Part shown: positions 1 through 64,000 of the stretch, piece after piece
How positions within the stretch are numbered: position 1 is the first letter of the stretch
How the letters are laid out: each line of letters opens with the position of its first letter
NCBI RefSeq assembly: GCF_011174675.1
Contig: NZ_JAANIG010000006.1
Coordinates: 1 to 64,000 of the forward strand
Source of the DNA: Perlabentimonas gracilis
GTDB taxonomy: Bacteria > Bacteroidota > Bacteroidia > Bacteroidales > Tenuifilaceae
Length of the DNA: 64,000 nucleotides
Direction: 5' to 3'
Notes under the pieces: model-generated
Seen by the model: only the letters and a program-made list of their open reading frames with translations
Database searches by the model: none
What the model was told of the DNA's origin: nothing
Program-made: the position numbers and the translations under genes

Positions 1-85
1 ACTACTTCAGCTTTTCGCTTTGATGTCCAGTAACTGTTCTTTTTCATACCGTCAGAAATTTAGCAATTTTTCTGCTCGGTTTTAA

Positions 86-1672
86 TTGGGGCTAATATAT
101 ATCATATTCAATCAATCGGACTACACATGGTTTAAGCATGATGGAATTTGGGATATTCCATCATCTGTTACCGCTGAGTTGCAGGCTACCAAAAACTATT
201 TAAATCTGCTGGAGAACCCTCAGTACATCCATTACCAAAGCGATTCATGCCTAATTGTGGTGGATGATTTTAGGCATGTGTATAAGATTAACCTATCTAA
301 CCAAGGCCCTCGAGATAATGATTTGGGTATCTTTTTCAAGAGCATAAAAGATAGGGAGGGCAGCCTTTTAGGGTATAGCAATGTTGAGCTAACCTACTCC
401 AATAATGCCCTTAGCATTAGGGTAAGTGCACCGTCGTATGTTAAGGAGGGGGCTGTGTCTTTCCAATATCAAATTAAAGGGCTAATGGATGGTTGGACGC
501 AGTGGAGCAGCGATCCATCTATGGATTTTCCTTTCCTTCCGCCGGGCAGGTATACCGTTTTGGTTAGGGCAAAAGATGTTCTTGGGATAGTTAGCCCAAC
601 CCTCGACTTTAGTATCCAGATAAAACCACCTTTTTGGCAAACAATATGGTTTTTTGTGCTGTGCGGTGTTTGTGTGCTAGTTCTATTTCTGATAATTGTA
701 AAGGTGCGCGAAAGGAGCCTTAAGCGCGATAAGGAGATGTTGGAACAAAAGGTTCGTGAACGTACCAGAACAATAGAGGAGCAAAAGGAAACCCTTAAGA
801 AGCAGCGCGACAACTTGGAGGTATACAACCAGGAGATACTGTCTCAAAAGGAGGAGATAGAGGCTCAGCGAGATGAGATTGAGCTACAGCGCGACCAGAT
901 ATACAAGCAGAACGACGAGATTACACAAAGTATAGCTTACGCCCGCAAGATACAATCGGCTGTTATGCCATCTAAAGAAATTGTTAGCTGTATACTGCCC
1001 AATTATTTTATTGTGTTTCGTCCTCGCGATATTGTTAGTGGCGATTTCTACTGGATTGGTGAAAAGGATAATAAAATTGTTGTTGTAGCAGCCGATTGTA
1101 CAGGCCATGGTGTGCCCGGGGCATTCATGAGCATGATGGGGGTGTCCTTTATCAACGACATTGTGAACGTTGAGGGCATTGTAAGCTCATCACAGATTCT
1201 CGAAAATCTTCGGCAAAAAATAATTACCACCCTATGGCAAACCGGCAAGGATGGTGAGGCCCGCGATGGAATGGATATGGCCGTGTGTGTTTACAACAAG
1301 GACCTGAGTCAGGTTGAGTACTCGGGTGCCTATAATCCATTGTATATTATCCGTAAGGGTGAATTAATCGAGTATAAGGCCGATAAGATGCCTGTAGGCG
1401 TGCATCCTAAGCAGGATATTGGCTTTACGTCTCATACAATTGATTTATTGCCTGGCGACAATCTTTACATCTTCTCCGATGGCTTTGTCGACCAGTTTGG
1501 TGGCCCCGATGGGCGAAAGTTTATGACCAAACCATTTAAGCATTTGCTTGCTAGTTTGGACGGGTTGCCTCCAGATGAACAAAAGCAAGCGCTTGAAGAT
1601 ACTCTCGATGGGTGGCAAGGAGCTTTTGACCAGATTGATGATGTGCTAATTGTTGGTGTGATAGTGCCGTAA
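86..1672 (+). CDS. Y_Y_Y sensor / SpoIIE-type PP2C phosphatase, 5'-truncated
   Basis: The protein is a signalling serine/threonine phosphatase of the SpoIIE/PP2C class joined to a periplasmic sensor. In order I see a beta-propeller tail (about residues 5-90), a Y_Y_Y domain (about 105-180), one membrane helix (about 186-207), a charged coiled coil (about 212-285) and the SpoIIE domain (about 325-528) with the metal-site sequences SGDFYW, DCTGHGVPG and FSDGFVDQFGG. Full-length Bacteroidota relatives carry a whole propeller of several hundred residues before Y_Y_Y. Here an in-frame TAA lies immediately upstream (83-85) and the first codon available is TTG. All three frames stop within the first 85 bases, so the N-terminus is missing. 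The gene is either broken or the sequence is faulty at the window edge. The domain calls are firm, the start is not. Confidence 0.8.
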   Translation: MGLIYIIFNQSDYTWFKHDGIWDIPSSVTAELQATKNYLNLLENPQYIHYQSDSCLIVVDDFRHVYKINLSNQGPRDNDLGIFFKSIKDREGSLLGYSNVELTYSNNALSIRVSAPSYVKEGAVSFQYQIKGLMDGWTQWSSDPSMDFPFLPPGRYTVLVRAKDVLGIVSPTLDFSIQIKPPFWQTIWFFVLCGVCVLVLFLIIVKVRERSLKRDKEMLEQKVRERTRTIEEQKETLKKQRDNLEVYNQEILSQKEEIEAQRDEIELQRDQIYKQNDEITQSIAYARKIQSAVMPSKEIVSCILPNYFIVFRPRDIVSGDFYWIGEKDNKIVVVAADCTGHGVPGAFMSMMGVSFINDIVNVEGIVSSSQILENLRQKIITTLWQTGKDGEARDGMDMAVCVYNKDLSQVEYSGAYNPLYIIRKGELIEYKADKMPVGVHPKQDIGFTSHTIDLLPGDNLYIFSDGFVDQFGGPDGRKFMTKPFKHLLASLDGLPPDEQKQALEDTLDGWQGAFDQIDDVLIVGVIVP

Positions 1673-1680
1673 GGTTAAGC

Positions 1681-2232
1681 TTAATTGCTTAGGGTTCTGT
1701 TTTTCAAATCAAAAACCATTAGTGTGTCTGCAAACCCACCGTCCTTAACTAGCTTCTTCATCTGCTTTTTGGAGAGGTTTTGCTTGTAGTACAGCTCGTT
1801 CGACTCGGCTGTTGAGTCGGGGGTTAGCCCAAGCGATGACTTCAGGGTCAGGGTGTCAGCACTGCCTAAGCCCTTGATTAGGAAACTGTTTCCTTCCTTG
1901 AATCCAAGAAAAACCTGCCAGTAGCTATCATCTTCAAGCATATTGATAAAGTAGAACTTATCAACCTTTTTTACAATCAGGCTATCGGAGATTACGTATT
2001 CCCTTTTGGTGGTTTGATTGCCAAGGGAGTCGGTGCTTATGCTTATCCATGAGGTTTTGTCAATTATGTGAATCTCATTCTCTTCAGGTTTGTCCCACTG
2101 CCCAATTATTGATTTTGGCATTTCGTTTATCGACTTGGCATCGATCGGTTGTGGCTCGGGAAAGTAGTGAGTGGTGCACGACGTGGCAATGGCCAGTGCG
2201 CATACCGTGATAATAGTTAAGTATTTTCTCAT
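1681..2232 (-). CDS. hypothetical lipoprotein
   Basis: A 183-residue protein with an N-terminal lipoprotein signal ending in the lipobox ATSC, so the mature protein should be lipid-anchored in the cell envelope. I chose the ATG at 2232 because it places the signal peptide at the N-terminus; a longer reading adds ten residues before it. The body has no family motif I recognise; it is rich in Asp, Ser, Thr and Lys and looks like a small soluble beta domain. It converges with the SpoIIE gene, 8 bp apart. It has a well-formed promoter of its own at 2252-2282. Confidence 0.7.
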   Translation of the reverse strand: MRKYLTIITVCALAIATSCTTHYFPEPQPIDAKSINEMPKSIIGQWDKPEENEIHIIDKTSWISISTDSLGNQTTKREYVISDSLIVKKVDKFYFINMLEDDSYWQVFLGFKEGNSFLIKGLGSADTLTLKSSLGLTPDSTAESNELYYKQNLSKKQMKKLVKDGGFADTLMVFDLKNRTLSN

Positions 2233-2251
2233 TGTTGTAAGGTTTACCAAA

Positions 2252-2282
2252 CAAATGTACACTAATCGTTTGTAAAAGTCAA
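2252..2282 (-). promoter_or_regulatory. Bacteroidota sigma-A-type promoter of the small lipoprotein
   Basis: On the minus strand TTG (2280-2282), a 20-bp spacer and TACATTTG (2252-2259) match the Bacteroidota consensus TTG-N19/20-TAnnTTTG. The leader to the ATG is short. Confidence 0.7.
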
Positions 2283-2286
2283 TGCA

Positions 2287-2318
2287 ATAAAAAAGAGCCG
2301 GGGAATGCCCGGCTCTCA
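2287..2318 (-). terminator. Rho-independent terminator after hppA
   Basis: A perfect 9-bp stem (AGAGCCGGG at 2294-2302 with CCCGGCTCT at 2308-2316, loop of 5) is followed on the minus strand by a run of T (A-run at 2289-2294 on the plus strand). It lies directly downstream of the pyrophosphatase stop codon. Confidence 0.85.
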
Positions 2319-2339
2319 GTAAAACTTTCAGTCGATTTG

Positions 2340-4529
2340 TTACAGGATATGGTACGATACAGCCACGCCAACTGTTACTACCGAGGCCATAACCATAAGC
2401 TTAATAAGGATGTTAAGGCTGGGTCCCGATGTGTCCTTAAATGGATCTCCAACGGTATCGCCAATTACGGTTGCCTTGTGTGCATCCGATCCTTTGCCGC
2501 CCATATGGCCCTCCTCAACGTACTTCTTAGCGTTATCCCAAGCACCACCGGCATTGGCCATGAAAATGGCAAGTGCAAATCCGCTGGAGATAGTTCCCAA
2601 CAGTAGACCTGCAATGCCGGGAACACCAAACACTATACCCACAACTACAGGGATAAGAAGCGCAATAAGCGATGGGGTTAACATTTCGCGCTGTGCACCT
2701 TTGGTCGATATTTCAACACAACGGGCGTAGTCGGGTTCTGCTTTTCCCTCCATAATGCCAGGGATATCGCGGAACTGACGGCGAACCTCGTCAACCATCT
2801 TTTGTGCAGCACGACCCACGGCATTCATAGTCATACCGCTAAAGAGGAATACGGCCATAACTCCAAGGAAAATACCTACTATTACCATGGGGTTCATAAG
2901 GTGTATCTCGTAGTGCTGAACAAAATCGATGAATTGGGCATCAACTGCTTTCACCCCATTAATCAGCTCGTCTGGCCTGTCGAGGAACTTCACGAACATC
3001 ATCCTAATCTCCTCGAAATACGAAGCAAGCAAAGCCAGCGCTGTAAGCGCAGCGCTACCAATGGCAAATCCTTTGCCAGTTGCAGCTGTGGTGTTTCCAA
3101 GGGCGTCTAGTGCATCGGTACGTTTGCGAACCTCTGGGCCTAGGGCGCTCATCTCGGCATTACCCCCTGCGTTGTCGGCAATGGGGCCATACGCATCGGT
3201 GGCGAGTGTTATTCCCAGGGTCGATAGCATTCCAACGGCAGCAATACCAATTCCGTAAAGGCCAAAGTTTAGGCTGTCTGCGCCAAAGGTAAAACCCGTG
3301 GCAAAACCAAAGGCTAGCGTAATGGCAATTACTATTATGCCTAGTGGAACTGCTGCAGATATAAGGCCTGTTCCAACTCCACTAATAATTACGGTTGCTG
3401 GTCCTGTGCTGCTCGACTCAGCAATCTTTTGAGTTGGGCGGTATGCCGATGCGGTAAAGTACTCGGTCGATTGCCCGATGGCAATACCTGCGGTAAGTCC
3501 AACTATAATCGATCCCCAAATTCCCAGAGGCAAGCCTAAAAATTTGAGAATGAAGAAGGAGGCAATTACAATTAGAATTGCGCTTATATTTACACCAAAT
3601 CCCAACGACTTTAGCAGCTGTTTTTGGGTAGCACCCTCCTTGGTGCGCACAAGGAACACGCCAAGGATAGATAGTATTGTTCCAACAGCAGCAATAAGCA
3701 TAGGGGCTATAACGGCATTATTCTGAAGGTCTGGATTGTTGATGTATGCGGCTGCACCTAGTAGTGCCGAAGCAAGAATTGACGCTGCAAACGACTCGAA
3801 AAGGTCGGCACCCATGCCAGCAACATCGCCTACGTTATCGCCTACGTTATCGGCAATAGTCGCGGGGTTACGTGGGTCATCCTCAGGGATATTGGCTTCT
3901 ACTTTTCCTACAAGATCGGCACCAACATCGGCTGCCTTGGTGTAAATTCCACCACCCACACGGGCAAACAGCGCCTGGGTTGAAGCACCCATACCAAAGG
4001 TTAGCATCACCGCGGTAATGGTCATGAGCTTGTAGCCACCATCCATCTCGGGGATAAAGTAGTTTAGTACGATAAACCAAATGGAGATGTCGAGTAGAAC
4101 GAGGCCCACCACAACAAGTCCCATTACTGCACCGCTCCTGAATGCAAGACGAAGACCAGCATCGAGCGAGTTTCTGCAAGCATTGGCAACGCGAGCTGAT
4201 GCAAAAGTGGCAGCCTTCATGCCAAAGAAGCCTGCCAAACCCGAGAATGCACCTCCGGTTATAAAAGCAAATGGCACCCAAGGGTTTTGGACACCTAGGC
4301 CATAGGCTAAAATTGAAAAGATTATGGTTATTACCACAAACACAATGATTACAATTTTGTACTGCTGCCTAAGGTAGGCACTTGCACCCTTACGTACATG
4401 GGCAGCAATCTTCTTCATCGTGTCGGTCCCTTCGTCTGCCTTCATCATCTGGGCAAAGAACCTCCAGGCAAAAGTTAATGCCAAAATGGAGGCTACTGGG
4501 ACTAACCAAAACATTGGGTTTCCAATCAT
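2340..4529 (-). CDS. hppA: K+-dependent membrane-bound pyrophosphatase
   Basis: An ion-pumping inorganic pyrophosphatase of 729 residues with about 16 membrane helices. It hydrolyses PPi from biosynthesis and moves H+ and/or Na+ across the inner membrane. The substrate-site motif DVGADLVGKVE and the following acidic stretch DNVGDNVGDVAGMGADLFES are intact, as is the C-terminal GGAWDNAKKY motif. The diagnostic position is Ala (GNTTAATGKG, A482); K+-independent enzymes have Lys there, so K+ dependence is predicted from family knowledge. Whether it pumps Na+, H+ or both cannot be settled by eye. It appears monocistronic, ends at a strong hairpin, and I found no convincing promoter motif upstream. 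Confidence 0.96.
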   Translation of the reverse strand: MIGNPMFWLVPVASILALTFAWRFFAQMMKADEGTDTMKKIAAHVRKGASAYLRQQYKIVIIVFVVITIIFSILAYGLGVQNPWVPFAFITGGAFSGLAGFFGMKAATFASARVANACRNSLDAGLRLAFRSGAVMGLVVVGLVLLDISIWFIVLNYFIPEMDGGYKLMTITAVMLTFGMGASTQALFARVGGGIYTKAADVGADLVGKVEANIPEDDPRNPATIADNVGDNVGDVAGMGADLFESFAASILASALLGAAAYINNPDLQNNAVIAPMLIAAVGTILSILGVFLVRTKEGATQKQLLKSLGFGVNISAILIVIASFFILKFLGLPLGIWGSIIVGLTAGIAIGQSTEYFTASAYRPTQKIAESSSTGPATVIISGVGTGLISAAVPLGIIVIAITLAFGFATGFTFGADSLNFGLYGIGIAAVGMLSTLGITLATDAYGPIADNAGGNAEMSALGPEVRKRTDALDALGNTTAATGKGFAIGSAALTALALLASYFEEIRMMFVKFLDRPDELINGVKAVDAQFIDFVQHYEIHLMNPMVIVGIFLGVMAVFLFSGMTMNAVGRAAQKMVDEVRRQFRDIPGIMEGKAEPDYARCVEISTKGAQREMLTPSLIALLIPVVVGIVFGVPGIAGLLLGTISSGFALAIFMANAGGAWDNAKKYVEEGHMGGKGSDAHKATVIGDTVGDPFKDTSGPSLNILIKLMVMASVVTVGVAVSYHIL

Positions 4530-4903
4530 GTTAGTTGATTTAAGATTAGGTTAAGAATTATGGTTTTTTATACTAGCCGAAATTAATTGCCATGTGTAAC
4601 AATCACAAATTTTTAGACCAGTTTTTTGAATCTTTTTCGTTTGCTCAAACTAAAGCTTATTGATAAACTGATGGTTAAACTTGTAAAAAAAATGTATATG
4701 TTACCACTAGCATAGATTACGGCCAGTAACAATCAGCATTGCTACAATGTTTTATGAGATAGCTTTGTTTTAATGTGTTATGATTGCAATCTGCAGATAA
4801 TAAGTTGTTTGGCTTAGTGAGGGGGGTGTGAGCATAATGAATTGGTGGATACTTCTGCTAAAATCCAACCTCCCTGCTCTGCAATGTAAGAATGAGGAGT
4901 TGG
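4530..4903. other. intergenic, nothing recognised
   Basis: This 374-bp AT-rich spacer lies between prfB (3' end) and hppA (5' end), both on the minus strand. It should hold the hppA promoter, but I see no TAnnTTTG match, hairpin terminator or credible small ORF. Confidence 0.5.
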
Positions 4904-5996
4904 CTAGTACTCTGCCCCAAACTGCATTAGGTACTCTTTTATAAAGCTTTGGATTTCGCCATCGAGCACGTCCTGCACATTGCCTGTTTCATGGCCTGTG
5001 CGAACATCCTTAACCAGCTTGTATGGGTGTAGCACGTAGTTGCGTATTTGCGAGCCCCATTCAATCTTCAGCTTTTTGCCCTCTACTTCGGCCTGCTTCT
5101 CCTTACGTTTGCGCAGTTCAATCTCATAAAGATGTGATTTAAGCAATCGCATTGCATTTTCACGGTTGTTGTGCTGCGACCGGGTTTCGGTGTTTTCAAC
5201 CACAATTCCAGAGGGTATATGGTGAAGCCTTACTCCAGTTTCCACTTTGTTCACATTCTGCCCACCTGCACCCGATGAGCGGTAGGTGTCCCACTTAATA
5301 TCCGCTGGGTTTACCGTTATCTCAATGGTGTCGTCAATTGCTGGGGCAACAAAAACAGATGCGAATGATGTATGGCGCTTGCCGTTGGAGTTAAAAGGTG
5401 AGATGCGTACCAAGCGGTGAACCCCATTTTCGCCCTTAAGAAACCCGTAGGCCAACTCACCTTCGAACTCAATGGTAGCCGATTTTATACCAGCCTCATC
5501 GCCCTCAAGCATCTCCATTAGCGTGGTTTTAAAACCATTGCGTTCACCCCATCGGAGGTACATGCGCATGAGCATCTCGGCCCAGTCCATGCTATCAATA
5601 CCTCCTGCTCCCGAGTTTATTTTAAGTATGGCGCCCAGCTTGTCCTCCTCATGGCGCAGCATATTCATCATCTCCAAATCGTCAATTTTCGATAGTGCCA
5701 GCTGATACTGATGGGTAACTTCATCCTCAGAACCTTCACCATCCTTGCAGAAGTCGAAAATAACCTGTAGGTCGTCCACCGCACTTTTGGCCTCGTTATA
5801 CGAGGTGATCCAATTCTTGATGTCGGCAATAACTTTTAGCTGCTTTTCGGCTTCGGTGGGGTTATCCCAGAACGTGGGATCCTGCGATTTTTGCTCCTCT
5901 TCCTCAAGGCGTACTATTCTGCTGTCGATGTCAAAGATGCCTCCTCAGCGCATCGGTGCGCTTAAAAAGTTCTTTTATTTGGTCGGTGGTTATCAT
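4904..5996 (-). CDS. prfB: peptide chain release factor 2, +1 programmed frameshift
   Basis: Release factor 2 reads UAA and UGA stop codons and triggers peptide release. The 363-residue protein needs a ribosomal frameshift. An ATG at 5996 opens a 21-codon frame ending CAT CTT TGA (in-frame TGA at 5931-5933). Slipping +1 on CTT TGA C enters the long frame at 5932, which runs to 4904. AGGAGG sits three bases before CTT, the same spacing as in the E. coli prfB site. The stop-recognition tripeptide SPF (199-201) and catalytic GGQ (244-246) are present. Low RF2 lets the ribosome pause at UGA and shift, which makes the gene self-regulating. A -7 motif lies at 6014-6021. Confidence 0.95.
5930..5945 (-). 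promoter_or_regulatory. prfB: prfB +1 programmed frameshift site
   Basis: Minus-strand AGGAGG-CAT-CTT-TGA-C: an internal Shine-Dalgarno-like hexamer, a 3-base spacer, the slippery CTT, and UGA followed by C, which is a weak termination context. This is the classic RF2 recoding signal and decides the reading frame of prfB. Confidence 0.95.
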
Positions 5997-6013
5997 TGCT
6001 GTATTTTTCAGCG

Positions 6014-6021
6014 CAAAGGTA
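6014..6021 (-). promoter_or_regulatory. -7 promoter element of prfB
   Basis: TACCTTTG on the minus strand matches TAnnTTTG and leaves a leader of about ten bases before the prfB ATG at 5996. I see no clear -33 TTG. Confidence 0.5.
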
Positions 6022-6050
6022 GTGAAAAGAGCCGAATTTATATAGGGTTT

Positions 6051-7115
6051 TTACTTATTGTAATCCAAGGGGAGCAAGTTGCCAAAACGACGTTTCCCCA
6101 TATCCCCTCCAAATGATATTTGATGAGGATGTGAGTTGTTCCCGTGCGAATCGATAAAGAACTTTGTGGTGGAAAATTTTACCATTGATTGGTGTTTATT
6201 ATTGTATAGCAGGTTGAATGTTCTCGCGGATGGTATAATCTCCTTGCCGTCAACACCGCGGATTTTTGGAGCGTCTGGGTTGGGAAGTAGGGTTACCATT
6301 TTTAGTCCCAATGTGTCCTTTACTTCAAAAGCCCTGCTGGGTAATGTTGGGTAGCTGCCAGAAAATAGAATGAACCCTTCCTTTCCCCACTTCATTTGGG
6401 AAAGATCTCTGAAAAAGTTAAGCTGGGAGCCCTTGTAGCTATCATCGCGGCGTCTCGCATGGCGTCTGTTCATTGCTTGGTATTTGGTAAAAAGCGAGGT
6501 GCCTAGGAATAGGCTGCTATGCATAAATTCCTTCTTGAGCGTTCTTTTGTTAAACTTAATGTAGAAGTCAACAAGATCAAAATTAACCATATAACCCAAA
6601 AACCTGTTGTCAATTAGGAGCGGTTTTAGCGATCGGGCTTCGAGCCTGTTGGTGCCATAATCGTAAAATAGTTCAATATCCTCCTCGTTAAGTATATTAC
6701 AGCGCTTTCCGGCCCAGTTTGTCCCCAGAAATTCCCTTTTAAAAGCCTTCAACATCTCCTCATGGGTAAACGGATCGCTAACAATTGTCACCTCTCGTAT
6801 TGATAGGGGTTTTGGGGTTAGCGTAATGCTATGTACTTTGGTTTCGAACGGATTGGATATTACAACTGTTTCGTAGCCCATATAGCTAACCACCAGCGCT
6901 GAATTAATAGTGGCTTTAGGGTTTATGCTGAAGTATCCACTGGCATTTGTTGTGGTGCCAATGGTAGTTCCGTCAAAGTATACCGTTGCACCTATTGCAG
7001 GTTCTCCCTTGTCGTCGGCAACAAAACCGGTTATTTCCTGAGCATGCAGTATGGTTGTGGTTAAGGTAAATAGCACCACGCTAGCTGTATGTTGTAGCAA
7101 ATATTTTAAACTCAT
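6051..7115 (-). CDS. CarboxypepD_reg-like domain protein, exported
   Basis: A 354-residue exported protein. An N-terminal signal peptide (about residues 1-25, ending at HAQ) is followed by a carboxypeptidase-regulatory-like beta domain (about 26-105; GEPAIGATVYFDGTTIGTTT is typical of the family). The remaining 250 residues are a Bacteroidota-specific C-terminal region with no catalytic motif I recognise. The domain is common in TonB-dependent receptors and related envelope proteins of this phylum, but there is no receptor barrel here. It is transcribed from a good promoter at 7175-7208 and lies 54 bp upstream of prfB. Function is not assignable. Confidence 0.8.
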   Translation of the reverse strand: MSLKYLLQHTASVVLFTLTTTILHAQEITGFVADDKGEPAIGATVYFDGTTIGTTTNASGYFSINPKATINSALVVSYMGYETVVISNPFETKVHSITLTPKPLSIREVTIVSDPFTHEEMLKAFKREFLGTNWAGKRCNILNEEDIELFYDYGTNRLEARSLKPLLIDNRFLGYMVNFDLVDFYIKFNKRTLKKEFMHSSLFLGTSLFTKYQAMNRRHARRRDDSYKGSQLNFFRDLSQMKWGKEGFILFSGSYPTLPSRAFEVKDTLGLKMVTLLPNPDAPKIRGVDGKEIIPSARTFNLLYNNKHQSMVKFSTTKFFIDSHGNNSHPHQISFGGDMGKRRFGNLLPLDYNK

Positions 7116-7469
7116 TGGTTATGATTTTTACTGTTCTTTTCTTCTTAAGCCATAGTTTCACTAACACGGCTATACAAACTTAGATTTTAAAAATTGTATA
7201 TTCAACAAGCAGCGTGTATTGATCATTGAGGATATCTAAAGAGTAATTTGCTGAAACACTGTAAATATGAGACATTTATGTTGGTTTCTGTAGCTTTTGC
7301 TTTACGGTGTATTAGGTGAGTATTTAAAAGACTTTAACTTCATTCTCGTTTTGTTAGCACAGGTTTTTTGTCAGGAATTATGCTGTCCAACTTTTTATAT
7401 ATCGATTATCAATCGTATGTTAGGTAAACCCTTTTTGCTAAAAGGAATCTAAAATATAAAACTTAACAA
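7116..7469. other. divergent promoter region
   Basis: A 354-bp spacer between two divergent genes. It holds the minus-strand promoter at 7175-7208. For the plus-strand peptidase I find no exact TAnnTTTG match. I see no repeat, hairpin or small ORF worth calling. Confidence 0.5.
7175..7208 (-). promoter_or_regulatory. promoter of the CarboxypepD_reg gene
   Basis: Minus-strand TTGTTG (7203-7208), a 20-bp spacer and TAAGTTTG (7175-7182) form a full Bacteroidota promoter, with a leader of about 55 bases to the ATG at 7115. Confidence 0.7.
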
Positions 7470-8942
7470 ATGAGACAACTTGTTTTAATTGCAGCAATAA
7501 CACTATCGGTGCTTTCCCTTCGGCTAGCTGCTCAGGAATATCCCAAGGAGGTAATTGATGCTGCTCACAGCATATCGAGCCACAGGCTAATGGACTATGT
7601 GTATGAAATGTGCTTGCCTAAGTATGAGGGGCGTGGCGCTGGATCTGAAGGGTATAACTTAATTGCCAGCTGGGTTGTCGATCACCTATCGCAGTGGGGT
7701 GTGCAGCCTGCAGGTGTTGATAATAGTTATTACCAAAAGTATCCTTGGCCCTACACCGAGGTTCACTCACCCGGCGGGGTTGAACTGGTAATTATGCAGA
7801 AGGGAGATTCCATAACGAAACCTTACTCCATACCCGATCAGTTTTTCCCTGGATCAAATTCCGACTCGGGCGTTGTTGAGGGCGAGGTGGTTTTTGTTGG
7901 GTTTGGAATATCGGCCCCTGAGCTGGGCTACGACGATTACAAGGGGATTGATGTAAAGGGGAAGATTGTGGTGTTTGCCTCCGAATCGCCAGCCAAAAGC
8001 GATCACCCCGATGTGGAGAAATGGGTGCCATACAGCCTACATCAGTATAAGTTTAAGAATGCCCTTGAGAAAGGTGCCGCAGGAGTACTCTACATTGGAA
8101 CCATTGCAAACCCCAGTATCCCTTTTCAACCCGGAATGGTATATGCTCATATTGGCGATGAAATGGTGAAGGATCTGTTTTTTGGAATCGGCAAGGAGTA
8201 TGGTGCGCTAAGGAATAGGATTCATGAAACGATGAAACCTGCCTCGATGAACCTTAAGAAGAATGCACGAATTGTTGCCGAAACAACCCATCACCCACAA
8301 ACTATTACCAGCAATGTGCTCGGCATTGTTGAGGGTAGTGACCCTTTACTAAAGGATGAGGTTATCCTAATTGGAGCCCACCTCGATGGACAAGGGAATC
8401 CAGGTGTTTTATTGCCAAGTGCTCTCGATAATGCAACCGGTGTAGCCAACATCATGGAGGTTGCCAGAGCGCTTGCCCAGCTACCCGAAAAGCCAAAACG
8501 ATCAGTTGCCTTTTTCTTTATTGGAGCCGAGGAAACAGGGCTTATTGGCAGCACCTACTTTGTGAATAATCCTACAATTCCTAAAGAAAAAACGGTATGC
8601 TTTATCAACCTCGATATGGTGGGTAATGGCAAGGGACTGGCTCTATGGGGTGCCGAAAGTTACCCACATATTCTTGAGGCATTTTCGAAGGCCAATAACG
8701 ACTTTATACACCGAAGTTTTTCCTCCTCGCCAGCACGAATGCCACGCACCCGACCACGTAGCGATGCCGCAGTTTTTTTAAAGGCTGGATATAGTGCCGT
8801 TAGCGTTGGGACTACCGAGCGGGTAAAGCCTGTAAACTACCACCACCCCAACGATAAGCCTGAACTAACCATTACACCCGAGATTATGGAAGATGCATCG
8901 CAAATGTTGTTTCTCGGTATCTGGAATTTAGCAAATAGGTAA
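7470..8942 (+). CDS. M28 family zinc aminopeptidase with PA domain
   Basis: A 490-residue secreted metallopeptidase, expected to remove N-terminal residues from peptides in the periplasm or outside. A signal peptide (about 1-21, ending LAAQ) is followed by a lead-in and a protease-associated (PA) insert (about 130-230), then the M28 catalytic domain (about 270-490). The co-catalytic zinc ligands and general base are visible: GAHLDG (His, Asp), LDNATGV, the Glu pair in GAEETG, NLDMVG and the final His in YHHPND. The length fits the family. A terminator hairpin lies about 80 bp downstream, so it is probably monocistronic. Substrate preference cannot be read from the sequence. Confidence 0.9.
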   Translation: MRQLVLIAAITLSVLSLRLAAQEYPKEVIDAAHSISSHRLMDYVYEMCLPKYEGRGAGSEGYNLIASWVVDHLSQWGVQPAGVDNSYYQKYPWPYTEVHSPGGVELVIMQKGDSITKPYSIPDQFFPGSNSDSGVVEGEVVFVGFGISAPELGYDDYKGIDVKGKIVVFASESPAKSDHPDVEKWVPYSLHQYKFKNALEKGAAGVLYIGTIANPSIPFQPGMVYAHIGDEMVKDLFFGIGKEYGALRNRIHETMKPASMNLKKNARIVAETTHHPQTITSNVLGIVEGSDPLLKDEVILIGAHLDGQGNPGVLLPSALDNATGVANIMEVARALAQLPEKPKRSVAFFFIGAEETGLIGSTYFVNNPTIPKEKTVCFINLDMVGNGKGLALWGAESYPHILEAFSKANNDFIHRSFSSSPARMPRTRPRSDAAVFLKAGYSAVSVGTTERVKPVNYHHPNDKPELTITPEIMEDASQMLFLGIWNLANR

Positions 8943-9019
8943 GGGTTTTTGCTCCAGGTTTTTTAGATTTGGTTCGCTTGCCGAGAGATTAACTTATACT
9001 TTTGGTAAATAAAGGTGTT

Positions 9020-9057
9020 AACAGTCAATTGTTTTTTTGCAATTGACTGTTTTCTTT
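9020..9057 (+). terminator. Rho-independent terminator after the M28 peptidase
   Basis: Stem ACAGTCAATTG (9021-9031) with CAATTGACTGT (9040-9050), eight-base loop, followed by TTTTCTTT. It ends the peptidase transcript. Confidence 0.8.
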
Positions 9058-9224
9058 ATGCAATTATCGACCCGGATTTACAATTACTTTACTTCTGTGT
9101 AACATCTTGTTTTTTAGAGTCGTTAAACATCAGTATTGATGGATCTAAAAATGATTTTCTGTTTTCAATTTCCAAAATAAATATAGAATCCTTAGCATCA
9201 GCACATACCGTAAAGCATTTTTGT

Positions 9225-9232
9225 TAAATTTG
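9225..9232 (+). promoter_or_regulatory. -7 promoter element of the FISUMP gene
   Basis: TAAATTTG matches TAnnTTTG and lies 27 bp before the ATG at 9260. This argues against a TTG start at 9221. I find no clear -33 element. Confidence 0.5.
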
Positions 9233-9259
9233 TATGCATTATCCAAATCTATAAGCTGT

Positions 9260-12200
9260 ATGAAAAAGATTACTCTACAAGTAGTTTCCTTACTGTTTCT
9301 GACTACATCCTTTGTTGTTGGACAAACTGTAACCGACATTGATGGGAATGTGTACCAAACACAGGTCGTTGGAGACCAGGAATGGATGATTGAAAACCTT
9401 AGGGTAAGTAAGTATCGGAATGGGGAAGATATCCTAACCAACATGGAGTTAGATCAGTGGAAGGTTGCTGCAGAAGGCATCTGGGCTAACTACGAGAATA
9501 ATCCCTCCAATGATGCCCTGTACGGTAAGCTATATAACTGGTATGCCGTTGCCGATAGCCGTGGGCTTTGCCCAGCTGGTTGGCGTGTCCCCACCGATGA
9601 CGACTGGCAAAGGCTAGTGTTATTTATTGATGCTACAGCTTGGGGTAATAATAATTCCGTAGGCGGTAAATTAAAATCACGACGCCAAGTTAACTCCCCG
9701 CTAGGTGGTGTGTTTGATGTTAGCGAGCATCCTCGTTGGGATGCCCATGTTAGTAGGTTTGGAACAGACGACTATGGATTTGGTGTTCTGCCAGCAGGTG
9801 CCCTTACAATTGCTGATGGCTTTGCCAATTTGGGGGGCTGGGCGTACTTGTGGAGTTCCACAGTGAGCAACGACAATCATGTGTGGGTTAGAACTCTTTT
9901 GCATTCACATCGTGGTATGAGCAGGTCGTTATACCCCAAAGAGATGGGGCTCTCAGTTCGTTGTATTAAGGGAGATGATCCCGATGCTCAGGTTCCTCAG
10001 GTTACCACAGCTGTTCCAACTGATATAACAATAACATCGGCTATTTTAGGTGGGGTCGTCTCCTCCAATGGCGGCCTTTCGGTAACCGACAGGGGAGTGG
10101 TTTGGAATGCAACACACAATCCAACGCTTGAAAATAACTTGGGTCAGGTGTCTGGTGGATCAGGTGTAGGCGAATTCTCTCAAATAGTTGAAGCGTTTAC
10201 TGCTGGCCAAACCTACTGGGTAAGTGCTTACGCAACCAATGCTGCAGGCACAGCCTATGGGATTCAGAAAAAGTTAGATATCCCATTAACTGCTAGTTTG
10301 CCCATAGTGAATACTGTTGATGTTACAGATATAACATTTGAGGTGGCAAAATCGGGTGGCGAGATAGTTTCCAATGGTGCAGCACAAATCACTTCACGAG
10401 GAGTGGTTTGGAGTACTAACCCCAATCCCACCATCGACACAAATGATGGCATTACTTCTGATGGTGTAGGTAGTGGCTCTTTTATTAGTAACCTTACGGG
10501 TTTAAATTCAGAAACAATTTACTATGTGCGTGCCTATGCAACAAATAGTGTGGGTACTACATATGGAAGTGAATTGCAATTCGAAACTACTAAGGAGGTA
10601 ATTCTATATAGCCTTACCCTAGATGTTAATCCACTAGGCACAGGCACCGCCACCGGTGCAGGCAGCTATGAGGCAGGTGATGGCGTTGCCCTTGTGGCCA
10701 CCCCCGAGGCAGGCTACCAATTTGTTAACTGGACGCTCGATGGCTCCGAGGTGAGCACCAGCGCCAGCTACACGTACACCATGCCCGAAGGCGATGTAAC
10801 GTTAGTGGCCAACTTCGAGGAGATTCCCGCCACGCAGTACACCCTAAGCATCAGCATTAATCCTGTGGGCACAGGCACCGCCACCGGTGCAGGCAGCTAT
10901 GAGGCAGGTGATGGCGTTGCCCTTGTGGCCACCCCCGAGGCGGGCTACCAATTTGTGAACTGGACGCTCGAAGGCTCCGAGGTAAGCACCAGCGCGAGCT
11001 ACACGTACACCATGCCCGAAGGCGATGTAACGCTGGTGGCCAACTTCGAGGAAATACCCACCACGCAGTACACCCTAAGCATCAGCATTAATCCTGTGGG
11101 CACAGGCACCGCCACCGGTGCAGGTAGCTATGAGGCAGGTGAGGGAGTTGACCTTTTGGCCACTCCTGAGGTGGGCTACCAATTTGTTAACTGGACGCTC
11201 GATGGCTCCGAAGTAAGCACCAACGCAAGCTACACGTACACCATGCCCGAGGGCGATGTAACGCTGGTGGCCAACTTCGAGGAGATTCCCGCCACGCAGT
11301 ACAGCCTAAGCATCAGCATCAACCCTGTGGGTACAGGCACGGCCACCGGTGCAGGCAGCTATGAGGCAGGTGATGGCGTTTCCCTTTTGGCCACTCCCGA
11401 GGCGGGCTACCAATTTGTGAACTGGACGCTCGAAGGCTCCGAGGTAAGCACCAACGCAAGCTTCACGTACACCATGCCCGACGGTGACGTAACCCTTGTG
11501 GCCAACTTCGAGGAGATTCCCGCCACGCAGTACACCCTAGACATCAGCATCAACCCTGTGGGTACAGGCACGGCCACCGGTGCAGGTAGCTATGAGGCAG
11601 GTGATGGCGTTTCCCTTGTGGCCACTCCCGAGGCGGGCTACCAATTTGTTAACTGGACGCTCGATGGCTCCGAGGTAAGCACCAGTGCCAGCTACACCTA
11701 CACTATGCCCGAGGGCGATGTAACGCTGGTGGCCAACTTTGAATCTCTATCCTCTGTTGAGGATGGTGATCCCTGCCCAGATGCACCCACCGTTACCGAT
11801 TACGATGATAATGTTTATAACACAGTTTATATAGGGGGACAGTGCTGGATAAGGGAGAACCTTAAGACCACACATTATAGTAATGGTGATCCAATAGTTA
11901 AAGATACTGACTGGGCATCGGCTACAACAGGTGTTTACGGTGTATATTCTTTTGCCAGTATATCAGGCCTAAGTTCAGAGCAGGAGGTGCTAGATGCCTA
12001 TGGAGCTCTTTATAACTGGTATGCGGTGGATGATGAGCGTGGTTTGTGCCCCACTGGCTGGCGTGTAGCAACAATAAGCGACTGGGATGCGCTTGGAAAC
12101 TATGTCTCCAGTGTTGATCCCAATCAGGTGGGTAATCAGTTGAAGTCTTGTCGTCAATTGGGTCATCCAAGTGGCGGAGAGTGTGATGTTTCCGAACACC

Positions 12201-12448
12201 CACGTTGGAATTTTAATGCCACAAACAGTGGCGATGATCGTTTTAATTTTGGAGGATTGCCTGCAGGATTTAGGGATCAGAGCGGGAGTTTTCAACAGGT
12301 TGGAGCTGTGGAACTTTGGTGGACTGCTACCTCATACGACGATGGAGCAGCTCGTTATATTGAGATAAAGGTAAATGGCTCCGAAATGGTCAGCACTTTC
12401 CGTAATGCTAAAAATTATGGATCGAGTGTTAGGTGCATAAAGGAGTAA
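9260..12448 (+). CDS. FISUMP / InlB-type B-repeat surface protein
   Basis: A 1062-residue exported protein. The signal peptide starts at the ATG at 9260 (MKKITLQVV..., ending VVGQ). Domains in order: a Fibrobacter succinogenes major paralogous (FISUMP) domain (about 20-235, with GLCPAGWRVPTDDDW and SVRCIKG), two fibronectin-III-like modules (about 248-434), five near-identical 77-residue divergent InlB B-repeat modules (about 450-828) and a second FISUMP domain (about 830-1062, with GLCPTGWRV and SVRCIKE). The architecture suggests a cell-surface adhesin or polysaccharide-associated protein. I see no type IX secretion C-terminal domain and no LPXTG motif, so how it is held at the surface is unknown. 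It stands alone. Confidence 0.88.
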   Translation: MKKITLQVVSLLFLTTSFVVGQTVTDIDGNVYQTQVVGDQEWMIENLRVSKYRNGEDILTNMELDQWKVAAEGIWANYENNPSNDALYGKLYNWYAVADSRGLCPAGWRVPTDDDWQRLVLFIDATAWGNNNSVGGKLKSRRQVNSPLGGVFDVSEHPRWDAHVSRFGTDDYGFGVLPAGALTIADGFANLGGWAYLWSSTVSNDNHVWVRTLLHSHRGMSRSLYPKEMGLSVRCIKGDDPDAQVPQVTTAVPTDITITSAILGGVVSSNGGLSVTDRGVVWNATHNPTLENNLGQVSGGSGVGEFSQIVEAFTAGQTYWVSAYATNAAGTAYGIQKKLDIPLTASLPIVNTVDVTDITFEVAKSGGEIVSNGAAQITSRGVVWSTNPNPTIDTNDGITSDGVGSGSFISNLTGLNSETIYYVRAYATNSVGTTYGSELQFETTKEVILYSLTLDVNPLGTGTATGAGSYEAGDGVALVATPEAGYQFVNWTLDGSEVSTSASYTYTMPEGDVTLVANFEEIPATQYTLSISINPVGTGTATGAGSYEAGDGVALVATPEAGYQFVNWTLEGSEVSTSASYTYTMPEGDVTLVANFEEIPTTQYTLSISINPVGTGTATGAGSYEAGEGVDLLATPEVGYQFVNWTLDGSEVSTNASYTYTMPEGDVTLVANFEEIPATQYSLSISINPVGTGTATGAGSYEAGDGVSLLATPEAGYQFVNWTLEGSEVSTNASFTYTMPDGDVTLVANFEEIPATQYTLDISINPVGTGTATGAGSYEAGDGVSLVATPEAGYQFVNWTLDGSEVSTSASYTYTMPEGDVTLVANFESLSSVEDGDPCPDAPTVTDYDDNVYNTVYIGGQCWIRENLKTTHYSNGDPIVKDTDWASATTGVYGVYSFASISGLSSEQEVLDAYGALYNWYAVDDERGLCPTGWRVATISDWDALGNYVSSVDPNQVGNQLKSCRQLGHPSGGECDVSEHPRWNFNATNSGDDRFNFGGLPAGFRDQSGSFQQVGAVELWWTATSYDDGAARYIEIKVNGSEMVSTFRNAKNYGSSVRCIKE
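10607..11743 (+). repeat. five tandem 231-bp in-frame coding repeats
   Basis: Units begin at 10607, 10838, 11069, 11300 and 11531, each 231 bp (77 codons), each starting with a Tyr codon and ending near NFEEIP. The DNA itself, not only the protein, is almost identical between units. Scattered third-position and Asp/Glu or Ser/Asn differences are shared in changing combinations, which points to recent duplication with recombination between units. Such arrays can change copy number and can collapse in short-read assembly. Confidence 0.95.
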
Positions 12449-12554
12449 AGCTTTTTAGGTTAAATCAAACACAATTTGTCTGGTTCATAAACATAGGCCT
12501 TGGAGCACATAGGTTTTTTATGGAGAGATAATAGCTAAAATATTCTCATAAATT

Positions 12555-12585
12555 TTTGTTATTCAAATTATCTTTTCTACTTTTG
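12555..12585 (+). promoter_or_regulatory. promoter of rplU-rpmA
   Basis: TTTG (12555-12558), a 19-bp spacer and TACTTTTG (12578-12585): a full match to the Bacteroidota consensus, about 40 bp upstream of rplU. Confidence 0.75.
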
Positions 12586-12626
12586 CAAGCCCAAAAAGTG
12601 TTGAACACTATAAACATTCAAATATA

Positions 12627-12938
12627 ATGTACGCTATTGTAGATATTGCAGGACAGCAATTTAAGGTGCAGAAAGATCAGAAGATCTTTGTTCATCGCCT
12701 TGAGGCTGAGGAAGGCACCGAGATGAATTTCGACAAGGTTCTACTTGTTGATAATGAAGGCAAAGTAACCATTGGAGCCCCAACCGTTGAGAATGCCAAG
12801 GTAACCGCCAAGGTTCTCGATCACGTTAAGGGTGACAAAGTTATTGTTTTCAAAAAGAAAAGACGTAAGGGTTACAAGGTGAAGAACGGCCACAGGCAGC
12901 AGTTCACCCAAATCCAAATTGGAGAAATTGTAGCATAA
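12627..12938 (+). CDS. rplU: 50S ribosomal protein bL21
   Basis: A 103-residue protein starting [14 protein letters not shown], the typical bL21 N-terminus, with the conserved C-terminal [14 protein letters not shown] segment that contacts 23S rRNA. Length is normal. It is the first gene of a two-gene operon with rpmA, 20 bp apart, behind a strong promoter. No Shine-Dalgarno sequence precedes the ATG, as is usual in this phylum. Confidence 0.98.
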
Positions 12939-12958
12939 CCGTATAAAAGATTTAGAAA

Positions 12959-13219
12959 ATGGCACATAAGAAAGGGGCGGGTAGTTCCAATAACGGACGC
13001 GAATCCGAAAGCAAACGATTAGGTGTAAAACTTTTCGGTGGTCAGGTATGCAAAGCTGGTAATATTATCGTTCGCCAGAGAGGCACCAAGCATAACCCAG
13101 GTCAGAACGTGGGTATGGGTAAAGATCACACTTTGTTTGCACTAGTTGATGGAACCGTTGCGTTCCGCAAAAAGGCTGAGAACAAATCGTACGTTTCAGT
13201 TATTCCAGCAGAAAGCTAG
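12959..13219 (+). CDS. rpmA: 50S ribosomal protein bL27
   Basis: An 86-residue bL27 near the peptidyl-transferase centre. It begins directly [16 protein letters not shown], so no cleavable N-terminal extension of the Firmicutes type is present and the N-terminal tail is ready for use. The [19 protein letters not shown] core is conserved. It is co-transcribed with rplU and followed by a hairpin terminator. Confidence 0.98.
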
Positions 13220-13240
13220 TTTTTTGCATACTTACAGTAT

Positions 13241-13292
13241 AAAAATCTCCTGCAGCTTACCTGAAATGTGTAAGTTCAGGGGATTTTTCTTT
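13241..13292 (+). terminator. Rho-independent terminator after rpmA
   Basis: AAAATCTCCTG pairs with CAGGGGATTTT (one G-T wobble), with an inner CTTAC/GTAAG helix, and runs into TTTTTCTTT. It separates rplU-rpmA from serS. Confidence 0.8.
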
Positions 13293-13308
13293 AATAATAC
13301 CTACCAAT

Positions 13309-14580
13309 ATGCTTACGCTTAAACAAATCCACGAAAACAAGGAGGAGGTGATTGCCCGTCTCCTTACTAAAAACTTTGATGCAAAGGAGTTTGTTGAGAA
13401 GGTAATTGACCTTGATGGCGAACGTAAATCGCTTCAAGGTAAACTCGATGCAATGCTGGCTGAACAAAATGCCCTGTCGAAGGAGATTGGCATTATGTTT
13501 AAGCAGGGCAAGGCTGGTGATGCCGAGACTGCCAAGCAAAGGGTATCGAGCCTAAAGGAGGAGTCAAAGCAGCTATCGCAACATATGGTCGAGGTGGAGA
13601 AGGAATTAGCCGATACCTTGGTTAAGATTCCAAATTTGCCACACCCCTCGGTTCCCCATGGGAAAACGGCTGACGATAATGTAGAGGTTCGAGCGGGAGG
13701 ATCGGTTCCGTCACTCCATAAAAACGCCAAACCCCACTGGGAACTAGCCAAGGATTTTGATATCATCGATTTTGAACTAGGTGTGAAAATAACCGGAAGC
13801 GGATTCCCCGTGTATAAAGGTAAAGGCGCAAAGCTGCAACGCGCGCTAATAAACTTTTTCTTGGAGGAGAATATTGCCGCTGGCTACCGCGAGTTTATGC
13901 CACCCCTAATGGTGAATGAGGATTCGGCCTATGGCACTGGCCAGCTACCCGATAAGGATGGGCAGATGTACCATGCTGTGGCCGATAATTTTTACCTTAT
14001 ACCCACTGCCGAGGTGCCGGTAACTAACATCTTTAGGGATGTAATTCTAAATGCTTCTGATTTTCCAATAAAGCTTACAGCATACACCCCTTGCTTCCGT
14101 CGCGAGGCAGGCTCGTACGGAAAAGACGTTCGCGGCTTAAACCGCTTGCATCAGTTCGATAAGGTGGAGATTGTTCAGGTACAGCATCCCGACAAATCGT
14201 ACCAAAGCCTCGATGAGATGGTGGCACACGTTGAGGGGATTCTTAAGAAGTTGGAATTACCCTACCGAATAGTTCGCCTTTGCGGTGGCGATATGAGCTT
14301 CACATCGGCGCTAACCTACGATTTTGAGGTTTACTCCGCAGCACAGGAGAAGTGGCTTGAGGTAAGCTCCGTTTCCAACTTCGAGTCTTTTCAGGCAAAC
14401 AGGCTAAAGCTTCGCTACCGCGAAGAGGGCGAAAAGCGGAATTTGCTAGCCCATACCCTTAATGGTAGCTCGTTGGCATTGCCTCGTATTTTGGCTGCGC
14501 TGCTCGAAAATTATCAGGATGAGAGTGGAATAAATATCCCCAAGGTACTTCAGCCCTTCTGCGGATTCGAAAGAATCTAG
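13309..14580 (+). CDS. serS: seryl-tRNA synthetase
   Basis: A class II aminoacyl-tRNA synthetase of 423 residues that charges tRNA-Ser (and tRNA-Sec where present) in the cytoplasm. The N-terminal antiparallel coiled-coil arm that grips the long variable arm of tRNA-Ser spans about residues 25-110. The catalytic core shows motif 2 (CFRREAGSYGKDVRGLNR) and motif 3 (LNGSSLALPRILAALLENYQ). The length is standard. It sits 90 bp after rpmA, beyond the terminator, so it should have its own promoter, although I cannot identify one in the short AT-rich gap. Confidence 0.98.
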   Translation: MLTLKQIHENKEEVIARLLTKNFDAKEFVEKVIDLDGERKSLQGKLDAMLAEQNALSKEIGIMFKQGKAGDAETAKQRVSSLKEESKQLSQHMVEVEKELADTLVKIPNLPHPSVPHGKTADDNVEVRAGGSVPSLHKNAKPHWELAKDFDIIDFELGVKITGSGFPVYKGKGAKLQRALINFFLEENIAAGYREFMPPLMVNEDSAYGTGQLPDKDGQMYHAVADNFYLIPTAEVPVTNIFRDVILNASDFPIKLTAYTPCFRREAGSYGKDVRGLNRLHQFDKVEIVQVQHPDKSYQSLDEMVAHVEGILKKLELPYRIVRLCGGDMSFTSALTYDFEVYSAAQEKWLEVSSVSNFESFQANRLKLRYREEGEKRNLLAHTLNGSSLALPRILAALLENYQDESGINIPKVLQPFCGFERI

Positions 14581-14602
14581 CTAAAGCAAAATATTTTAGT
14601 CT

Positions 14603-14653
14603 AACCGACTCTTTTTGGGTTTTTGTAAAACCTAAGATGAGTCGGTTTGTTAT
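14603..14653 (+). terminator. possible terminator after serS
   Basis: AACCGACTC and GAGTCGGTT form a 9-bp stem with a long loop (about 32 nt), followed by TTGTTA. The long loop and weak T-run make this less certain than the other hairpins. Confidence 0.45.
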
Positions 14654-14658
14654 ATTTG
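14651..14658 (+). promoter_or_regulatory. -7 promoter element of the EamA gene
   Basis: TATATTTG matches TAnnTTTG and lies 31 bp before the ATG at 14690. No clear -33 TTG at the expected spacing. Confidence 0.4.
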
Positions 14659-14689
14659 TTGGTTATAACAAATATGCCCAAAGCTCAAT

Positions 14690-15580
14690 ATGAATACTAA
14701 AAAACTCTCCTATATCTTTGCCGGTCTAACCATCCTTTTTTGGGGAACGGCAGCATCGGCGTTTAAGTTTACACTCAACCATTTCTCGTTTGTGCAGCTT
14801 TTGGCCTGGTCCTCGCTGTTTTCAACTCTGCTGCTACTAGCAATAATGCTTTTTAGTGGCAAGTATAGGTTAATGACCAAGACATCGCGGTTAGAGATAA
14901 TCCCTTCGCTGTATTTAGGTTTACTTAACCCATTTGGCTACTATTTCATCCTGCTCAGAGCCTATGAGTTGCTTCCTGCTCAGGTAGCTCAACCGCTAAA
15001 TTTTATATGGCCTTTAATTCTAGTGCTACTTTCGGTGCCGCTTCTGGGCGAGAAGATTACTGCCAAGGGTGTTTTTGCCTTACTAATTAGCTTTGGTGGC
15101 GTTATCCTTATTTCGTCCGAGGGTAATATATCTAGCATTGAGATCAAGAGTCCTTTGGGTGTTATGCTAGCCCTTTCCAGCTCGTTTATATGGGCTTTAT
15201 ACTGGATACTAAATTTACGCAACTCCAAGCTCGACCCTGTTGTCCGCTTATTTTTCAACTTTCTGTTTGCCACAATTTACTCATTTGCTGCTGGCTTGTT
15301 CTTTAGCGATTTTTGGAGCATAAATTTAATGGGAATTTTTGGCTCTTTGTACGTTGGGTCATTCGAAATGGGCATTACATTTGTGCTGTGGCTAAAAGCT
15401 TTATCTATGGCCGAAAGCAAGGCAAAACTGAGCAATATTATCTACCTTGTGCCGTTTGTAAGCTTGGTGTTTATTCACTTTTTTGTGGGCGAGCAGATAT
15501 ACTGGACAACCATCGTGGGTTTGCTTGTTATTGTGGGTAGCATATTGTTTCAACAGCTGAGTAGAAGTAAAAGAACTTAA
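14690..15580 (+). CDS. EamA/DMT-family inner-membrane transporter
   Basis: A 296-residue drug/metabolite transporter-superfamily permease with about ten hydrophobic helices arranged as two EamA repeats (about 8-138 and 150-290). The motif LLGEKITAKGVFALLISFGGVILI closing the first half is typical (only its ends are diagnostic: LLGE and GGVIL). Members export amino acids, nucleotides or other metabolites; the substrate cannot be predicted here. It is followed after 12 bp by an S41 peptidase lipoprotein, so the two may share a transcript although no functional link is evident. Confidence 0.88.
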   Translation: MNTKKLSYIFAGLTILFWGTAASAFKFTLNHFSFVQLLAWSSLFSTLLLLAIMLFSGKYRLMTKTSRLEIIPSLYLGLLNPFGYYFILLRAYELLPAQVAQPLNFIWPLILVLLSVPLLGEKITAKGVFALLISFGGVILISSEGNISSIEIKSPLGVMLALSSSFIWALYWILNLRNSKLDPVVRLFFNFLFATIYSFAAGLFFSDFWSINLMGIFGSLYVGSFEMGITFVLWLKALSMAESKAKLSNIIYLVPFVSLVFIHFFVGEQIYWTTIVGLLVIVGSILFQQLSRSKRT

Positions 15581-15592
15581 ATAAATACTATT

Positions 15593-16843
15593 ATGAATAC
15601 CAGAGTTACCCTTATTGCAATACTTTTTGCAGCCCTTTGCGTATCAAGTTGTAAAAAGGACGATCCTGAGGTTGATCAGAACATCCTAGCCAATGAGCAG
15701 CTGGTTCTGGTTATGGACGATTACTACCTATGGTACGATAAGTTACCTTCGGTTGATTACAAGAATTACCCTTCACCCGTTGAGTTGCTCGAGGCACTAA
15801 GGTATAAGGAGCTGGACAGGTGGAGTTACATAAGTACCAAGCAGGAGATTGATGCATACTACAATCAGGGAGAATTTAAAGGGTACGGAATTGGGATGGG
15901 GTTCGATAGAGACGATAACCTTTGGATAACCTTTGTTTTTAAGGATTCTCCACTGGCTGCTTACGGTGTAGACCGTGGATGGAGAATAAGTAAAATCAAC
16001 AATTCTGTGGTTACACCTTCCAATGCCAACACGTTGCTCGCACTGGAAAGCGCTACCTTCACTTTGATTGACCCTGACGGCAACGAGGTGGTGGCTAATG
16101 TGGCCAAGCGAGAGGTGGTGATGAATACCGTACTAATGGACTCGATTTACGAAACTAGTACAGGAAAGGTAGGCTACTTTGTGCTAAAGGGTTTTATTGG
16201 CCCAACCATTAATGAGCTGGATGGTGTTTTTGATGAATTTTTGACCCAAGGAGTAAGCGAACTTATTGTCGATTTGCGATACAATGGTGGTGGTAGCGTG
16301 CAAACTGCAGTACATTTGGCCAACCTTATTGCAGGGGCAAATGCTAACAATGAAGTGTTAGGGCGCTATGTGCACAACGATAAAAAATCGGTTCGAAACG
16401 AGAATATCTTAATGTCGCAGAAGTCCAATTCTCTTGACCTAAGCAGGATTGTGTTTATCACAACAGGCAACTCTGCCTCGGCTAGCGAGTTGCTTATTAA
16501 CGGTTTATTTCCATATATGGAAGTGACTTTGGTTGGGCAAGATACATATGGCAAGCCCGTGGGGATGTACATCTTTACCTCCGAGTCATTTGATTGGGCT
16601 TTTGTACCCATCTGCTTTAAGATTTTGAATGCCAATAACGAGGGCGATTATTACGATGGAATCCCTGTGGATATTCCTGCTAACGATGGGGTTAGCTATC
16701 CGTTTGGCGACTTGAGTGAGGCTAGCCTTGCTGCTGCAATGGACTTTATTACTGGAGGAGCAGCAAAACAAAGCTATTCCGCTGCCAGCCAAATGTTTTA
16801 CCCTGTTCAAAAGGGCATTCGCAGCGAGATAGGCGCTTGGTAG
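15593..16843 (+). CDS. S41 family (C-terminal processing) peptidase, lipoprotein
   Basis: A 416-residue envelope lipoprotein (signal ends CVSSC, lipidated Cys at about 20). An N-terminal helical lead-in and a PDZ-like region (about 85-180) precede the S41 serine protease fold (about 190-390). The nucleophile Ser lies in GNSASASELLINGL and the general-base Lys in TYGKPVGM, the standard Ser/Lys dyad spacing. Relatives trim unfolded or C-terminally exposed periplasmic proteins. The sequence begins FVFKDSPLAAYGV where a PDZ carboxylate-binding loop is expected. It lies 12 bp downstream of the EamA transporter. Confidence 0.88.
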   Translation: MNTRVTLIAILFAALCVSSCKKDDPEVDQNILANEQLVLVMDDYYLWYDKLPSVDYKNYPSPVELLEALRYKELDRWSYISTKQEIDAYYNQGEFKGYGIGMGFDRDDNLWITFVFKDSPLAAYGVDRGWRISKINNSVVTPSNANTLLALESATFTLIDPDGNEVVANVAKREVVMNTVLMDSIYETSTGKVGYFVLKGFIGPTINELDGVFDEFLTQGVSELIVDLRYNGGGSVQTAVHLANLIAGANANNEVLGRYVHNDKKSVRNENILMSQKSNSLDLSRIVFITTGNSASASELLINGLFPYMEVTLVGQDTYGKPVGMYIFTSESFDWAFVPICFKILNANNEGDYYDGIPVDIPANDGVSYPFGDLSEASLAAAMDFITGGAAKQSYSAASQMFYPVQKGIRSEIGAW

Positions 16844-16896
16844 CTTATTCTCTAGGTTGGTTTGTGGAGCACTCTGCCATTTCGCTCACAATTTGT

Positions 16897-16904
16897 TATC
16901 TTTG
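16897..16904 (+). promoter_or_regulatory. -7 promoter element of ruvC
   Basis: TATCTTTG matches TAnnTTTG, 17 bp upstream of the ruvC ATG, giving a very short leader. No good -33 element. Confidence 0.5.
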
Positions 16905-16920
16905 CCGGTAACATCGATTT

Positions 16921-17493
16921 ATGAGTAAAGTGAACCAGCCAGCAGAACGTATAATATTAGGAATTGACCCCGGCACATCGGTTTTGGGCTATGGAGTAGT
17001 AAAAGCTAGCGGTAAGAATAAGGTAGAACTGGTGGTTCTGGGTGTTATTGAGCTGAAGAAGTACAAGGATCACTACATCAAACTTAAAGCTATTTACGAG
17101 CGGGTGCAGCAGCTGGTTGATGAGTACCTGCCCGACGATGTGGCCATTGAAGCACCCTTCTTTGGTAAGAATGTGCAGAGTATGCTCAAGTTGGGACGGG
17201 CACAGGGGGTGGCTATGGCTGCAGCCCTATCGCGGTCGGTGCCAATTTTTGAGTACGCCCCCCGTAAAATTAAGCTTGCCATAACGGGGCAGGGCAATGC
17301 ATCGAAGGAACAGGTTGCCATCATGCTTCAAAGCATACTAAAGACTAAAGAGTTCGATGCCAAAACGCTCGATGCCACCGATGGCCTGGCAGCTGCGGTA
17401 TGTCACTTCTATCAGCAAAAATTCGATGTGGATGGGAAACGTGCCTCAAGCTGGAGCGATTTTATAAGGAATAATCCCGAAAGGGTAAAGTGA
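16921..17493 (+). CDS. ruvC: Holliday junction resolvase
   Basis: A 190-residue endonuclease that cleaves four-way junctions after RuvAB branch migration during recombination repair. The acidic catalytic set is visible: Asp in [16 protein letters not shown], Glu in [11 protein letters not shown] and the C-terminal [12 protein letters not shown] pair. Length is normal. It heads a three-gene run ruvC - small membrane protein - mutL, bringing recombination and mismatch repair genes together. Confidence 0.97.
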
Positions 17494-17566
17494 GTCTAGC
17501 GAAGGGGTGATACGCTCTACCTAATCTCGACGTTTCTTAACAACTAACAATTTTAAATGTACTACT

Positions 17567-17851
17567 ATGGGAATGATCACCTTTTTTAAAACCCCAAAAC
17601 CCAAGCGGTTCGATTATACGCCCCAGTATTACGATGCCCGTAAAGAGGCCCTCAAGGAGCGTGAACGACAGATTAAGCAGGAAATGGGTGAGGCCGATGA
17701 GGATGCACCTAGGGTCTCTCTTATCCGTGGGCAAATGCGGAGGCAGTACGAGCAGAAGATAAAAGGGAGGGCTAATCGAGGTTCGGGCCTAAGGTTATTT
17801 GTCATTTTTATTATACTTTGCCTTTTGGCATACTACCTTTTATACCTATAG
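17567..17851 (+). CDS. small tail-anchored membrane protein between ruvC and mutL
   Basis: A 94-residue protein I cannot assign to a named family. The N-terminal 30 residues are basic and aromatic, residues 25-45 form a charged helix (KEALKERERQIKQEMGE), and a single hydrophobic helix closes the protein (about residues 76-93), so it looks tail-anchored with the bulk in the cytoplasm. It sits 73 bp after ruvC and 7 bp before mutL, suggesting co-transcription with mutL. A second ATG two codons in is an alternative start. Confidence 0.75.
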   Translation: MGMITFFKTPKPKRFDYTPQYYDARKEALKERERQIKQEMGEADEDAPRVSLIRGQMRRQYEQKIKGRANRGSGLRLFVIFIILCLLAYYLLYL

Positions 17852-17858
17852 CTTTTTT

Positions 17859-19703
17859 ATGCCCGATGTAATACAACTTTTACCCGATTCGGTTGCCAAC
17901 CAAATTGCCGCCGGTGAGGTGGTTCAGCGCCCTGCATCCGTTGTTAAGGAGCTGATGGAGAATTCTATCGATGCGGGAGCGCAAAGCGTGCAGGTGGTAA
18001 TTCGTGATGGGGGCAAGGCGCTTATCCAAATAATTGATGATGGGTGCGGGATGTCCGAGACCGATGCTAGGCTTTGCTTCGAGCGGCATGCCACATCCAA
18101 AATTCGGCAGGCCCACGATTTGTTTGCCATTCAAACTATGGGTTTCCGTGGTGAGGCAATGGCCTCTATTGCCGCTGTGGCCGAGGTTGAGATGAAAACC
18201 CGCCTTCATGATAGCGCCGTAGGAACAAGCATTAGGATTTCGGGCTCGGAGGTGGTGGAGCATGAGGCTACATCGTGTCCGGCAGGAACATCCATTTGCG
18301 TAAAGAATTTGTTTTTTAATGTACCCGCCCGCAGAAAGTTTCTGAAAAGCTCTTCGCTAGAGCTAAAGCATATCATCAGCGAGTTTCAAAGGGTTTCGTT
18401 GGCCAATCCTTCCGTGGCGTTCTCGCTATCGCACAATGGTGCCGATGTGTATAAGCTGTCCGCTGGTAACGTGAAGCAGCGGATATCCCAGCTAATGGGA
18501 AAGAACCTGGGGCAGCATTTAATCGATATTAGCACACAAACATCTGTAATTGAGATTTCAGGCTTTATTGGTAAACCCGATAGCGCCAAAAAGAGCCCAG
18601 GGGAGCAATTCTTTTTTGTGAATAATAGGTACATGAAGAACCCCTACCTGCACAAGGCGGTCATGAGGGCCTACGAGAAGCTTATCCCCACCGATAGTAT
18701 TCCCCCTTACTTTATTTTCCTGAAAACCGACCCCAGTTCCATTGATGTGAATATTCATCCTACCAAAACAGAGATAAAGTTTGAGGATGAAAGGATGATC
18801 TGGCAGATACTCAATGCGTCGGTGCGTGAGGCTATGGGGAAGTTTGCCATTGTCCCATCAATCGATTTTGATACCGAGATGGTGGTTGATATACCATTTT
18901 TCCCGCCCAGCGCGCCGGTTAGCCCTCCCGAAATTGCTGTTAATCCCGACTATAACCCATTCGATCGCGATTACGTTAGCCGCTCGTCGTCGCAGCAAAC
19001 CTCTAGACCACACAGGCCTTCGGCCAGGGGATGGCAAGACTTGTTTCAGCAGGAGCAGGGTAAGGGATTTGAGGAGCAGCCAGAGCCGCAATCGCCCATC
19101 CTTTTCAATCAGGTTGAGAGTGAGCCCAAGGTTCCTAAACCCTCAGAACGATTCTTTCAGGTTAAAAATCGATTTATTCTAACCTCGGTAAAATCGGGGC
19201 TAATGGTGATTGACCAGAAGCGGGCCCACGAGCGAATCCTTTACGAGAAGTACCTAAAAAATTTATCATCTGGCTCTGTCGGCTCACAGCAGGAACTTTT
19301 TCCTCAGACCATCGAGCTAAGTGCAGGTGATTTTGCTTTGCTCCATAGCGTAATCGATGATCTTACGGCGCTGGGTGTAGTGGTTAGTTTCTTGGGTCAA
19401 AATACTATTGCCGTGAATGCGCTACCCGCTAGTGTTAAGGTTAGTAGTGCCGAGCAGCTTGTCAATGGCTTTTTGTCTGCTTTTAAAGAGAATACCGGTG
19501 GGCAAAGCGAGGATATGCACCATCGGTTGGTCTTGTCGTTGGCTAAAGCAGGCTCTATTCCCTACAATAGGTCGTTGGAGCCAATCGAGATGCAGGATCT
19601 GGTAGATAAACTCTTTGCCTGCCAGCAGCCCAACCTCTCGCCCGATGGCAAGCCCACAATCACCATTCTAGGGGTTGATGAGCTGGAGAAGCGGTTTAGG
19701 TAG
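17859..19703 (+). CDS. mutL: DNA mismatch repair protein MutL
   Basis: A 614-residue mismatch-repair coordinator that links mismatch recognition by MutS to strand removal. The GHKL ATPase motifs are intact (ELMENSIDAGA, DDGCGM, GFRGEAMASI). I start at 17859 (MPDVIQLLPDSVANQIAAGEV), the conserved N-terminus; a longer reading overlaps the upstream gene. A proline/glutamine-rich linker (about 340-440) leads to the dimerisation domain. There the metal-binding endonuclease motif expected as DQHAxxE reads DQKRAHERI (D452), with Lys in place of His, and the C-terminal motif reads SPDGKPT (from about 594) where nicking MutLs have HGRP. Nicking activity is therefore uncertain. Confidence 0.95.
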   Translation: MPDVIQLLPDSVANQIAAGEVVQRPASVVKELMENSIDAGAQSVQVVIRDGGKALIQIIDDGCGMSETDARLCFERHATSKIRQAHDLFAIQTMGFRGEAMASIAAVAEVEMKTRLHDSAVGTSIRISGSEVVEHEATSCPAGTSICVKNLFFNVPARRKFLKSSSLELKHIISEFQRVSLANPSVAFSLSHNGADVYKLSAGNVKQRISQLMGKNLGQHLIDISTQTSVIEISGFIGKPDSAKKSPGEQFFFVNNRYMKNPYLHKAVMRAYEKLIPTDSIPPYFIFLKTDPSSIDVNIHPTKTEIKFEDERMIWQILNASVREAMGKFAIVPSIDFDTEMVVDIPFFPPSAPVSPPEIAVNPDYNPFDRDYVSRSSSQQTSRPHRPSARGWQDLFQQEQGKGFEEQPEPQSPILFNQVESEPKVPKPSERFFQVKNRFILTSVKSGLMVIDQKRAHERILYEKYLKNLSSGSVGSQQELFPQTIELSAGDFALLHSVIDDLTALGVVVSFLGQNTIAVNALPASVKVSSAEQLVNGFLSAFKENTGGQSEDMHHRLVLSLAKAGSIPYNRSLEPIEMQDLVDKLFACQQPNLSPDGKPTITILGVDELEKRFR

Positions 19704-19734
19704 TTTATTTATATCCTTACGGGGTGATTGAGTG

Positions 19735-19762
19735 CGAGTGCGACTTTTAGACGCGCCCGGAC
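19735..19762 (+). repeat. 28-bp direct repeat, copy A
   Basis: CGAGTGCGACTTTT...CGCGCCCGGAC; 27 of 28 positions match copy B at 20600-20627. The pair brackets the peptide/CPBP genes. Confidence 0.9.
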
Positions 19763-19775
19763 GAAACAACTCCCC

Positions 19776-19787
19776 GGGCAATTGCCC
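19776..19787. other. 12-bp perfect palindrome
   Basis: GGGCAATTGCCC lies immediately past the stop codon of the CPBP gene. It could be a weak terminator stem, but no T-run follows on the minus strand. Confidence 0.5.
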
Positions 19788-19788
19788 A

Positions 19789-20315
19789 CTAACTGCTTGG
19801 TATTAGATCTGCTAGGCTATGCAATCCAATTATTAAGAGGTTGTTTAGTGCATGAACTGCTACGATAATCCAGTAAGCATGCTTAGTGCTGATATTGGCT
19901 CGTGATATATAGCCTACCATATATACTAACCCCGAGAAGAACGTTGCCACTATATACAATGAGCTGTAAAAATGTATTGCTCCAAAAATTAAAGCAGAAA
20001 AAATTAGCAACCATTTAGGCTTGGAACAAAAATAACACCCTTTTTATATAGAAAGTAGGGAATATGCTGAAATATGAATGTTTCAACAATTGGTGCCAAT
20101 ACCACGGAAATTGCAAATAGTTCAATAAAGCTAGACTTGGGATCACGCTCCATTAGGTTGCTTTCGGTAACAGTATAATGCAGAACAACGCTAATAATGC
20201 TAAAGATAAGGCCTACAGCCAAAGTTAGAGCTAAGGTATATTTTATAAACCCTAGCACATTTAGCCTAGTAAGTTTGCTTTCAATTCGGTGTAAAAAACC
20301 ATTTTCAAAATGCAT
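19789..20315 (-). pseudogene. CPBP (Abi-type) intramembrane protease, one-base frameshift
   Basis: Two adjacent minus-strand frames together make one CPBP-family membrane protein of about 175 residues. The first (20315 to 20004) holds the N-terminus, two membrane helices and APIVETFIFQ, a variant of the EExxxR motif. The second (read from about 20026 to 19789) continues with PKWLLIFSALIFGAIHF and the HALNN motif. Adding one base at about 20023-20027 (minus-strand GTTCC to GTTCCC) joins them as VPKPKWLL. CPBP proteins process prenylated or secreted peptides and often confer immunity to bacteriocins. It lies 50 bp downstream of the double-glycine peptide gene. A sequencing error is possible. 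Confidence 0.75.
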
Positions 20316-20322
20316 GCGAGAT

Positions 20323-20330
20323 CAAATATA
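20323..20330 (-). promoter_or_regulatory. -7 promoter-like element of the CPBP gene
   Basis: TATATTTG on the minus strand, 7 bp before the CPBP ATG and overlapping the end of the adjacent hairpin. The -33 position reads CTG rather than TTG. Confidence 0.35.
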
Positions 20331-20360
20331 ATTGCCCCTGCTAAATAATTCAGGGGCAAT
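20331..20360 (-). terminator. 10-bp perfect hairpin between peptide and CPBP genes
   Basis: ATTGCCCCTG (20331-20340) pairs fully with CAGGGGCAAT (20351-20360) around a 10-base AT loop. It follows the peptide stop codon by 5 bp and could end or attenuate that transcript; only a mixed AT tract, not a clean T-run, follows. Confidence 0.6.
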
Positions 20361-20365
20361 GTTAA

Positions 20366-20566
20366 TCATCGGAGGCCAAAACCTGAAAGGCTACCGTTGT
20401 ACCCGTATCCACTCATTTGATGTTCCCAAGCTGCTGAAGCAAGTACCTTAATATGGTCATACGCCTCAGATAGGCCTATTAACTTTGCAAGTTCTTTTAG
20501 TAACTGTAGCCATGAGCCACCCCCCCCATCCGTCTCCACCATCTCCTGCACGCCAAGGTTGTTCAA
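20366..20566 (-). CDS. putative double-glycine leader peptide (bacteriocin-like)
   Basis: A 66-residue peptide beginning NNLGVQEMVETDGGGG. It resembles the Bacteroidota class II bacteriocin-type leader (a GVQE core, then acidic residues before Gly-Gly) that is cleaved by C39-peptidase ABC exporters. The core has an amphipathic helix-like part (WLQLLKELAKLIGLSEAY) and a Gly/Ser/Tyr-rich tail (GYGYNGSLSGFG). The start is a TTG at 20566; the only ATG (20533) would leave just MVETDGGG. An eight-base G run (20520-20527, C on the plus strand) encodes the glycines and could slip. No exporter gene is nearby. The reading is an inference from pattern; it may be a decaying gene. Confidence 0.5.
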   Translation of the reverse strand: MNNLGVQEMVETDGGGGSWLQLLKELAKLIGLSEAYDHIKVLASAAWEHQMSGYGYNGSLSGFGLR

Positions 20567-20599
20567 AGATAATTGTTTTGTTGTAATTGTATGATAGTC

Positions 20600-20627
20600 C
20601 GAGTGCGACTTTAAGACGCGCCCGGAC
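20600..20627 (+). repeat. 28-bp direct repeat, copy B
   Basis: Differs from copy A (19735-19762) at a single position (T to A in the central T-run). Same orientation, 837 bp apart. Confidence 0.9.
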
Positions 20628-20654
20628 TGAAAGTTTTAATACCTAATTTGATAG

Positions 20655-20667
20655 TCACCCCGTGAGT
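20655..20667 (+). repeat. TCACCCCGTGAGT motif, copy 1
   Basis: The 13-bp sequence TCACCCCGTGAGT recurs exactly at 21542-21554, on the far side of the toxin-antitoxin genes. Its first nine bases also occur inverted at 19719-19727 just after mutL. Confidence 0.85.
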
Positions 20668-20684
20668 GGTAATATGTGGTAACT

Positions 20685-20820
20685 GTTACAAAACGTTGGA
20701 ATGACCGACAGGAAGCGTCGGACAGCTTGCCTCGTCCTTTATAGACGAGGATTTCAGGTTTTGTACTGAACACCCTAACATTCCAGCGTCCGGCTGCTTT
20801 TTGCCGGTCTTGGAATCGTT
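20685..20820 (+). other. structured multi-hairpin element
   Basis: A 136-nt, relatively GC-rich stretch folds by eye into an outer helix (GTTACAAAAC 20685-20694 with GTTTTGTAC 20758-20766, one bulge) enclosing CCGAC/GTCGG (705-709/717-721) and a 7-bp CCTCGTC/GACGAGG hairpin (20730-20736/20744-20750). A second arm follows: AACATTCCA (20777-20785) pairs with TGGAATcGTT (20811-20820) around an inner CCGGC/GCCGG helix. Left and right halves are also related as imperfect inverted repeats. It could be an RNA or a DNA recombination or transposition signal. I do not recognise it. Confidence 0.6.
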
Positions 20821-20938
20821 AATGCGTATGGTTGTAACTACCAGGGTTGCCAGTAAAAGCAAAAGGTTAACTGCCTATATCACGCATAATTTGCCAAACC
20901 TTTTTGAGAAGTCCTACACAATTCACTATTTGCATAAG

Positions 20939-20969
20939 TTGAATTGGCAGTAAAAATTATGTAACTTTG
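20939..20969 (+). promoter_or_regulatory. promoter of the toxin-antitoxin operon
   Basis: TTG (20939-20941), 20-bp spacer, TAACTTTG (20962-20969); the antitoxin ATG follows after 17 bp. Confidence 0.7.
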
Positions 20970-20986
20970 TAAAAAGTCAACTTGCT

Positions 20987-21205
20987 ATGGCCTATACAAT
21001 TAAAATATCCGATACCAGCCCACAGGCAATGAGCATAATTAATATGCTAAAAGCATTGGCTAAGGATTACGATTTTCTCCATATTACAGAGGATTCCACC
21101 AGCATAACTAAGGAGCAGGATAGGGAGTTAGACAGAAGGTACAGCTACGTTACAAAGAACCCAACGGATGGTAAAAGTTGGGAGGAGTTCGAGAAAATGC
21201 TGTAA
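20987..21205 (+). CDS. DUF2683-like antitoxin
   Basis: A 72-residue acidic protein (MAYTIKISDTSPQAMSIINMLK...) resembling the small DUF2683 proteins that precede ParE/RelE toxins in Bacteroidota. The N-terminal beta strand plus helix is a likely dimerisation part, and the acidic C-terminus ending SWEEFEKML would wrap the toxin. It starts 17 bp after a good promoter and is followed after 14 bp by the toxin, the usual antitoxin-first order. It probably also represses its own promoter, as is usual for the type, but I see no clear operator palindrome. Confidence 0.75.
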   Translation: MAYTIKISDTSPQAMSIINMLKALAKDYDFLHITEDSTSITKEQDRELDRRYSYVTKNPTDGKSWEEFEKML

Positions 21206-21219
21206 GTAAATTGGTGTGT

Positions 21220-21525
21220 ATGGCTGGCCACAATTTGATTATTAACCCCTTTGCTGAACAGGATATTCTAGATGCTCGGGACTGGTATAACGATCAAAAG
21301 AAAAATCTTGGCTCAGAATTAGTGCAAGAAATTAAGCATACCATACATAGCATTGAGGTAAATCCATTCCAGTTCCCCGAAGTTAAATGTAATATTAGAA
21401 GAGCCATTGTTAATGGGTTCCCCTACTCAGTTTTCTATACTATCAACAAGTCGGTGATTATTGTTTTTGCACTATTTCACCATAGCCGAAATCCACGAAT
21501 ATGGAGAAAGCGAGAACCTCAATAA
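21220..21525 (+). CDS. ParE/RelE-superfamily toxin
   Basis: A 101-residue type II toxin-like protein. I start at the ATG at 21220 (MAGHNLIINPFAEQDILDA); a longer reading from 21178 would overlap the antitoxin and adds nothing typical. The family pattern is visible: an N-terminal Ala/Asp-rich helix (AEQDILDARDWYNDQ), a second helix (LGSELVQEIKHTIHSIEVNP), then strands with IRRAIVNGFPYSVFYTI and IIVFALFHHSRNPRIW. The last motif is typical of ParE-like toxins (gyrase poisons) and YoeB/RelE relatives. The target cannot be decided by eye. It is paired with the preceding antitoxin. Confidence 0.85.
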   Translation: MAGHNLIINPFAEQDILDARDWYNDQKKNLGSELVQEIKHTIHSIEVNPFQFPEVKCNIRRAIVNGFPYSVFYTINKSVIIVFALFHHSRNPRIWRKREPQ

Positions 21526-21541
21526 TTTGCTTAGCAGATAT

Positions 21542-21554
21542 TCACCCCGTGAGT
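21542..21554 (+). repeat. TCACCCCGTGAGT motif, copy 2
   Basis: Exact 13-bp copy of 20655-20667, located 17 bp after the toxin stop codon. Confidence 0.85.
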
Positions 21555-21599
21555 ATAAATAATCAGCTCGGCATTAAATTTTGTTTTGCCATTTAAAAC

Positions 21600-21632
21600 T
21601 TGCTGATAGTTAACAAAAAACTATTACCTTTG
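21600..21632 (+). promoter_or_regulatory. promoter of rpsP-rimM
   Basis: TTG (21600-21602), 22-bp spacer, TACCTTTG (21625-21632), about 44 bp upstream of rpsP. Confidence 0.55.
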
Positions 21633-21675
21633 CCCCGCAAAATTAATGTAGGTTAAACTAAAAAAGCGTTTAAGT

Positions 21676-22260
21676 ATGCCTGTAAAAATCAGACTTAGCC
21701 GCCACGGTAGAAAGAGAGCACCTTTCTATCACATAGTGGTGGCGGATAGCAGGGCGCCACGGGATGGCAGATTCATTGAGAGGATTGGTTCGTACAATCC
21801 CACAACTGATCCTGCTACTATTGAATTAAACTTTGATAGGGCATTGGATTGGCTGCAGAAAGGCGCTCAACCTACCGATACAACAAGGGCTATCCTATCG
21901 TACAAGGGTGTTATGATGAAGAAGCACCTAATCGATGGTATTAAGAAAGGAGCTTTAACCCCTGAGCAAGTTGAGGAGAAATTCGAGGCTTGGGTAAAGG
22001 AGAAAGAAGCGAAAGTTCAAGCCAAGAAGGATCGTCTCGCCAAAGGCGAACAGGACGATACCGCTAAGCGTATGGAGGCTGAGGCCAAAATTCGTGAGGC
22101 TCGTGCTCAAGAAATCGCTAAGAAGCAAGCAGAGCTAGCTGCTAAAGAGGCAGGCGCTGCCGCCGAGGAAGCAGCTGATGAAGCACCTGCTGAAGAGGCC
22201 GAAGCGCAGCCCGAGGCTGCAGCAGATGCTGAAGCGGAAACAGAAACTCCTCAAGAGTAG
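21676..22260 (+). CDS. rpsP: 30S ribosomal protein bS16 with long C-terminal tail
   Basis: The first 85 or so residues are the bS16 fold ([34 protein letters not shown]). The protein continues to 194 residues with a lysine/glutamate helix and an Ala/Glu-rich acidic tail (about 125-194). Bacteroidota bS16 proteins commonly carry such extensions; E. coli bS16 has 82 residues. It binds early to the 16S 5' domain during 30S assembly. It is followed after 11 bp by rimM, whose product acts on 30S maturation, so the pair is functionally coherent. Confidence 0.97.
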
Positions 22261-22271
22261 GGATATCCCGT

Positions 22272-22787
22272 ATGAATCAACCTCACCTTACTGAGATTGG
22301 TAAAATACAAAAAACTCACGGAGTAAACGGCGAACTTCAGGTTAGCTGGTCCAACGACTTTTATCCTGAAGACCACAATCTTGAATCGGTATTCCTCGTA
22401 ATCGACGGAATACCGATTCCTTTTTTTATACAATCTCTTCGGATGAAGGGGGCAAACTCATCGCTTATTATTCTCGATGAAATAGATACAATCCAGCAAG
22501 CAGATGAACTGGTTGGCCTAAAGATTATGGCCGAGGTAAAATCGTCTAGCTCGAGTGATGAGCTAACTCTTGACGATTTGGTTGGCTTTGTGGTGATTAC
22601 CAGTCGCGGGGTTCAGCTGGGTACCATTGAGGTGCTGCAGGATTATGCAGGTAACCTGGTGTTTGAGCTGCAAACAGCATCGGGCAACGAGTTGCTTATA
22701 CCGGCCTCGCCCGACCTGATTGTTGAGATTGACGAGGATTCCAGATCCATTGTCATGGAACTGCCCGAGGGAATTGCCGACCTGTAG
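22272..22787 (+). CDS. rimM: 16S rRNA processing protein RimM
   Basis: A 171-residue 30S maturation factor with an N-terminal RimM beta-barrel (about 5-85; GKIQKTHGVNGELQVSW) and a C-terminal PRC barrel (about 95-170; DLVGFVVI, ending LLIPASPDLIVEIDEDSRSI). It binds uS19 and assists folding of the 16S 3' domain. It is co-transcribed with rpsP. Its stop codon abuts the stop codon of the convergent thioesterase gene with no bases between. Confidence 0.96.
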   Translation: MNQPHLTEIGKIQKTHGVNGELQVSWSNDFYPEDHNLESVFLVIDGIPIPFFIQSLRMKGANSSLIILDEIDTIQQADELVGLKIMAEVKSSSSSDELTLDDLVGFVVITSRGVQLGTIEVLQDYAGNLVFELQTASGNELLIPASPDLIVEIDEDSRSIVMELPEGIADL

Positions 22788-23213
22788 CTACAAATCGATA
22801 TCCTTTTCGAAATTCGCAAAAGCCACGCGCCAACGTGTGGGCACGGCTATGCTTTGCTCTTTACTGCCGCTATACCCTACCATAGTGGATTTTCCTTCGG
22901 CTGCCACCTCATTCGTTGTCTTGTTGTATATCTGCTGATGCATCTCAAGGCTCTTGTTGCCCAGCTTGGTTACCTTGGTTCTAACCTCCAGCTCGTCGTA
23001 TAGCTTGGTTTGAGCAAGGTAGTTTATATTGATACTCACCAGGATAAGACCCTCGTCCTGCCAGTCCATTCGCTCCTTAAGCACATCGTTAAAGTAATGC
23101 ATTCTGCCCAAATCGAAGTACTGCATATACACCGAGTTGGTGGTATGCCCCAGCATATCAATATCGTTAAATCTTATTTGAATTGGGTGCGTGTGATTGT
23201 ATTGGTGGCTCAT
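22788..23213 (-). CDS. 4HBT-type acyl-CoA thioesterase
   Basis: A 141-residue hotdog-fold protein of the 4-hydroxybenzoyl-CoA thioesterase/YbgC group. The catalytic region reads IQIRFNDIDMLGHTTNSVYMQYFDLGR, in which the Asp of DxDMLGHxxN is the expected general base. It hydrolyses acyl-CoA; the chain is unknown. The gene converges end-to-end with rimM and lies 37 bp downstream of the tsaC-like gene, with which it may be co-transcribed. Confidence 0.85.
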   Translation of the reverse strand: MSHQYNHTHPIQIRFNDIDMLGHTTNSVYMQYFDLGRMHYFNDVLKERMDWQDEGLILVSININYLAQTKLYDELEVRTKVTKLGNKSLEMHQQIYNKTTNEVAAEGKSTMVGYSGSKEQSIAVPTRWRVAFANFEKDIDL

Positions 23214-23250
23214 TTTTATGCTTTTGGTAATGTCTCTGGTGTTTATTTCT

Positions 23251-23814
23251 TTACTCCCGAATAACCTTTACCTCGCCACCCAGACCAAGCTGTATTATGC
23301 CCGATGGCATTGGACTTAAGATTTCCTCGTAGGTTTGGGGTACAACCAAATCGACTCCTGCTATAATTTCAGGGGCGATGTCACCAAATGATTTCGGGAA
23401 TGCGTGCCCCGAGATATTTGCCGAGGTGGATACAATGGGCTTTCGGAAAGCCTGAAGTAGCCTTTCGCAGAAGGTGTGCCTTACCACGCGAATACCTATG
23501 CTGCCATCATCAGCAATAAGGTTTGGAGCAAAGTTTCTGGCTTTTGGATAGATTATGGTTAGCGGTTTGTCGGCAACCTCAATCAAGTCCCATGCAATTT
23601 CGGGCACCTCTTCGAGGTATATATTAAGCATATTTGGATTCTCGATAAGCACAAGCATGTTTTTGCCGCTTTTCCGCTGCTTTAGGTTCGATAATCTTTC
23701 CACCGCATCTGCATTGGTTGCGTCGCAGCCTATGCCCCAGATGGTGTCGGTGGGGTAAAGGATTAGCCCTCCGTTTCGGAGCACATCGAGTGTTGCTTTA
23801 ATATCGCTCTGCAT
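23251..23814 (-). CDS. tsaC: L-threonylcarbamoyladenylate synthase (Sua5/YrdC/TsaC)
   Basis: A 187-residue YrdC-domain protein making threonylcarbamoyl-AMP from threonine, bicarbonate and ATP, the first step of the t6A37 tRNA modification. Conserved pieces are the N-terminal GLILYPTDTIWGIGCDA and KQRKSG segments, PLTIIYP, DGSIGIRV and STSANISG. It is the short TsaC type, without the Sua5 C-terminal domain. The partner genes tsaB, tsaD and tsaE are not in this window. Confidence 0.93.
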   Translation of the reverse strand: MQSDIKATLDVLRNGGLILYPTDTIWGIGCDATNADAVERLSNLKQRKSGKNMLVLIENPNMLNIYLEEVPEIAWDLIEVADKPLTIIYPKARNFAPNLIADDGSIGIRVVRHTFCERLLQAFRKPIVSTSANISGHAFPKSFGDIAPEIIAGVDLVVPQTYEEILSPMPSGIIQLGLGGEVKVIRE

Positions 23815-23827
23815 AATCTACTAAATT

Positions 23828-23868
23828 TGAAAACGAGGTTGTCCGTAAAAATTGGGCAACCTCGTTTT
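23828..23868 (-). terminator. Rho-independent terminator after ahcY
   Basis: AAAACGAGGTTG (23830-23841) pairs with CAACCTCGTTTT (23857-23868), extended inward by a few pairs. On the minus strand it closes the ahcY transcript; the A/T flanks could let it work on either strand. Confidence 0.8.
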
Positions 23869-23886
23869 GATATTGAGTTAATACGA

Positions 23887-25305
23887 TTAGTATCTATAGT
23901 GCTCGGGCTTGTATGGCCCCTCAACCTTAACGCCAATGTAGTCGGCTTGCTCTTTGGTTAGCTTGGTTAGCTTAACACCAAGCTGCTCAAGGTGCAGGCG
24001 TGCTACCTCTTCGTCGAGGTGTTTTGGTAGTCGGTAAACATCAACCGACAAATCTTTTTGCCATAGCTCCAGCTGGGCAAGGGTTTGGTTGGTAAAGCTA
24101 TTGCTCATCACGAAGCTTGGGTGGCCAGTGGCGCAGCCAAGGTTTACCAAACGGCCTTCGGCCAGGATGAAGATGGAATGACCATCCTCGAAGAAGTACT
24201 GGTCGACCTGTGGCTTAACGGTTTCCTTGCGGACGCCGGGGGCGTTGTTTAGCTTTTCAACCTGTATCTCGTTGTCGAAGTGACCAATATTGCACACAAT
24301 GGCCTGATCCTTCATCTTCAGTAGATGCTCAAGGGTGATTACGTCGCGGTTTCCGGTTGATGTAACGTAGATGTTCCCCTCATCAAGAGCCTCTTCGATA
24401 GGCTTAATCTCAAAGCCTTCCATGGCAGCTTGTAGGGCGCAGATGGGGTCAATTTCGGTTACAATAACCCTTGCTCCGTATGCGCGCATGCTCTTGGCGC
24501 ATCCCTTGCCCACATCGCCGTAGCCAAGTACAACTACCACCTTGCCGGCAATCATTACATCGGTGGCGCGCTTAATGCCATCGGCAAGCGATTCGCGGCA
24601 GCCGTAAAGGTTGTCGAACTTGCTCTTGGTCACCGAATCGTTCACGTTGATAGCTGGAACTAGCAGCTCGCCGCGCTCCATCATCTGGTATAGACGATGA
24701 ACACCTGTGGTGGTCTCTTCCGATACGCCTTTCCACTCCTTGGCTAGCTTATGCCATTTTTGGTTGTCCTCGGTTAGGGTTTGCTTCAATAGTTTAAGAA
24801 TCTCTTTCTCCTCAATGCTTTCTCCTTCGCGCTCAATGGTTCTGGGATCATCCTCTGCTTTGCAGCCCATATGGATTAGCAGGGTTGCGTCACCGCCATC
24901 GTCAACAATTAGGTGCGGCCCCTTATCGCCGGGGAATGATAGCGCTTGTTTGGTACACCACCAGTACTCCTCCAGCGTTTCGCCTTTCCATGCAAATACG
25001 GGAACACCAGCAGCCGCAATTGCTGCAGCGGCGTGATCTTGAGTTGAGAATATGTTGCAGCTTGCCCATCGCACATCGGCACCCAGCTCCACTAGGGTTT
25101 CAATTAGCACGGCGGTTTGTATGGTCATGTGTAGCGAGCCAGAAACCCTTGCCCCCTTCAGAGGTTTTTCGGCGGAATACTTATTTCTGATGGCCATAAG
25201 CCCTGGCATCTCCTTTTCTGCAATGCTAATCTCTTTCCTGCCCCAGTCGGCCAGCGAAATGTCCTTCACCTTGTATGGAAGTGTTTCTGTGATAGTTTTG
25301 TTCAT
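23887..25305 (-). CDS. ahcY: adenosylhomocysteinase
   Basis: A 472-residue NAD-dependent S-adenosylhomocysteine hydrolase that clears the product of SAM-dependent methylation, giving adenosine and homocysteine. I start at 25305 ([22 protein letters not shown]); an upstream extension is not conserved-looking. The substrate region [17 protein letters not shown], the NAD-binding [20 protein letters not shown] and the C-terminal KPEHYRY are all intact. Length is standard. The 70-bp leader contains small hairpin-forming segments, but I do not recognise an SAH or SAM riboswitch in it. A terminator follows. Confidence 0.98.
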
Positions 25306-25376
25306 AATTATTTGTTTTAATTCATTGTGATGTATTGCGCGGGGTAAGCCCAACCTCACCTTAAAAACCTCAGTTT

Positions 25377-25838
25377 TTATTGGTTTATTTCCAGGTCGAG
25401 CTGCCTTCCTTCTTCAAGTGCTTTTTTGTCCATTCCAGTGCCAACTGCCATTCCTATAACCAACCCAATTGGAAGTCCTATGCCTATGAAAGCCATATTG
25501 CCGAAACTAGCCCCAAACACAACTCCAAGCGGAAGCCCAAATACAGCAAGCCCTAGTGCCATCCAATAATTACGATAATGGTTTATAGTAACTAGTTTCA
25601 GCTCTTTCTCAAGTAGCTCAATAATTTTTGCTTGTTTCTTTATTACCATTTTCCTCAATTTGTCCCCAGAGTATGCTGTGTTTAGCTCCTCATTATCATT
25701 ATTAATAGATGATACTATTGGGTTGGGCAGGTCTCTCTTGCGCAATTGAACTAGCAGTTTCTCGAATTGGAGATATGCTTCTTTTAGCTTGGGGTTGCTG
25801 TCCAATTCCGAAGGGTTATTCAGCTCAGTAATTACCAT
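25377..25838 (-). CDS. hypothetical membrane protein with glycine-rich helical hairpin
   Basis: A 153-residue protein I cannot name. I start at the ATG at 25838 ([22 protein letters not shown]). The first 90 residues are charged and helical. They are followed by two closely spaced glycine-rich hydrophobic segments (about 98-140; [20 protein letters not shown] and [18 protein letters not shown]), resembling a glycine-zipper membrane hairpin. A TATCTTTG -7 element lies at 25899-25906. It lies between ribF and ahcY with no obvious functional tie. Confidence 0.7.
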
Positions 25839-25898
25839 CCAATTTTGTGTTTGTTCTGTTTGCAAAAAGTTGAAACAATATTGTGTCCTAAATGGTTG

Positions 25899-25906
25899 CA
25901 AAGATA
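25899..25906 (-). promoter_or_regulatory. -7 promoter element upstream of the 25838 gene
   Basis: Minus-strand TATCTTTG matches TAnnTTTG. It gives a leader of about 55 bases. No clear -33. Confidence 0.45.
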
Positions 25907-25922
25907 ATCAAAAAAAATGGAG

Positions 25923-26867
25923 CTACGAGGCGTTGCTATGAGCGTTCAGAAGTTTAACGGCGTTCTCCTTGTCGGCTTTTAGCTGTTCCTTTAGCGATTC
26001 CAAGGAATCGAATTTTTGTTCATCCCTAATCTTTTCAACAAATCTTACGGTTATCTCTTCGTTGTAAATATTCTTGCTAAACCCAATGATATGTGCCTCA
26101 ATGGTTCGCTCAAGACCATCGCCAAGGGTTGGACGGATGCCAATATTCAGCATGGCGGGATACGAGGTTCCCTCGTAATGTACCCAAACGGCATATACTC
26201 CGTTGGCTGGCACCTGTTTAAATGTTTCGGAGGGGCTGATATTGGCTGTGGGAAATCCTATGGCTCTGCCAACCTGCTGTCCTCCTTCAATTGTTCCTGT
26301 TATGCTGTAATGCCTGCCAAGCATTGCATTGGCGTGTTCGAGGTTACCTAAGTCTAGCGCTTCGCGTATCTTAGTGGAGCTAATATTTACCCCATCGATG
26401 CTAACAGGGGCAACCTGGGTAGCGTGGTAACCGAAATGATTCTCATGCTGTTTAAGCAGGTTGTAGTTACCCTGTCCCTTATATCCAAATGCGTGGTTAT
26501 AACCCAAAACGATAGCGGAGGGTCTAAGGTTTTTTACTAGGTAATCCTCAATAAAAGCAATGGCTGGGGTTTTGGCAAATTCTGTGGTAAACTCAATTAC
26601 AAGCACAGCATCAATACCCTTTGCAAATAAAAGCTGCTGTTTCTCTTCCAGTGTGCTAAGTAGCTTTAGCTTCTGGTCGTCGTTGTGGAGCACCTTGCGA
26701 GGGTGTGGCCAAAAGGTGATTAGGAGGCTTTGCCTGTTGTGTGCATTGGCTTGGCGTTTTACGGCGTCAATTATTGCGCAATGCCCCAGGTGCACCCCAT
26801 CGAAAAAACCGATGGTTACAACTGGACTGCTTATGTTAACCTCATTTATGTCGTGGTAAATGATCAT
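25923..26867 (-). CDS. ribF: bifunctional riboflavin kinase / FAD synthetase
   Basis: A 314-residue enzyme converting riboflavin to FMN and then FAD. The N-terminal nucleotidyltransferase domain shows GFFDGVHLGHCAII and GYNHAFG; the C-terminal kinase has GRAIGFPTANI and GVYAVWV. I take the ATG at 26867; a GTG two codons upstream is an alternative. A TATTTTTG -7 element (26885-26892) sits inside the tail of the glycogen operon terminator, giving a short leader. Confidence 0.95.
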   Translation of the reverse strand: MIIYHDINEVNISSPVVTIGFFDGVHLGHCAIIDAVKRQANAHNRQSLLITFWPHPRKVLHNDDQKLKLLSTLEEKQQLLFAKGIDAVLVIEFTTEFAKTPAIAFIEDYLVKNLRPSAIVLGYNHAFGYKGQGNYNLLKQHENHFGYHATQVAPVSIDGVNISSTKIREALDLGNLEHANAMLGRHYSITGTIEGGQQVGRAIGFPTANISPSETFKQVPANGVYAVWVHYEGTSYPAMLNIGIRPTLGDGLERTIEAHIIGFSKNIYNEEITVRFVEKIRDEQKFDSLESLKEQLKADKENAVKLLNAHSNAS

Positions 26868-26884
26868 AGGCACTTTCTGTAGTG

Positions 26885-26892
26885 CAAAAATA
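26885..26892 (-). promoter_or_regulatory. -7 promoter element of ribF
   Basis: Minus-strand TATTTTTG, about 18 bp before the ATG. It overlaps the T-tail of the preceding terminator. Confidence 0.45.
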
Positions 26893-26924
26893 GCAAAAGA
26901 AGCCGATATTGTCGGCTTCTTTCA
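26890..26924 (-). terminator. Rho-independent terminator of the alpha-glucan operon
   Basis: A perfect 11-bp stem AAAGAAGCCGA (26896-26906) with TCGGCTTCTTT (26912-26922), 5-base loop. On the minus strand it runs into TTTTGCTATTTTT. Confidence 0.9.
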
Positions 26925-26944
26925 TGGGTTAAAATTAGGATATG

Positions 26945-29900
26945 CTATATCCACCTTACTAGGGTGAAGTCCATACGGTGGGGCATGTCGTTGTTCTTGG
27001 CGTAAATTCTAATGCCCGAGTCGAATACTCCGGGATCCGTTGGCACAAATGTAAGCTTAAATGTGGCCCGTTGCCCCTCCACATTCTCAAGATCAAACTC
27101 CTGGGTGTGCTTAATGGTTACATCGCCATTCTCTACTAGTTCAGCAATTACCATTTCAACCCCAATTTCGTTTGGCGACAGGCTGCCTAAATCAATCACA
27201 ACTTCCGAGGTGTACTCTTTCCCCAGAACAATGGCTTGTCGCGATGTGTCGAATTGGGTGGCTGTAATAACCTCTAAACTTTCCCAGTTGCGTGTCATCT
27301 TTCGCTTCCATGCTGCCATCCTTTTGGCGAGTTCAAAATCTTCCTCCATAAGCCTGTTGTGCCTAATGTAAAGCTTGTGGTAGAACCTGTCCTCGTAGTC
27401 AATCATCATTCGGGTGGAGCTGAAGTTTGATGCCACCTCGGCGATGGACTTCTTGATTGATGCAACCCACTCCGTTGGCACATCATTCTCGTTTCTGCTG
27501 TAGAACTTGGGGGCTATTTCGTTCTCTATTATAGAATATATAAGCTCAGCATCCAGCTCATCTTGGTATTCGTGCTGTGCATATGTTTGCTCCAATGGCA
27601 ATGCCCAACCAGTATCGGGAATATAACCCTCAACCCACCAGCCGTCGAGCACGCTAAAGTGCATGCTGCCGTTCATAACAGCTTTCATACCGCTTGTGCC
27701 TGAGGCCTCGAGCGGGCGGGTAGGGGTGTTTAGCCAAATGTCGACACCTTGAACCATCTTCTTGGCCAGCTCCATGTTGTAGTTTTGGAGGAAGATGAAC
27801 TTCCCAACAAATTGAGGCATCTTGCTTACCTCAACCAGTCGGCGGATTAGATCCTGACCAGCCTTATCGTTGGGGTGTGCTTTGCCTGCAAACAGGAACT
27901 GGACGGGCATATCCTCGTTGTTCACAATACTGCTAAGCCTTTCCAAATCGCGGATTAGTAGGTGTGCCCTTTTGTAGGTTGCAAACCGGCGTGCAAACCC
28001 AATGGTAAGCACATCGTCTCTCATCTTCTCCTGTATCTCAACCACGTTACGTGGGCTTTCGTACTTCACAATATGTGGATTAACCAATCGGGTTCGTAAG
28101 TGATCAAAAAGATTACGACGTAGGAGGTTTCTGATTTCCCAGAGTTTGGCGTCGGGTACGGTATATATTTTGTCCCATTGCGGTGTGTTATCGAATCCTA
28201 GCTCATCGTTTTTCTCCTCAATAAGTTTCCTTACTTCTGCCGATGTCCACGTGGGGTAGTGAACGCCATTGGTAACGTAGCCTAAGTGCAGCTCACTGGG
28301 GAAATAGCCGGGCCATAGGTTGGCAAACATCTTACGGCTAACCTCGCCATGCAGCCAGCTCACGCCGTTCACCTCCTGCGAAAGGTTTGCCGCGAGATAG
28401 CTCATGGAGAATCGTTCGGTTTCGTCGCCGGGGTTTAGCTTACCCAGATCCATAAACTGCTCCCAGGTTATACCTAGCCTTTCGGGGTAGTGAGCCATAT
28501 ACGTTCTGAGCATATCCTCGGGGAATGAGTCGTGACCCGCTGGAACCGGCGTGTGGGTAGTGAATAGGCTCGATGCTCTTATCAACTCCATCGATTCGGC
28601 AAAGGAAAGCTTTGTCTCAATCATATTGCTTCGAAGCCTCTCAAGCCCAGCAAATGCAGCATGCCCCTCGTTGAGGTGGTATATGTTGGGGTGTATGCCA
28701 ATTTTTTCGAGAGCCCTAACGCCTCCAATACCCAAAATCATCTCCTGCTTAAAGCGATTTTCCCAATCGCCACCGTACAGGTGATGTGTAATTGCTCTAT
28801 CCTCATAATTGTTATCCTCAAAGTCGGTGTCGAGTAGGTATAGCTCCGTGCGGCCAATATCGGCACGCCAAATACGTGCTTTTACAGTGCGTCCGGGGAA
28901 GGCCACCCCAATGGTTTGCCACTTGCCATTTTGGTTGCGCACGGGCTTAGCTAGCGTTTGTGCAAAGTTTTGCTGATCGTATGCTGCCACTTGCTGCCCA
29001 GTGGAGGATAGCTGCTGAGTGAAGTAGCCGTATCGGTAAAAAAGGCCTACCCCTACGATGGGAACATTTCGATCCGAAGCCTCCTTAAGGTAATCGCCGG
29101 CAAGTACTCCAAGCCCACCTGAGTAGAGCTTTAGGCTGTGATGGAGACCATACTCCATACTTAGGTACGCAATTTTTGCCCCTTTGCGTCCCACCTTTTT
29201 GGCCATGTACTCCTTAAAATGCTTATGAACTTTTGCCAGCTTCTCGAGAAACGCTTCATCTTTCTCTAGCTCAAGGTATTGGTGTAATGATATTTGGTCG
29301 AGGAATTGAATTGGGTTATGCTCGCACTCATCCCAAAGCTCGGGATCTATGGATTCGAACAGGTTAGTTGCATCGGGGTTCCAGCACCACCATAGATTTT
29401 TCGATAGCTCATCAAGCGCTGCCAACTTCTCGGGGATGTTTTTTTGGATAAGCAACCTCACCCAGTTGGGCTTGTTAATATGGTACTTCTTCTCGATATG
29501 CGGCAGCTGCTCCTCGCGATCGAGCTCCATGAATTGCTGTGTTCGCTGCTCAACCTTTTGCAGGGCAATGTTGTATGCCTCTTTGTAATAGATAATCTGG
29601 CTCTCCCAAAGTGCAATTCGTGATACCTCCAGAGCATTGTTCCTGTAGTTTTCTTGTCCTTCCAGATTAAGGGTAGAATAGTGACAGATGGTTTTAGATA
29701 TTTCATCTACCACAAAGCTGTCATTATCATCAGTTCTTTCTATCACCTTTATGCCCGGATGATCCTTTGAGTAGTAGGTATTCACCCATAGTCCAAACCC
29801 AGCAAGGGTGGTGGTTATTGTAGGTACATGAAAGGCCAAACTTTCAAGCGGGGTGTATCCCCACGGCTCGTAGTACGATGGGAACACCGATATGTCCATC

Positions 29901-31183
29901 CCTATTAGCAGATCCCAATAGGGAAGGTTGAAAATGCCATCGTTGCCATTAAGGTAGCAGGGCACGAAGAATATTTTTACCTTGTCGCTCGATGAGTTAA
30001 AAAGGCCTGCATGCTTAAACTTGTTGAGAATAGGATCCGTTTCGGGTTCATTGAGGTAGTGTGTTATATGCGTGTTGCTAAGCACCACCACATTCTCATT
30101 CTCCTGAATATTTTTGAAAACATCCTTTCGGGGGCCATGATGACCACCAGGAATTAGTATGAATGCCAATACTTCGCGCTGTAAGTCCGTGCAATTGTTT
30201 AGTTTGGCCATGGCATCAATAAATACATCAATGCCCTTGTTTTTAAACTCGTACCGGCCGCTTATGCCCACCACAAGGGCATCCTTGGCCACATCGTGAG
30301 CCAGCAAGGCTTCGGCAACCTCATAAAACTTAACCTTAGCCTCTATGCGGCGTAGGTTAAACTCATCGCCCTGGGGTACGAAGCTATTCTCGAATCCATT
30401 GGGCGTAACCACATCAACCTTTTTGCCATGAAACTGTTCGCACTCGCGGGCGGTAAGGTCGCTTACGGTGGTGTAGCAGTCGGCCTCAAGAGCCGCAATT
30501 TTTTCGAGCGATTGTTTCGAGACCACGTTGAACTCAATGGCCTTTTGCTCGGCGTTGTACTTGCTGAGGTTGCCGTACAGCGGGATGTTGTTGCCCGCTA
30601 TGCATCGACCCATAACCGTGGCGTGGGTAGTGAATATGTTACCTGCCTGGGGCAGATGTTTTTTTAGATACAGCAACCCTGTGCCTGTCATCCACTCATG
30701 GAACTGGGCAACAATTCGGTGCCTCTGGGTAAGTTGAAACTTGGTAAAACTTTCTATTACCTTTCCCGCAGCATAACCAAAAAGGCCAGGCTCAATATAG
30801 TCCCACTGACCGGTTATTGAGTCGAGCTTATAATCCTCCCAAAACTCTCTGAAGATATCGTCTTTTTTGGAGAAGAATTGGGTGAAATCGACAATCACCA
30901 CAACGGGTTTGCCCTCAATATTCCAGCGGCCAATCCTAACCCTAAGACCCTCCTCGGACGCCTTGTTCCGCCATGAGGCGAATAGCTGCGGATCTTCAAT
31001 AAACTCGGGGTTCTTTTCAGTATCGCGCCATACGTCGGGGCCAATTAGAATCAAGTTGTTCTTGTGCTCTTGCACCAGAGTTAGGGCCTTGGTGGATATT
31101 ACCGTGTGAATTCCACCCACCTTATTGCAAATTTCCCAACTCACCTCAAATAGGTAGTCGGGGCGTAATAGTTTGTCTTTCAT
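26945..31183 (-). CDS. glycogen synthase (GT3-like) - alpha-glucan phosphorylase (GT35) fusion
   Basis: A 1412-residue fusion. Residues 1 to about 560 are a glycogen/starch synthase of the GT3-like type (EVSWEICNKVGGIHTVIST near the start, ESLAFHVPTITTT in the acceptor half). Residues from about 570 are an alpha-glucan phosphorylase of the long bacterial/archaeal class (EYGLHHSLKLYSGGLGVLAG; the pyridoxal-phosphate Lys is in GTSGMKAVMNG, about K1167). One half would extend and the other phosphorolytically shorten alpha-1,4-glucan, giving glucose-1-phosphate. The fusion is known in Bacteroidales. It is the last gene of the four-gene operon, 42 bp after the GH57 gene. Confidence 0.93.
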   Translation of the reverse strand: MKDKLLRPDYLFEVSWEICNKVGGIHTVISTKALTLVQEHKNNLILIGPDVWRDTEKNPEFIEDPQLFASWRNKASEEGLRVRIGRWNIEGKPVVVIVDFTQFFSKKDDIFREFWEDYKLDSITGQWDYIEPGLFGYAAGKVIESFTKFQLTQRHRIVAQFHEWMTGTGLLYLKKHLPQAGNIFTTHATVMGRCIAGNNIPLYGNLSKYNAEQKAIEFNVVSKQSLEKIAALEADCYTTVSDLTARECEQFHGKKVDVVTPNGFENSFVPQGDEFNLRRIEAKVKFYEVAEALLAHDVAKDALVVGISGRYEFKNKGIDVFIDAMAKLNNCTDLQREVLAFILIPGGHHGPRKDVFKNIQENENVVVLSNTHITHYLNEPETDPILNKFKHAGLFNSSSDKVKIFFVPCYLNGNDGIFNLPYWDLLIGMDISVFPSYYEPWGYTPLESLAFHVPTITTTLAGFGLWVNTYYSKDHPGIKVIERTDDNDSFVVDEISKTICHYSTLNLEGQENYRNNALEVSRIALWESQIIYYKEAYNIALQKVEQRTQQFMELDREEQLPHIEKKYHINKPNWVRLLIQKNIPEKLAALDELSKNLWWCWNPDATNLFESIDPELWDECEHNPIQFLDQISLHQYLELEKDEAFLEKLAKVHKHFKEYMAKKVGRKGAKIAYLSMEYGLHHSLKLYSGGLGVLAGDYLKEASDRNVPIVGVGLFYRYGYFTQQLSSTGQQVAAYDQQNFAQTLAKPVRNQNGKWQTIGVAFPGRTVKARIWRADIGRTELYLLDTDFEDNNYEDRAITHHLYGGDWENRFKQEMILGIGGVRALEKIGIHPNIYHLNEGHAAFAGLERLRSNMIETKLSFAESMELIRASSLFTTHTPVPAGHDSFPEDMLRTYMAHYPERLGITWEQFMDLGKLNPGDETERFSMSYLAANLSQEVNGVSWLHGEVSRKMFANLWPGYFPSELHLGYVTNGVHYPTWTSAEVRKLIEEKNDELGFDNTPQWDKIYTVPDAKLWEIRNLLRRNLFDHLRTRLVNPHIVKYESPRNVVEIQEKMRDDVLTIGFARRFATYKRAHLLIRDLERLSSIVNNEDMPVQFLFAGKAHPNDKAGQDLIRRLVEVSKMPQFVGKFIFLQNYNMELAKKMVQGVDIWLNTPTRPLEASGTSGMKAVMNGSMHFSVLDGWWVEGYIPDTGWALPLEQTYAQHEYQDELDAELIYSIIENEIAPKFYSRNENDVPTEWVASIKKSIAEVASNFSSTRMMIDYEDRFYHKLYIRHNRLMEEDFELAKRMAAWKRKMTRNWESLEVITATQFDTSRQAIVLGKEYTSEVVIDLGSLSPNEIGVEMVIAELVENGDVTIKHTQEFDLENVEGQRATFKLTFVPTDPGVFDSGIRIYAKNNDMPHRMDFTLVRWI

Positions 31184-31225
31184 CGTAGTGGTGGTGTTTC
31201 ATTGCGTTTAAAACATCAATAAAAA

Positions 31226-32608
31226 CTACTTCTTCTCTCTTTTTGCTCTTGCTGCTCCCTTTGCGGGGCTGGTTTTTGCTTTTGATGCTCTTGGTTTTTT
31301 GGGCTTGCTCTCGGTAGCCGATAGTTTTTTGAGATTGTTTAGCTCCAAAATCTTTTTCTCGTAGTCCTTTATCAGCGTGTCAATATCGTTGGGGTTTATC
31401 ACTCCAGAAGTTTCTGCTGTTTCTTGGGCGTTGTTGAGCCTAAGCTTAAAATCGCTTAGTGCATTCATAAAGTTGATGAAAGCTTCGTAGGGTGTGTCGT
31501 ATGGGTTGAAATACTTGTGTACATCGCCATCGCTAAACCACTTGGTGCACATGTAGTAGAAGTGGTCACTAGTTTGCAGGTATTTCCAGTCGCGTTGAAT
31601 ATCAGGATCGTCAATGCTTGCAACTCTGTTCATGATATCGTAAAGATTATCAAAGGCTTCATCCTGCATCTCGTTGCCAAGCCAAGCGGTTAGGTCGCGC
31701 TCCTCATCGGCCCAGCTTATAGGGAAAGGCACATGAAGCGGTGCTATAGGTTGGTGCTTTTTGGCTGCCTCGGCAGGGGTTAGGAACTCGAAATTCGAGT
31801 CGGAGAATACACGCCCTGGGAGCGCCTTCATGAAGTCGAAGATTCCCGTTTCGGCCCACTGGTGCTCGCCAAAGGTTTCGTAGTCCATGAATAGGTTGAT
31901 TATCTCATCCTTGCTGTCGATTGAGTTGAGCCAGTGCACATATTTCTCAGTGGTGAGTGGCCACTCCTCCCACCCACGGTTCGAGAAGCGGAAGGCGATA
32001 TCGTCGCTCATCTGAAAGTTTTTGAGCAGCAGCCTTAGCTTTGGGTTTATGGCATTGGTGTATAGGTAATTTGGGCTTTTCCATCCCATGATATGCTTTG
32101 CGCCCTCGGTTAGCATGGCCTTAAAGCCCATATCGGCTACCATAGCGCCAATCTCATCGGAGTATATTAGCTCCGTGTTTCGGAATGTGGTTGGCTTTTG
32201 CCCAAAGAGCTGTTCAACTTTCTGGGTTTGCGCCACAACCTGCTTCTCAAATTCGTCGCGACACTTAAGCGCAGAAAGGGAGTGTGAATAGGTTTCGGCA
32301 ATAAACTCAACGCTACCTGTTTGTGCCAGCTTCACAAAGGTTTCAAGCACGTCGGGGGCATACATTTCAAACTGATCGAGGGCCGTACCCGATATGGAGT
32401 AAGCAATCTTAAATTTGCTGCCATACTCATTGATAAGTGAAAGCATAAGGTTGTTGGTGGGCAGGTAGCATTTTTCGGCCACCTTGCGCATGATGGAGCG
32501 GTTGGCAAACTCGTCGAAATAGTTGTGGTACTGCCCAATATCGAAGAAACGGTACTTGCGAAGCCTGAAGGGCTGGTGAACCTGAAAGTAGAAGCAGATT
32601 GTTTTCAT
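31226..32608 (-). CDS. GH57 family alpha-glucan hydrolase/transferase
   Basis: A 460-residue cytoplasmic GH57 enzyme (alpha-amylase or 4-alpha-glucanotransferase type), with no signal peptide. The N-terminus ICFYFQVHQPFRLR has the family HQP motif; the nucleophile Glu is in FRNTELIYSDEIG and the acid/base Asp in FMDYETFGEH. The last 40 residues are a lysine/alanine/proline-rich basic tail (about 425-460), which is not part of the catalytic domain and may bind nucleic acid or polysaccharide. It sits between the GT4 synthase-like gene and the synthase-phosphorylase fusion. Confidence 0.9.
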   Translation of the reverse strand: MKTICFYFQVHQPFRLRKYRFFDIGQYHNYFDEFANRSIMRKVAEKCYLPTNNLMLSLINEYGSKFKIAYSISGTALDQFEMYAPDVLETFVKLAQTGSVEFIAETYSHSLSALKCRDEFEKQVVAQTQKVEQLFGQKPTTFRNTELIYSDEIGAMVADMGFKAMLTEGAKHIMGWKSPNYLYTNAINPKLRLLLKNFQMSDDIAFRFSNRGWEEWPLTTEKYVHWLNSIDSKDEIINLFMDYETFGEHQWAETGIFDFMKALPGRVFSDSNFEFLTPAEAAKKHQPIAPLHVPFPISWADEERDLTAWLGNEMQDEAFDNLYDIMNRVASIDDPDIQRDWKYLQTSDHFYYMCTKWFSDGDVHKYFNPYDTPYEAFINFMNALSDFKLRLNNAQETAETSGVINPNDIDTLIKDYEKKILELNNLKKLSATESKPKKPRASKAKTSPAKGAARAKREKK

Positions 32609-32645
32609 TACTATAGGGTTTTATTTTTTTACTAAGGAATTGGTG

Positions 32646-33935
32646 CTATAGCCCATTAAGAACCATTTCGTAAACTTTTTTCACCTCAAGGGCTGCGTTC
32701 TCCCACTTGAGGTTGTTAACCTCGTCTTGTCCGTATCGCTTAAAGTATGTCGATAGGGCTTCGTAGTTCAGTAGGCCATGAATGCTATCGGCCATGGCGT
32801 CAATATCCCAAAAATCGACCTTAAGGGCATGCTTGAGCACCTCGGCCACCCCCGATTGCTTGGAGATTATGACGGGAACGTTGCTCTTCATGGCTTCGAG
32901 CGGGCTTATGCCAAAAGGCTCCGATACCGAGGGCATAACGTACACATCGCTCATGGCGAACATGGTGTTAACCTCGGTGCCCTTTAAAAAGCCAGTAAAG
33001 TGAAACTTGTGCGAAATCCCCAGCTCGGCAGCACGTCTAATCATTCGATTCATCATATCGCCGCTGCCTGCCATTACAAATCGTACGTTATCGTATCGTT
33101 GCAAAACCTTGCTGGCAGCCTCTACAAAATAGTCGGGCCCTTTCTGAAAAGTTATTCTTCCAAGAAAGGTAACCACCTTTTCGGGAACATTCTTGGTTAC
33201 GCCAGCACAATGATTGTTCCCGGTAAAATCGACCGCATTGTGTACGGTTACCACCTTGTCCTCGGGTATCCCGTATCGGTTAATAACTATGCTTCGGGTG
33301 AGGTGGCTAACCGCAATCACCATATCGGCCATTTCCATTCCCTGCTTCTCGATATCGTACACGGCTTGGTTAACATTCTCGCCGCTGCGGTCGAATTCGG
33401 TGGCATGAATATGAACAACCAAGGGTTTTCCCGAAACCATTTTGGCCGTAATGCCAGCGAGGTACGTGAGCCAGTCGTGGGCATGGATTATGTCGAATTT
33501 CTCTTTGGCAGCAATAGATCCGGCAATAATGGCATACCGCGAAACCTCTTTCATAAGATCCCTCCCATACTTACCCGAAAACTTGAACTTATGCCATGAT
33601 CTATCTTCATGCTGCTCAATCCTGTCGAGTTCGGTTTCCGAAATCAACCGTTGAAACTCCTCGGGGCCAACGTAGGGAACAAGATTAGAGCCCACCTCTA
33701 GGTAGCTAATCTTTTTCCAGAACTCCTCCAAATCGACAGAAATATGGCTAACATCTATATCCTCTGCAGGCACTAGCCGAACAGCCGACTGATCCTCGTC
33801 GCCAAAGGCCTTGGGTACAACAAAGGCCATATCAACATCATGCTTTGCCAAACCCCTTGTGAGCCCAAAGCATGCAGTGCCAAGTCCTCCCGAAATATGA
33901 GGTGGGAACTCCCAACCAAACATTAGTACTCTCAT
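32646..33935 (-). CDS. GT4-family glycosyltransferase (alpha-glucan synthesis)
   Basis: A 429-residue retaining GT-B glycosyltransferase. The N-terminus reads MRVLMFGWEFPPHISGGLGTAC, with the sugar-nucleotide glycine loop; the C-terminal half has FLGRITFQKGPDYFVEA and PSVSEPFGISPLEAM, the EX7E-type motif. The position in the operon suggests it primes or extends glycogen, probably from an NDP-glucose donor. Donor and product are inference. It starts 9 bp after the debranching enzyme gene. Confidence 0.9.
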   Translation of the reverse strand: MRVLMFGWEFPPHISGGLGTACFGLTRGLAKHDVDMAFVVPKAFGDEDQSAVRLVPAEDIDVSHISVDLEEFWKKISYLEVGSNLVPYVGPEEFQRLISETELDRIEQHEDRSWHKFKFSGKYGRDLMKEVSRYAIIAGSIAAKEKFDIIHAHDWLTYLAGITAKMVSGKPLVVHIHATEFDRSGENVNQAVYDIEKQGMEMADMVIAVSHLTRSIVINRYGIPEDKVVTVHNAVDFTGNNHCAGVTKNVPEKVVTFLGRITFQKGPDYFVEAASKVLQRYDNVRFVMAGSGDMMNRMIRRAAELGISHKFHFTGFLKGTEVNTMFAMSDVYVMPSVSEPFGISPLEAMKSNVPVIISKQSGVAEVLKHALKVDFWDIDAMADSIHGLLNYEALSTYFKRYGQDEVNNLKWENAALEVKKVYEMVLNGL

Positions 33936-33944
33936 GCCAATTGT

Positions 33945-35894
33945 TTAGGGTTTTATGTTTTTATCGTACATCCTTTTTATTCGAAGCACTTCGGCAACAC
34001 TCCATGCCTGCGATATGCATCCATTGGGGCGCTGAGGTGGATCACCGTCATACACTTCGGCAATGCCGCAAACCCCATGCTTCGACATGTCCTCGCAGAG
34101 GGAGTCGAGCACTGATTTTGCAATGGCATTGGCCGTTTTACCGTGAATTTTGTAGTAACCCTCAATGAAATGCCCAAGTAACCATGGCCAGGCCGTACCC
34201 TGATGGTAGGCGTTATCGCGCGTTGCCTGATCGCCTTCGTACTTCCCAGCATATCGAGGGTTTTTGGGTGCAAGGGTTCTTAGCCCTTTAGGCGTGAAAA
34301 GTTCGCGGTGAACAACGTCTAGAACGCCCCTTTTCATTTCATCGGTAATGGGGCTGTATGGGAGCGATGTGGCAAATACTTGGTTTGGCCTTACATCGAT
34401 ATTTTGTCCTTTCTCGTCAACATAATCGGCGAGGTACTGCTTGGCATCGTACCAGAATGTATCTCTAAACGACTCTGCTACCTGTTGAGCAAGTGGTTCC
34501 CACTCGCTGGCAAACTTGTTGTCCTTAAACGTTTTGGCTAGCCCAATGGTGGTCATTATAGCGTTGTACCAAAGCGCATTGATCTCAACCTGATACCCGG
34601 TTCGTGGGGTAGCGGGCAATCCGTGTACCACGGCATCCATCCATGTTAATGCTACGCCCTTATCGCCAGCCCAAATCAAGCCATTTTGGTGCATCCCAAT
34701 ATTGTATGGGAGTTGTCCGCTTCGGTAGGCATTAAGTATTCCCTTCATCTTTTTGCCGTACAACTTCCACACCTCCTCGTAGCTATTTGTGTAATCGGCA
34801 TACATATGCACGGCCCAGAAGTACCATAGGGGAGCATCAACAGAGTTGAATGCCGATGAGGTGGCATTACCCATATTTGGGAATAAGCCATCCTTAAGCT
34901 CCCTCGACATGGTGTCCAGAACGTCTTTGCATGACTTAGGATCGTCAATGGCCAGCGTTAGCCCCGGTAGAGCAATAAACGTATCGCGACCCCAGCGACC
35001 AAACCATGGGAAGCCTGCAATAACCTCGGTCTTCCGATTTCTTTTAACTATAAATTGTTGAGCAGCGTTGCTAAGGCAGTGCTCCATACTATCCTTTAGC
35101 GGCCTTTTGCTGACCTCGGCATTAAACTTACGGGTTAGCGAATTGGTTTGCTGCTCTGTGGTTGCTGCTGAGAAGATTATGCTTTCGCCCTTTTTGATGG
35201 GAACCTCGAAGTAACCCGGTACAAACAGATCCTCGTGGCCCTCGTATCCTCTATTTATCTCCTCTTTGTACTCAACGTTGTAGTACCAGTCGGGTACTGC
35301 AACAAACTCGTTCTGTTTGTTTAGCTGCATATGTAGGTAAGGAAATCCTTGGTAAAGCTTGTATTTCACTCCATTTTGGATTTCGCGATAACGTTTGTCG
35401 GCAAACAGATTCGACTTGGAAAGCTTATGAGCATTCCTGAAGGCAAGAAAAGGTTTAATCTTAATCCTGGTGGGGCTGTGAGCTTCTTTGAGAGTGTATC
35501 GAATCATGAACTGCTCCTCGTTGTGAACAAAGAGTAGCTCTTTTTCGAGTATCACACCACCCACACGGTATGTTATCTTGGGTGTGGGTTCGTAATTGAA
35601 ATCGATGATATACTTGTGTCCGCGAGGCTCGTATATGCCAGGGAAACGATGAATGCCCAAGTTAAAATCCTTGCCATGCTGCACAATGGTTTCGTCGACC
35701 GATGAGAGCAGGACGTGGTTCTCGCCGTCAAACTGATCGAGGGGGAGTACCATGAGCCCGTGGTATTTGCGGGTGTTGCAAAGCACTATGGTTGTGCTAA
35801 AATAGCCTCCGGCACGGTTGGTGCTGAGGATCTCCCTGTTAAGGGAGTATTCTAGGTTTACCAGTTCACTCTTTTCAAAAACGAGGTAGCTCAT
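33945..35894 (-). CDS. glycogen debranching enzyme (amylo-alpha-1,6-glucosidase, GDE)
   Basis: A 649-residue enzyme with an N-terminal beta-sandwich (about 1-260) and a C-terminal (alpha/alpha)6 GDE glucosidase domain (about 280-645; AGFPWFGRWGRDTFIALPGL, with the catalytic acid Asp in GRD; AWPWLLGHFIEGY later). It removes alpha-1,6 branch residues from glycogen. It is the first gene of the minus-strand operon GDE - GT4 - GH57 - synthase/phosphorylase, with spacings of 9, 37 and 42 bp. I found no clear promoter in the 260-bp gap upstream. Confidence 0.93.
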   Translation of the reverse strand: MSYLVFEKSELVNLEYSLNREILSTNRAGGYFSTTIVLCNTRKYHGLMVLPLDQFDGENHVLLSSVDETIVQHGKDFNLGIHRFPGIYEPRGHKYIIDFNYEPTPKITYRVGGVILEKELLFVHNEEQFMIRYTLKEAHSPTRIKIKPFLAFRNAHKLSKSNLFADKRYREIQNGVKYKLYQGFPYLHMQLNKQNEFVAVPDWYYNVEYKEEINRGYEGHEDLFVPGYFEVPIKKGESIIFSAATTEQQTNSLTRKFNAEVSKRPLKDSMEHCLSNAAQQFIVKRNRKTEVIAGFPWFGRWGRDTFIALPGLTLAIDDPKSCKDVLDTMSRELKDGLFPNMGNATSSAFNSVDAPLWYFWAVHMYADYTNSYEEVWKLYGKKMKGILNAYRSGQLPYNIGMHQNGLIWAGDKGVALTWMDAVVHGLPATPRTGYQVEINALWYNAIMTTIGLAKTFKDNKFASEWEPLAQQVAESFRDTFWYDAKQYLADYVDEKGQNIDVRPNQVFATSLPYSPITDEMKRGVLDVVHRELFTPKGLRTLAPKNPRYAGKYEGDQATRDNAYHQGTAWPWLLGHFIEGYYKIHGKTANAIAKSVLDSLCEDMSKHGVCGIAEVYDGDPPQRPNGCISQAWSVAEVLRIKRMYDKNIKP

Positions 35895-36113
35895 AACCAG
35901 TATTTATTATTGATGATATTTTGGAGAAGAAATTAACGCATAGCATTAGCAGGTATTTACAATTAGTTGATCAAATTATTAGCTTGAAAAAATGTAACCT
36001 TAGTAATGCATAGGTTTGCTAATGAGTGTTAGCTGTTTACACCGTCCTAATTAGCTTATACAAATTACGATATTTTAGGTATAGGTCAAATTAAATCTCT
36101 ATTATATTTTGAT

Positions 36114-36121
36114 TATTTTTG
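36114..36121 (+). promoter_or_regulatory. -7 promoter element of the first TlpA-like gene
   Basis: TATTTTTG matches TAnnTTTG, about 33 bp before the ATG at 36155. No clear -33 TTG. Confidence 0.4.
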
Positions 36122-36154
36122 CCGCAAACAATTGCACTAAACATATATAATCCA

Positions 36155-37342
36155 ATGACTTTAAAAAATCTGTATAAGTTGGCCAGTAAGTTTTTCGTTT
36201 TAATCCTCCTTTTCTTAATGGCCTCGTGTGGTAAAGCACCTAACCACATTGTCATTGAGGGTAAAGTAAGTGGGGCTGCTCACAAAAAGGTTTATCTCAG
36301 AGAAACGGGTCATGATGTGATTAGTGCCATTGACTCAACCAAAGCCGATAAGCAGGGTGAGTTTGAACTCTCGCTTAGTGCTACTAGTCCAAAATTTGTT
36401 CTGCTACAGCTAGAGGGCGAGGCTGAACCCATTATTTTACTGGTTGAACCCAAGGAGGAGATAGTGGTTAAGGGTGTTTCTGGGAACTTGTCGAGAGATT
36501 ACACCGTGTCGGGGTCAAAGGGGTCTCGATTGGTGCGCGACCTTAACTTTAGGCTAAACCAAACCATTGGAACCATTGACTCGCTATCGAAACAGTTTCG
36601 GGAAAGCCGTGAGTTGCCTCGGTTCGATACCATTAAACCTCTAATTGATAGCGCATACGATAAAACCATAAGGGAGCATAAGCGCTACACGGTGAACTTT
36701 ATTATGGAGAATAGATACAGCCTTTCGTCGATACTTGCCTTGTATCAGCAGTACGATAGGCGAACGCACGTGCTAAGCAGTCGAGACGATTTTGCCCTTT
36801 TCCAGCTGGTTGACTCCTCCCTTTACCCTTTATACCCTAACAATCTGCTTGTGGAAAATCTGCACAAGAATGTGAAGATGATTAGCAACCAGCTTAAACT
36901 TTACGATAAGCGACAAGATATGCTAAACGAGGGAGAGGTCATTCCTAAGTTGGATTACCCCTTGCTTACGGGCGATACCATTTCTCTTTCTGAGATGAGA
37001 TCAAGATTTGTACTTATCGATTTTTGGGCACTCTGGTGTAACGATTGCCAAAAAAGTATGAGCAGGTTGAGGGATATTCACCAGAAATATGCTCACCGTG
37101 GTTTTCAAATCCTTCAGGTGTCGCTCGATACGGATGCAGAAGCGCTTAACCAGTGGTATACTAATGATAGTATACCTTGGCTGGTAGCAACTGACTACAA
37201 GCAGTGGGAGTCGCCCATACTCGATTCGTTGAGCATCAACAGTATACCCTCGAATTACTTGGTGGATAGGAATGGTGTGATTCGTTCGCGAAATATTAAA
37301 ACCTCTGATCTCGACGAGGTGCTTAGCAAGCTACTTCGATAG
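36155..37342 (+). CDS. TlpA-like thioredoxin-fold lipoprotein with DUF4369 domain
   Basis: A 395-residue periplasmic lipoprotein. The ATG at 36155 puts a lipoprotein signal at the N-terminus (lipobox ending MASC). A DUF4369 beta domain (about 28-125) and a helical linker lead to a thioredoxin/TlpA domain (about 265-395) with the redox pair C295-N-D-C298 in FWALWCNDCQKS. It should reduce or isomerise disulfides in the envelope. It is followed by a paralogue of the same architecture in which the cysteines are gone. Confidence 0.9.
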   Translation: MTLKNLYKLASKFFVLILLFLMASCGKAPNHIVIEGKVSGAAHKKVYLRETGHDVISAIDSTKADKQGEFELSLSATSPKFVLLQLEGEAEPIILLVEPKEEIVVKGVSGNLSRDYTVSGSKGSRLVRDLNFRLNQTIGTIDSLSKQFRESRELPRFDTIKPLIDSAYDKTIREHKRYTVNFIMENRYSLSSILALYQQYDRRTHVLSSRDDFALFQLVDSSLYPLYPNNLLVENLHKNVKMISNQLKLYDKRQDMLNEGEVIPKLDYPLLTGDTISLSEMRSRFVLIDFWALWCNDCQKSMSRLRDIHQKYAHRGFQILQVSLDTDAEALNQWYTNDSIPWLVATDYKQWESPILDSLSINSIPSNYLVDRNGVIRSRNIKTSDLDEVLSKLLR

Positions 37343-37373
37343 GGCATCATTCCCTGCTAGTACAAAATAATGC

Positions 37374-37402
37374 TTGTTTCTAGGCAAATTTCCCTAAATT
37401 TG
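37374..37402 (+). promoter_or_regulatory. promoter of the second TlpA-like gene
   Basis: TTG (37374-37376), 18-bp spacer, TAAATTTG (37395-37402), about 41 bp before the ATG. Confidence 0.6.
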
Positions 37403-37443
37403 ACCCCGAAAATAGAAAAACTGAAAATTAATTTCATCGCATA

Positions 37444-38616
37444 ATGAACACAAGAGCACTCCTCAAATTTCTTTTTATAGCTGTATCCACAATGGTTTTG
37501 GCCTTGTCTTGCACAGATGATAAGCAATCTAAAATCGAAGGTAAAGTAGAAGGCATTGACACCCTAATGCAGGTTTCTATCCTGCGTCAGGATTTTGCAA
37601 AAACAGAGCTGCTTGAGACCATCAAGATTTCACCAAAAAAATCTACGTTTAGGTTTAAGGTGGGCGAACTAACCGAGCCCACATTCTTCCAGCTTCGCTT
37701 CGAGGGTAGGCGAAACCAATTTATGGTACTGCTGCTTGAGCCTGCCGAGAACGCTGCGGTTGAGGTTGATTTGAAGCGCTTTTCCAACTATACCGTATCG
37801 GGTGCCGATGAGTCGCTAAAAACTCAGGCCCTCACAAGGCGATTGGCCCAAACAGTTAAAACCCTCGATTCGCTTAATGTTCTGTTGAGCAAGGCAACAG
37901 CACCCGCCGAAAGGCAAAGTCTGAATGCGGAGTATGAGGCTGCTATTGATAGACAAAGGGAGTTTAGCACTCAATTTATATGGGATAACCCCATGTCGAG
38001 GGCAAGCGTGATGGCACTATACCAAAAGGTTAGCGACGATCGATTTGTGTTTGAGAGTGCCGAGGATGTGCAGCTTTTTAAGGTGGTGGCCTCATCGCTT
38101 ATTGCTCGCTACCCCGATTCCGACTACGCAAAGGGGATGTTGCAGGATATAAAAAATCAGGAAAGGGTTATTCGTTCGCATAGGCTACAGGAGCTGGTAC
38201 AGAATGTTCAGTCAACCCTACCCGAAATAGCGTTACCCAATGCTAAGGGCGATACCGTAAGCCTATCTTCGCTAAGGGGCAAGGTTATTCTGCTCGACTT
38301 TTGGGCATCGTTTAGTCAGGAGAATTTGCTTGAGAATAGAGAACTGCTTGAGCTTTATAGGCAGTACAGGGGAAGAGGGTTTGAGATATTTCAGGTGTCG
38401 CTCGATGTTGAGCGCGAGGCATGGTTAGCCGCTATAGAATCGGCCGGATTACCCTGGATAAATGTTAGCGAGCTCGACCCCAACGGATCGGTTGCTGCCG
38501 GTATGTACAACGTAACAAGGTTACCCGCCAACTACATAATCGACCGTAATTTTGAGATAGCCGCCAAGAACCTTTATGGCCGCGATTTGGAACGAAAAAT
38601 CAAGGAGCTGCTATAG
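37444..38616 (+). CDS. TlpA-like/DUF4369 lipoprotein lacking redox cysteines
   Basis: A 390-residue lipoprotein (lipobox ALSC) with the same DUF4369 - linker - thioredoxin-fold layout and length as its upstream neighbour. The active site expected as WCxxC reads DFWASFSQEN: S291 and N294 stand in for both cysteines. The C-terminal cis-Pro region (TRLPANYIID) is kept, so the fold should be intact but not redox active. It may be a binding or scaffolding protein, perhaps a partner of the active copy. It has its own promoter and is followed after 8 bp by lpxH. Confidence 0.88.
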   Translation: MNTRALLKFLFIAVSTMVLALSCTDDKQSKIEGKVEGIDTLMQVSILRQDFAKTELLETIKISPKKSTFRFKVGELTEPTFFQLRFEGRRNQFMVLLLEPAENAAVEVDLKRFSNYTVSGADESLKTQALTRRLAQTVKTLDSLNVLLSKATAPAERQSLNAEYEAAIDRQREFSTQFIWDNPMSRASVMALYQKVSDDRFVFESAEDVQLFKVVASSLIARYPDSDYAKGMLQDIKNQERVIRSHRLQELVQNVQSTLPEIALPNAKGDTVSLSSLRGKVILLDFWASFSQENLLENRELLELYRQYRGRGFEIFQVSLDVEREAWLAAIESAGLPWINVSELDPNGSVAAGMYNVTRLPANYIIDRNFEIAAKNLYGRDLERKIKELL

Positions 38617-38624
38617 GCCAAGCG

Positions 38625-39398
38625 ATGACCAAAACCAAAATCTACTTTGCATCCGATATTCACCTGGGACTGCCCAGTATTGAGGAAGGGCGTGACAGAG
38701 AAATGCTATTTGTGAAATGGCTCGATACCATTAAGCATGATGCGCAAGAGGTTTTTTTGGTAGGCGATATTTTCGACTTTTGGTACGAGTACAAAAGGGT
38801 CATACCCAAGGGCTTCACCCGTGTTCTCGGAAAAATTGCAGAGCTAACCGATTCGGGTATCCCAGTGCATTTTTTCACAGGCAACCATGATGTGTGGATG
38901 TTTGGATACTTTGAGCAGGAGCTAGGTGTGAAGATTCACCGTAACCCTATCGTGCGAGAATTCGATGGCAAATCATTTTTCATAGGTCATGGCGATGGGC
39001 TAGGTAAGGGCGATTATGGCTACAAGCTGCTTAAGGGAATATTTACCAGTAAGGTTCTACAATGGATGTTTTCTCGATTGCATCCAAACTTTGCCCTTTG
39101 GCTGGGCAATAAGTGGTCCGTTAGCAGCCGCTACTCCAAGGATATAACTTACCAGTTTAGGGGCGATGATGAGCTAATAACAAGGTTTGCACGCCAAACC
39201 CTGCTTAATCAGCATTACGATTACTTCGTTTTTGGCCATTGGCATGCACCAACCATTCATCCTTTAGGCAGTGGCTCCAGCCTTGTGATGCTTGGCGATT
39301 GGATTGTGAACAATACCTACTCGGTTTGGGAGGGCCAAAAGATGAACCTCTGCCGATTCACTTCCGATAGCAACTCGGAACCTATTGCCGAGGCATAG
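38625..39398 (+). CDS. lpxH: UDP-2,3-diacylglucosamine diphosphatase
   Basis: A 257-residue calcineurin-like phosphoesterase that cleaves UDP-2,3-diacylglucosamine to lipid X in lipid A synthesis at the inner membrane. Metal-binding motifs are complete: ASDIHLG, GDIFDFW, GNHD, GHGDGLGKGD and FGHWHAP. Its start is 8 bp after the preceding lipoprotein gene. lpxK, a later step of the same pathway, is at 58290-59384 in this window. Confidence 0.93.
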   Translation: MTKTKIYFASDIHLGLPSIEEGRDREMLFVKWLDTIKHDAQEVFLVGDIFDFWYEYKRVIPKGFTRVLGKIAELTDSGIPVHFFTGNHDVWMFGYFEQELGVKIHRNPIVREFDGKSFFIGHGDGLGKGDYGYKLLKGIFTSKVLQWMFSRLHPNFALWLGNKWSVSSRYSKDITYQFRGDDELITRFARQTLLNQHYDYFVFGHWHAPTIHPLGSGSSLVMLGDWIVNNTYSVWEGQKMNLCRFTSDSNSEPIAEA

Positions 39399-39540
39399 CA
39401 ATTAGGTTTAATAGTTAAACCTTTATTTACTCACTTAAAGGCTAGCTACCTGCATATAACTTGCCCAGAATTATTTTGTGCTTTTACATAAACCTTTGGC
39501 TAGTCGCTATGTCGAAGCAAGCCTAAGGCAAAATCAATAT

Positions 39541-40500
39541 ATGAAAGACATTCCCAAGGTTCAGCGGTCTACAACTAATAGTATTTGGCAAAGGGCTTTA
39601 AGCGGAGCTAGGCTCGCTGTGCCTCCGGCATTAAAAACGGCGGTTTGGTTAGTGAAAATTACCATACCCTTGTCGTTGGTTGTATCGCTCCTAAACTTTT
39701 TTGGAGTGGTTGGTTACGTGGCCAATTTCCTTAATCCAATATTTGGATTGATGGGCTTGCCTGGCGAGGCCTCTCTAGTTTTTATTACATCACTCTTTCT
39801 AAATATCTACTCGGCCATTGCAGTTATGACCCAATTGCCCTTAACCATAAGGGAAATAACCATTCTGGCCGTGATGTGCCTTATTGCTCATAACTTGTTT
39901 GTTGAAACAGCAGTGCAGGCCAAAACAGGGTCAAAGGCATGGCATATTGTATTGCTCCGCGTTTCGATGGCAATCATCACTGGCTTTGCCCTAAACTGGA
40001 TGCTACCCCCACAAATGCAGGGGTTTATTCCTGCGGCAAACGTTCAAGCAGCTACCGAATTTATCCCCTTCATTGTTGGGTGGGCAAAATCGGCGGTTAT
40101 CCTTACCCTAAAAATTACTATGCTGGTTACCCTGCTTATGGTTATGCAGCAGCTGCTTAAGGAGTTTGGCGCAATTAGGGTACTTTCAAAAGTATTTAGC
40201 CCAGCCCTAAAGCTTTTTGGTTTGCCTCCAAGCACATCGTTTCTATGGATTGTGGCCAATATTCTGGGGTTAGCCTACGGTTCGGCCGTGATGGTGCAGG
40301 AGGTGCGTAACGGAACGGTTACCAAGCGCGATGCCGATTTGCTCAACTACCATATCGCCCTATCGCACTCAAATCTTGAGGATATGCTGCTGTTTGTGGC
40401 CATAGGTGCACCTGCCCTATGGATTCTGATTCCAAGGTTAGTGATTGCCGCAGCCGTGGTTTGGTTTAGGCGCTGGTGGTTGTGGTGGGCAAAGCCCTAA
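39541..40500 (+). CDS. nucleoside-recognition (Gate) domain membrane protein
   Basis: A 319-residue integral membrane protein with about eight helices and two Gate-type halves. I start at the ATG at 39541 (MKDIPKVQRSTTNS); the GTG at 39478 would add an atypical extension. Proteins with this domain include the spore maturation proteins SpmA/SpmB and YjiG/YjiH-type putative transporters, so a transport role is possible but no substrate can be named. It is followed by thyA after 78 bp. Confidence 0.8.
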   Translation: MKDIPKVQRSTTNSIWQRALSGARLAVPPALKTAVWLVKITIPLSLVVSLLNFFGVVGYVANFLNPIFGLMGLPGEASLVFITSLFLNIYSAIAVMTQLPLTIREITILAVMCLIAHNLFVETAVQAKTGSKAWHIVLLRVSMAIITGFALNWMLPPQMQGFIPAANVQAATEFIPFIVGWAKSAVILTLKITMLVTLLMVMQQLLKEFGAIRVLSKVFSPALKLFGLPPSTSFLWIVANILGLAYGSAVMVQEVRNGTVTKRDADLLNYHIALSHSNLEDMLLFVAIGAPALWILIPRLVIAAAVVWFRRWWLWWAKP

Positions 40501-40578
40501 TCAATATCTCCCCAATTTTCTTTTTTGATAATAGGGCCAAATAGCCTACTTTTACATCTGCTAAAACAAACAGTAGAT

Positions 40579-41373
40579 ATGAAGCAATACCTTGATTTGC
40601 TAGACAATATACTTGAGAATGGCGTAAAAAAGGAGGATAGAACCGGTACAGGTACCATTAGCCTTTTTGGACATCAAATGCGGTTCGACCTGCAGCAAGG
40701 ATTTCCCCTGCTCACCACCAAGAAGCTCCATCTGAAATCAATAATCTACGAGTTGCTGTGGTTTCTGCAGGGCGATACAAATATAAAGTACCTTAACGAC
40801 CACGGCGTTTCCATTTGGAATGAGTGGGCCGACAAGGATGGCAACCTAGGCCCAGTGTATGGGCACCAGTGGCGCAGCTGGCCAGCTCATGATGGGAGCC
40901 AAATTGATCAAATCACGCAGGTTGTGAACTCCATTGTAAACAACCCCGACTCAAGACGACATCTGGTGTGTGCTTGGAATGTGGGCGATATCGATCGGAT
41001 GGCATTGCCACCCTGCCATATACTATTTCAGTTTTACGTTGCCAATGGCAAGCTATCGTGCCAGCTATACCAGCGAAGCGCCGATGTTTTTCTGGGTGTA
41101 CCATTCAATATAGCCTCTTACGCACTACTCACCCTTATGATGGCGCAGGTTACCGGGCTAAAGCACGGCGATTTTGTCCACACCTTTGGCGATGTGCATA
41201 TCTACTCTAACCATATAGAGCAAGTGAAGCTACAGCTAACCCGAGAGCCCCGTAAGCTGCCCACCATGGTTATAAATCCAGAGGTTAAGTCGATTTTCGA
41301 TTTTAAGTACGAAGATTTTAAGCTGGAGGGGTACGATCCGCATCCCCATATCAAGGGCAAGGTAGCCGTTTAG
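40579..41373 (+). CDS. thyA: thymidylate synthase
   Basis: A 264-residue enzyme making dTMP from dUMP with methylene-tetrahydrofolate. The ATG at 40579 ([15 protein letters not shown]) gives the same length as the E. coli enzyme. The nucleophile Cys lies in [12 protein letters not shown], with [20 protein letters not shown] and the C-terminal [12 protein letters not shown] also conserved. It is followed by folA, which regenerates the dihydrofolate this reaction produces. Confidence 0.98.
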
Positions 41374-41395
41374 TAATCAAATGATTTTACAGGTA

Positions 41396-41884
41396 ATGGA
41401 TATTTCGATTATAGTAGCAGTGGCCGAGAATAATGTAATAGGAAACGATAACCAGCTAATCTGGCATATCCCTGGCGATCTTAAGCGCTTTAAGGCGCTT
41501 ACCATGGGGCACCATATCATCATGGGGCGCAAAACGTGGGAGTCAATTGGCAGGCCGTTACCCGGACGAACAAGCGTGGTGGTAACTCGAAACAAGAACT
41601 ACCAGGCCGAGGGTGCTCAGGTTGTGCATTCTCTTGATGAAGCGATTAAATTTGCAGCGGCCGATAGCGAGGTGTTTATTATTGGTGGAGGTGAGCTGTA
41701 TAGGCAGGCACTCCCTTTGGCCACCAAGCTATACCTAACTAATGTGCATCGTAGCTACGAGGGCGATGTGAGTTTCCCTGAGATTATCTCTGATGAGTGG
41801 CAAGAGGTGCGCTCCGAAAAAGGAAAGCCCACCGAAACCGATGGGCTTGAATATACTTACGTTGATTTGGAGCGTAGACCCTAG
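41396..41884 (+). CDS. folA: dihydrofolate reductase
   Basis: A 162-residue enzyme reducing dihydrofolate with NADPH. I prefer the ATG at 41396 ([16 protein letters not shown]), the usual N-terminus; the ATG at 41381 would add five residues. Conserved parts: [36 protein letters not shown] and FIIGGGELY. thyA-folA pairing is common. Its stop codon overlaps that of clpX on the other strand within CTAG. Confidence 0.97.
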
Positions 41885-43104
41885 GCTGCCTTCAGCCTTT
41901 TGATATTGGCTTTTTCCAACTTTTTGTGGGCGTACTCCAAGGTGATAACAATTTCCTTTTCTTTACCCGATGGTAGCTCAAACATTGCATCAATCATAAT
42001 AATCTCACAGATTGATCTTAGTCCCCTTGCACCAAGTTTAAACTCAATGGCCTTATCTACAATGTAATCCAGCACATCGGGTTTAATCTCCAGCTTAATT
42101 TCATCGTAGTCGAAAAGCTTCTCGTACTGCTTTATAATGGCATTCTTAGGCTCGGTTAGGATGTTCCGAAGTGTTTCTCGGTCGAGCGGGTTTAAGAATG
42201 TTATAACCGGAAGTCGCCCAATAATTTCAGGTATTAGCCCGTAAGCGCGCAGATCCTGAGGAGATATGTACTGTAACAAGTTGTTGTTGTCAACCTGATC
42301 GCGATGCTTACTAGCGCCATAGCCCACCACTTGCGTGTTTAGACGTTGAGCAATCTTTTTCTGAATCCCCTCGAACGCCCCGCCACATATAAACAGTACG
42401 TTCTTGGTGTCCACCTCAATCATTTTCTGCTCGGGATGCTTGCGTCCTCCTTGGGGTGGTACGTTTACCTTCGATCCCTCGAGCAGCTTAAGCATAGCTT
42501 GCTGAACGCCCTCGCCCGAAACGTCGCGGGTTATGGATGGGTTGTCACTCTTGCGAGCAATCTTATCTATTTCGTCTATAAAAACGATGCCTTTTTCGGC
42601 TGCTTCCACATTATAGTCGGCCGCTTGTAGCAGTCGGGTTAGGATACTCTCAACATCTTCGCCTACGTAGCCAGCCTCGGTTAGCACTGTGGCATCGACA
42701 ATGGTGAAGGGAACGTGCAGCATCCTAGCTATGGTACGAGCCAAAAGGGTTTTGCCTGTTCCTGTTTCGCCCACAAACAGTATGTTCGACTTTTCAATCT
42801 CCACATCATCGTTGGTGTTGGGTTGGAGTAGGCGTTTGTAGTGGTTGTAAACCGCAACGGATAAGTATTTTTTTGCCTCATCTTGACCAATCACATACTG
42901 ATCTAAAAACTGCTTAATTTCAATTGGTTTTAGCAGTTTGCTTTTGCTCAGTTTAAAATCGCCCTTTTTTTTGAGTTCCTCCCTTACAATCAGATTTGCT
43001 TGCTCGGCGCATAGGTCGCAAATAAATGCATCGGCACCAGCAACCAGTAGATTTGTCTCCTTCCTGGGGCGGCCACAAAATGAGCATCTGTCGCTATTCT
43101 TCAT
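41881..43104 (-). CDS. clpX: ATP-dependent Clp protease ATP-binding subunit ClpX
   Basis: A 407-residue AAA+ unfoldase that feeds tagged proteins to ClpP. The ATG at 43104 begins directly with the zinc-binding domain (CSFCGRP ... CDLCAEQ). Walker A ([13 protein letters not shown]), Walker B ([10 protein letters not shown]), the pore loop GYVGEDVE and sensor II region (GARGLRS) are all intact. clpP is not adjacent here. A TACCTTTG -7 element lies at 43133-43140. Confidence 0.98.
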
Positions 43105-43132
43105 CTTGTAATCAAAATTTATTTCGTCGGTA

Positions 43133-43140
43133 CAAAGGTA
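43133..43140 (-). promoter_or_regulatory. -7 promoter element of clpX
   Basis: Minus-strand TACCTTTG, about 28 bp before the ATG. No clear -33 at the expected spacing. Confidence 0.5.
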
Positions 43141-43198
43141 CAACATATTTTATCAATAGAAGTTTAAGTTTATGTAAAAGAGTATGCTTTCTACAGGG

Positions 43199-43231
43199 TT
43201 GACGACCAGTAATGTTGTATTTTTACTTTTG
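43199..43231 (+). promoter_or_regulatory. promoter of the ECF-sigma operon
   Basis: TTG (43199-43201), 22-bp spacer, TACTTTTG (43224-43231), about 76 bp before the first lipoprotein. This is the housekeeping type; an additional ECF-specific promoter is possible but not recognisable. Confidence 0.5.
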
Positions 43232-43307
43232 AATTGAATGTTGTTCCAACCTTTCTTTATCTTTTTTCGTCTTTAATTGTAGAACCCAAACTTTATTGCT
43301 GTGCCGT

Positions 43308-44030
43308 ATGGATGCCAAAAGGTTTTTAGCTGTTTTTGTAGCTGTAGCTACCGTTGTTTTTGGGTCATGTAAGGATGAGCTTACATTGCCTGCAACAGTT
43401 CATTTCGAATTTGGAATGGTTACGTTCCAGAATGAGGATCCTGCGCAGGGTGGGCAGAAGAGCAATGTTCCCTCCCCAAACCGATATGCCATCGAAAGCG
43501 GAGTGCTTCGTGTTGATGCCATTGAGTTTGACGGGAGGCGGAGCCATGGGAAGGATGTTTACTTTATATCGAACTTCTCTGAGGCTATAGTTTCGCAACT
43601 CGAGTCACAATCATCCAACATTAAGGTCGATTTTGATATACCTCAGGGAGAGTACAATCGGGTAGATATAACTCTGCATTTGGTAAATGGAACCGACATT
43701 CCGTTTAGGCTTGAGGGGGCTTTTTCCTATGGGCAATCAAATGTTATTCCCATACATTTTGAGTATGCCTACACCGAAGAAATAGCTATTAAGGCAAAGC
43801 CCAAAGAGGGAACAAATATTATACTTAGCAAAGAGAAGGTGAGCAATGCCAGGGTAATTGTTGATACTGAATTTCTTTTCAGGTTTTTGAACCCAGGAGT
43901 TATTGCCAATGCCAACAGGGTTGTGCAAGGAGGCGAGGAGATTATACTTATTAATCAGCTTAATAATGTGGATGTATTTAATCAAGTAGCAAACCGATTT
44001 AGCAAATCCATATCGGTGGAGTTTGAGTAA
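43308..44030 (+). CDS. hypothetical lipoprotein, first gene of the ECF operon
   Basis: A 240-residue lipoprotein (ATG at 43308, lipobox VFGSC). The body is predicted beta-rich: a segment that puts a value on an exposed residue-rich loop (IESGVLRVDAIEFDGRR), then FDIPQGEYNRVDITLHL, which resembles the 'ADLQIPAGEYTKI'-like core of DUF4382-type proteins, and a long C-terminal part. It shares that general flavour with the DUF4382 lipoprotein at the end of the same operon. No enzymatic motif is seen. It is 7 bp upstream of the sigma factor gene. Confidence 0.7.
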   Translation: MDAKRFLAVFVAVATVVFGSCKDELTLPATVHFEFGMVTFQNEDPAQGGQKSNVPSPNRYAIESGVLRVDAIEFDGRRSHGKDVYFISNFSEAIVSQLESQSSNIKVDFDIPQGEYNRVDITLHLVNGTDIPFRLEGAFSYGQSNVIPIHFEYAYTEEIAIKAKPKEGTNIILSKEKVSNARVIVDTEFLFRFLNPGVIANANRVVQGGEEIILINQLNNVDVFNQVANRFSKSISVEFE

Positions 44031-44037
44031 TTTGCCC

Positions 44038-44577
44038 ATGAGCATTGAGCTTTACAACGAGGAGGAGGTTTTACAAGGTTGCCAACAGGAGAATAGACGA
44101 TATCAGGAGATCCTATATCGCCGGTTTGCTCCTAAAATGTATGGCATATGCTTGAGCTATGCTGGCGATCGAGCCCTAGCGCAGGACATGTTACAGGAGG
44201 GTTTCATCAAGGTTTTTAGAAGCATTAAGGATTTTAGGGGAGATGGCTCGCTTGAGGGATGGATAAGGCGCATTGTGGTACGAACGGCTATAGATCTTTT
44301 ACGCCAAAGGCAAAGCCTTGAGAAGCTGGAGCACGATGATTTTCCTACAGCAACACACACCGATAATGAGGCTTTACCAAACCTGCAGCTGGGTGAGGTG
44401 CTTCATCATATCAATAGCCTGCCCGATGGGGCAAGGGTGGTGTTTAATCTTTTTGCTGTAGAGGGTTACACCCATCGAGAGATAGCTGAGCAGCTGAACA
44501 TATCTGAAGGAACATCAAAGTCGCAGTACAATAGGGCGCGAAGCCTGCTAAAGGACTGGTTAGGAAAGGTTGATTAG
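44038..44577 (+). CDS. ECF-subfamily RNA polymerase sigma factor
   Basis: A 179-residue sigma-70-family factor of the ECF type, containing region 2 (about 20-90; QDMLQEGFIKVFRSIKDFRG, then GWIRRIVVRTAIDLLR) and region 4 (about 125-175; YTHREIAEQLNISEGTSKSQYNRAR), with no regions 1 or 3. I take the ATG at 44038; the region 4 helix-turn-helix is well formed. The next gene starts one base after its stop and encodes an anti-sigma-like protein, the usual arrangement of a sigma factor and its inhibitor. The regulon is unknown. Confidence 0.93.
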   Translation: MSIELYNEEEVLQGCQQENRRYQEILYRRFAPKMYGICLSYAGDRALAQDMLQEGFIKVFRSIKDFRGDGSLEGWIRRIVVRTAIDLLRQRQSLEKLEHDDFPTATHTDNEALPNLQLGEVLHHINSLPDGARVVFNLFAVEGYTHREIAEQLNISEGTSKSQYNRARSLLKDWLGKVD

Positions 44578-44578
44578 T

Positions 44579-45757
44579 ATGAAGTTGGATAAATGGTATA
44601 AATCGATTGTTGAGGCCAATGCCGAGGTTCCACCCGAAGCCGTTTGGGAGGGGATTCAGAATGCTCTTGATATAGATTTGGTGTGGAGCAAAATTGAGTC
44701 CGATTTGAGTGTTAACAAGAAGAAGCCTATTTATGCACGCCTAGCTGTAGCCGCATCGATTGTTTTAGCCCTGGCCTTGGGTGGTTTGCTGCTTTATCAA
44801 CCCTGGAATATCTCTTCTCAATCACAGCTTGTTGAGTCGTCAGTGAATTATGATGAAACCCCCTCATCTGAGTTATTATATTCGGATGGTGAAGGAGCAA
44901 AGGATATCCATTCACTCGAAGGGACAGGTCCAAACCAAATAGCAGACGTTACCCGCTCAACGAAATTTGATGCTGAGGAGATTGATGAATACGGAGTACA
45001 ACCTGGCAAATCCTCTGTTAATGGGCAAGTGGATGTTGGTCTGGAGAGGATAGAGATGCTAGCTGCAAGTTATGTTCCTTTTACTATATCTGAAAGGGTA
45101 GCTGTTGATGCAATTGCAGAGTTACCGGTTGAAGAGGAGGATTACTACGACAAAACAACTGGCTTAAGATCCGTGTATGTTGGTTTAACAGGCCACCTGG
45201 CCAACACCTGGCTGCTCAGCAGCAAAACCTTTATGGGTCTTCAGCCCGACGACTTAACCAATACAAATATTACATTTGCCTCCAATGTTGGCGTGCAGCT
45301 TGGTGCCGAGGTTAACCCTTCCCTTAAACTTCAGACTGAGTTCCTTTGGCTAAGCCAGAATAGGCAGCAGTACAACGAGTACCTTAACGGGAAGTACGTT
45401 ACGAGCATGCTAGAGCTCGATTACTACACCATATCGTTGCAGGCTAAGTATCGGCTTTCATCGAATCACTCCCTAATGCTGGGTGGTTACTTTGGATTAA
45501 TGAAAACCGCAAGGCAAAGTGTTGACGAGGCAGTTTTTGTGCTCGATACAGAGTATGGAAATTATGACTACGGGCTAATTCTTGGGTACGAGTATCCAAT
45601 ACCTTTTGGTTCAAAATTTACCTTTACCCCCGGTGTGTTTGCCAAGGTTGGCCTAACCAATGTGTTCACTGGAAATGAGTTAATACCTTTCTACCTTAAT
45701 AAGACTCAAAATGCTTCTGTAAACCTTACTTTTTCAGTGGCATACAATATTTTTTAA
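44579..45757 (+). CDS. anti-sigma-like N-terminus fused to an outer-membrane beta-barrel
   Basis: A 392-residue protein. Residues 1-50 (VPPEAVWEGIQNALD...VWSKIESDL) resemble the cytoplasmic sigma-binding end of Bacteroidota anti-sigma proteins. A single membrane helix follows (about 54-74; AVAASIVLALALGGLLLY), then an acidic periplasmic linker (about 80-190). The last 190 residues are an outer-membrane beta-barrel of the OMP_b-brl type (alternating strands from YVGLTGHLANTWLL to the C-terminal NLTFSVAYNIF). If read correctly one chain spans both membranes. It starts one base after the ECF sigma gene. The barrel call is good; the anti-sigma role is inference. Confidence 0.8.
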   Translation: MKLDKWYKSIVEANAEVPPEAVWEGIQNALDIDLVWSKIESDLSVNKKKPIYARLAVAASIVLALALGGLLLYQPWNISSQSQLVESSVNYDETPSSELLYSDGEGAKDIHSLEGTGPNQIADVTRSTKFDAEEIDEYGVQPGKSSVNGQVDVGLERIEMLAASYVPFTISERVAVDAIAELPVEEEDYYDKTTGLRSVYVGLTGHLANTWLLSSKTFMGLQPDDLTNTNITFASNVGVQLGAEVNPSLKLQTEFLWLSQNRQQYNEYLNGKYVTSMLELDYYTISLQAKYRLSSNHSLMLGGYFGLMKTARQSVDEAVFVLDTEYGNYDYGLILGYEYPIPFGSKFTFTPGVFAKVGLTNVFTGNELIPFYLNKTQNASVNLTFSVAYNIF

Positions 45758-45842
45758 CCCCATTCCAACCATTCCCTTTTCACTATCGTCTTGTAGTTAA
45801 AAGGTTTGTTTCTCATTTATTAATCATTTAAATTTTAAGGCG

Positions 45843-46736
45843 ATGAAAAAAATCACAATGGTATTGGCGATTATAGCCCTAGCGGCCATCTTTTTTGCAG
45901 GATGTGAAAAGGAAAACGACAAGGGTACAGTAAACCTATCCATCACCGATGCCCCCATCGACTCGGATGATATAGTAGGCGTTTACATTAAGGTAATTGA
46001 TGTGCAGTACCATTTGGGTGGAGCCAACTTTGAAAGCTTCCCAAATTTTGAGGGCCCACAAGTATACAACTTGCTTGACCTAACCCGTGGCGAGTCGGCA
46101 ATGGTTGGTGCGCTTGAACTGGAGGCTGGCCATTATACTCAAATTCGCTTCATTCTTGAAGCGCCCGAGAGAGGGATGGGAGCGCCAACAACCCCAGGTT
46201 GTTACGTTGAGTTTTCCGATGGTAGCACAGAACCTCTTTTCGTGCCCAGCGGATCGCAATCGGGTTTCAAAGGTGTTGGGGCCTTTAACGTGCCGGCCAA
46301 TGGTTCGGTTGATATAACTGCCGATTTTGATGTGCGCAAGTCGGTTCTTAGGACTGGCCATAACGTGGAGCGTTACGTGCTTAAGCCAACCATCCGCTTG
46401 GTTGTTGATAATGAGGCGGGAAAGATTGTGGGTAGCGTGGTTAACATACCCGAGGGTAGCGAGATTGTGGTGTATGCCTATGAGGATGGAGCCTACTCCG
46501 AGACGGAGGCTGTTGAGCCAGCCCTTGAATCCCCACGTTTCCCCAATGCTGTAAGCAGCGATATGGTTTGCGACCAGAATTCGTACCACATTGCCTTCTT
46601 AGCCCCTGGTGTTTACGATTTGGTAGTTGTTGCCAATGTTGATGGTGAGTTCTCGCAGGTGCTAGGCATTGTTGAGGGTGTTGTGGTTGAAAGTAAGAAG
46701 ACTACCTCTCAAAGCATTGATATCGATACATTATAA
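45843..46736 (+). CDS. DUF4382 domain lipoprotein
   Basis: A 297-residue lipoprotein (lipobox FFAGC). Residues 28-190 match the DUF4382 pattern: VNLSITDAPIDSDDIVGVYIKV at the start, then LELEAGHYTQIRF, and a metal- or ligand-like FNVPANGSVDITADFDVRKSV. The rest (about 195-297) is a carboxypeptidase-regulatory-like beta domain (GKIVGSVVNIPEGSEIVVYAYEDG). Function is unknown. It ends the ECF operon, 85 bp after the barrel gene, and a strong terminator follows. Confidence 0.85.
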   Translation: MKKITMVLAIIALAAIFFAGCEKENDKGTVNLSITDAPIDSDDIVGVYIKVIDVQYHLGGANFESFPNFEGPQVYNLLDLTRGESAMVGALELEAGHYTQIRFILEAPERGMGAPTTPGCYVEFSDGSTEPLFVPSGSQSGFKGVGAFNVPANGSVDITADFDVRKSVLRTGHNVERYVLKPTIRLVVDNEAGKIVGSVVNIPEGSEIVVYAYEDGAYSETEAVEPALESPRFPNAVSSDMVCDQNSYHIAFLAPGVYDLVVVANVDGEFSQVLGIVEGVVVESKKTTSQSIDIDTL

Positions 46737-46775
46737 TCAACCTCCGATTAGGGCAATGGCCCTGTTGTAAAGCCG

Positions 46776-46810
46776 AAATGAGGTCGCCTACTCCGAGCGA
46801 CCTCATTTTC
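46776..46810 (+). terminator. Rho-independent terminator of the ECF operon
   Basis: A perfect 12-bp stem AAATGAGGTCGC (46776-46787) with GCGACCTCATTT (46797-46808), 9-base loop, then TT. Confidence 0.85.
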
Positions 46811-46833
46811 TGTTTAATGTGTTATATGCCAGG

Positions 46834-46875
46834 AAAATAAAAAAGCCAACCGTTACCGATTGGCTTGATTTTTTT
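46834..46875 (-). terminator. terminator of the tRNA-Tyr transcript (bidirectional look)
   Basis: AAGCCAAcCG (46843-46852) pairs with CGaTTGGCTT (46857-46866) with one mismatch, flanked by A-run and T-run, so it can stop transcription from either side. Confidence 0.75.
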
Positions 46876-46877
46876 TG

Positions 46878-46960
46878 AGCGGGAAATCTCGTTGCAAACA
46901 ACGAGACGACCCTCAGCTTGGGATCCGCCGGTTGACGGGCTACCACTGAGCTACTCCCGC
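46878..46960 (-). tRNA. aberrant tRNA-Gly(CCC)-like gene, probable pseudogene
   Basis: The minus strand starts GCGGGAGTAGCTCAGTGG and ends TTTCCCGCT, a good acceptor stem and 5' D arm of a tRNA-Gly. The centre contains CCCAAGCTGAGGGTCG, the 3' half of a Gly(CCC) anticodon arm. The rest does not fit: the 5' half of the anticodon arm is replaced (CCCGTCAACCGGCGGAT), and instead of a T arm with TTCRA there is a perfect 8-bp hairpin (46887-46906). At 83 nt it is about ten longer than a Gly tRNA. It is 11 bp after tRNA-Tyr and before a shared terminator, so it is probably transcribed. It is unlikely to work in translation. Confidence 0.5.
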
Positions 46961-46971
46961 AATTTGGGGTG

Positions 46972-47054
46972 TGGGGAGAGCAGGATTCGAACCTACGAAG
47001 GCATAAGCCAGCAGATTTACAGTCTGCCCCAGTTGGCCACTTTGGTATCTCCCC
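46972..47054 (-). tRNA. tRNA-Tyr(GTA)
   Basis: An 83-nt class II tRNA with a 7-bp acceptor stem (GGGGAGA/TCTCCCC), long variable arm, anticodon loop containing CTGTAAA (anticodon GTA) and T arm with GGTTCGAATCC. CCA is not encoded; CACC follows the discriminator A. Confidence 0.95.
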
Positions 47055-47071
47055 TTTGCAGTAAAGCAGCG

Positions 47072-47079
47072 CAAATGTA
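47072..47079 (-). promoter_or_regulatory. -7 promoter element of tRNA-Tyr
   Basis: Minus-strand TACATTTG, about 18 bp before the tRNA 5' end. The -33 is not clear. Confidence 0.5.
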
Positions 47080-47176
47080 ATTAAATCTTCAGTTTTTTGG
47101 CTATCCCAAATGGTAAAATTAATGGGTTTAATGCAATGTTTTTTGCAACTCTCTATGTATATGTGCTCAAGGGTTA

Positions 47177-48169
47177 CTACTTGTTTAGTATTCTTTCAAT
47201 ACTCCTGAGCTCATCGTCCGAGAAGTTGAGGTTTTTTAGCGATTGTAAGCTGTCGAGAAGTTGCTCTTTCGAACTTGCTCCCACCAAAACCGAGGTTACC
47301 CTTTCGTCTTTAAGTAGCCATGCAATGGCCATTTGTGCAAGCGACTGTTCACGCTCCTCGGCAATTCCATTTAGCCCTTTTATCTTTTCTAATGTGTTAG
47401 GCGTGATATTCTCCTCCTTTAAGAAACCGTGGGGTTTTGCTGCTCTCGAATCCATAGGGATACCCTTTAGATATCGGTTGGTGAGCAGTCCTTGCGCCAA
47501 GGGCGAAAAGGCAATGCAGCCTATTCCCTCTTGCTCCAGTATGTTGAGTAGTTCGGGTTCCACCCACCTGTCGAGCATCGAGTATCGGGGCTGATGGATT
47601 AGGCAGGGTGTGCCCATATTTCTTAAGATTTCAGCAGCCATTTGTGTTTCTCGTGCTGGATAGTTTGAAATGCCAACGTATAGGGCTTTGCCCTGCTTAA
47701 CGGCAAAATCCAACGCGCCCATGGTTTCCTCCAGCGGGGTGTTGGGGTCGTACCGGTGCGAGTAGAATATATCAACATAATCAACCCCTATCCTTTTCAG
47801 GCTTTGGTTAAGACTGGCGATTAAATATTTCCTTGAGCCCCACTCCCCGTAAGGTCCATCCCACATTAGGTAGCCTGCTTTGGTTGATACTATTAGCTCG
47901 TCGCGGTGGCTTGCCAAGTCCTGCTTAAGAATCTGCCCAAAATTACGCTCTGCCGAACCAGGAGGTGGGCCGTAGTTGTTGGCCAAGTCGAAATGGGTTA
48001 CCCCATTATCAAAAGCCGCCCAAATGGTTTCCCTGAAATGTGCGTAATCATCAACATCGCCAAAGTTGTGCCATAGCCCAAGCGATAGGGCCGGTAGCAT
48101 TAGCCCGCTGTTGCCGCAGCGGTTGTATTTCATTTGCTGGTATCGATTGTGTTTTGGAGAGTATTGCAT
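47177..48169 (-). CDS. aldo/keto reductase (YghZ-like)
   Basis: A 330-residue NADPH-dependent oxidoreductase with the AKR TIM barrel. The catalytic Tyr lies in DLANNYGPPPGSAERNFG, and YVDIFYSHRYDPNTP and the NADP-binding GASSKEQL near the C-terminus are typical. The N-terminus MQYSPKHNRYQQMKYNRCGNSG followed by LPALSLGLWHNFG resembles E. coli YghZ (glyceraldehyde-3-phosphate reductase), so I keep the ATG at 48169. Substrate in this organism is unknown. It stands alone. Confidence 0.92.
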   Translation of the reverse strand: MQYSPKHNRYQQMKYNRCGNSGLMLPALSLGLWHNFGDVDDYAHFRETIWAAFDNGVTHFDLANNYGPPPGSAERNFGQILKQDLASHRDELIVSTKAGYLMWDGPYGEWGSRKYLIASLNQSLKRIGVDYVDIFYSHRYDPNTPLEETMGALDFAVKQGKALYVGISNYPARETQMAAEILRNMGTPCLIHQPRYSMLDRWVEPELLNILEQEGIGCIAFSPLAQGLLTNRYLKGIPMDSRAAKPHGFLKEENITPNTLEKIKGLNGIAEEREQSLAQMAIAWLLKDERVTSVLVGASSKEQLLDSLQSLKNLNFSDDELRSIERILNK

Positions 48170-48254
48170 AGCCTGTTTTTTGTCAAATTTAGTTATAAAT
48201 AACTACGTTTGAGATGATTCGAATGAGTTCTTGAGTGAAAAACTTGTAACACAA

Positions 48255-48290
48255 AAAAACCACCTACCTCGCAAAGCGCTGTAAGTGGTT
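48255..48290 (-). terminator. terminator after tRNA-Ala
   Basis: Minus-strand AACCACTTA pairs with TAGGTGGTT and runs into a T-run (A7 at 48256-48262). Confidence 0.7.
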
Positions 48291-48298
48291 GGTTTTCT

Positions 48299-48375
48299 TG
48301 GTGGAGGTAAGGGGAGTCGAACCCCTGACCTCTTGACTGCCAGTCAAGCACTCTAGCCAACTGAGCTATACCCCC
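48299..48375 (-). tRNA. tRNA-Ala(GGC)
   Basis: A normal Ala tRNA with anticodon loop CTGGCAG (anticodon GGC), the alanine identity G3-U70 wobble pair in the acceptor stem (GGGGGTA/TACCTCC), a GGTTCGACTCC T arm and an encoded CCA (48301-48299). Confidence 0.95.
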
Positions 48376-48390
48376 AAGTTTATTTTCTAG

Positions 48391-48482
48391 GTTAACCCCT
48401 GACCTTCCCGATTACCATCGGGACACACTAGCCAACTGAGCCTGCTTGTTGCGAGGCAACCGAGCAGACAGGCTATACCCCC
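48391..48482 (-). pseudogene. broken tRNA-Ala copy carrying two foreign hairpins
   Basis: On the minus strand GGGGGTATAG, CTCAGTTGGCTAG and AGGTCAGGGGTT match the adjacent intact tRNA-Ala in order. Between the first two lies a 32-bp hairpin (plus 48441-48472; CTGCT/AGCAG and GTTGC/GCAAC). The anticodon arm is replaced by CCCGATGGTAATCGGG (48407-48422), a 6-bp perfect stem. The copy ends before the T arm is complete. Both copies have the flank CCCCCAAGTTT, suggesting tandem duplication. Confidence 0.75.
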
Positions 48483-48527
48483 AAGTTTTAATAAAACGTT
48501 ACGAATTGCTTTTTTGCAAACGCAGGG

Positions 48528-48535
48528 CAAAAGTA
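48528..48535 (-). promoter_or_regulatory. -7 promoter element of the tRNA-Ala transcript
   Basis: Minus-strand TACTTTTG, upstream of the broken copy. The broken copy should therefore be transcribed ahead of the intact tRNA-Ala. Confidence 0.45.
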
Positions 48536-48650
48536 TAAAAATTTTTTTGTTTGCATAGCAATTGATGCAAACAAAAATAACTTTTTAGGCATTTAACTCG
48601 TTAAAATGTTTGAATTGTAATGATTTTTTCGTTGCTTTGCATTCTTGTAA

Positions 48651-48658
48651 TAGGTTTG
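48651..48658 (+). promoter_or_regulatory. -7 promoter element of tonB
   Basis: TAGGTTTG matches TAnnTTTG, with a leader of about 43 bases before the ATG. No clear -33. Confidence 0.4.
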
Positions 48659-48707
48659 TATTCTATTTGAATAGTTAAAAATTTTATACCGCTCAAAAAT
48701 TACCAGT

Positions 48708-49397
48708 ATGGAACTGAAAAAAAATCCAAAAGTCGATCTCCAGAAGAAGAAAACAATCTTTCTAGAGATTGGTTTAGTGCTTTCGTTGCTGTTTATTCTT
48801 GCCGCTTTCGAGTGGACTTCTACAGGAGGCATTAACACTGATCTTGCTCAAATGCAGGATATAGTAGTGGAAGAGGAGATGATACCTATCACGCAGCAGG
48901 AAGAGATTAAGCCACCACCACCACCACCACAACCCCAGCAGGTTATCGAGTTAATTAACATTGTTGAGGATGATGTTGATCTGGATGATGATGTTGACCT
49001 GTTTGATATGGAATTTAATGAGGATGTAGCCGTGCAGATCATCAACTTTGTTGATGACGAGGATGAGTTTGAAGAGGAAGAGATTTTCGTTATTGTTGAG
49101 GATATGCCAAGTTTCCAAGGTGGTGACATTAATAAGTTCCGTGAGTATATTAACAGAAATCTTAAATATCCTGAGATTGCTGCCGAGAACGGTATCCAGG
49201 GTAGGGTTATCCTTTCGTTTGTTGTTGAGCCAGCAGGAAATGTAAGTAATGTTAGAATTCTTCGTGGAGTTGACCCAGCGCTAGATAGAGAAGCCATTAG
49301 AGTTGTGGAGTCTAGCCCTAAATGGAAGCCAGGTATGCAAAGAGGTAAGCCTGTAAGGGTATCGTTCAACATCCCAATTATTTTCGTTCTACAGTAG
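48708..49397 (+). CDS. TonB family energy-transducing protein
   Basis: A 229-residue TonB that passes proton-motive energy to outer-membrane receptors. A short cytoplasmic start and one inner-membrane helix (about 16-37) are followed by a proline stretch (PPPPPPQPQQ), then an unusually acidic periplasmic linker (about 84-125; VEDDVDLDDDVDLFDMEFNE and DEDEFEEEE). The C-terminal TonB domain (about 130-229; FREYINRNLKYPEIAAENGIQG) ends normally. exbB/exbD are not in this window. A terminator follows. Confidence 0.9.
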   Translation: MELKKNPKVDLQKKKTIFLEIGLVLSLLFILAAFEWTSTGGINTDLAQMQDIVVEEEMIPITQQEEIKPPPPPPQPQQVIELINIVEDDVDLDDDVDLFDMEFNEDVAVQIINFVDDEDEFEEEEIFVIVEDMPSFQGGDINKFREYINRNLKYPEIAAENGIQGRVILSFVVEPAGNVSNVRILRGVDPALDREAIRVVESSPKWKPGMQRGKPVRVSFNIPIIFVLQ

Positions 49398-49425
49398 ATT
49401 TGTTACGATAAAATATTGAATAAAG

Positions 49426-49452
49426 AAACCCTGATTGCGATCAGGGTTTTTT
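49426..49452 (+). terminator. Rho-independent terminator after tonB
   Basis: A perfect 10-bp stem AAACCCTGAT (49426-49435) with ATCAGGGTTT (49440-49449), 4-base loop, then TTT. It lies 16 bp before hflX. Confidence 0.88.
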
Positions 49453-49467
49453 GTATGGTGGTACATT

Positions 49468-50661
49468 ATGATAGAACCAATTTCGACCGTTAAGCATCAG
49501 GAAACCGCCGTTTTGGTGGGTGTTCAGGTTAAGGGGCAGCCCGAGAACCTGGTGGATGACTATTTAAATGAGCTCGATTTTCTGGCAGAAACTGCTGGGG
49601 CTACAGTGATTAAGCGGTTTGTGCAGAAGCTAACTACACCCAACTCTCGTACCTTTATTGGTACAGGTAAGGTGAATGAAATTAAGCAGTTTGTTGAGGA
49701 GCGCGAGATCGATCTCGTTATTTTCGACGATGAGCTGTCGGCTTCACAGCTTAGGAACCTAGAGCGTGAGTTCAATAAACGCATTCTCGATAGGACCAAT
49801 CTAATCCTCGATATATTTGCCCAGAGGGCAAAAACTGCCTACGCCAAAACCCAGGTGGAGTTGGCTCAATACCAGTACCTGTTGCCAAGGCTTACCCGTA
49901 TGTGGACTCACCTTGAGCGTCAGCGAGGTGGAATTGGCCTTAGAGGCCCCGGTGAAACGGAGATAGAAACCGACCGTAGGATTATTCGCGACAGAATATC
50001 CAAGTTGAAAAAGGAGTTAGAGGGAATTGATAAGCAGATGTCGACACAGCGAAAGAGTCGTGGCGCCTTGGTGCGAGTTGCCCTGGTGGGGTACACCAAT
50101 GTGGGCAAATCGACCATAATGAATATGCTTAGCAAGTCTGAGGTGTTTGCCGAGAATAAACTCTTTGCCACGCTCGATACCACTGTGCGTAAGGTTGTTG
50201 TCGATAATTTGCCCTTTTTGCTTTCCGATACCGTTGGGTTTATCCGCAAGTTACCGCATCAGCTAGTCGAGTCTTTTAAGTCGACCCTCGATGAGGTGCG
50301 TGAGGCCGATATGCTTGTGCATGTGGTTGATATCTCCCATCCCAACTTTGAGGAGCAGCTCGATGTGGTAACCGGAACCCTTCATGAGCTAAAGGCAGAT
50401 GATAAACCCACGCTGTTGGTGTTCAATAAGATTGATGCTTACGAATGGATCGAGAAAAGTGAGTTTGACGCCATGCCTGTATCTAAAGAGAATTTTAGCC
50501 TTGAAGATTTAAAGCGAACATGGATGGCCAAAAGCAATTCGCCCTGCGTGTTTATTTCGGCAAAGCACAAAACCAATGTCGAGGAGCTTAGGGTGCTGCT
50601 TTACAATCTGGCCAAAGATATCCATGGGGCACGATACCCCAAGGATAACTTTTTATACTAG
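49468..50661 (+). CDS. hflX: GTPase HflX
   Basis: A 397-residue ribosome-associated GTPase that can split stalled or heat-damaged 70S ribosomes. I start at 49468 (MIEPISTVKHQET); the terminator overlaps any longer start. The N-terminal HflX domain (TFIGTGKVNEI, FDDELSASQLRNLE), the RGGIGLRGPGETEIETDRR signature and G motifs GYTNVGKST, DTVGFI and NKID are all present. It converges with asd, 8 bp apart. Confidence 0.95.
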   Translation: MIEPISTVKHQETAVLVGVQVKGQPENLVDDYLNELDFLAETAGATVIKRFVQKLTTPNSRTFIGTGKVNEIKQFVEEREIDLVIFDDELSASQLRNLEREFNKRILDRTNLILDIFAQRAKTAYAKTQVELAQYQYLLPRLTRMWTHLERQRGGIGLRGPGETEIETDRRIIRDRISKLKKELEGIDKQMSTQRKSRGALVRVALVGYTNVGKSTIMNMLSKSEVFAENKLFATLDTTVRKVVVDNLPFLLSDTVGFIRKLPHQLVESFKSTLDEVREADMLVHVVDISHPNFEEQLDVVTGTLHELKADDKPTLLVFNKIDAYEWIEKSEFDAMPVSKENFSLEDLKRTWMAKSNSPCVFISAKHKTNVEELRVLLYNLAKDIHGARYPKDNFLY

Positions 50662-50669
50662 GCTACGGT

Positions 50670-51665
50670 TTACTTACCAATTAATCCTTTTTTGTGGAGC
50701 AAGTCAACAATCTGTACGGCGTTGGTGGCTGCGCCCTTACGCAGGTTGTCGGCTACAATCCAAAGGTTTAAGCCATTCTCCAGCGAGTGGTCGCGCCTAA
50801 TGCGCCCAACAAATACTTCGTTCCTATTCTTAGCGCTAATGGGCATGGGGTACTCGTTAGCCTCAGGGTTATCGAGCACAACAACCCCAGGGGTATTCTG
50901 CAGTACTTCTTTTACCACCTGCGTTTTAAAGTGCAGCCCAAACTCAATATTTACCGATTCGGAGTGCCCGCCCACTACTGGGACTCTTACTGCGGTGGCG
51001 GTAAGGCGTATATTTTTGTCGTTCAGAATTTTTTGAGTCTCATTCACCAATTTCATCTCCTCCTTGGTATAGCCATTCTCGGTGAAAACATCGCAATGGG
51101 GGAGGCAGTTCATATCAATAGGGTGAGGGTAAACCATGGGGCCCTTTATACCCTTTCGCTCATTCTCGAGCTGGGTAACAGCCTTTTGTCCAGTACCAGT
51201 TATGGCCTGGTATGTTGATACAACCACCCGCTTAATGTTAAGTCGCTGATGTAGTGGCGCCAGCACCATAACCAGCTGTATAGTGCTGCAGTTTGGGTTG
51301 GCAATTATCTTGTCGTTGGCTGTAAGGGTATCGCCATTAATCTCGGGTACAATAAGCTTTTTGTCCGGATCCATTCGCCACGCGCTGGAGTTATCAACCA
51401 CATAGCAGCCTACCTTGGCATATTCGGGTGCCCATTGTTTCGATATCTCACCGCCAGCGGAGAAGATGGCCACATCGGGTTTTGCCTCAACACCTTGCTG
51501 CAGGCTAACAATTTTGTATTCAACTCCTTTGAATACAATGGATTTTCCCACAGATCGCTCCGAAGCAACGGGGATAATCTCACTAATCTTAACATTTAGT
51601 TCATTAAGAACTTCAAGCATTTGGGTACCTACCAAACCGGTACACCCTACTACTGCAATTCGCAT
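50670..51665 (-). CDS. asd: aspartate-semialdehyde dehydrogenase
   Basis: A 331-residue NADPH-dependent enzyme for the shared route to lysine/diaminopimelate, threonine and methionine. The N-terminal GCTGLVGTQML dinucleotide loop, the nucleophile Cys in ANPNCSTIQLV and the His in GGHSESVNIEF are conserved. It is divergent from the lamin-tail gene across 57 bp that hold a palindrome and the asd -7 element. Confidence 0.97.
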   Translation of the reverse strand: MRIAVVGCTGLVGTQMLEVLNELNVKISEIIPVASERSVGKSIVFKGVEYKIVSLQQGVEAKPDVAIFSAGGEISKQWAPEYAKVGCYVVDNSSAWRMDPDKKLIVPEINGDTLTANDKIIANPNCSTIQLVMVLAPLHQRLNIKRVVVSTYQAITGTGQKAVTQLENERKGIKGPMVYPHPIDMNCLPHCDVFTENGYTKEEMKLVNETQKILNDKNIRLTATAVRVPVVGGHSESVNIEFGLHFKTQVVKEVLQNTPGVVVLDNPEANEYPMPISAKNRNEVFVGRIRRDHSLENGLNLWIVADNLRKGAATNAVQIVDLLHKKGLIGK

Positions 51666-51681
51666 TGTTTTACTTTTTTTT

Positions 51682-51700
51682 ATTACTTTGCAAAAGTAAT
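51682..51700. promoter_or_regulatory. operator-like palindrome and asd -7 element
   Basis: ATTACTTT-GCA-AAAGTAAT is a perfect 8-bp inverted repeat with a 3-base centre. It overlaps the minus-strand TACTTTTG (51691-51698), the likely asd -7 element, and could be an operator in the divergent asd / lamin-tail intergenic region. Confidence 0.5.
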
Positions 51701-51722
51701 ATTTTCAACTAATTCACAGGCT

Positions 51723-54700
51723 ATGAGACAAACTGTTTGCTTATTTTTAATGATTATGATTTCGGTGTTTGCAATTGGGCAAACAGTAAGCTACGATTTT
51801 GAGAGCGGAAACCTTGATGGCTGGACTCAGTTTCCAGAAGGAAGGTGGCGTGCAACTACACAAAATGTAATTGATGGTAATTTCTCTTTACAACACTATT
51901 TCCCAGAAGCTTCTGAGCCAGGAGATGATAGAATATCTAAAGCATTGCCCGACTGGAGTGGATCGGAAGGTACCATTGTTTGGCGCTTTAAAATAAGTTA
52001 TAAAAGGGATGTTACTTCTGCTAATCGTTGGGCATTTTATCTTTATGCCAATCACGATGCATCCGAATTCAATTACTCCGAATCAAGCACCTTAAATGGG
52101 TATATTCTTGGGGTTAATGTTGAGCCTTCCACCTCAGATAAGATTTTAAAATTATATAAAGTTATCGATGGTAATATTAGCGTACTTTTAAATACAGGCA
52201 TTGACTGGGCAGAAGAAGTGGGGACGGGATCTACTTCTCTTGCAGCAATTGAGATTGTTCGAAGTGGAGCAGGGTTATTCACAATTAGGTTGTCATCTAA
52301 CGGTGAATTCTCCAACCTGGTTACTCTAGGAAGTGTACTAGATGATGAGCATAGTTTTGGTGGGCATTTTGGAACTTATGTAAAATATTCTGCTACTCAA
52401 TTTGACAAACTTTATCTTGACAACATCTCTATCTCCTACACCCCTCAAAACACCAACGATCACGATGCACAAGTCCTTGGCCCTACCACTCAGATTGTTG
52501 GTGGGGAAATCAGCTCGCTTGCCACGTCGCCCGAGCAGGCAGTTGATGTGCTTAACTTTGATGTTAATGATCAAGGAACGGCCGATGGGCTCCCTACATA
52601 TATAACCAAGCTAAGGTTCGCCAAGGTCGACTCGCCCACTGCGGCCAGCTGGCCACAGGCTATTGGTGGAGTTAAGCTGCGTGGATCAAACGGAGAGATT
52701 CCAATTCAAGCCACCTACATTCTCGATAATGCCATTGAGCTAGAGATTGAAAAGGGCGATATGGTGATTGGCGATAATAGCACCGAGGAGTTTACCCTAT
52801 CGCTATACCTTAGTTCCAACGATGTTGAAGATGGTAAAGAGATTAGGCTTAGGGTAGATAATGTCAACCATGGTTGGGAGTCGCACCATGAAGGGTCGGC
52901 ATTTACCGATGTTTTCCCTGAAGCGGTAACCTCAAACGCGTTCGCCATTGTGGTAATACCAACGCATCTTAGCATTGCCAGCTACACCCAACCATTGGTG
53001 GTGAATGTTCCTTTTAGCGTTACAGCCCATGCTGCCGATATCAACGGAAATCTTGCAAAATCGTTCAATGGTGCCGATGTTGTGTTAAGCGTTTTGCAGG
53101 GTGAGGGAACTCTAACTCCAGCCGAAAGTCTTACTTCCACAGCTATTGATGGGGTAATAACGTGGAATGATATATCGTACTCAAAGAAAGATATTCTTAG
53201 GTTAAAGGTTTCAGCAAACGACCTTGAGGATGGCGTGTCCGAAGCCATTGACGTAAGCAATGAGAGCACTTCAGTAGCACATTTACCCGCAGATCAGGTT
53301 GCGGGCGGATCCATATCATCAACCATTAGCACTATTGGCAAAGCGGTTGAGGTATTCCGTTTCGGCGTGTCCGATCTTGGTGCGTTTGACGGAGCCCCAA
53401 CACGTGTGCAGCAGATTAATATTACCCGCCCTTCGGGTGCAAACATGGCTTCGTTTAGCGGAAGCATTGCGGGTGTTGTGCTTAAGGCAAACGGTAAGGT
53501 GATCCCAATTGGTAATCCAAGGATTCTAACCGCATCAATAACCATTCCCTTTGCCGAGAATGCCCTTGTGGTTCCCGATGGCGAAACCCTTGAGGTGTCG
53601 ATATACATCTACCTTCGCACCGGGAGTACCGTTGTAGATGGGAACGTTCTGCAGTTTATGATTGGCAAAACGAGCCATGATTTTGTTGCCTACGAGTCGG
53701 GCTCAACATTTGCCCCAGAGTTTGATGAAGATGTGGTTTCCTCGCCATTTACCATCGATGTTAAGGCCACTCAGCTAGCCTTTAGAAACGTTCCTCAGGC
53801 CGTTGGGCTGAATGAGCCATTTGCTGTTGAGGTTGCTGCTGTTGATGATGGCGGTAGCCTCGATGCCAATGCCACGGGCAATGTTACCCTTGCAAAGAAT
53901 AGTGGCGACGGCTGGTTGCAAATTCCAAGCGTAACCGTTAGCATGGCCAATGGGGTTGCTAAGTGGGATGGTTTAAAATACTCCTATACAACTCCCGAGC
54001 CTTTTAACCTTATTGCCAAGTCGGCAACTTTTAATGATGTTTTGTCGCCCCTTATTTACTGTGCCGACCGCACAACTAGGCTAACCCAACCCGAAACACC
54101 TCTGGAAGGAGGCACCATCAGCTCTTTGGTCGTGTCCAAGGACGATGCCGTTGAGGTGTTGCGGTTTGGAATTACCGATATGGGGACTACCGATAATCTT
54201 CCAACGCGTGTTGCCAAAATGGTTTTCCGATCGCAAGAGGGTGATACCGATATGAGCCTAAACCGTGCCATTGGTGGTGTTGTGCTTTACGCTGATGGAA
54301 AAGAGATTGTGCCTTTGAGTACTACCATCGAGTCAAGCGCCATTACGCTTTCGTTTTTAAGCGATGGGCTTGTAATTCCCGATGGCGAATCGGTTGAACT
54401 GTCCCTTAAGGCATTTCTAAAATCAGGTGGCCAGGTCGATGGATCAACCCTTTCGCTGTACATCCCTGCATCGGGTCATGGGTGGGAGTCGGTGGTTACT
54501 AGTTCAGGTTTTCCCTCTACTTTCGATATGGGACTGTATGGCCCACCAATACAAATTAAGGTTCAAGGCACTTCGCTTGTGTTCTACAAACAGCCCTTTA
54601 TAGCTGCCGAAGGCCAATTGTTTAACCTATCTGTTGCTATTGCTGACGCCCATGGAAGTATTGATATGAATGCAACGGGAGTTGCTTCTATTGTTGTAGA

Positions 54701-57449
54701 TTATGGCCCTGGAGATATTGATGTGGAGTCCGAATCGGTTACGTTTGTTGATGGTATAGCGCAGTGGGCAAATGTTACACTTAATGCAGTGGGTCGATAT
54801 CGGTTAAAGGTAACGAGTGATCAGGAGGGTATTTCACAAGGTGTTTCGCAGCCCATATGGAATGGTGCAGCCCTTGTTAGCCATATCGATGAGGATTTCG
54901 AAACCCTGCCATTATCGTTTGAACTAAGCCCCGAGTGGAGCGTTTCAACCATATCGCCAATCGAAGGGAAGTCATCGCTTAAGCACGGATTAACTGGTGT
55001 TGATGGTAATAGTACCCTATCGATACCCCTAGGTATCGACAATATGGGCGATGGCCCGCTGGAGTGGTCGTTCGTGATGCGCAATGGCGACTGGGATCCT
55101 TCAACTAGCAACACCTTTTGGTTTGTCCTTTCGTCCGATAACCAATCCATTAGGCAGGGGTCGTACAATGGCTATGCAGTTGGGGTTAACCTAACTGGCG
55201 ACGACGATTTGCTAACTCTCTGGAGGGTGACTCAGGGAAAAACTGCGCAGGTTGTTGTAAAGGCCGATTTCGATTGGGATGAGGCTGAAACGGTTTACGT
55301 AAAGGTTACACGTACCCCCGATGGTGAATGGAGCCTTTGGTATCAGCCCGAGTTTAACCAGTCATCGCTCAGGCTTGCAGGTAAGGCAGTTGATGCAACC
55401 CACACCGCTGCTCAATACTGTGGCCCAGCATTTATATACACCGCCTCAAGAGCTGGCGAGTTTTGGCTCGATAACCTAGTGGTTAGTACCGCTACCTATC
55501 CTCCAACCATACAGCAAGCACGTATGCTTTCGCTTACCTCAGTTGATGTGGTCTTCTCAAGTGCTGTAGATGCTACCGATGCTGAATTAACTACAAATTA
55601 TTCTATTACCGACGAGCAAGGCGCAAGGTACAATGTGCTTGGCGCATTTTTAAATCTCGACAGGCCCAATCGGGTTACCCTCCGTACCGAGCAATTACCG
55701 CTAGAGGAGCTTGACTTAAAGATCGCAGGAGTGAAATCGGCGTTGGGAACAACGACAGTAAACGATAGCACGATAATTGGCCTTGGGGCTGCTGGCACTT
55801 TTGGCAATGTAATTATTAACGAGATTATGGCACGTCCGAGTGCTGATGGCGGATTGCCCAATGTTGAGTATGTGGAGCTATACAACCGTACCGATAAATC
55901 GATATCGTTAAATGGTTGGAAATTTAGAGGTAACGATAGCTACGCTAACATCCCCAATGCCACAATAGAGCCCAATGGGTACATTATTCTGGCACGCACA
56001 AGTGGTGCTCCGCTTATGGCCGAGTACGGACAGTCAGTTGGAGTAACATCATTCCCTACTTTACTTGTGGGTGGAATGTTTGTGGGAATTTACGATAATA
56101 AAAACCATCTTATTTCATGGGTTGAGTACTCCGACACATGGTACAAGGACGATGTGAAAAAGGCTGGTGGTTTCTCGCTCGAGCGAATTGATCCCAACAA
56201 CTTGGTAGAAGGGCAGGCAAACTGGATGGCATCATCCGACCCATCGGGAGGTACACCGGGTAGGGCAAACTCTGTTGTTGCCAGTAACCCCGATGTTGTC
56301 AATCCAAGAGTGGTAGAGGTGCAGGTAATTAGTACAACCGTGTTTGAGGTTGGCTTCTCTGAGCCCATGGATAGCCTCTCCATAACCCTTGCCAACAAGT
56401 ACTCTATTGATAGGGGCATTGGCTCGCCGCTTTGGGCAACAACTTCGGGGCCCAAGTACAACAGGGTAAGGTTGACGTTTGAGACACCCATCGCTCCAAG
56501 AGAGATTTATAACCTCTGTTTCGATGGCTCCATTATCGATTTCTCTGGTAATGGGATTGAAACCTCCTGCGTGCAAATTGCATTGCCCGAAGAGCCAGCT
56601 GCTAACGATATCGTTATAAACGAGGTTCTCTTTAACCCTTACGCTGGTGGGGTCGATTTTGTGGAGATTTACAACCGATCCGAGAAGACTTTCGACTTGA
56701 GCAAGCTGTGGATTGCAAACCGTAACAGAACCACCCTGGCGCTTAACGAGTTCTATCGTGCTTCGGCAACATCGAGGCTACTGCTACCCAACAGCTACGC
56801 TGTGCTCACCGAGAACATTGAGCAGGTAGAGCAGTTCTACTATATCGAGAATCCCGATGCTATGGTGCATACCCCTAGACTTCCGGCCTATCCTAACGAT
56901 AATGGTTACGTGCTGCTGCTATCCGACGTGGGCGACGAGGTGGATGAGTTTGCCTACAACGAGAAGATGCATAACACGCTGCTGGCCGATGTTAAGGGTG
57001 TTTCGCTGGAGCGTATAAACCCCAACATGCCAACTAACGATCAGTCGAGTTGGCAGTCGGCTGCCCAAACCGCAGGTTTTGCCACCCCAACCGCCAAAAA
57101 CTCGCAGTTTACCGATCCTACACAGGTGAACGATGAGTTTGAGCTCTCGCTCAAGGTGTTCTCGCCCGATGGCGATGGCTTTGAGGATTATGTTATGATC
57201 AATTACGAGCTGCCGGAGAACGGTTACATTGTCAATATTGTGGTGTTCGACTCGCGGGGTAGAAGGGTTAAACGATTGGCAGCAAATATGACTCTGGGCA
57301 CATCGGGTAGCATAAAGTGGGATGGCACAAACGATGGTGGCGGTAGGGTTACTGTTGGCGCCTACGTTATATTTATCGAGGCATTCGACCTAAGAGGTAA
57401 TATTAAGCGGTACAAGAAGACAGTGGTGGTGGCAACCCGTTTTAGGTAA
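51723..57449 (+). CDS. large secreted lamin-tail domain protein with FlgD-like C-terminus
   Basis: A 1908-residue exported protein; the ATG at 51723 (MRQTVCLFLMIMISVFAIGQ) gives a signal peptide. The layout is an N-terminal jellyroll-like domain (about 20-240), three related modules of about 267 residues starting near 245, 514 and 780 (each with a GGxISS...A(V/I)(D/E)VLxF...LPT motif), a second jellyroll-like domain (about 1055-1260), Ig-like and two lamin-tail domains (about 1358-1470 and 1627-1750; INEIMARP, YVELYNR; INEVLFNP, VEIYNR), and a FlgD Ig-like C-terminus (about 1820-1908; SPDGDGFEDY). It is probably a cell-surface or secreted structural protein. No classic type IX sorting domain is obvious, although the FlgD-like end may play that part. 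Confidence 0.85.
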   Translation: MRQTVCLFLMIMISVFAIGQTVSYDFESGNLDGWTQFPEGRWRATTQNVIDGNFSLQHYFPEASEPGDDRISKALPDWSGSEGTIVWRFKISYKRDVTSANRWAFYLYANHDASEFNYSESSTLNGYILGVNVEPSTSDKILKLYKVIDGNISVLLNTGIDWAEEVGTGSTSLAAIEIVRSGAGLFTIRLSSNGEFSNLVTLGSVLDDEHSFGGHFGTYVKYSATQFDKLYLDNISISYTPQNTNDHDAQVLGPTTQIVGGEISSLATSPEQAVDVLNFDVNDQGTADGLPTYITKLRFAKVDSPTAASWPQAIGGVKLRGSNGEIPIQATYILDNAIELEIEKGDMVIGDNSTEEFTLSLYLSSNDVEDGKEIRLRVDNVNHGWESHHEGSAFTDVFPEAVTSNAFAIVVIPTHLSIASYTQPLVVNVPFSVTAHAADINGNLAKSFNGADVVLSVLQGEGTLTPAESLTSTAIDGVITWNDISYSKKDILRLKVSANDLEDGVSEAIDVSNESTSVAHLPADQVAGGSISSTISTIGKAVEVFRFGVSDLGAFDGAPTRVQQINITRPSGANMASFSGSIAGVVLKANGKVIPIGNPRILTASITIPFAENALVVPDGETLEVSIYIYLRTGSTVVDGNVLQFMIGKTSHDFVAYESGSTFAPEFDEDVVSSPFTIDVKATQLAFRNVPQAVGLNEPFAVEVAAVDDGGSLDANATGNVTLAKNSGDGWLQIPSVTVSMANGVAKWDGLKYSYTTPEPFNLIAKSATFNDVLSPLIYCADRTTRLTQPETPLEGGTISSLVVSKDDAVEVLRFGITDMGTTDNLPTRVAKMVFRSQEGDTDMSLNRAIGGVVLYADGKEIVPLSTTIESSAITLSFLSDGLVIPDGESVELSLKAFLKSGGQVDGSTLSLYIPASGHGWESVVTSSGFPSTFDMGLYGPPIQIKVQGTSLVFYKQPFIAAEGQLFNLSVAIADAHGSIDMNATGVASIVVDYGPGDIDVESESVTFVDGIAQWANVTLNAVGRYRLKVTSDQEGISQGVSQPIWNGAALVSHIDEDFETLPLSFELSPEWSVSTISPIEGKSSLKHGLTGVDGNSTLSIPLGIDNMGDGPLEWSFVMRNGDWDPSTSNTFWFVLSSDNQSIRQGSYNGYAVGVNLTGDDDLLTLWRVTQGKTAQVVVKADFDWDEAETVYVKVTRTPDGEWSLWYQPEFNQSSLRLAGKAVDATHTAAQYCGPAFIYTASRAGEFWLDNLVVSTATYPPTIQQARMLSLTSVDVVFSSAVDATDAELTTNYSITDEQGARYNVLGAFLNLDRPNRVTLRTEQLPLEELDLKIAGVKSALGTTTVNDSTIIGLGAAGTFGNVIINEIMARPSADGGLPNVEYVELYNRTDKSISLNGWKFRGNDSYANIPNATIEPNGYIILARTSGAPLMAEYGQSVGVTSFPTLLVGGMFVGIYDNKNHLISWVEYSDTWYKDDVKKAGGFSLERIDPNNLVEGQANWMASSDPSGGTPGRANSVVASNPDVVNPRVVEVQVISTTVFEVGFSEPMDSLSITLANKYSIDRGIGSPLWATTSGPKYNRVRLTFETPIAPREIYNLCFDGSIIDFSGNGIETSCVQIALPEEPAANDIVINEVLFNPYAGGVDFVEIYNRSEKTFDLSKLWIANRNRTTLALNEFYRASATSRLLLPNSYAVLTENIEQVEQFYYIENPDAMVHTPRLPAYPNDNGYVLLLSDVGDEVDEFAYNEKMHNTLLADVKGVSLERINPNMPTNDQSSWQSAAQTAGFATPTAKNSQFTDPTQVNDEFELSLKVFSPDGDGFEDYVMINYELPENGYIVNIVVFDSRGRRVKRLAANMTLGTSGSIKWDGTNDGGGRVTVGAYVIFIEAFDLRGNIKRYKKTVVVATRFR

Positions 57450-57474
57450 GCCATCGTAAACCGAGCAATATAGC

Positions 57475-57510
57475 AAGGGAGCCAAGCAATCTGCTTGGCT
57501 CCCTTCGTTT
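57475..57510 (+). terminator. Rho-independent terminator between the lamin-tail and pnp genes
   Basis: A perfect 13-bp stem AAGGGAGCCAAGC (57475-57487) with GCTTGGCTCCCTT (57493-57505), 5-base loop, then CGTTT. It could serve both converging genes. Confidence 0.85.
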
Positions 57511-57535
57511 ATGATGAGTGAGTGTGTTTGTATTT

Positions 57536-58345
57536 CTACAAATTCTGCAGCATCTCCTCCATAATCAGCGTCATTTTCCTTTCAGCTTCTTTACCTACTT
57601 TCTGAACTTCCTCATGGGTAATCTCCACAATTTTACCCGGAACACCCAGGTCGGTGATAATGGAGATGGCAAAAACGGGCAGCCCCATTTGGCGAGCAAC
57701 AATAACCTCGGGAACGGTTGACATACCCACGGTGTCGCCACCAATAATGCGGAAATACTGGTATTCCTTTGGCGTTTCGAAGGTTGGGCCAGTGGTGCCC
57801 ACGTAGCAACCTATTTGAGTGTTAATGCCATTCTTCTTAGCAATATCCTGTGCCAAGGCAATAAGCTTGTAATCGTAAGGTTGGCTCATGTCGGGGAAAC
57901 GGGGGCCAAACTCCTTATCGTTAGGGCCAATAAGCGGGTTGGGTAGCAGGTTGATATGGTCGTTGATAATCATCAGGTCGCCAATCTCAAAGTCGGGGTT
58001 TACCCCACCGCTGGCGTTGGAAACAAAAAGATTCTTAACGCCTAGGTACTTCATAACCCTAACAGGGAAGGTTACCTCCTTCATGTCGTATCCTTCGTAG
58101 AAGTGGAAGCGACCCTGCATGGCAACCACCTTCTTTCCACCTAAATCGCCAAATATTAATCGGCCATGGTGCCCCTCAACGGTTGAAACAGGGAAGTTGG
58201 GTATATCGCCATAGTCAAGAACTTCTTGATTTTTAATGTCCTTAGTTAGCCCTCCTAGCCCAGTGCCCAGTATAATTCCAACCTCAGGCTCAACGGTTAC
58301 CTTGCTGCGAATGTAAGCCGTTGTTTCTTTTACTTTCTCTAGCAT
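57536..58345 (-). CDS. purine nucleoside phosphorylase (class I, trimeric type)
   Basis: A 269-residue enzyme splitting purine nucleosides with phosphate to base and ribose-1-phosphate. Motifs: ILGTGLGGL, VEGHHGRLIFG, VSNASGGVNPDFEIGDLMII and the C-terminal VMSTVPE-like GMSTVPEVIVA. I prefer the ATG at 58345 (MLEKVKETTAYIR); starting at 58378 is also possible. The gene begins inside the 3' end of lpxK (56-bp overlap), so the two are translationally coupled at least by position. Confidence 0.93.
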   Translation of the reverse strand: MLEKVKETTAYIRSKVTVEPEVGIILGTGLGGLTKDIKNQEVLDYGDIPNFPVSTVEGHHGRLIFGDLGGKKVVAMQGRFHFYEGYDMKEVTFPVRVMKYLGVKNLFVSNASGGVNPDFEIGDLMIINDHINLLPNPLIGPNDKEFGPRFPDMSQPYDYKLIALAQDIAKKNGINTQIGCYVGTTGPTFETPKEYQYFRIIGGDTVGMSTVPEVIVARQMGLPVFAISIITDLGVPGKIVEITHEEVQKVGKEAERKMTLIMEEMLQNL

Positions 58346-59384
58346 ATTCGTGAATTTTACAGTTAAATTCTTCCTCATTACCGTTTAAAAAACTTACCCT
58401 TATCGGGATAAAGTAAAACACCCTTTTCACTTCGGCGGGAAGGTTGTTTAACTCCTTAATACGTGCCGCATCCTTCTCGGTGGTGATTACAATTGTGGGC
58501 CTGTTTTTTAAAACGGAAATTCTTTCAAAGATAGCTCTAATTTTTTTTTCGGTAAAATGATAGTGATCTGGTAGCTGAATGGTGCGATCAACCGCATATA
58601 AATCTTTTAAATATCCGAAAAAGGGTTTTGGGTTGGCTATCCCTGCCAAAGCAATTACGTTGGGCTGGCTTTTGGGGTTGATTGCCGTATTCGCATCGCT
58701 AAAAACTGGCTCTATACTGCCATAGGTGTAGGTTGTGAAATAAACTTGCTGGTTGCTTTGGAGCTTAAGTTTGCCTATAATTTTTTGCTGATCCACATCC
58801 GAAAGGTCGCTAGGACACTTGGTAACAATCACTACGTTTGCCCTTTTACGCTGTGCGAAGCTGTCGCGTAGAGTACCTGTTGGCAGAAAAAAATCTTTGT
58901 AAATCAAATTGTTGTAATCGGTAAGTAGAATAGCAAGCCCAGGCTTAACGTAACGATGCTGAAATGCATCGTCGAGCAATATTACATCTGTGCTTGGTTT
59001 TTGCTGCAGTAGCGTTTTAATGCCACGTACCCTTTGCTCGTCAACCGCTACGGTAATTCCGGGGAATTTGGTTTGCATTTGCATTGGCTCATCGCCAATA
59101 TCCGATGCGGTGCTACTGCTGCTGGCTAGTAAAAACCCTTTGGTTCTGCGCTTGTACCCACGGCTAAGCGTTGCCACATTAAAATCATCTTTTAAAAGAT
59201 TTATGAGATGCTCGGTGTGGGGTGTTTTGCCCGTACCACCAACCGTTAGGTTGCCAATGCAAACTACTGCCCTGCTAAATGAGGTGGATTTTTTTATGCC
59301 AATATCAAAAAGAAAGTTTCTGACGTATACGGCTGCCCCATATAGTAGGGCTATGGGGAACAGTATGATGCGAATAATTTGCAT
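58290..59384 (-). CDS. lpxK: tetraacyldisaccharide 4'-kinase
   Basis: A 364-residue membrane-associated kinase that phosphorylates the 4' position of tetraacyldisaccharide-1-phosphate to give lipid IVA. The N-terminal membrane helix (about 1-22), Walker A (GNLTVGGTGKTPHTEHL) and later DDAFQHRYV and DYNNL segments are family features. Its last 56 bases overlap the pnp gene. lpxH, an earlier pathway step, is at 38625. Confidence 0.93.
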   Translation of the reverse strand: MQIIRIILFPIALLYGAAVYVRNFLFDIGIKKSTSFSRAVVCIGNLTVGGTGKTPHTEHLINLLKDDFNVATLSRGYKRRTKGFLLASSSSTASDIGDEPMQMQTKFPGITVAVDEQRVRGIKTLLQQKPSTDVILLDDAFQHRYVKPGLAILLTDYNNLIYKDFFLPTGTLRDSFAQRKRANVVIVTKCPSDLSDVDQQKIIGKLKLQSNQQVYFTTYTYGSIEPVFSDANTAINPKSQPNVIALAGIANPKPFFGYLKDLYAVDRTIQLPDHYHFTEKKIRAIFERISVLKNRPTIVITTEKDAARIKELNNLPAEVKRVFYFIPIRVSFLNGNEEEFNCKIHEYARESKRNNGLHSQQGNR

Positions 59385-59465
59385 TGATTACTTGTCTATA
59401 ATGGCAAAGATATTATCAAATCTACACTTTTTCTGGTGAATATTGTTGACTTGTGCACTGTTTAC

Positions 59466-61124
59466 CTAGTGAGAGTTGGCAAGGTCTAATGCCTTCCATG
59501 TGAAAAACTTCTTGAAAATAACAGTTTGCACTAAGTAGATAGAAAACCCATAAACCAAGATTAGTATCAATGGGAAGTACTTAAACTCTTGCGCCCCATA
59601 GTAATGAATAAACCCTAGCGCAATAGTCGATGCCATCACCAGAATAAAGATTACAAAGGTTGAGGCAGAGGAATTTGATTTTTTATCGCTACTAAAGGGG
59701 TGCTTTTTGGGGCTAACTAAAAATGCAGTGCAGATAGTTAGATAGATTACCATAAAGGCAACGGCAATATCAACTATTACTTTTGTGCCCCAAATAGCAA
59801 TAACACCAAGGTTTATAGCGATGTAGAAAGGGGTAAGGAAGCGCACAAAAACCGATTTCATTGCTCCCGAAAAGAAGTGGTGTGGCGACTCAATGGGCAA
59901 ACTCCTGAGCAGCCATCCTACGCCCTTGTTGTTGCCTATGCTCATTGCCGAGGAGAATGATGCCGAAACAAAGCAGAATGAGTATAGGATAATAAAGTAT
60001 TTACTTGTTTCTGCAAGCGACGTTAACCCTTCAAAATCTTTAAAGAACGGAAATACCATGAAAAACAGAATGTACCCAAAAGTTGGTAGTATTGTTTGCA
60101 GAAAAAGTCGTTCGCGGCCAATAAGCCTCCAGGTCATAACAAACGATGAGCGTTCTTGCTCGTTAAACGAAAATATTTTTGATAAAAAGTTGGCTAGGGT
60201 GCGCGATTTTGTTTGTGACGTCGATTTATCGCTCTGCTCTAGTTCTGAGAGCTTTTTGTTGAATATTGGGGTGAGGTATTTTCCTGTAGTAAATAGCCCA
60301 AGCGGGGGAAGGGCAATCGCAACCAGTGAGAGTATGACTAGATTAGCGCTAAAGTTTAGGCTCGAAAACATTTCGGTTAAGCCTGCAAAGTATGTAGAGG
60401 GAATAATGTAAGTGTACCACTTTGTTGCAATGGTGATGTTCGAAAAATCTATCGTATCAAGCATATTGAGGCTAAGCTGATATATTGCCATGAACAGAAT
60501 GGCCATAAACACCTGAAAATACATCAACAAATTTTTGAGCTTATCGCCCTTGGCAAATCTCATGATGCCTAGGTACATTAAGTTCGATAGGAAAAGGGTG
60601 AATATCACATTTAAAATTAATGCAAAAACAAACGCTGCCATCGACCCAATACCGTATTGAATAGCAATTTGTACACTTACAGGCAGCAATAAGCTTAATG
60701 CTGAAAACATTAGGTGTATAAAAATATGAGCATTGCGAGCAAGGCTCAGCGTGGTGCTGCTGATAGGTAGAGGTTGGAGTATGGTGTTGTCCGATGTGTT
60801 GAGAAGTATGGTGCTGAATTCCGATATAATTAGCATTGAAATTGTTAGCATGAGCATAGAGTGCCCAACGAAGAATAAGGTAAACGAGTCTTGTAGCTTT
60901 GTGGTTATTATCAGTATAATTAACCCAATGATAAGCATCATAAGAAACTGCCACACCAGGGAGCTGCTATTCTCTTTAGAACTGTTTCCGTTAAAACTAC
61001 TAGGCCTGCGGTTATCTAAAGTTAGCTTTAGTTTAAGTATTTTAATGAACTGGGTGTAGTTAGCCCCCATCCTTTTTATTATAGACTTGAAGGGCACAAA
61101 AAGGGATAGTATAAGTTTTATCAT
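59466..61124 (-). CDS. ABC transporter permease (multi-helix)
   Basis: A 552-residue membrane protein with about twelve hydrophobic helices and charged loops, including a Ser/Lys-rich cytoplasmic loop (about 285-320; SELEQSDKSTSQTKSRTLANFLSK). The layout fits a long ABC-2-type exporter subunit. It starts 3 bp after the ATP-binding gene, so the two form one exporter. The substrate is unknown; Bacteroidota pairs of this kind are usually assigned only as ABC exporters. Confidence 0.82.
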   Translation of the reverse strand: MIKLILSLFVPFKSIIKRMGANYTQFIKILKLKLTLDNRRPSSFNGNSSKENSSSLVWQFLMMLIIGLIILIITTKLQDSFTLFFVGHSMLMLTISMLIISEFSTILLNTSDNTILQPLPISSTTLSLARNAHIFIHLMFSALSLLLPVSVQIAIQYGIGSMAAFVFALILNVIFTLFLSNLMYLGIMRFAKGDKLKNLLMYFQVFMAILFMAIYQLSLNMLDTIDFSNITIATKWYTYIIPSTYFAGLTEMFSSLNFSANLVILSLVAIALPPLGLFTTGKYLTPIFNKKLSELEQSDKSTSQTKSRTLANFLSKIFSFNEQERSSFVMTWRLIGRERLFLQTILPTFGYILFFMVFPFFKDFEGLTSLAETSKYFIILYSFCFVSASFSSAMSIGNNKGVGWLLRSLPIESPHHFFSGAMKSVFVRFLTPFYIAINLGVIAIWGTKVIVDIAVAFMVIYLTICTAFLVSPKKHPFSSDKKSNSSASTFVIFILVMASTIALGFIHYYGAQEFKYFPLILILVYGFSIYLVQTVIFKKFFTWKALDLANSH

Positions 61125-61127
61125 GGC

Positions 61128-61904
61128 CTACTTATTTAGCATGCTAAATAGTTCTTCCGCTTTTTCGGAGTAGTTTGAGTTTCCGGTAAGCCTAGTAAAT
61201 AGGTTCTCTAACGATAAATCGTTGGAGAGGCTTTTGAGCTTATCGAAGGAGCCATCGGCAACAACCTTCCCTTGATCCAGCAGTACAATACGGTTCGATA
61301 TTCGTTCCACCACATCCATTATGTGAGAGCTGTAAAATATGGTTTTGCCCTCGCGGGCAAGGTGAACAAGCATCTCTTTTATCATGATAACCGAGTTGGC
61401 ATCGAGGCCCGTAAGCGGTTCGTCCATAAAAATTAGCTGGGGGTTGTGCAGCAGTGCAGAGCCAATTAGCACTTTTTGTCGCATTCCTTTGGAGAAGGTT
61501 GCAATTCTATCGTGCATATTTTTATGTATCTCAAAAAGCTTAAGTATCGATTCCGCTTTTTCTCTTGTTTCATCTGCTGGTAGTCCCCTCATATCGCCAA
61601 TAAATTCAATAAATTCCATTGGCGTAAGCATATCGTAAAGCGATGCATTTTCGGGTATGTAGCCTATTCGTTGCTTAACCTCAAGCGGGTTTTTTCTGAT
61701 ATCGAATCCTAAAACTGATACATCGCCCTGAAAATTGGTTAGCAAGCCACAGAATATTTTAATAGTTGTTGATTTGCCAGCACCATTGGGACCAATATAT
61801 CCTATTATTTGTCCCTTTTCAATTTCTAAATCAATGCCCTTTAGAACTTCGGTTTCGTTGTAACTTTTTATAAGGTTTTTTGCTTGCAGGATTTGATTGC
61901 CCAT
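61128..61904 (-). CDS. ABC transporter ATP-binding protein
   Basis: A 258-residue ATPase of the exporter (DRA/ABC-2) type. I start at 61904 (MGNQILQAKNLIKSYNETEVL), where the domain begins; a 54-residue extension to 62066 is hydrophobic and poorly coded. Walker A GPNGAGKSTTIKIF, the signature FSKGMRQKVLIGSALL and Walker B LIFMDEPLTGLD are all intact. Paired with the permease downstream. Confidence 0.95.
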   Translation of the reverse strand: MGNQILQAKNLIKSYNETEVLKGIDLEIEKGQIIGYIGPNGAGKSTTIKIFCGLLTNFQGDVSVLGFDIRKNPLEVKQRIGYIPENASLYDMLTPMEFIEFIGDMRGLPADETREKAESILKLFEIHKNMHDRIATFSKGMRQKVLIGSALLHNPQLIFMDEPLTGLDANSVIMIKEMLVHLAREGKTIFYSSHIMDVVERISNRIVLLDQGKVVADGSFDKLKSLSNDLSLENLFTRLTGNSNYSEKAEELFSMLNK

Positions 61905-62185
61905 ATTGCTGAGTGATTTGTTTGGTGTAGTTATGTTTAGTATGCTGGTGCTTTTATAAGAAAAAGAAGAGGTAAAAGTATAAAAGTTTTGCCATAAAAA
62001 CGATCGTGTTTTGCTCAGAATGGAGAATGGGTTGAAGCTTATTTTTCCGTTGATATAGAATGACATATCGGTGACACTTTTTCTCTTTTGCTTTAGGCAT
62101 AATAGGGTGCAAGTTGGCTTTGTATGGTTTGAGTTGGCATTTGTAAATAAAGTTGGATTATGGGTAAAATATTTTTAGCAAAAAA

Positions 62186-62216
62186 TTTGTTGATAATAAA
62201 AAAGGTTGTACATTTG
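62186..62216 (+). promoter_or_regulatory. promoter of tRNA-Leu
   Basis: TTTG (62186-62189), 19-bp spacer, TACATTTG (62209-62216): an ideal Bacteroidota promoter. The tRNA 5' end follows after 11 bp. Confidence 0.85.
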
Positions 62217-62227
62217 CAACCGCAATT

Positions 62228-62312
62228 GCGGATATGGCGTAATTGGTAGCCGCGCTAGACTTAGGATCTAGTGCCGAAAGGCGTGGGGGTTCGAGTCCCT
62301 CTATCCGCACCA
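62228..62312 (+). tRNA. tRNA-Leu(TAG)
   Basis: A class II tRNA with a 7-bp acceptor stem (GCGGATA/TATCCGC), anticodon loop CTTAGGA (anticodon TAG), long variable arm and GGTTCGAGTCC T arm. CCA is encoded. A terminator hairpin follows immediately. Confidence 0.97.
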
Positions 62313-62338
62313 AACCCAGCTTAACGGCTGGGTTTTTT
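62313..62338 (+). terminator. Rho-independent terminator of tRNA-Leu
   Basis: AACCCAGC (62313-62320) pairs with GCTGGGTT (62327-62334), 6-base loop, then T4. Confidence 0.9.
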
Positions 62339-62355
62339 GTTATATGTAAAATTCA

Positions 62356-62363
62356 TACATTTG
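62356..62363 (+). promoter_or_regulatory. -7 promoter element of the MtfA-like gene
   Basis: TACATTTG, 32 bp before the ATG at 62396; a TTTG lies at 62336 but with only a 16-bp spacer. Confidence 0.5.
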
Positions 62364-62395
62364 AATTTTTAGTTTACAGTAACCCCCTAAGCCCA

Positions 62396-63181
62396 ATGTC
62401 CTTTACCGATCCCTTTTACCTGTTGGCAATTGCCTTTGTGGCAGGTATTAACTTCTTGTTCGTGAGGAGTATTTGGAGGCTTGTTTACTTTCCAAAAGGT
62501 GAAGCTAGGGCAATGGATAGGTTTTACCGACAGCATTCACTATACTACAATAAGCTCGATGATAGGCTAAAGAAAAGATTTTTGCAGCGAGCCTACTCGT
62601 TTACCAAAAGTTTGAAGATTATTGGCCGAATGGGGGTTGAGGTAACCCAACCAATCAAGCTAATGGTGGTGGCGGCCATGGTGCAGATAACGTTTGGCTA
62701 CAAGCGCTACTTCCTTAAGAACTTCCGCACTGTTTTTGTTTATCCCGACTCATTTCGAAATCCACATACAGGAAATATGCACGACGGCGAGGTTCATCCC
62801 CGAGGGCTAATCAGCTTCTCTCTGAAAAAACTTTTGAAAGGGTTTGAGGATCCCTACGATGCCATTAATCTTGGCCTGCATGAAATGGCGCACGCGCTTA
62901 TGCATAGTATTTTAACTTCAAGCGGACCCCAGGGGAGTTTGAATGCTACGTTGGACGATATCTTAACCATTGCTAGGTTAGAGATGGAAAAGATTAATGC
63001 AGGCGAACCACATGTTTTCAGATCCTATGCAGGTGCCAATGCCAGCGAGTTTTTTGCCGTGGCGGTTGAGCATTTCTTCGAGAATCCAAAGGGATTGAAA
63101 AGCGAATTGCCTACTCTATATTCAAAATTGTGCGATTTGCTAAAGCAGGATCCTGCTTTAAATCTGTTTTTAGTGCAATAA
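62396..63181 (+). CDS. MtfA-like zinc metallopeptidase (M90)
   Basis: A 261-residue protein with one N-terminal membrane helix (about 5-25) and a gluzincin-like peptidase domain. The zinc-binding HExxH is LHEMAHAL and a third-ligand Glu is expected in SEFFAVAVEHFFE. E. coli MtfA acts on glucose-related transcription control and is an aminopeptidase-type enzyme, so this is a distant relative by motif. I start at 62396 (MSFTDPFYLLAIAF); a longer reading runs through the tRNA-Leu gene and is not credible. Confidence 0.85.
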   Translation: MSFTDPFYLLAIAFVAGINFLFVRSIWRLVYFPKGEARAMDRFYRQHSLYYNKLDDRLKKRFLQRAYSFTKSLKIIGRMGVEVTQPIKLMVVAAMVQITFGYKRYFLKNFRTVFVYPDSFRNPHTGNMHDGEVHPRGLISFSLKKLLKGFEDPYDAINLGLHEMAHALMHSILTSSGPQGSLNATLDDILTIARLEMEKINAGEPHVFRSYAGANASEFFAVAVEHFFENPKGLKSELPTLYSKLCDLLKQDPALNLFLVQ

Positions 63182-63192
63182 AATGTTGGCCT

Positions 63193-64000
63193 ATGAAAAG
63201 CATTGCAAGTAAAGGATATTGGTTTGGTGTTTATCTAGGCCTTGCCCTTAGTCTCCTATTCTTTTTCTCCCTTTTGTATTTTACCATTTTTTGGGTTGAT
63301 GGAGTCAAAGGCCAAGCCGTTATGGCTATTACTATTCTCATCTGGCTTCTATTTACCTTTTATATGTTCAGAGAATTGCTGAAAGTTGTTTCGGTTCAGA
63401 TAACCAACGAAGGGATACTTGTAGCAACATCCAAAAATGTTAAAAGCCTTGCCTGGAAAGATGTTCAGGATATTGACTACTACCGCCGCAATGGTTTCAT
63501 GCAGATGGATACCATTACCATTCGGGCTGTTGATTTACCGCAGGATGTGAAAGTTCACACCAAGCTTTTTGCCAACCCCCACGAGCTGGTGCAGGCCATG
63601 AAATATGGATTCGATTCGTTTGAGCAGAAGGGCTATGTTGAACTGGGTGGCCTATCTCTTATCAAAGTAAAGCCAATTAATCTCGAGGAGATTAGATGTC
63701 AAAACTTTGTTCAAATTTCTCGACTTCCAATACTTAACCCTCGCACCTACTTTCCGTTGGTTGGTTTCTTTGGCCTCTACAAGTTAATCACTGCTCCCTC
63801 AATCCACCTATTTGGTGTTATTATGTTTGCAGTTATTATTCTGTTGACCTTTTTGCTTGGTACGGTTGGAATGGGAAAGGTTGGTATTTCCGATAGGTTT
63901 GTATTTATAGCAAGCTACTACTATCCATATCGCAAGTATTTCAGGCTATCCGATATCGATTGTGTTTACATTGAAAGACCTACTAAGAATGGGCTGAAGT
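63193..64000 (+). CDS. membrane protein with two helix pairs, cut by window end
   Basis: An open frame from the ATG at 63193 runs past the window end (269 codons seen). It starts MKSIASKGYWFGVYLGLALS and has two hydrophobic helices (about 10-35 and 44-60), a soluble beta-rich part resembling a PH-like domain (about 65-170; KVVSVQITNEGILVATS and SLAWKDVQDIDYYRR), then a second helix pair (about 188-225) and the start of another such domain (VGISDRFVFIAS...LSDIDCVYIER). The internal repeat suggests duplication. I do not recognise a named family. Confidence 0.7.
   Translation, partial: MKSIASKGYWFGVYLGLALSLLFFFSLLYFTIFWVDGVKGQAVMAITILIWLLFTFYMFRELLKVVSVQITNEGILVATSKNVKSLAWKDVQDIDYYRRNGFMQMDTITIRAVDLPQDVKVHTKLFANPHELVQAMKYGFDSFEQKGYVELGGLSLIKVKPINLEEIRCQNFVQISRLPILNPRTYFPLVGFFGLYKLITAPSIHLFGVIMFAVIILLTFLLGTVGMGKVGISDRFVFIASYYYPYRKYFRLSDIDCVYIERPTKNGLK

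Follow-up and report, generated by a model that had tools for sequence, protein, structure and literature searches.

REP/BIME (REPIN) systems with their RAYT (TnpA-REP) transposases, as known from E. coli and Pseudomonas, have two parts: short, intergenic, imperfect hairpins that contain unpaired bases, are dispersed and form inverted doublets, and a gene for a Y1 (HUH) transposase that has repeats of its own on its flanks. Classical REPs carry a GT[AG]G guide 0 to 2 nt from the 5' foot of the hairpin. Quentin et al. (2018, PMC6006769) place E. coli TnpA-REP residues W94 and Q95 in the GTAG-recognising region; in their scheme, TnpA-Y1 subclass 2.6, from Bacteroidetes, has NH[LIV]H and YIH[QN]NP motifs and atypical structures without GT[AG]G, and TnpA-REP subclass 2.4 has NH[IFV]H and YIxNNP motifs and GT[AG]G repeats, with repeats lying in frame inside the transposase gene. 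The CGTC-tagged REPs are short palindromes from several phyla, including Bacteroidetes, that often form inverted dimers (Di Nocera et al. 2013, PMC3733652).

The element at 20685-20820 of the window (the whole 64,000-nt stretch of DNA that was analysed) is very probably an inverted REP doublet in the BIME/REPIN arrangement, of a family tied to one RAYT clade in Bacteroidales, and this reading is carried by dispersal, inverted pairing, a shape with two unpaired Gs, covariation of whole helices and association with RAYT genes. The element consists of two copies of one hairpin unit, at 20686-20766 on the plus strand and 20771-20826 on the minus strand, 4 bp apart, so that it really spans 20686-20826 and is slightly longer than 20685-20820. 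We defined the unit by comparing the window copy with the one own-genome relative recognisable by DNA similarity, L002 on contig C37 (genome G000, 4.37 Mb), where two units likewise stand in opposite orientation. It reads AAC-G-N7-G...C-G-N7'-GTT, with a single unpaired G in each arm and an inner hairpin in the middle. As in the E. coli and Pseudomonas systems, the hairpins are short, imperfect, intergenic and dispersed, contain unpaired bases and form inverted doublets, but unlike those REPs they have no GT[AG]G at the foot, have two fixed single-G bulges, one per arm, and have the helix sequence itself swapped between genomes; no GT[AG]G was seen, reading by eye, in the 6-nt flanks of 37 distinct copies. 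Some units share with the CGTC REPs a CGTC/GACG at the inner stem, although this tetranucleotide varies within the family, where CGTG is found too, and in contrast to those REPs, which were reported without a transposase (PMC3733652), a transposase is associated with this family.

The first-pass annotation had described four helices packed into these 136 nt, and all four are present: the left half forms an outer stem with two hairpins and the right half a bulged hairpin (20777-20820). The outer stem of unit 1 pairs 20687-20694 with 20758-20765 (inverted repeat I3, 8 nt, 100%) and, in the fold of the left half, continues past the bulged G at 20695 as 20696-20702/20751-20757; folding also places within it the inner hairpin CCGAC-aggaagc-GTCGG (20705-20721) and an extra hairpin, CCTCGTC-ctttata-GACGAGG (20730-20750), which is missing from L002. 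Unit 1 (plus strand, AAC-G-TTGGAAT-...-ATTTCAG-GTT) is degenerate, with its second helix arm drifted (ATTTCAG versus ATTCCAA) and the extra hairpin nested in its loop; its counterpart in L002 is perfect (AACG-TTGGAAT-G...CG-ATTCCAA-GTT). It scores 11 bits (E 1.5, weak alone) with our covariance model R1, and unit 2 (minus strand, TTAAC-G-ATTCCAA-G..hairpin..C-G-CTGGAAT-GTTA) reaches 43.1 bits (E 1e-9 for the window), its own sequence being among the 29 that make up the model; unit 2 also fits the unit pattern, which has 0 control matches in 148 genomes. That the halves are imperfect inverted repeats was borne out (11-nt arms, 91%), and the claim of a relatively GC-rich sequence holds in direction, the excess being slight (49% GC versus 45% for the window). 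The predicted structure is significant against 200 dinucleotide shuffles (-50.6 kcal/mol versus a mean of -34.1, z -5.15, 0/200 as good), in agreement with that annotation; on the minus strand the four-helix arrangement is the minimum-energy structure, and on the plus strand the two halves pair with one another in the best joint fold, the halves folded apart (-28.6 and -21.5) coming within about 1.2 kcal/mol of it. Across the whole window, 7 of 1,879 tiles of equal length are at least as stable, which places the element in the top 0.4%; energy alone therefore does not make it unique there, and homologues are needed to decide.

Dispersed copies with compensatory changes, the kind of homologue that the first-pass annotation had proposed to look for, were found. 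Of 148 relatives, 9 contain the pattern AACGNTTCCANG..CGNTGGAANGTT, for which the reversed control gave 0 matches; it was also found in nine stretches of GTDB contigs, whose titles all name Bacteroidales, Bacteroidetes or Bacteroidota. In a 296-genome sample of the phylum it matched the own genome and gave one further hit resembling chance, so the N7 type of the window appears largely restricted to the order. Covariance-model searching, on which the own-genome copy counts rest, placed R1 at 22 positions in the own genome, in 14 of 27 family genomes, with up to 42 places in one of them, and in none of the other four genus members. Most own-genome copies read GACG-CTGACAG-G..CG-CTGTCAG-GTC, with the same architecture, a different N7 and unrelated surroundings. 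In the R1 match list, neighbouring copies are inverted in 28 of 30 pairs, 23 of these being (+,-) as in the window, and genome G060 holds a tandem array of units in alternating orientation (L054, L058, L061). Simpler searches were less informative: whole-element DNA similarity in 99 relatives gave short partial hits only, among them L030, which does not belong to the hairpin family, and in the own genome a simple pattern of 15 bases, allowing 2 mismatches, did no better than its reversed control (19 matches versus 32). A literature search for CCTGTCAGGT found nothing.

Covariation among the copies is strong and extends to exchange of the N7 helix as a whole. Of the two base pairs that the pattern leaves free, and which are free of any bias from selection for complementarity, pair 1 is complementary in 37 of 37 distinct matches (TA 25, CG 10, AT 2) and pair 2 in 35 of 37, both exceptions (A-C) being the two copies of the own genome. 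In the 29-sequence set that includes units from RAYT loci, 92.2% of cells are paired versus 73.6 when shuffled, 12 of 17 pairs have two-sided changes, and the covariation score is 0.43 versus 0.118 for shuffles and at most 0.145 for slid structures, figures in which the scores are inflated by relatedness and the RAYT-locus units had been picked for complementarity. RNA helices usually evolve through G-U intermediates. Cells altered on both sides number 86 here versus 5 altered on one side (all G-U), and on this account selection or copying of a DNA hairpin would fit the sequences better than the slow evolution of an RNA.

These counts also weigh against the idea, raised in the first-pass annotation, of an RNA acting on the neighbouring genes, be it a leader, a small RNA or an mRNA stabiliser. 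On one side of the element is a leftward gene and on the other a rightward toxin-antitoxin pair (20987-21525, plus strand) that is separate from it, made up of an Unstab_antitox-like antitoxin (20987-21205; Pfam PF09720, E 1.3e-4, just under the cut-off) and a ParE toxin (about 21214-21525; Pfam PF05016, E 2.1e-8). Their likely promoter, read directly at 20939-20969 on the plus strand, has TTG at 20939 and, after 20 nt, TAACTTTG at 20962, an arrangement that we take to be the Bacteroidetes-type promoter consensus; it sits downstream of the element, which is therefore not expected in the toxin-antitoxin mRNA, and this argues against an mRNA leader. The transcribed strand does fold well, at the z score given above, and REPs can secondarily act as RNA hairpins (PMC3733652), but Rfam gave no match to the element at the gathering score or at E values up to 1, G-U intermediates are nearly lacking, and the homologues adjoin unrelated genes, so that closeness to the toxin-antitoxin genes appears incidental. 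We consider a structured RNA that acts on these genes quite improbable; an REP doublet would instead explain structures of a kind that might pass for regulatory RNAs.

The surroundings of the doublet contain further REP remnants. Outside the doublet, at 20598-20631, a second REP family is represented by the degraded copy CCGAGTGCGACTTTAAGACGCGCCCGGACTG, as read against GTCCGGGCGCGACTTGAAGTCGCGCCCGGAC in L006, where the intact form adjoins a RAYT gene. A second fragment on that side, at 20652-20670, has a like fragment at 21541-21558, and these two similar sequences (AGTCACCCCGTGAGTGG and TTCACCCCGTGAGTATA) flank the doublet together with the toxin-antitoxin genes. The orthologous interval of G001, another member of the genus, separates mutL from rpsP by about 300 bp (L128) and contains neither toxin-antitoxin genes nor doublet, which points to a variable region and not to insertion of the doublet alone; a complete palindrome of the kind seen at 20652-20670 and 21541-21558 lies in that interval.

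In several genomes the hairpins are associated with RAYT genes. At L032, L034, L037 and L040/L096 they directly adjoin a gene for a protein with motifs of the NHFH and YIH-NP type, the RAYT proteins of these loci being 168-224 aa long from the first ATG; hairpin and gene end are 17, 26 and 17 bp apart at L032, L034 and L037, respectively, and at L096 hairpins stand on either side of the gene. Hairpins lie at most 13 bp from the RAYT gene at L099, L102 and L104 and inside it at L104, L105 and L118, the distances overall being 3-165 bp or within the gene. The proteins scanned match NCBIfam REP_Tyr_transpos at 39-58 bits, under its cut-off of 80, and a profile of the RAYT proteins matches the solved TnpA-REP 4er8 (E 0.0011). 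Searching with four RAYT proteins returned relatives in 60 of 148 genomes. Several of these relatives have hairpins built in the same way but with a different N7 (CTGCAAG, CTCAATT, CTGTCAG, TTGACGG), some of them within the gene, and others, including L111 of the own genome, have similar palindromes without bulges. When all 16 base combinations were tried at the bulges, G/G gave 13 hairpins at 6 of 30 RAYT-clade loci versus 1 of 31 other-Y1 loci, and the bulged type is clustered on the RAYT tree (5 changes versus a shuffled mean of 8.0, 7 of 500 shuffles as low), with moderate support.

NHFH is present in all A1 RAYT proteins and YIHNNP in 2 of 4. By the subclass descriptions of Quentin et al., the family resembles subclass 2.6 in YIHNNP/YIHQNP and in atypical repeats without GT[AG]G, although NHFH misfits NH[LIV]H, and it resembles subclass 2.4 in that NHFH is allowed and repeats lie inside the gene (L104, L105, L111, L118), although the family repeats lack GT[AG]G. 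Unlike E. coli TnpA-REP, the family RAYT appears to have F and E as the counterparts of W94 and Q95, by position count from the catalytic tyrosine, which agrees with the lack of a GT[AG]G guide. At L040:2343-2515, tandem half-hairpins (AAAAAAACGCTTCCAGGTCTTGCAGAC) follow the RAYT gene, with one complete hairpin at the end, and this array may record the way in which units arise or break down.

As in the known REP/BIME systems, RAYT genes in other genomes (L032, L034, L037, L096) have family repeats on their flanks; for the N7 type of the window, no such gene was found in the own genome. No RAYT gene with an ATTCCAA-type helix was found beside either TTCCA-type copy of the own genome, and the ORF list of 17-25 kb contains no transposase-like ORF around the element. 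The closest own RAYT, at L111, is flanked by bulge-free CTGACAG palindromes, and the canonical Y1_Tnp genes L003-L005 of the own genome were rejected as cognate transposases, since they carry other repeats; on the flanks of each stands a different palindrome family (tgtcccgtagggaca, gctgcgctgcagc and caccccgtggggtg, respectively). Since the own genome yielded no RAYT of this N7 type, the window copy is probably an orphan, and with unit 1 degenerate and an extra inner hairpin present it is probably an inactive footprint.

The first-pass annotation had also suggested a single-stranded DNA end of the REP or IS200/605 type. This suggestion is supported by the compensatory homologues, inverted doublets and Y1/RAYT adjacency; a complete IS200/605 insertion sequence, with TnpA between subterminal hairpins, was not found within the 17-25 kb ORF list. 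By analogy with the E. coli and IS200/605 enzymes, the cognate RAYT would recognise each hairpin when the DNA becomes single-stranded at replication, cleavage and rejoining of the strand would take place close to the foot of the hairpin, and the doublet would be copied or inserted at another place; the paired N7 helix would be the address by which RAYT and repeats are matched.

It is likewise quite improbable that the units are the ends of a non-autonomous insertion element (MITE) mobilised by an unrelated transposase, or that they form a site of the tyrosine-recombinase or integron attC-like kind. Inverted pairs can be read as terminal repeats, but the associated genes that were found are Y1 transposases, and plasmid and phage collections contained no match to the element. 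In attC sites, R boxes (RYYYAAC/GTTRRRY) accompany unpaired central spacers. The AAC...GTT ends do recall R boxes, but the consensus fails at the outer base (GTTAGGG and CATTAAC), and the unpaired positions are single Gs and not spacers, on which grounds we rejected an attC or tyrosine-recombinase site. A chance palindrome-rich stretch, for which the seven equally stable tiles of the window might speak, is refuted by the covariation and by dispersed pattern matches in many genomes, with none in the control, and can be given practically no credence.

The doublet thus read as an REP element represents a guide-less REP type in Bacteroidales linked to a specific RAYT clade. With the 7-bp helix free and the two unpaired Gs fixed, the family offers a compact test system for repeat recognition by single-strand transposases, and its natural helix-RAYT pairs permit a direct test of the helix as specificity determinant. 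We speculate further, on a proposal that we think unlikely, that these repeats may form an REP class of their own in which no guide tetranucleotide is fixed. Its RAYTs would recognise the 7-bp helix, which is exchangeable and lies between the two unpaired Gs, so that helix and enzyme would co-evolve as lock and key, and relatives of the enzyme may repeatedly have been taken into CRISPR-Cas adaptation loci beside cas1.

The association of cas1 with RAYT genes is separate from the window element. None of 27 other Y1 loci tested (L069-L095) adjoins cas1. A RAYT gene directly adjoins cas1 in 10 of 30 Cas1 loci of relatives (L181-L187, L190, L193, L208), several of which have Cas9 on the opposite side. 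RAYT genes lie beside cas4/cas1 in three further loci (L111, L106, L109), and in two genera (L111, L106) the gene stands between cas4 and cas1. At L111, REP palindromes separate the RAYT and cas genes; the own RAYT gene (L111:1324-2028) has in-frame AACCTGACAGGTTTTCAAAACCTGTCAGGTT-type palindromes that belong to its own family, and the cas genes around it are likewise separated by copies of this type.
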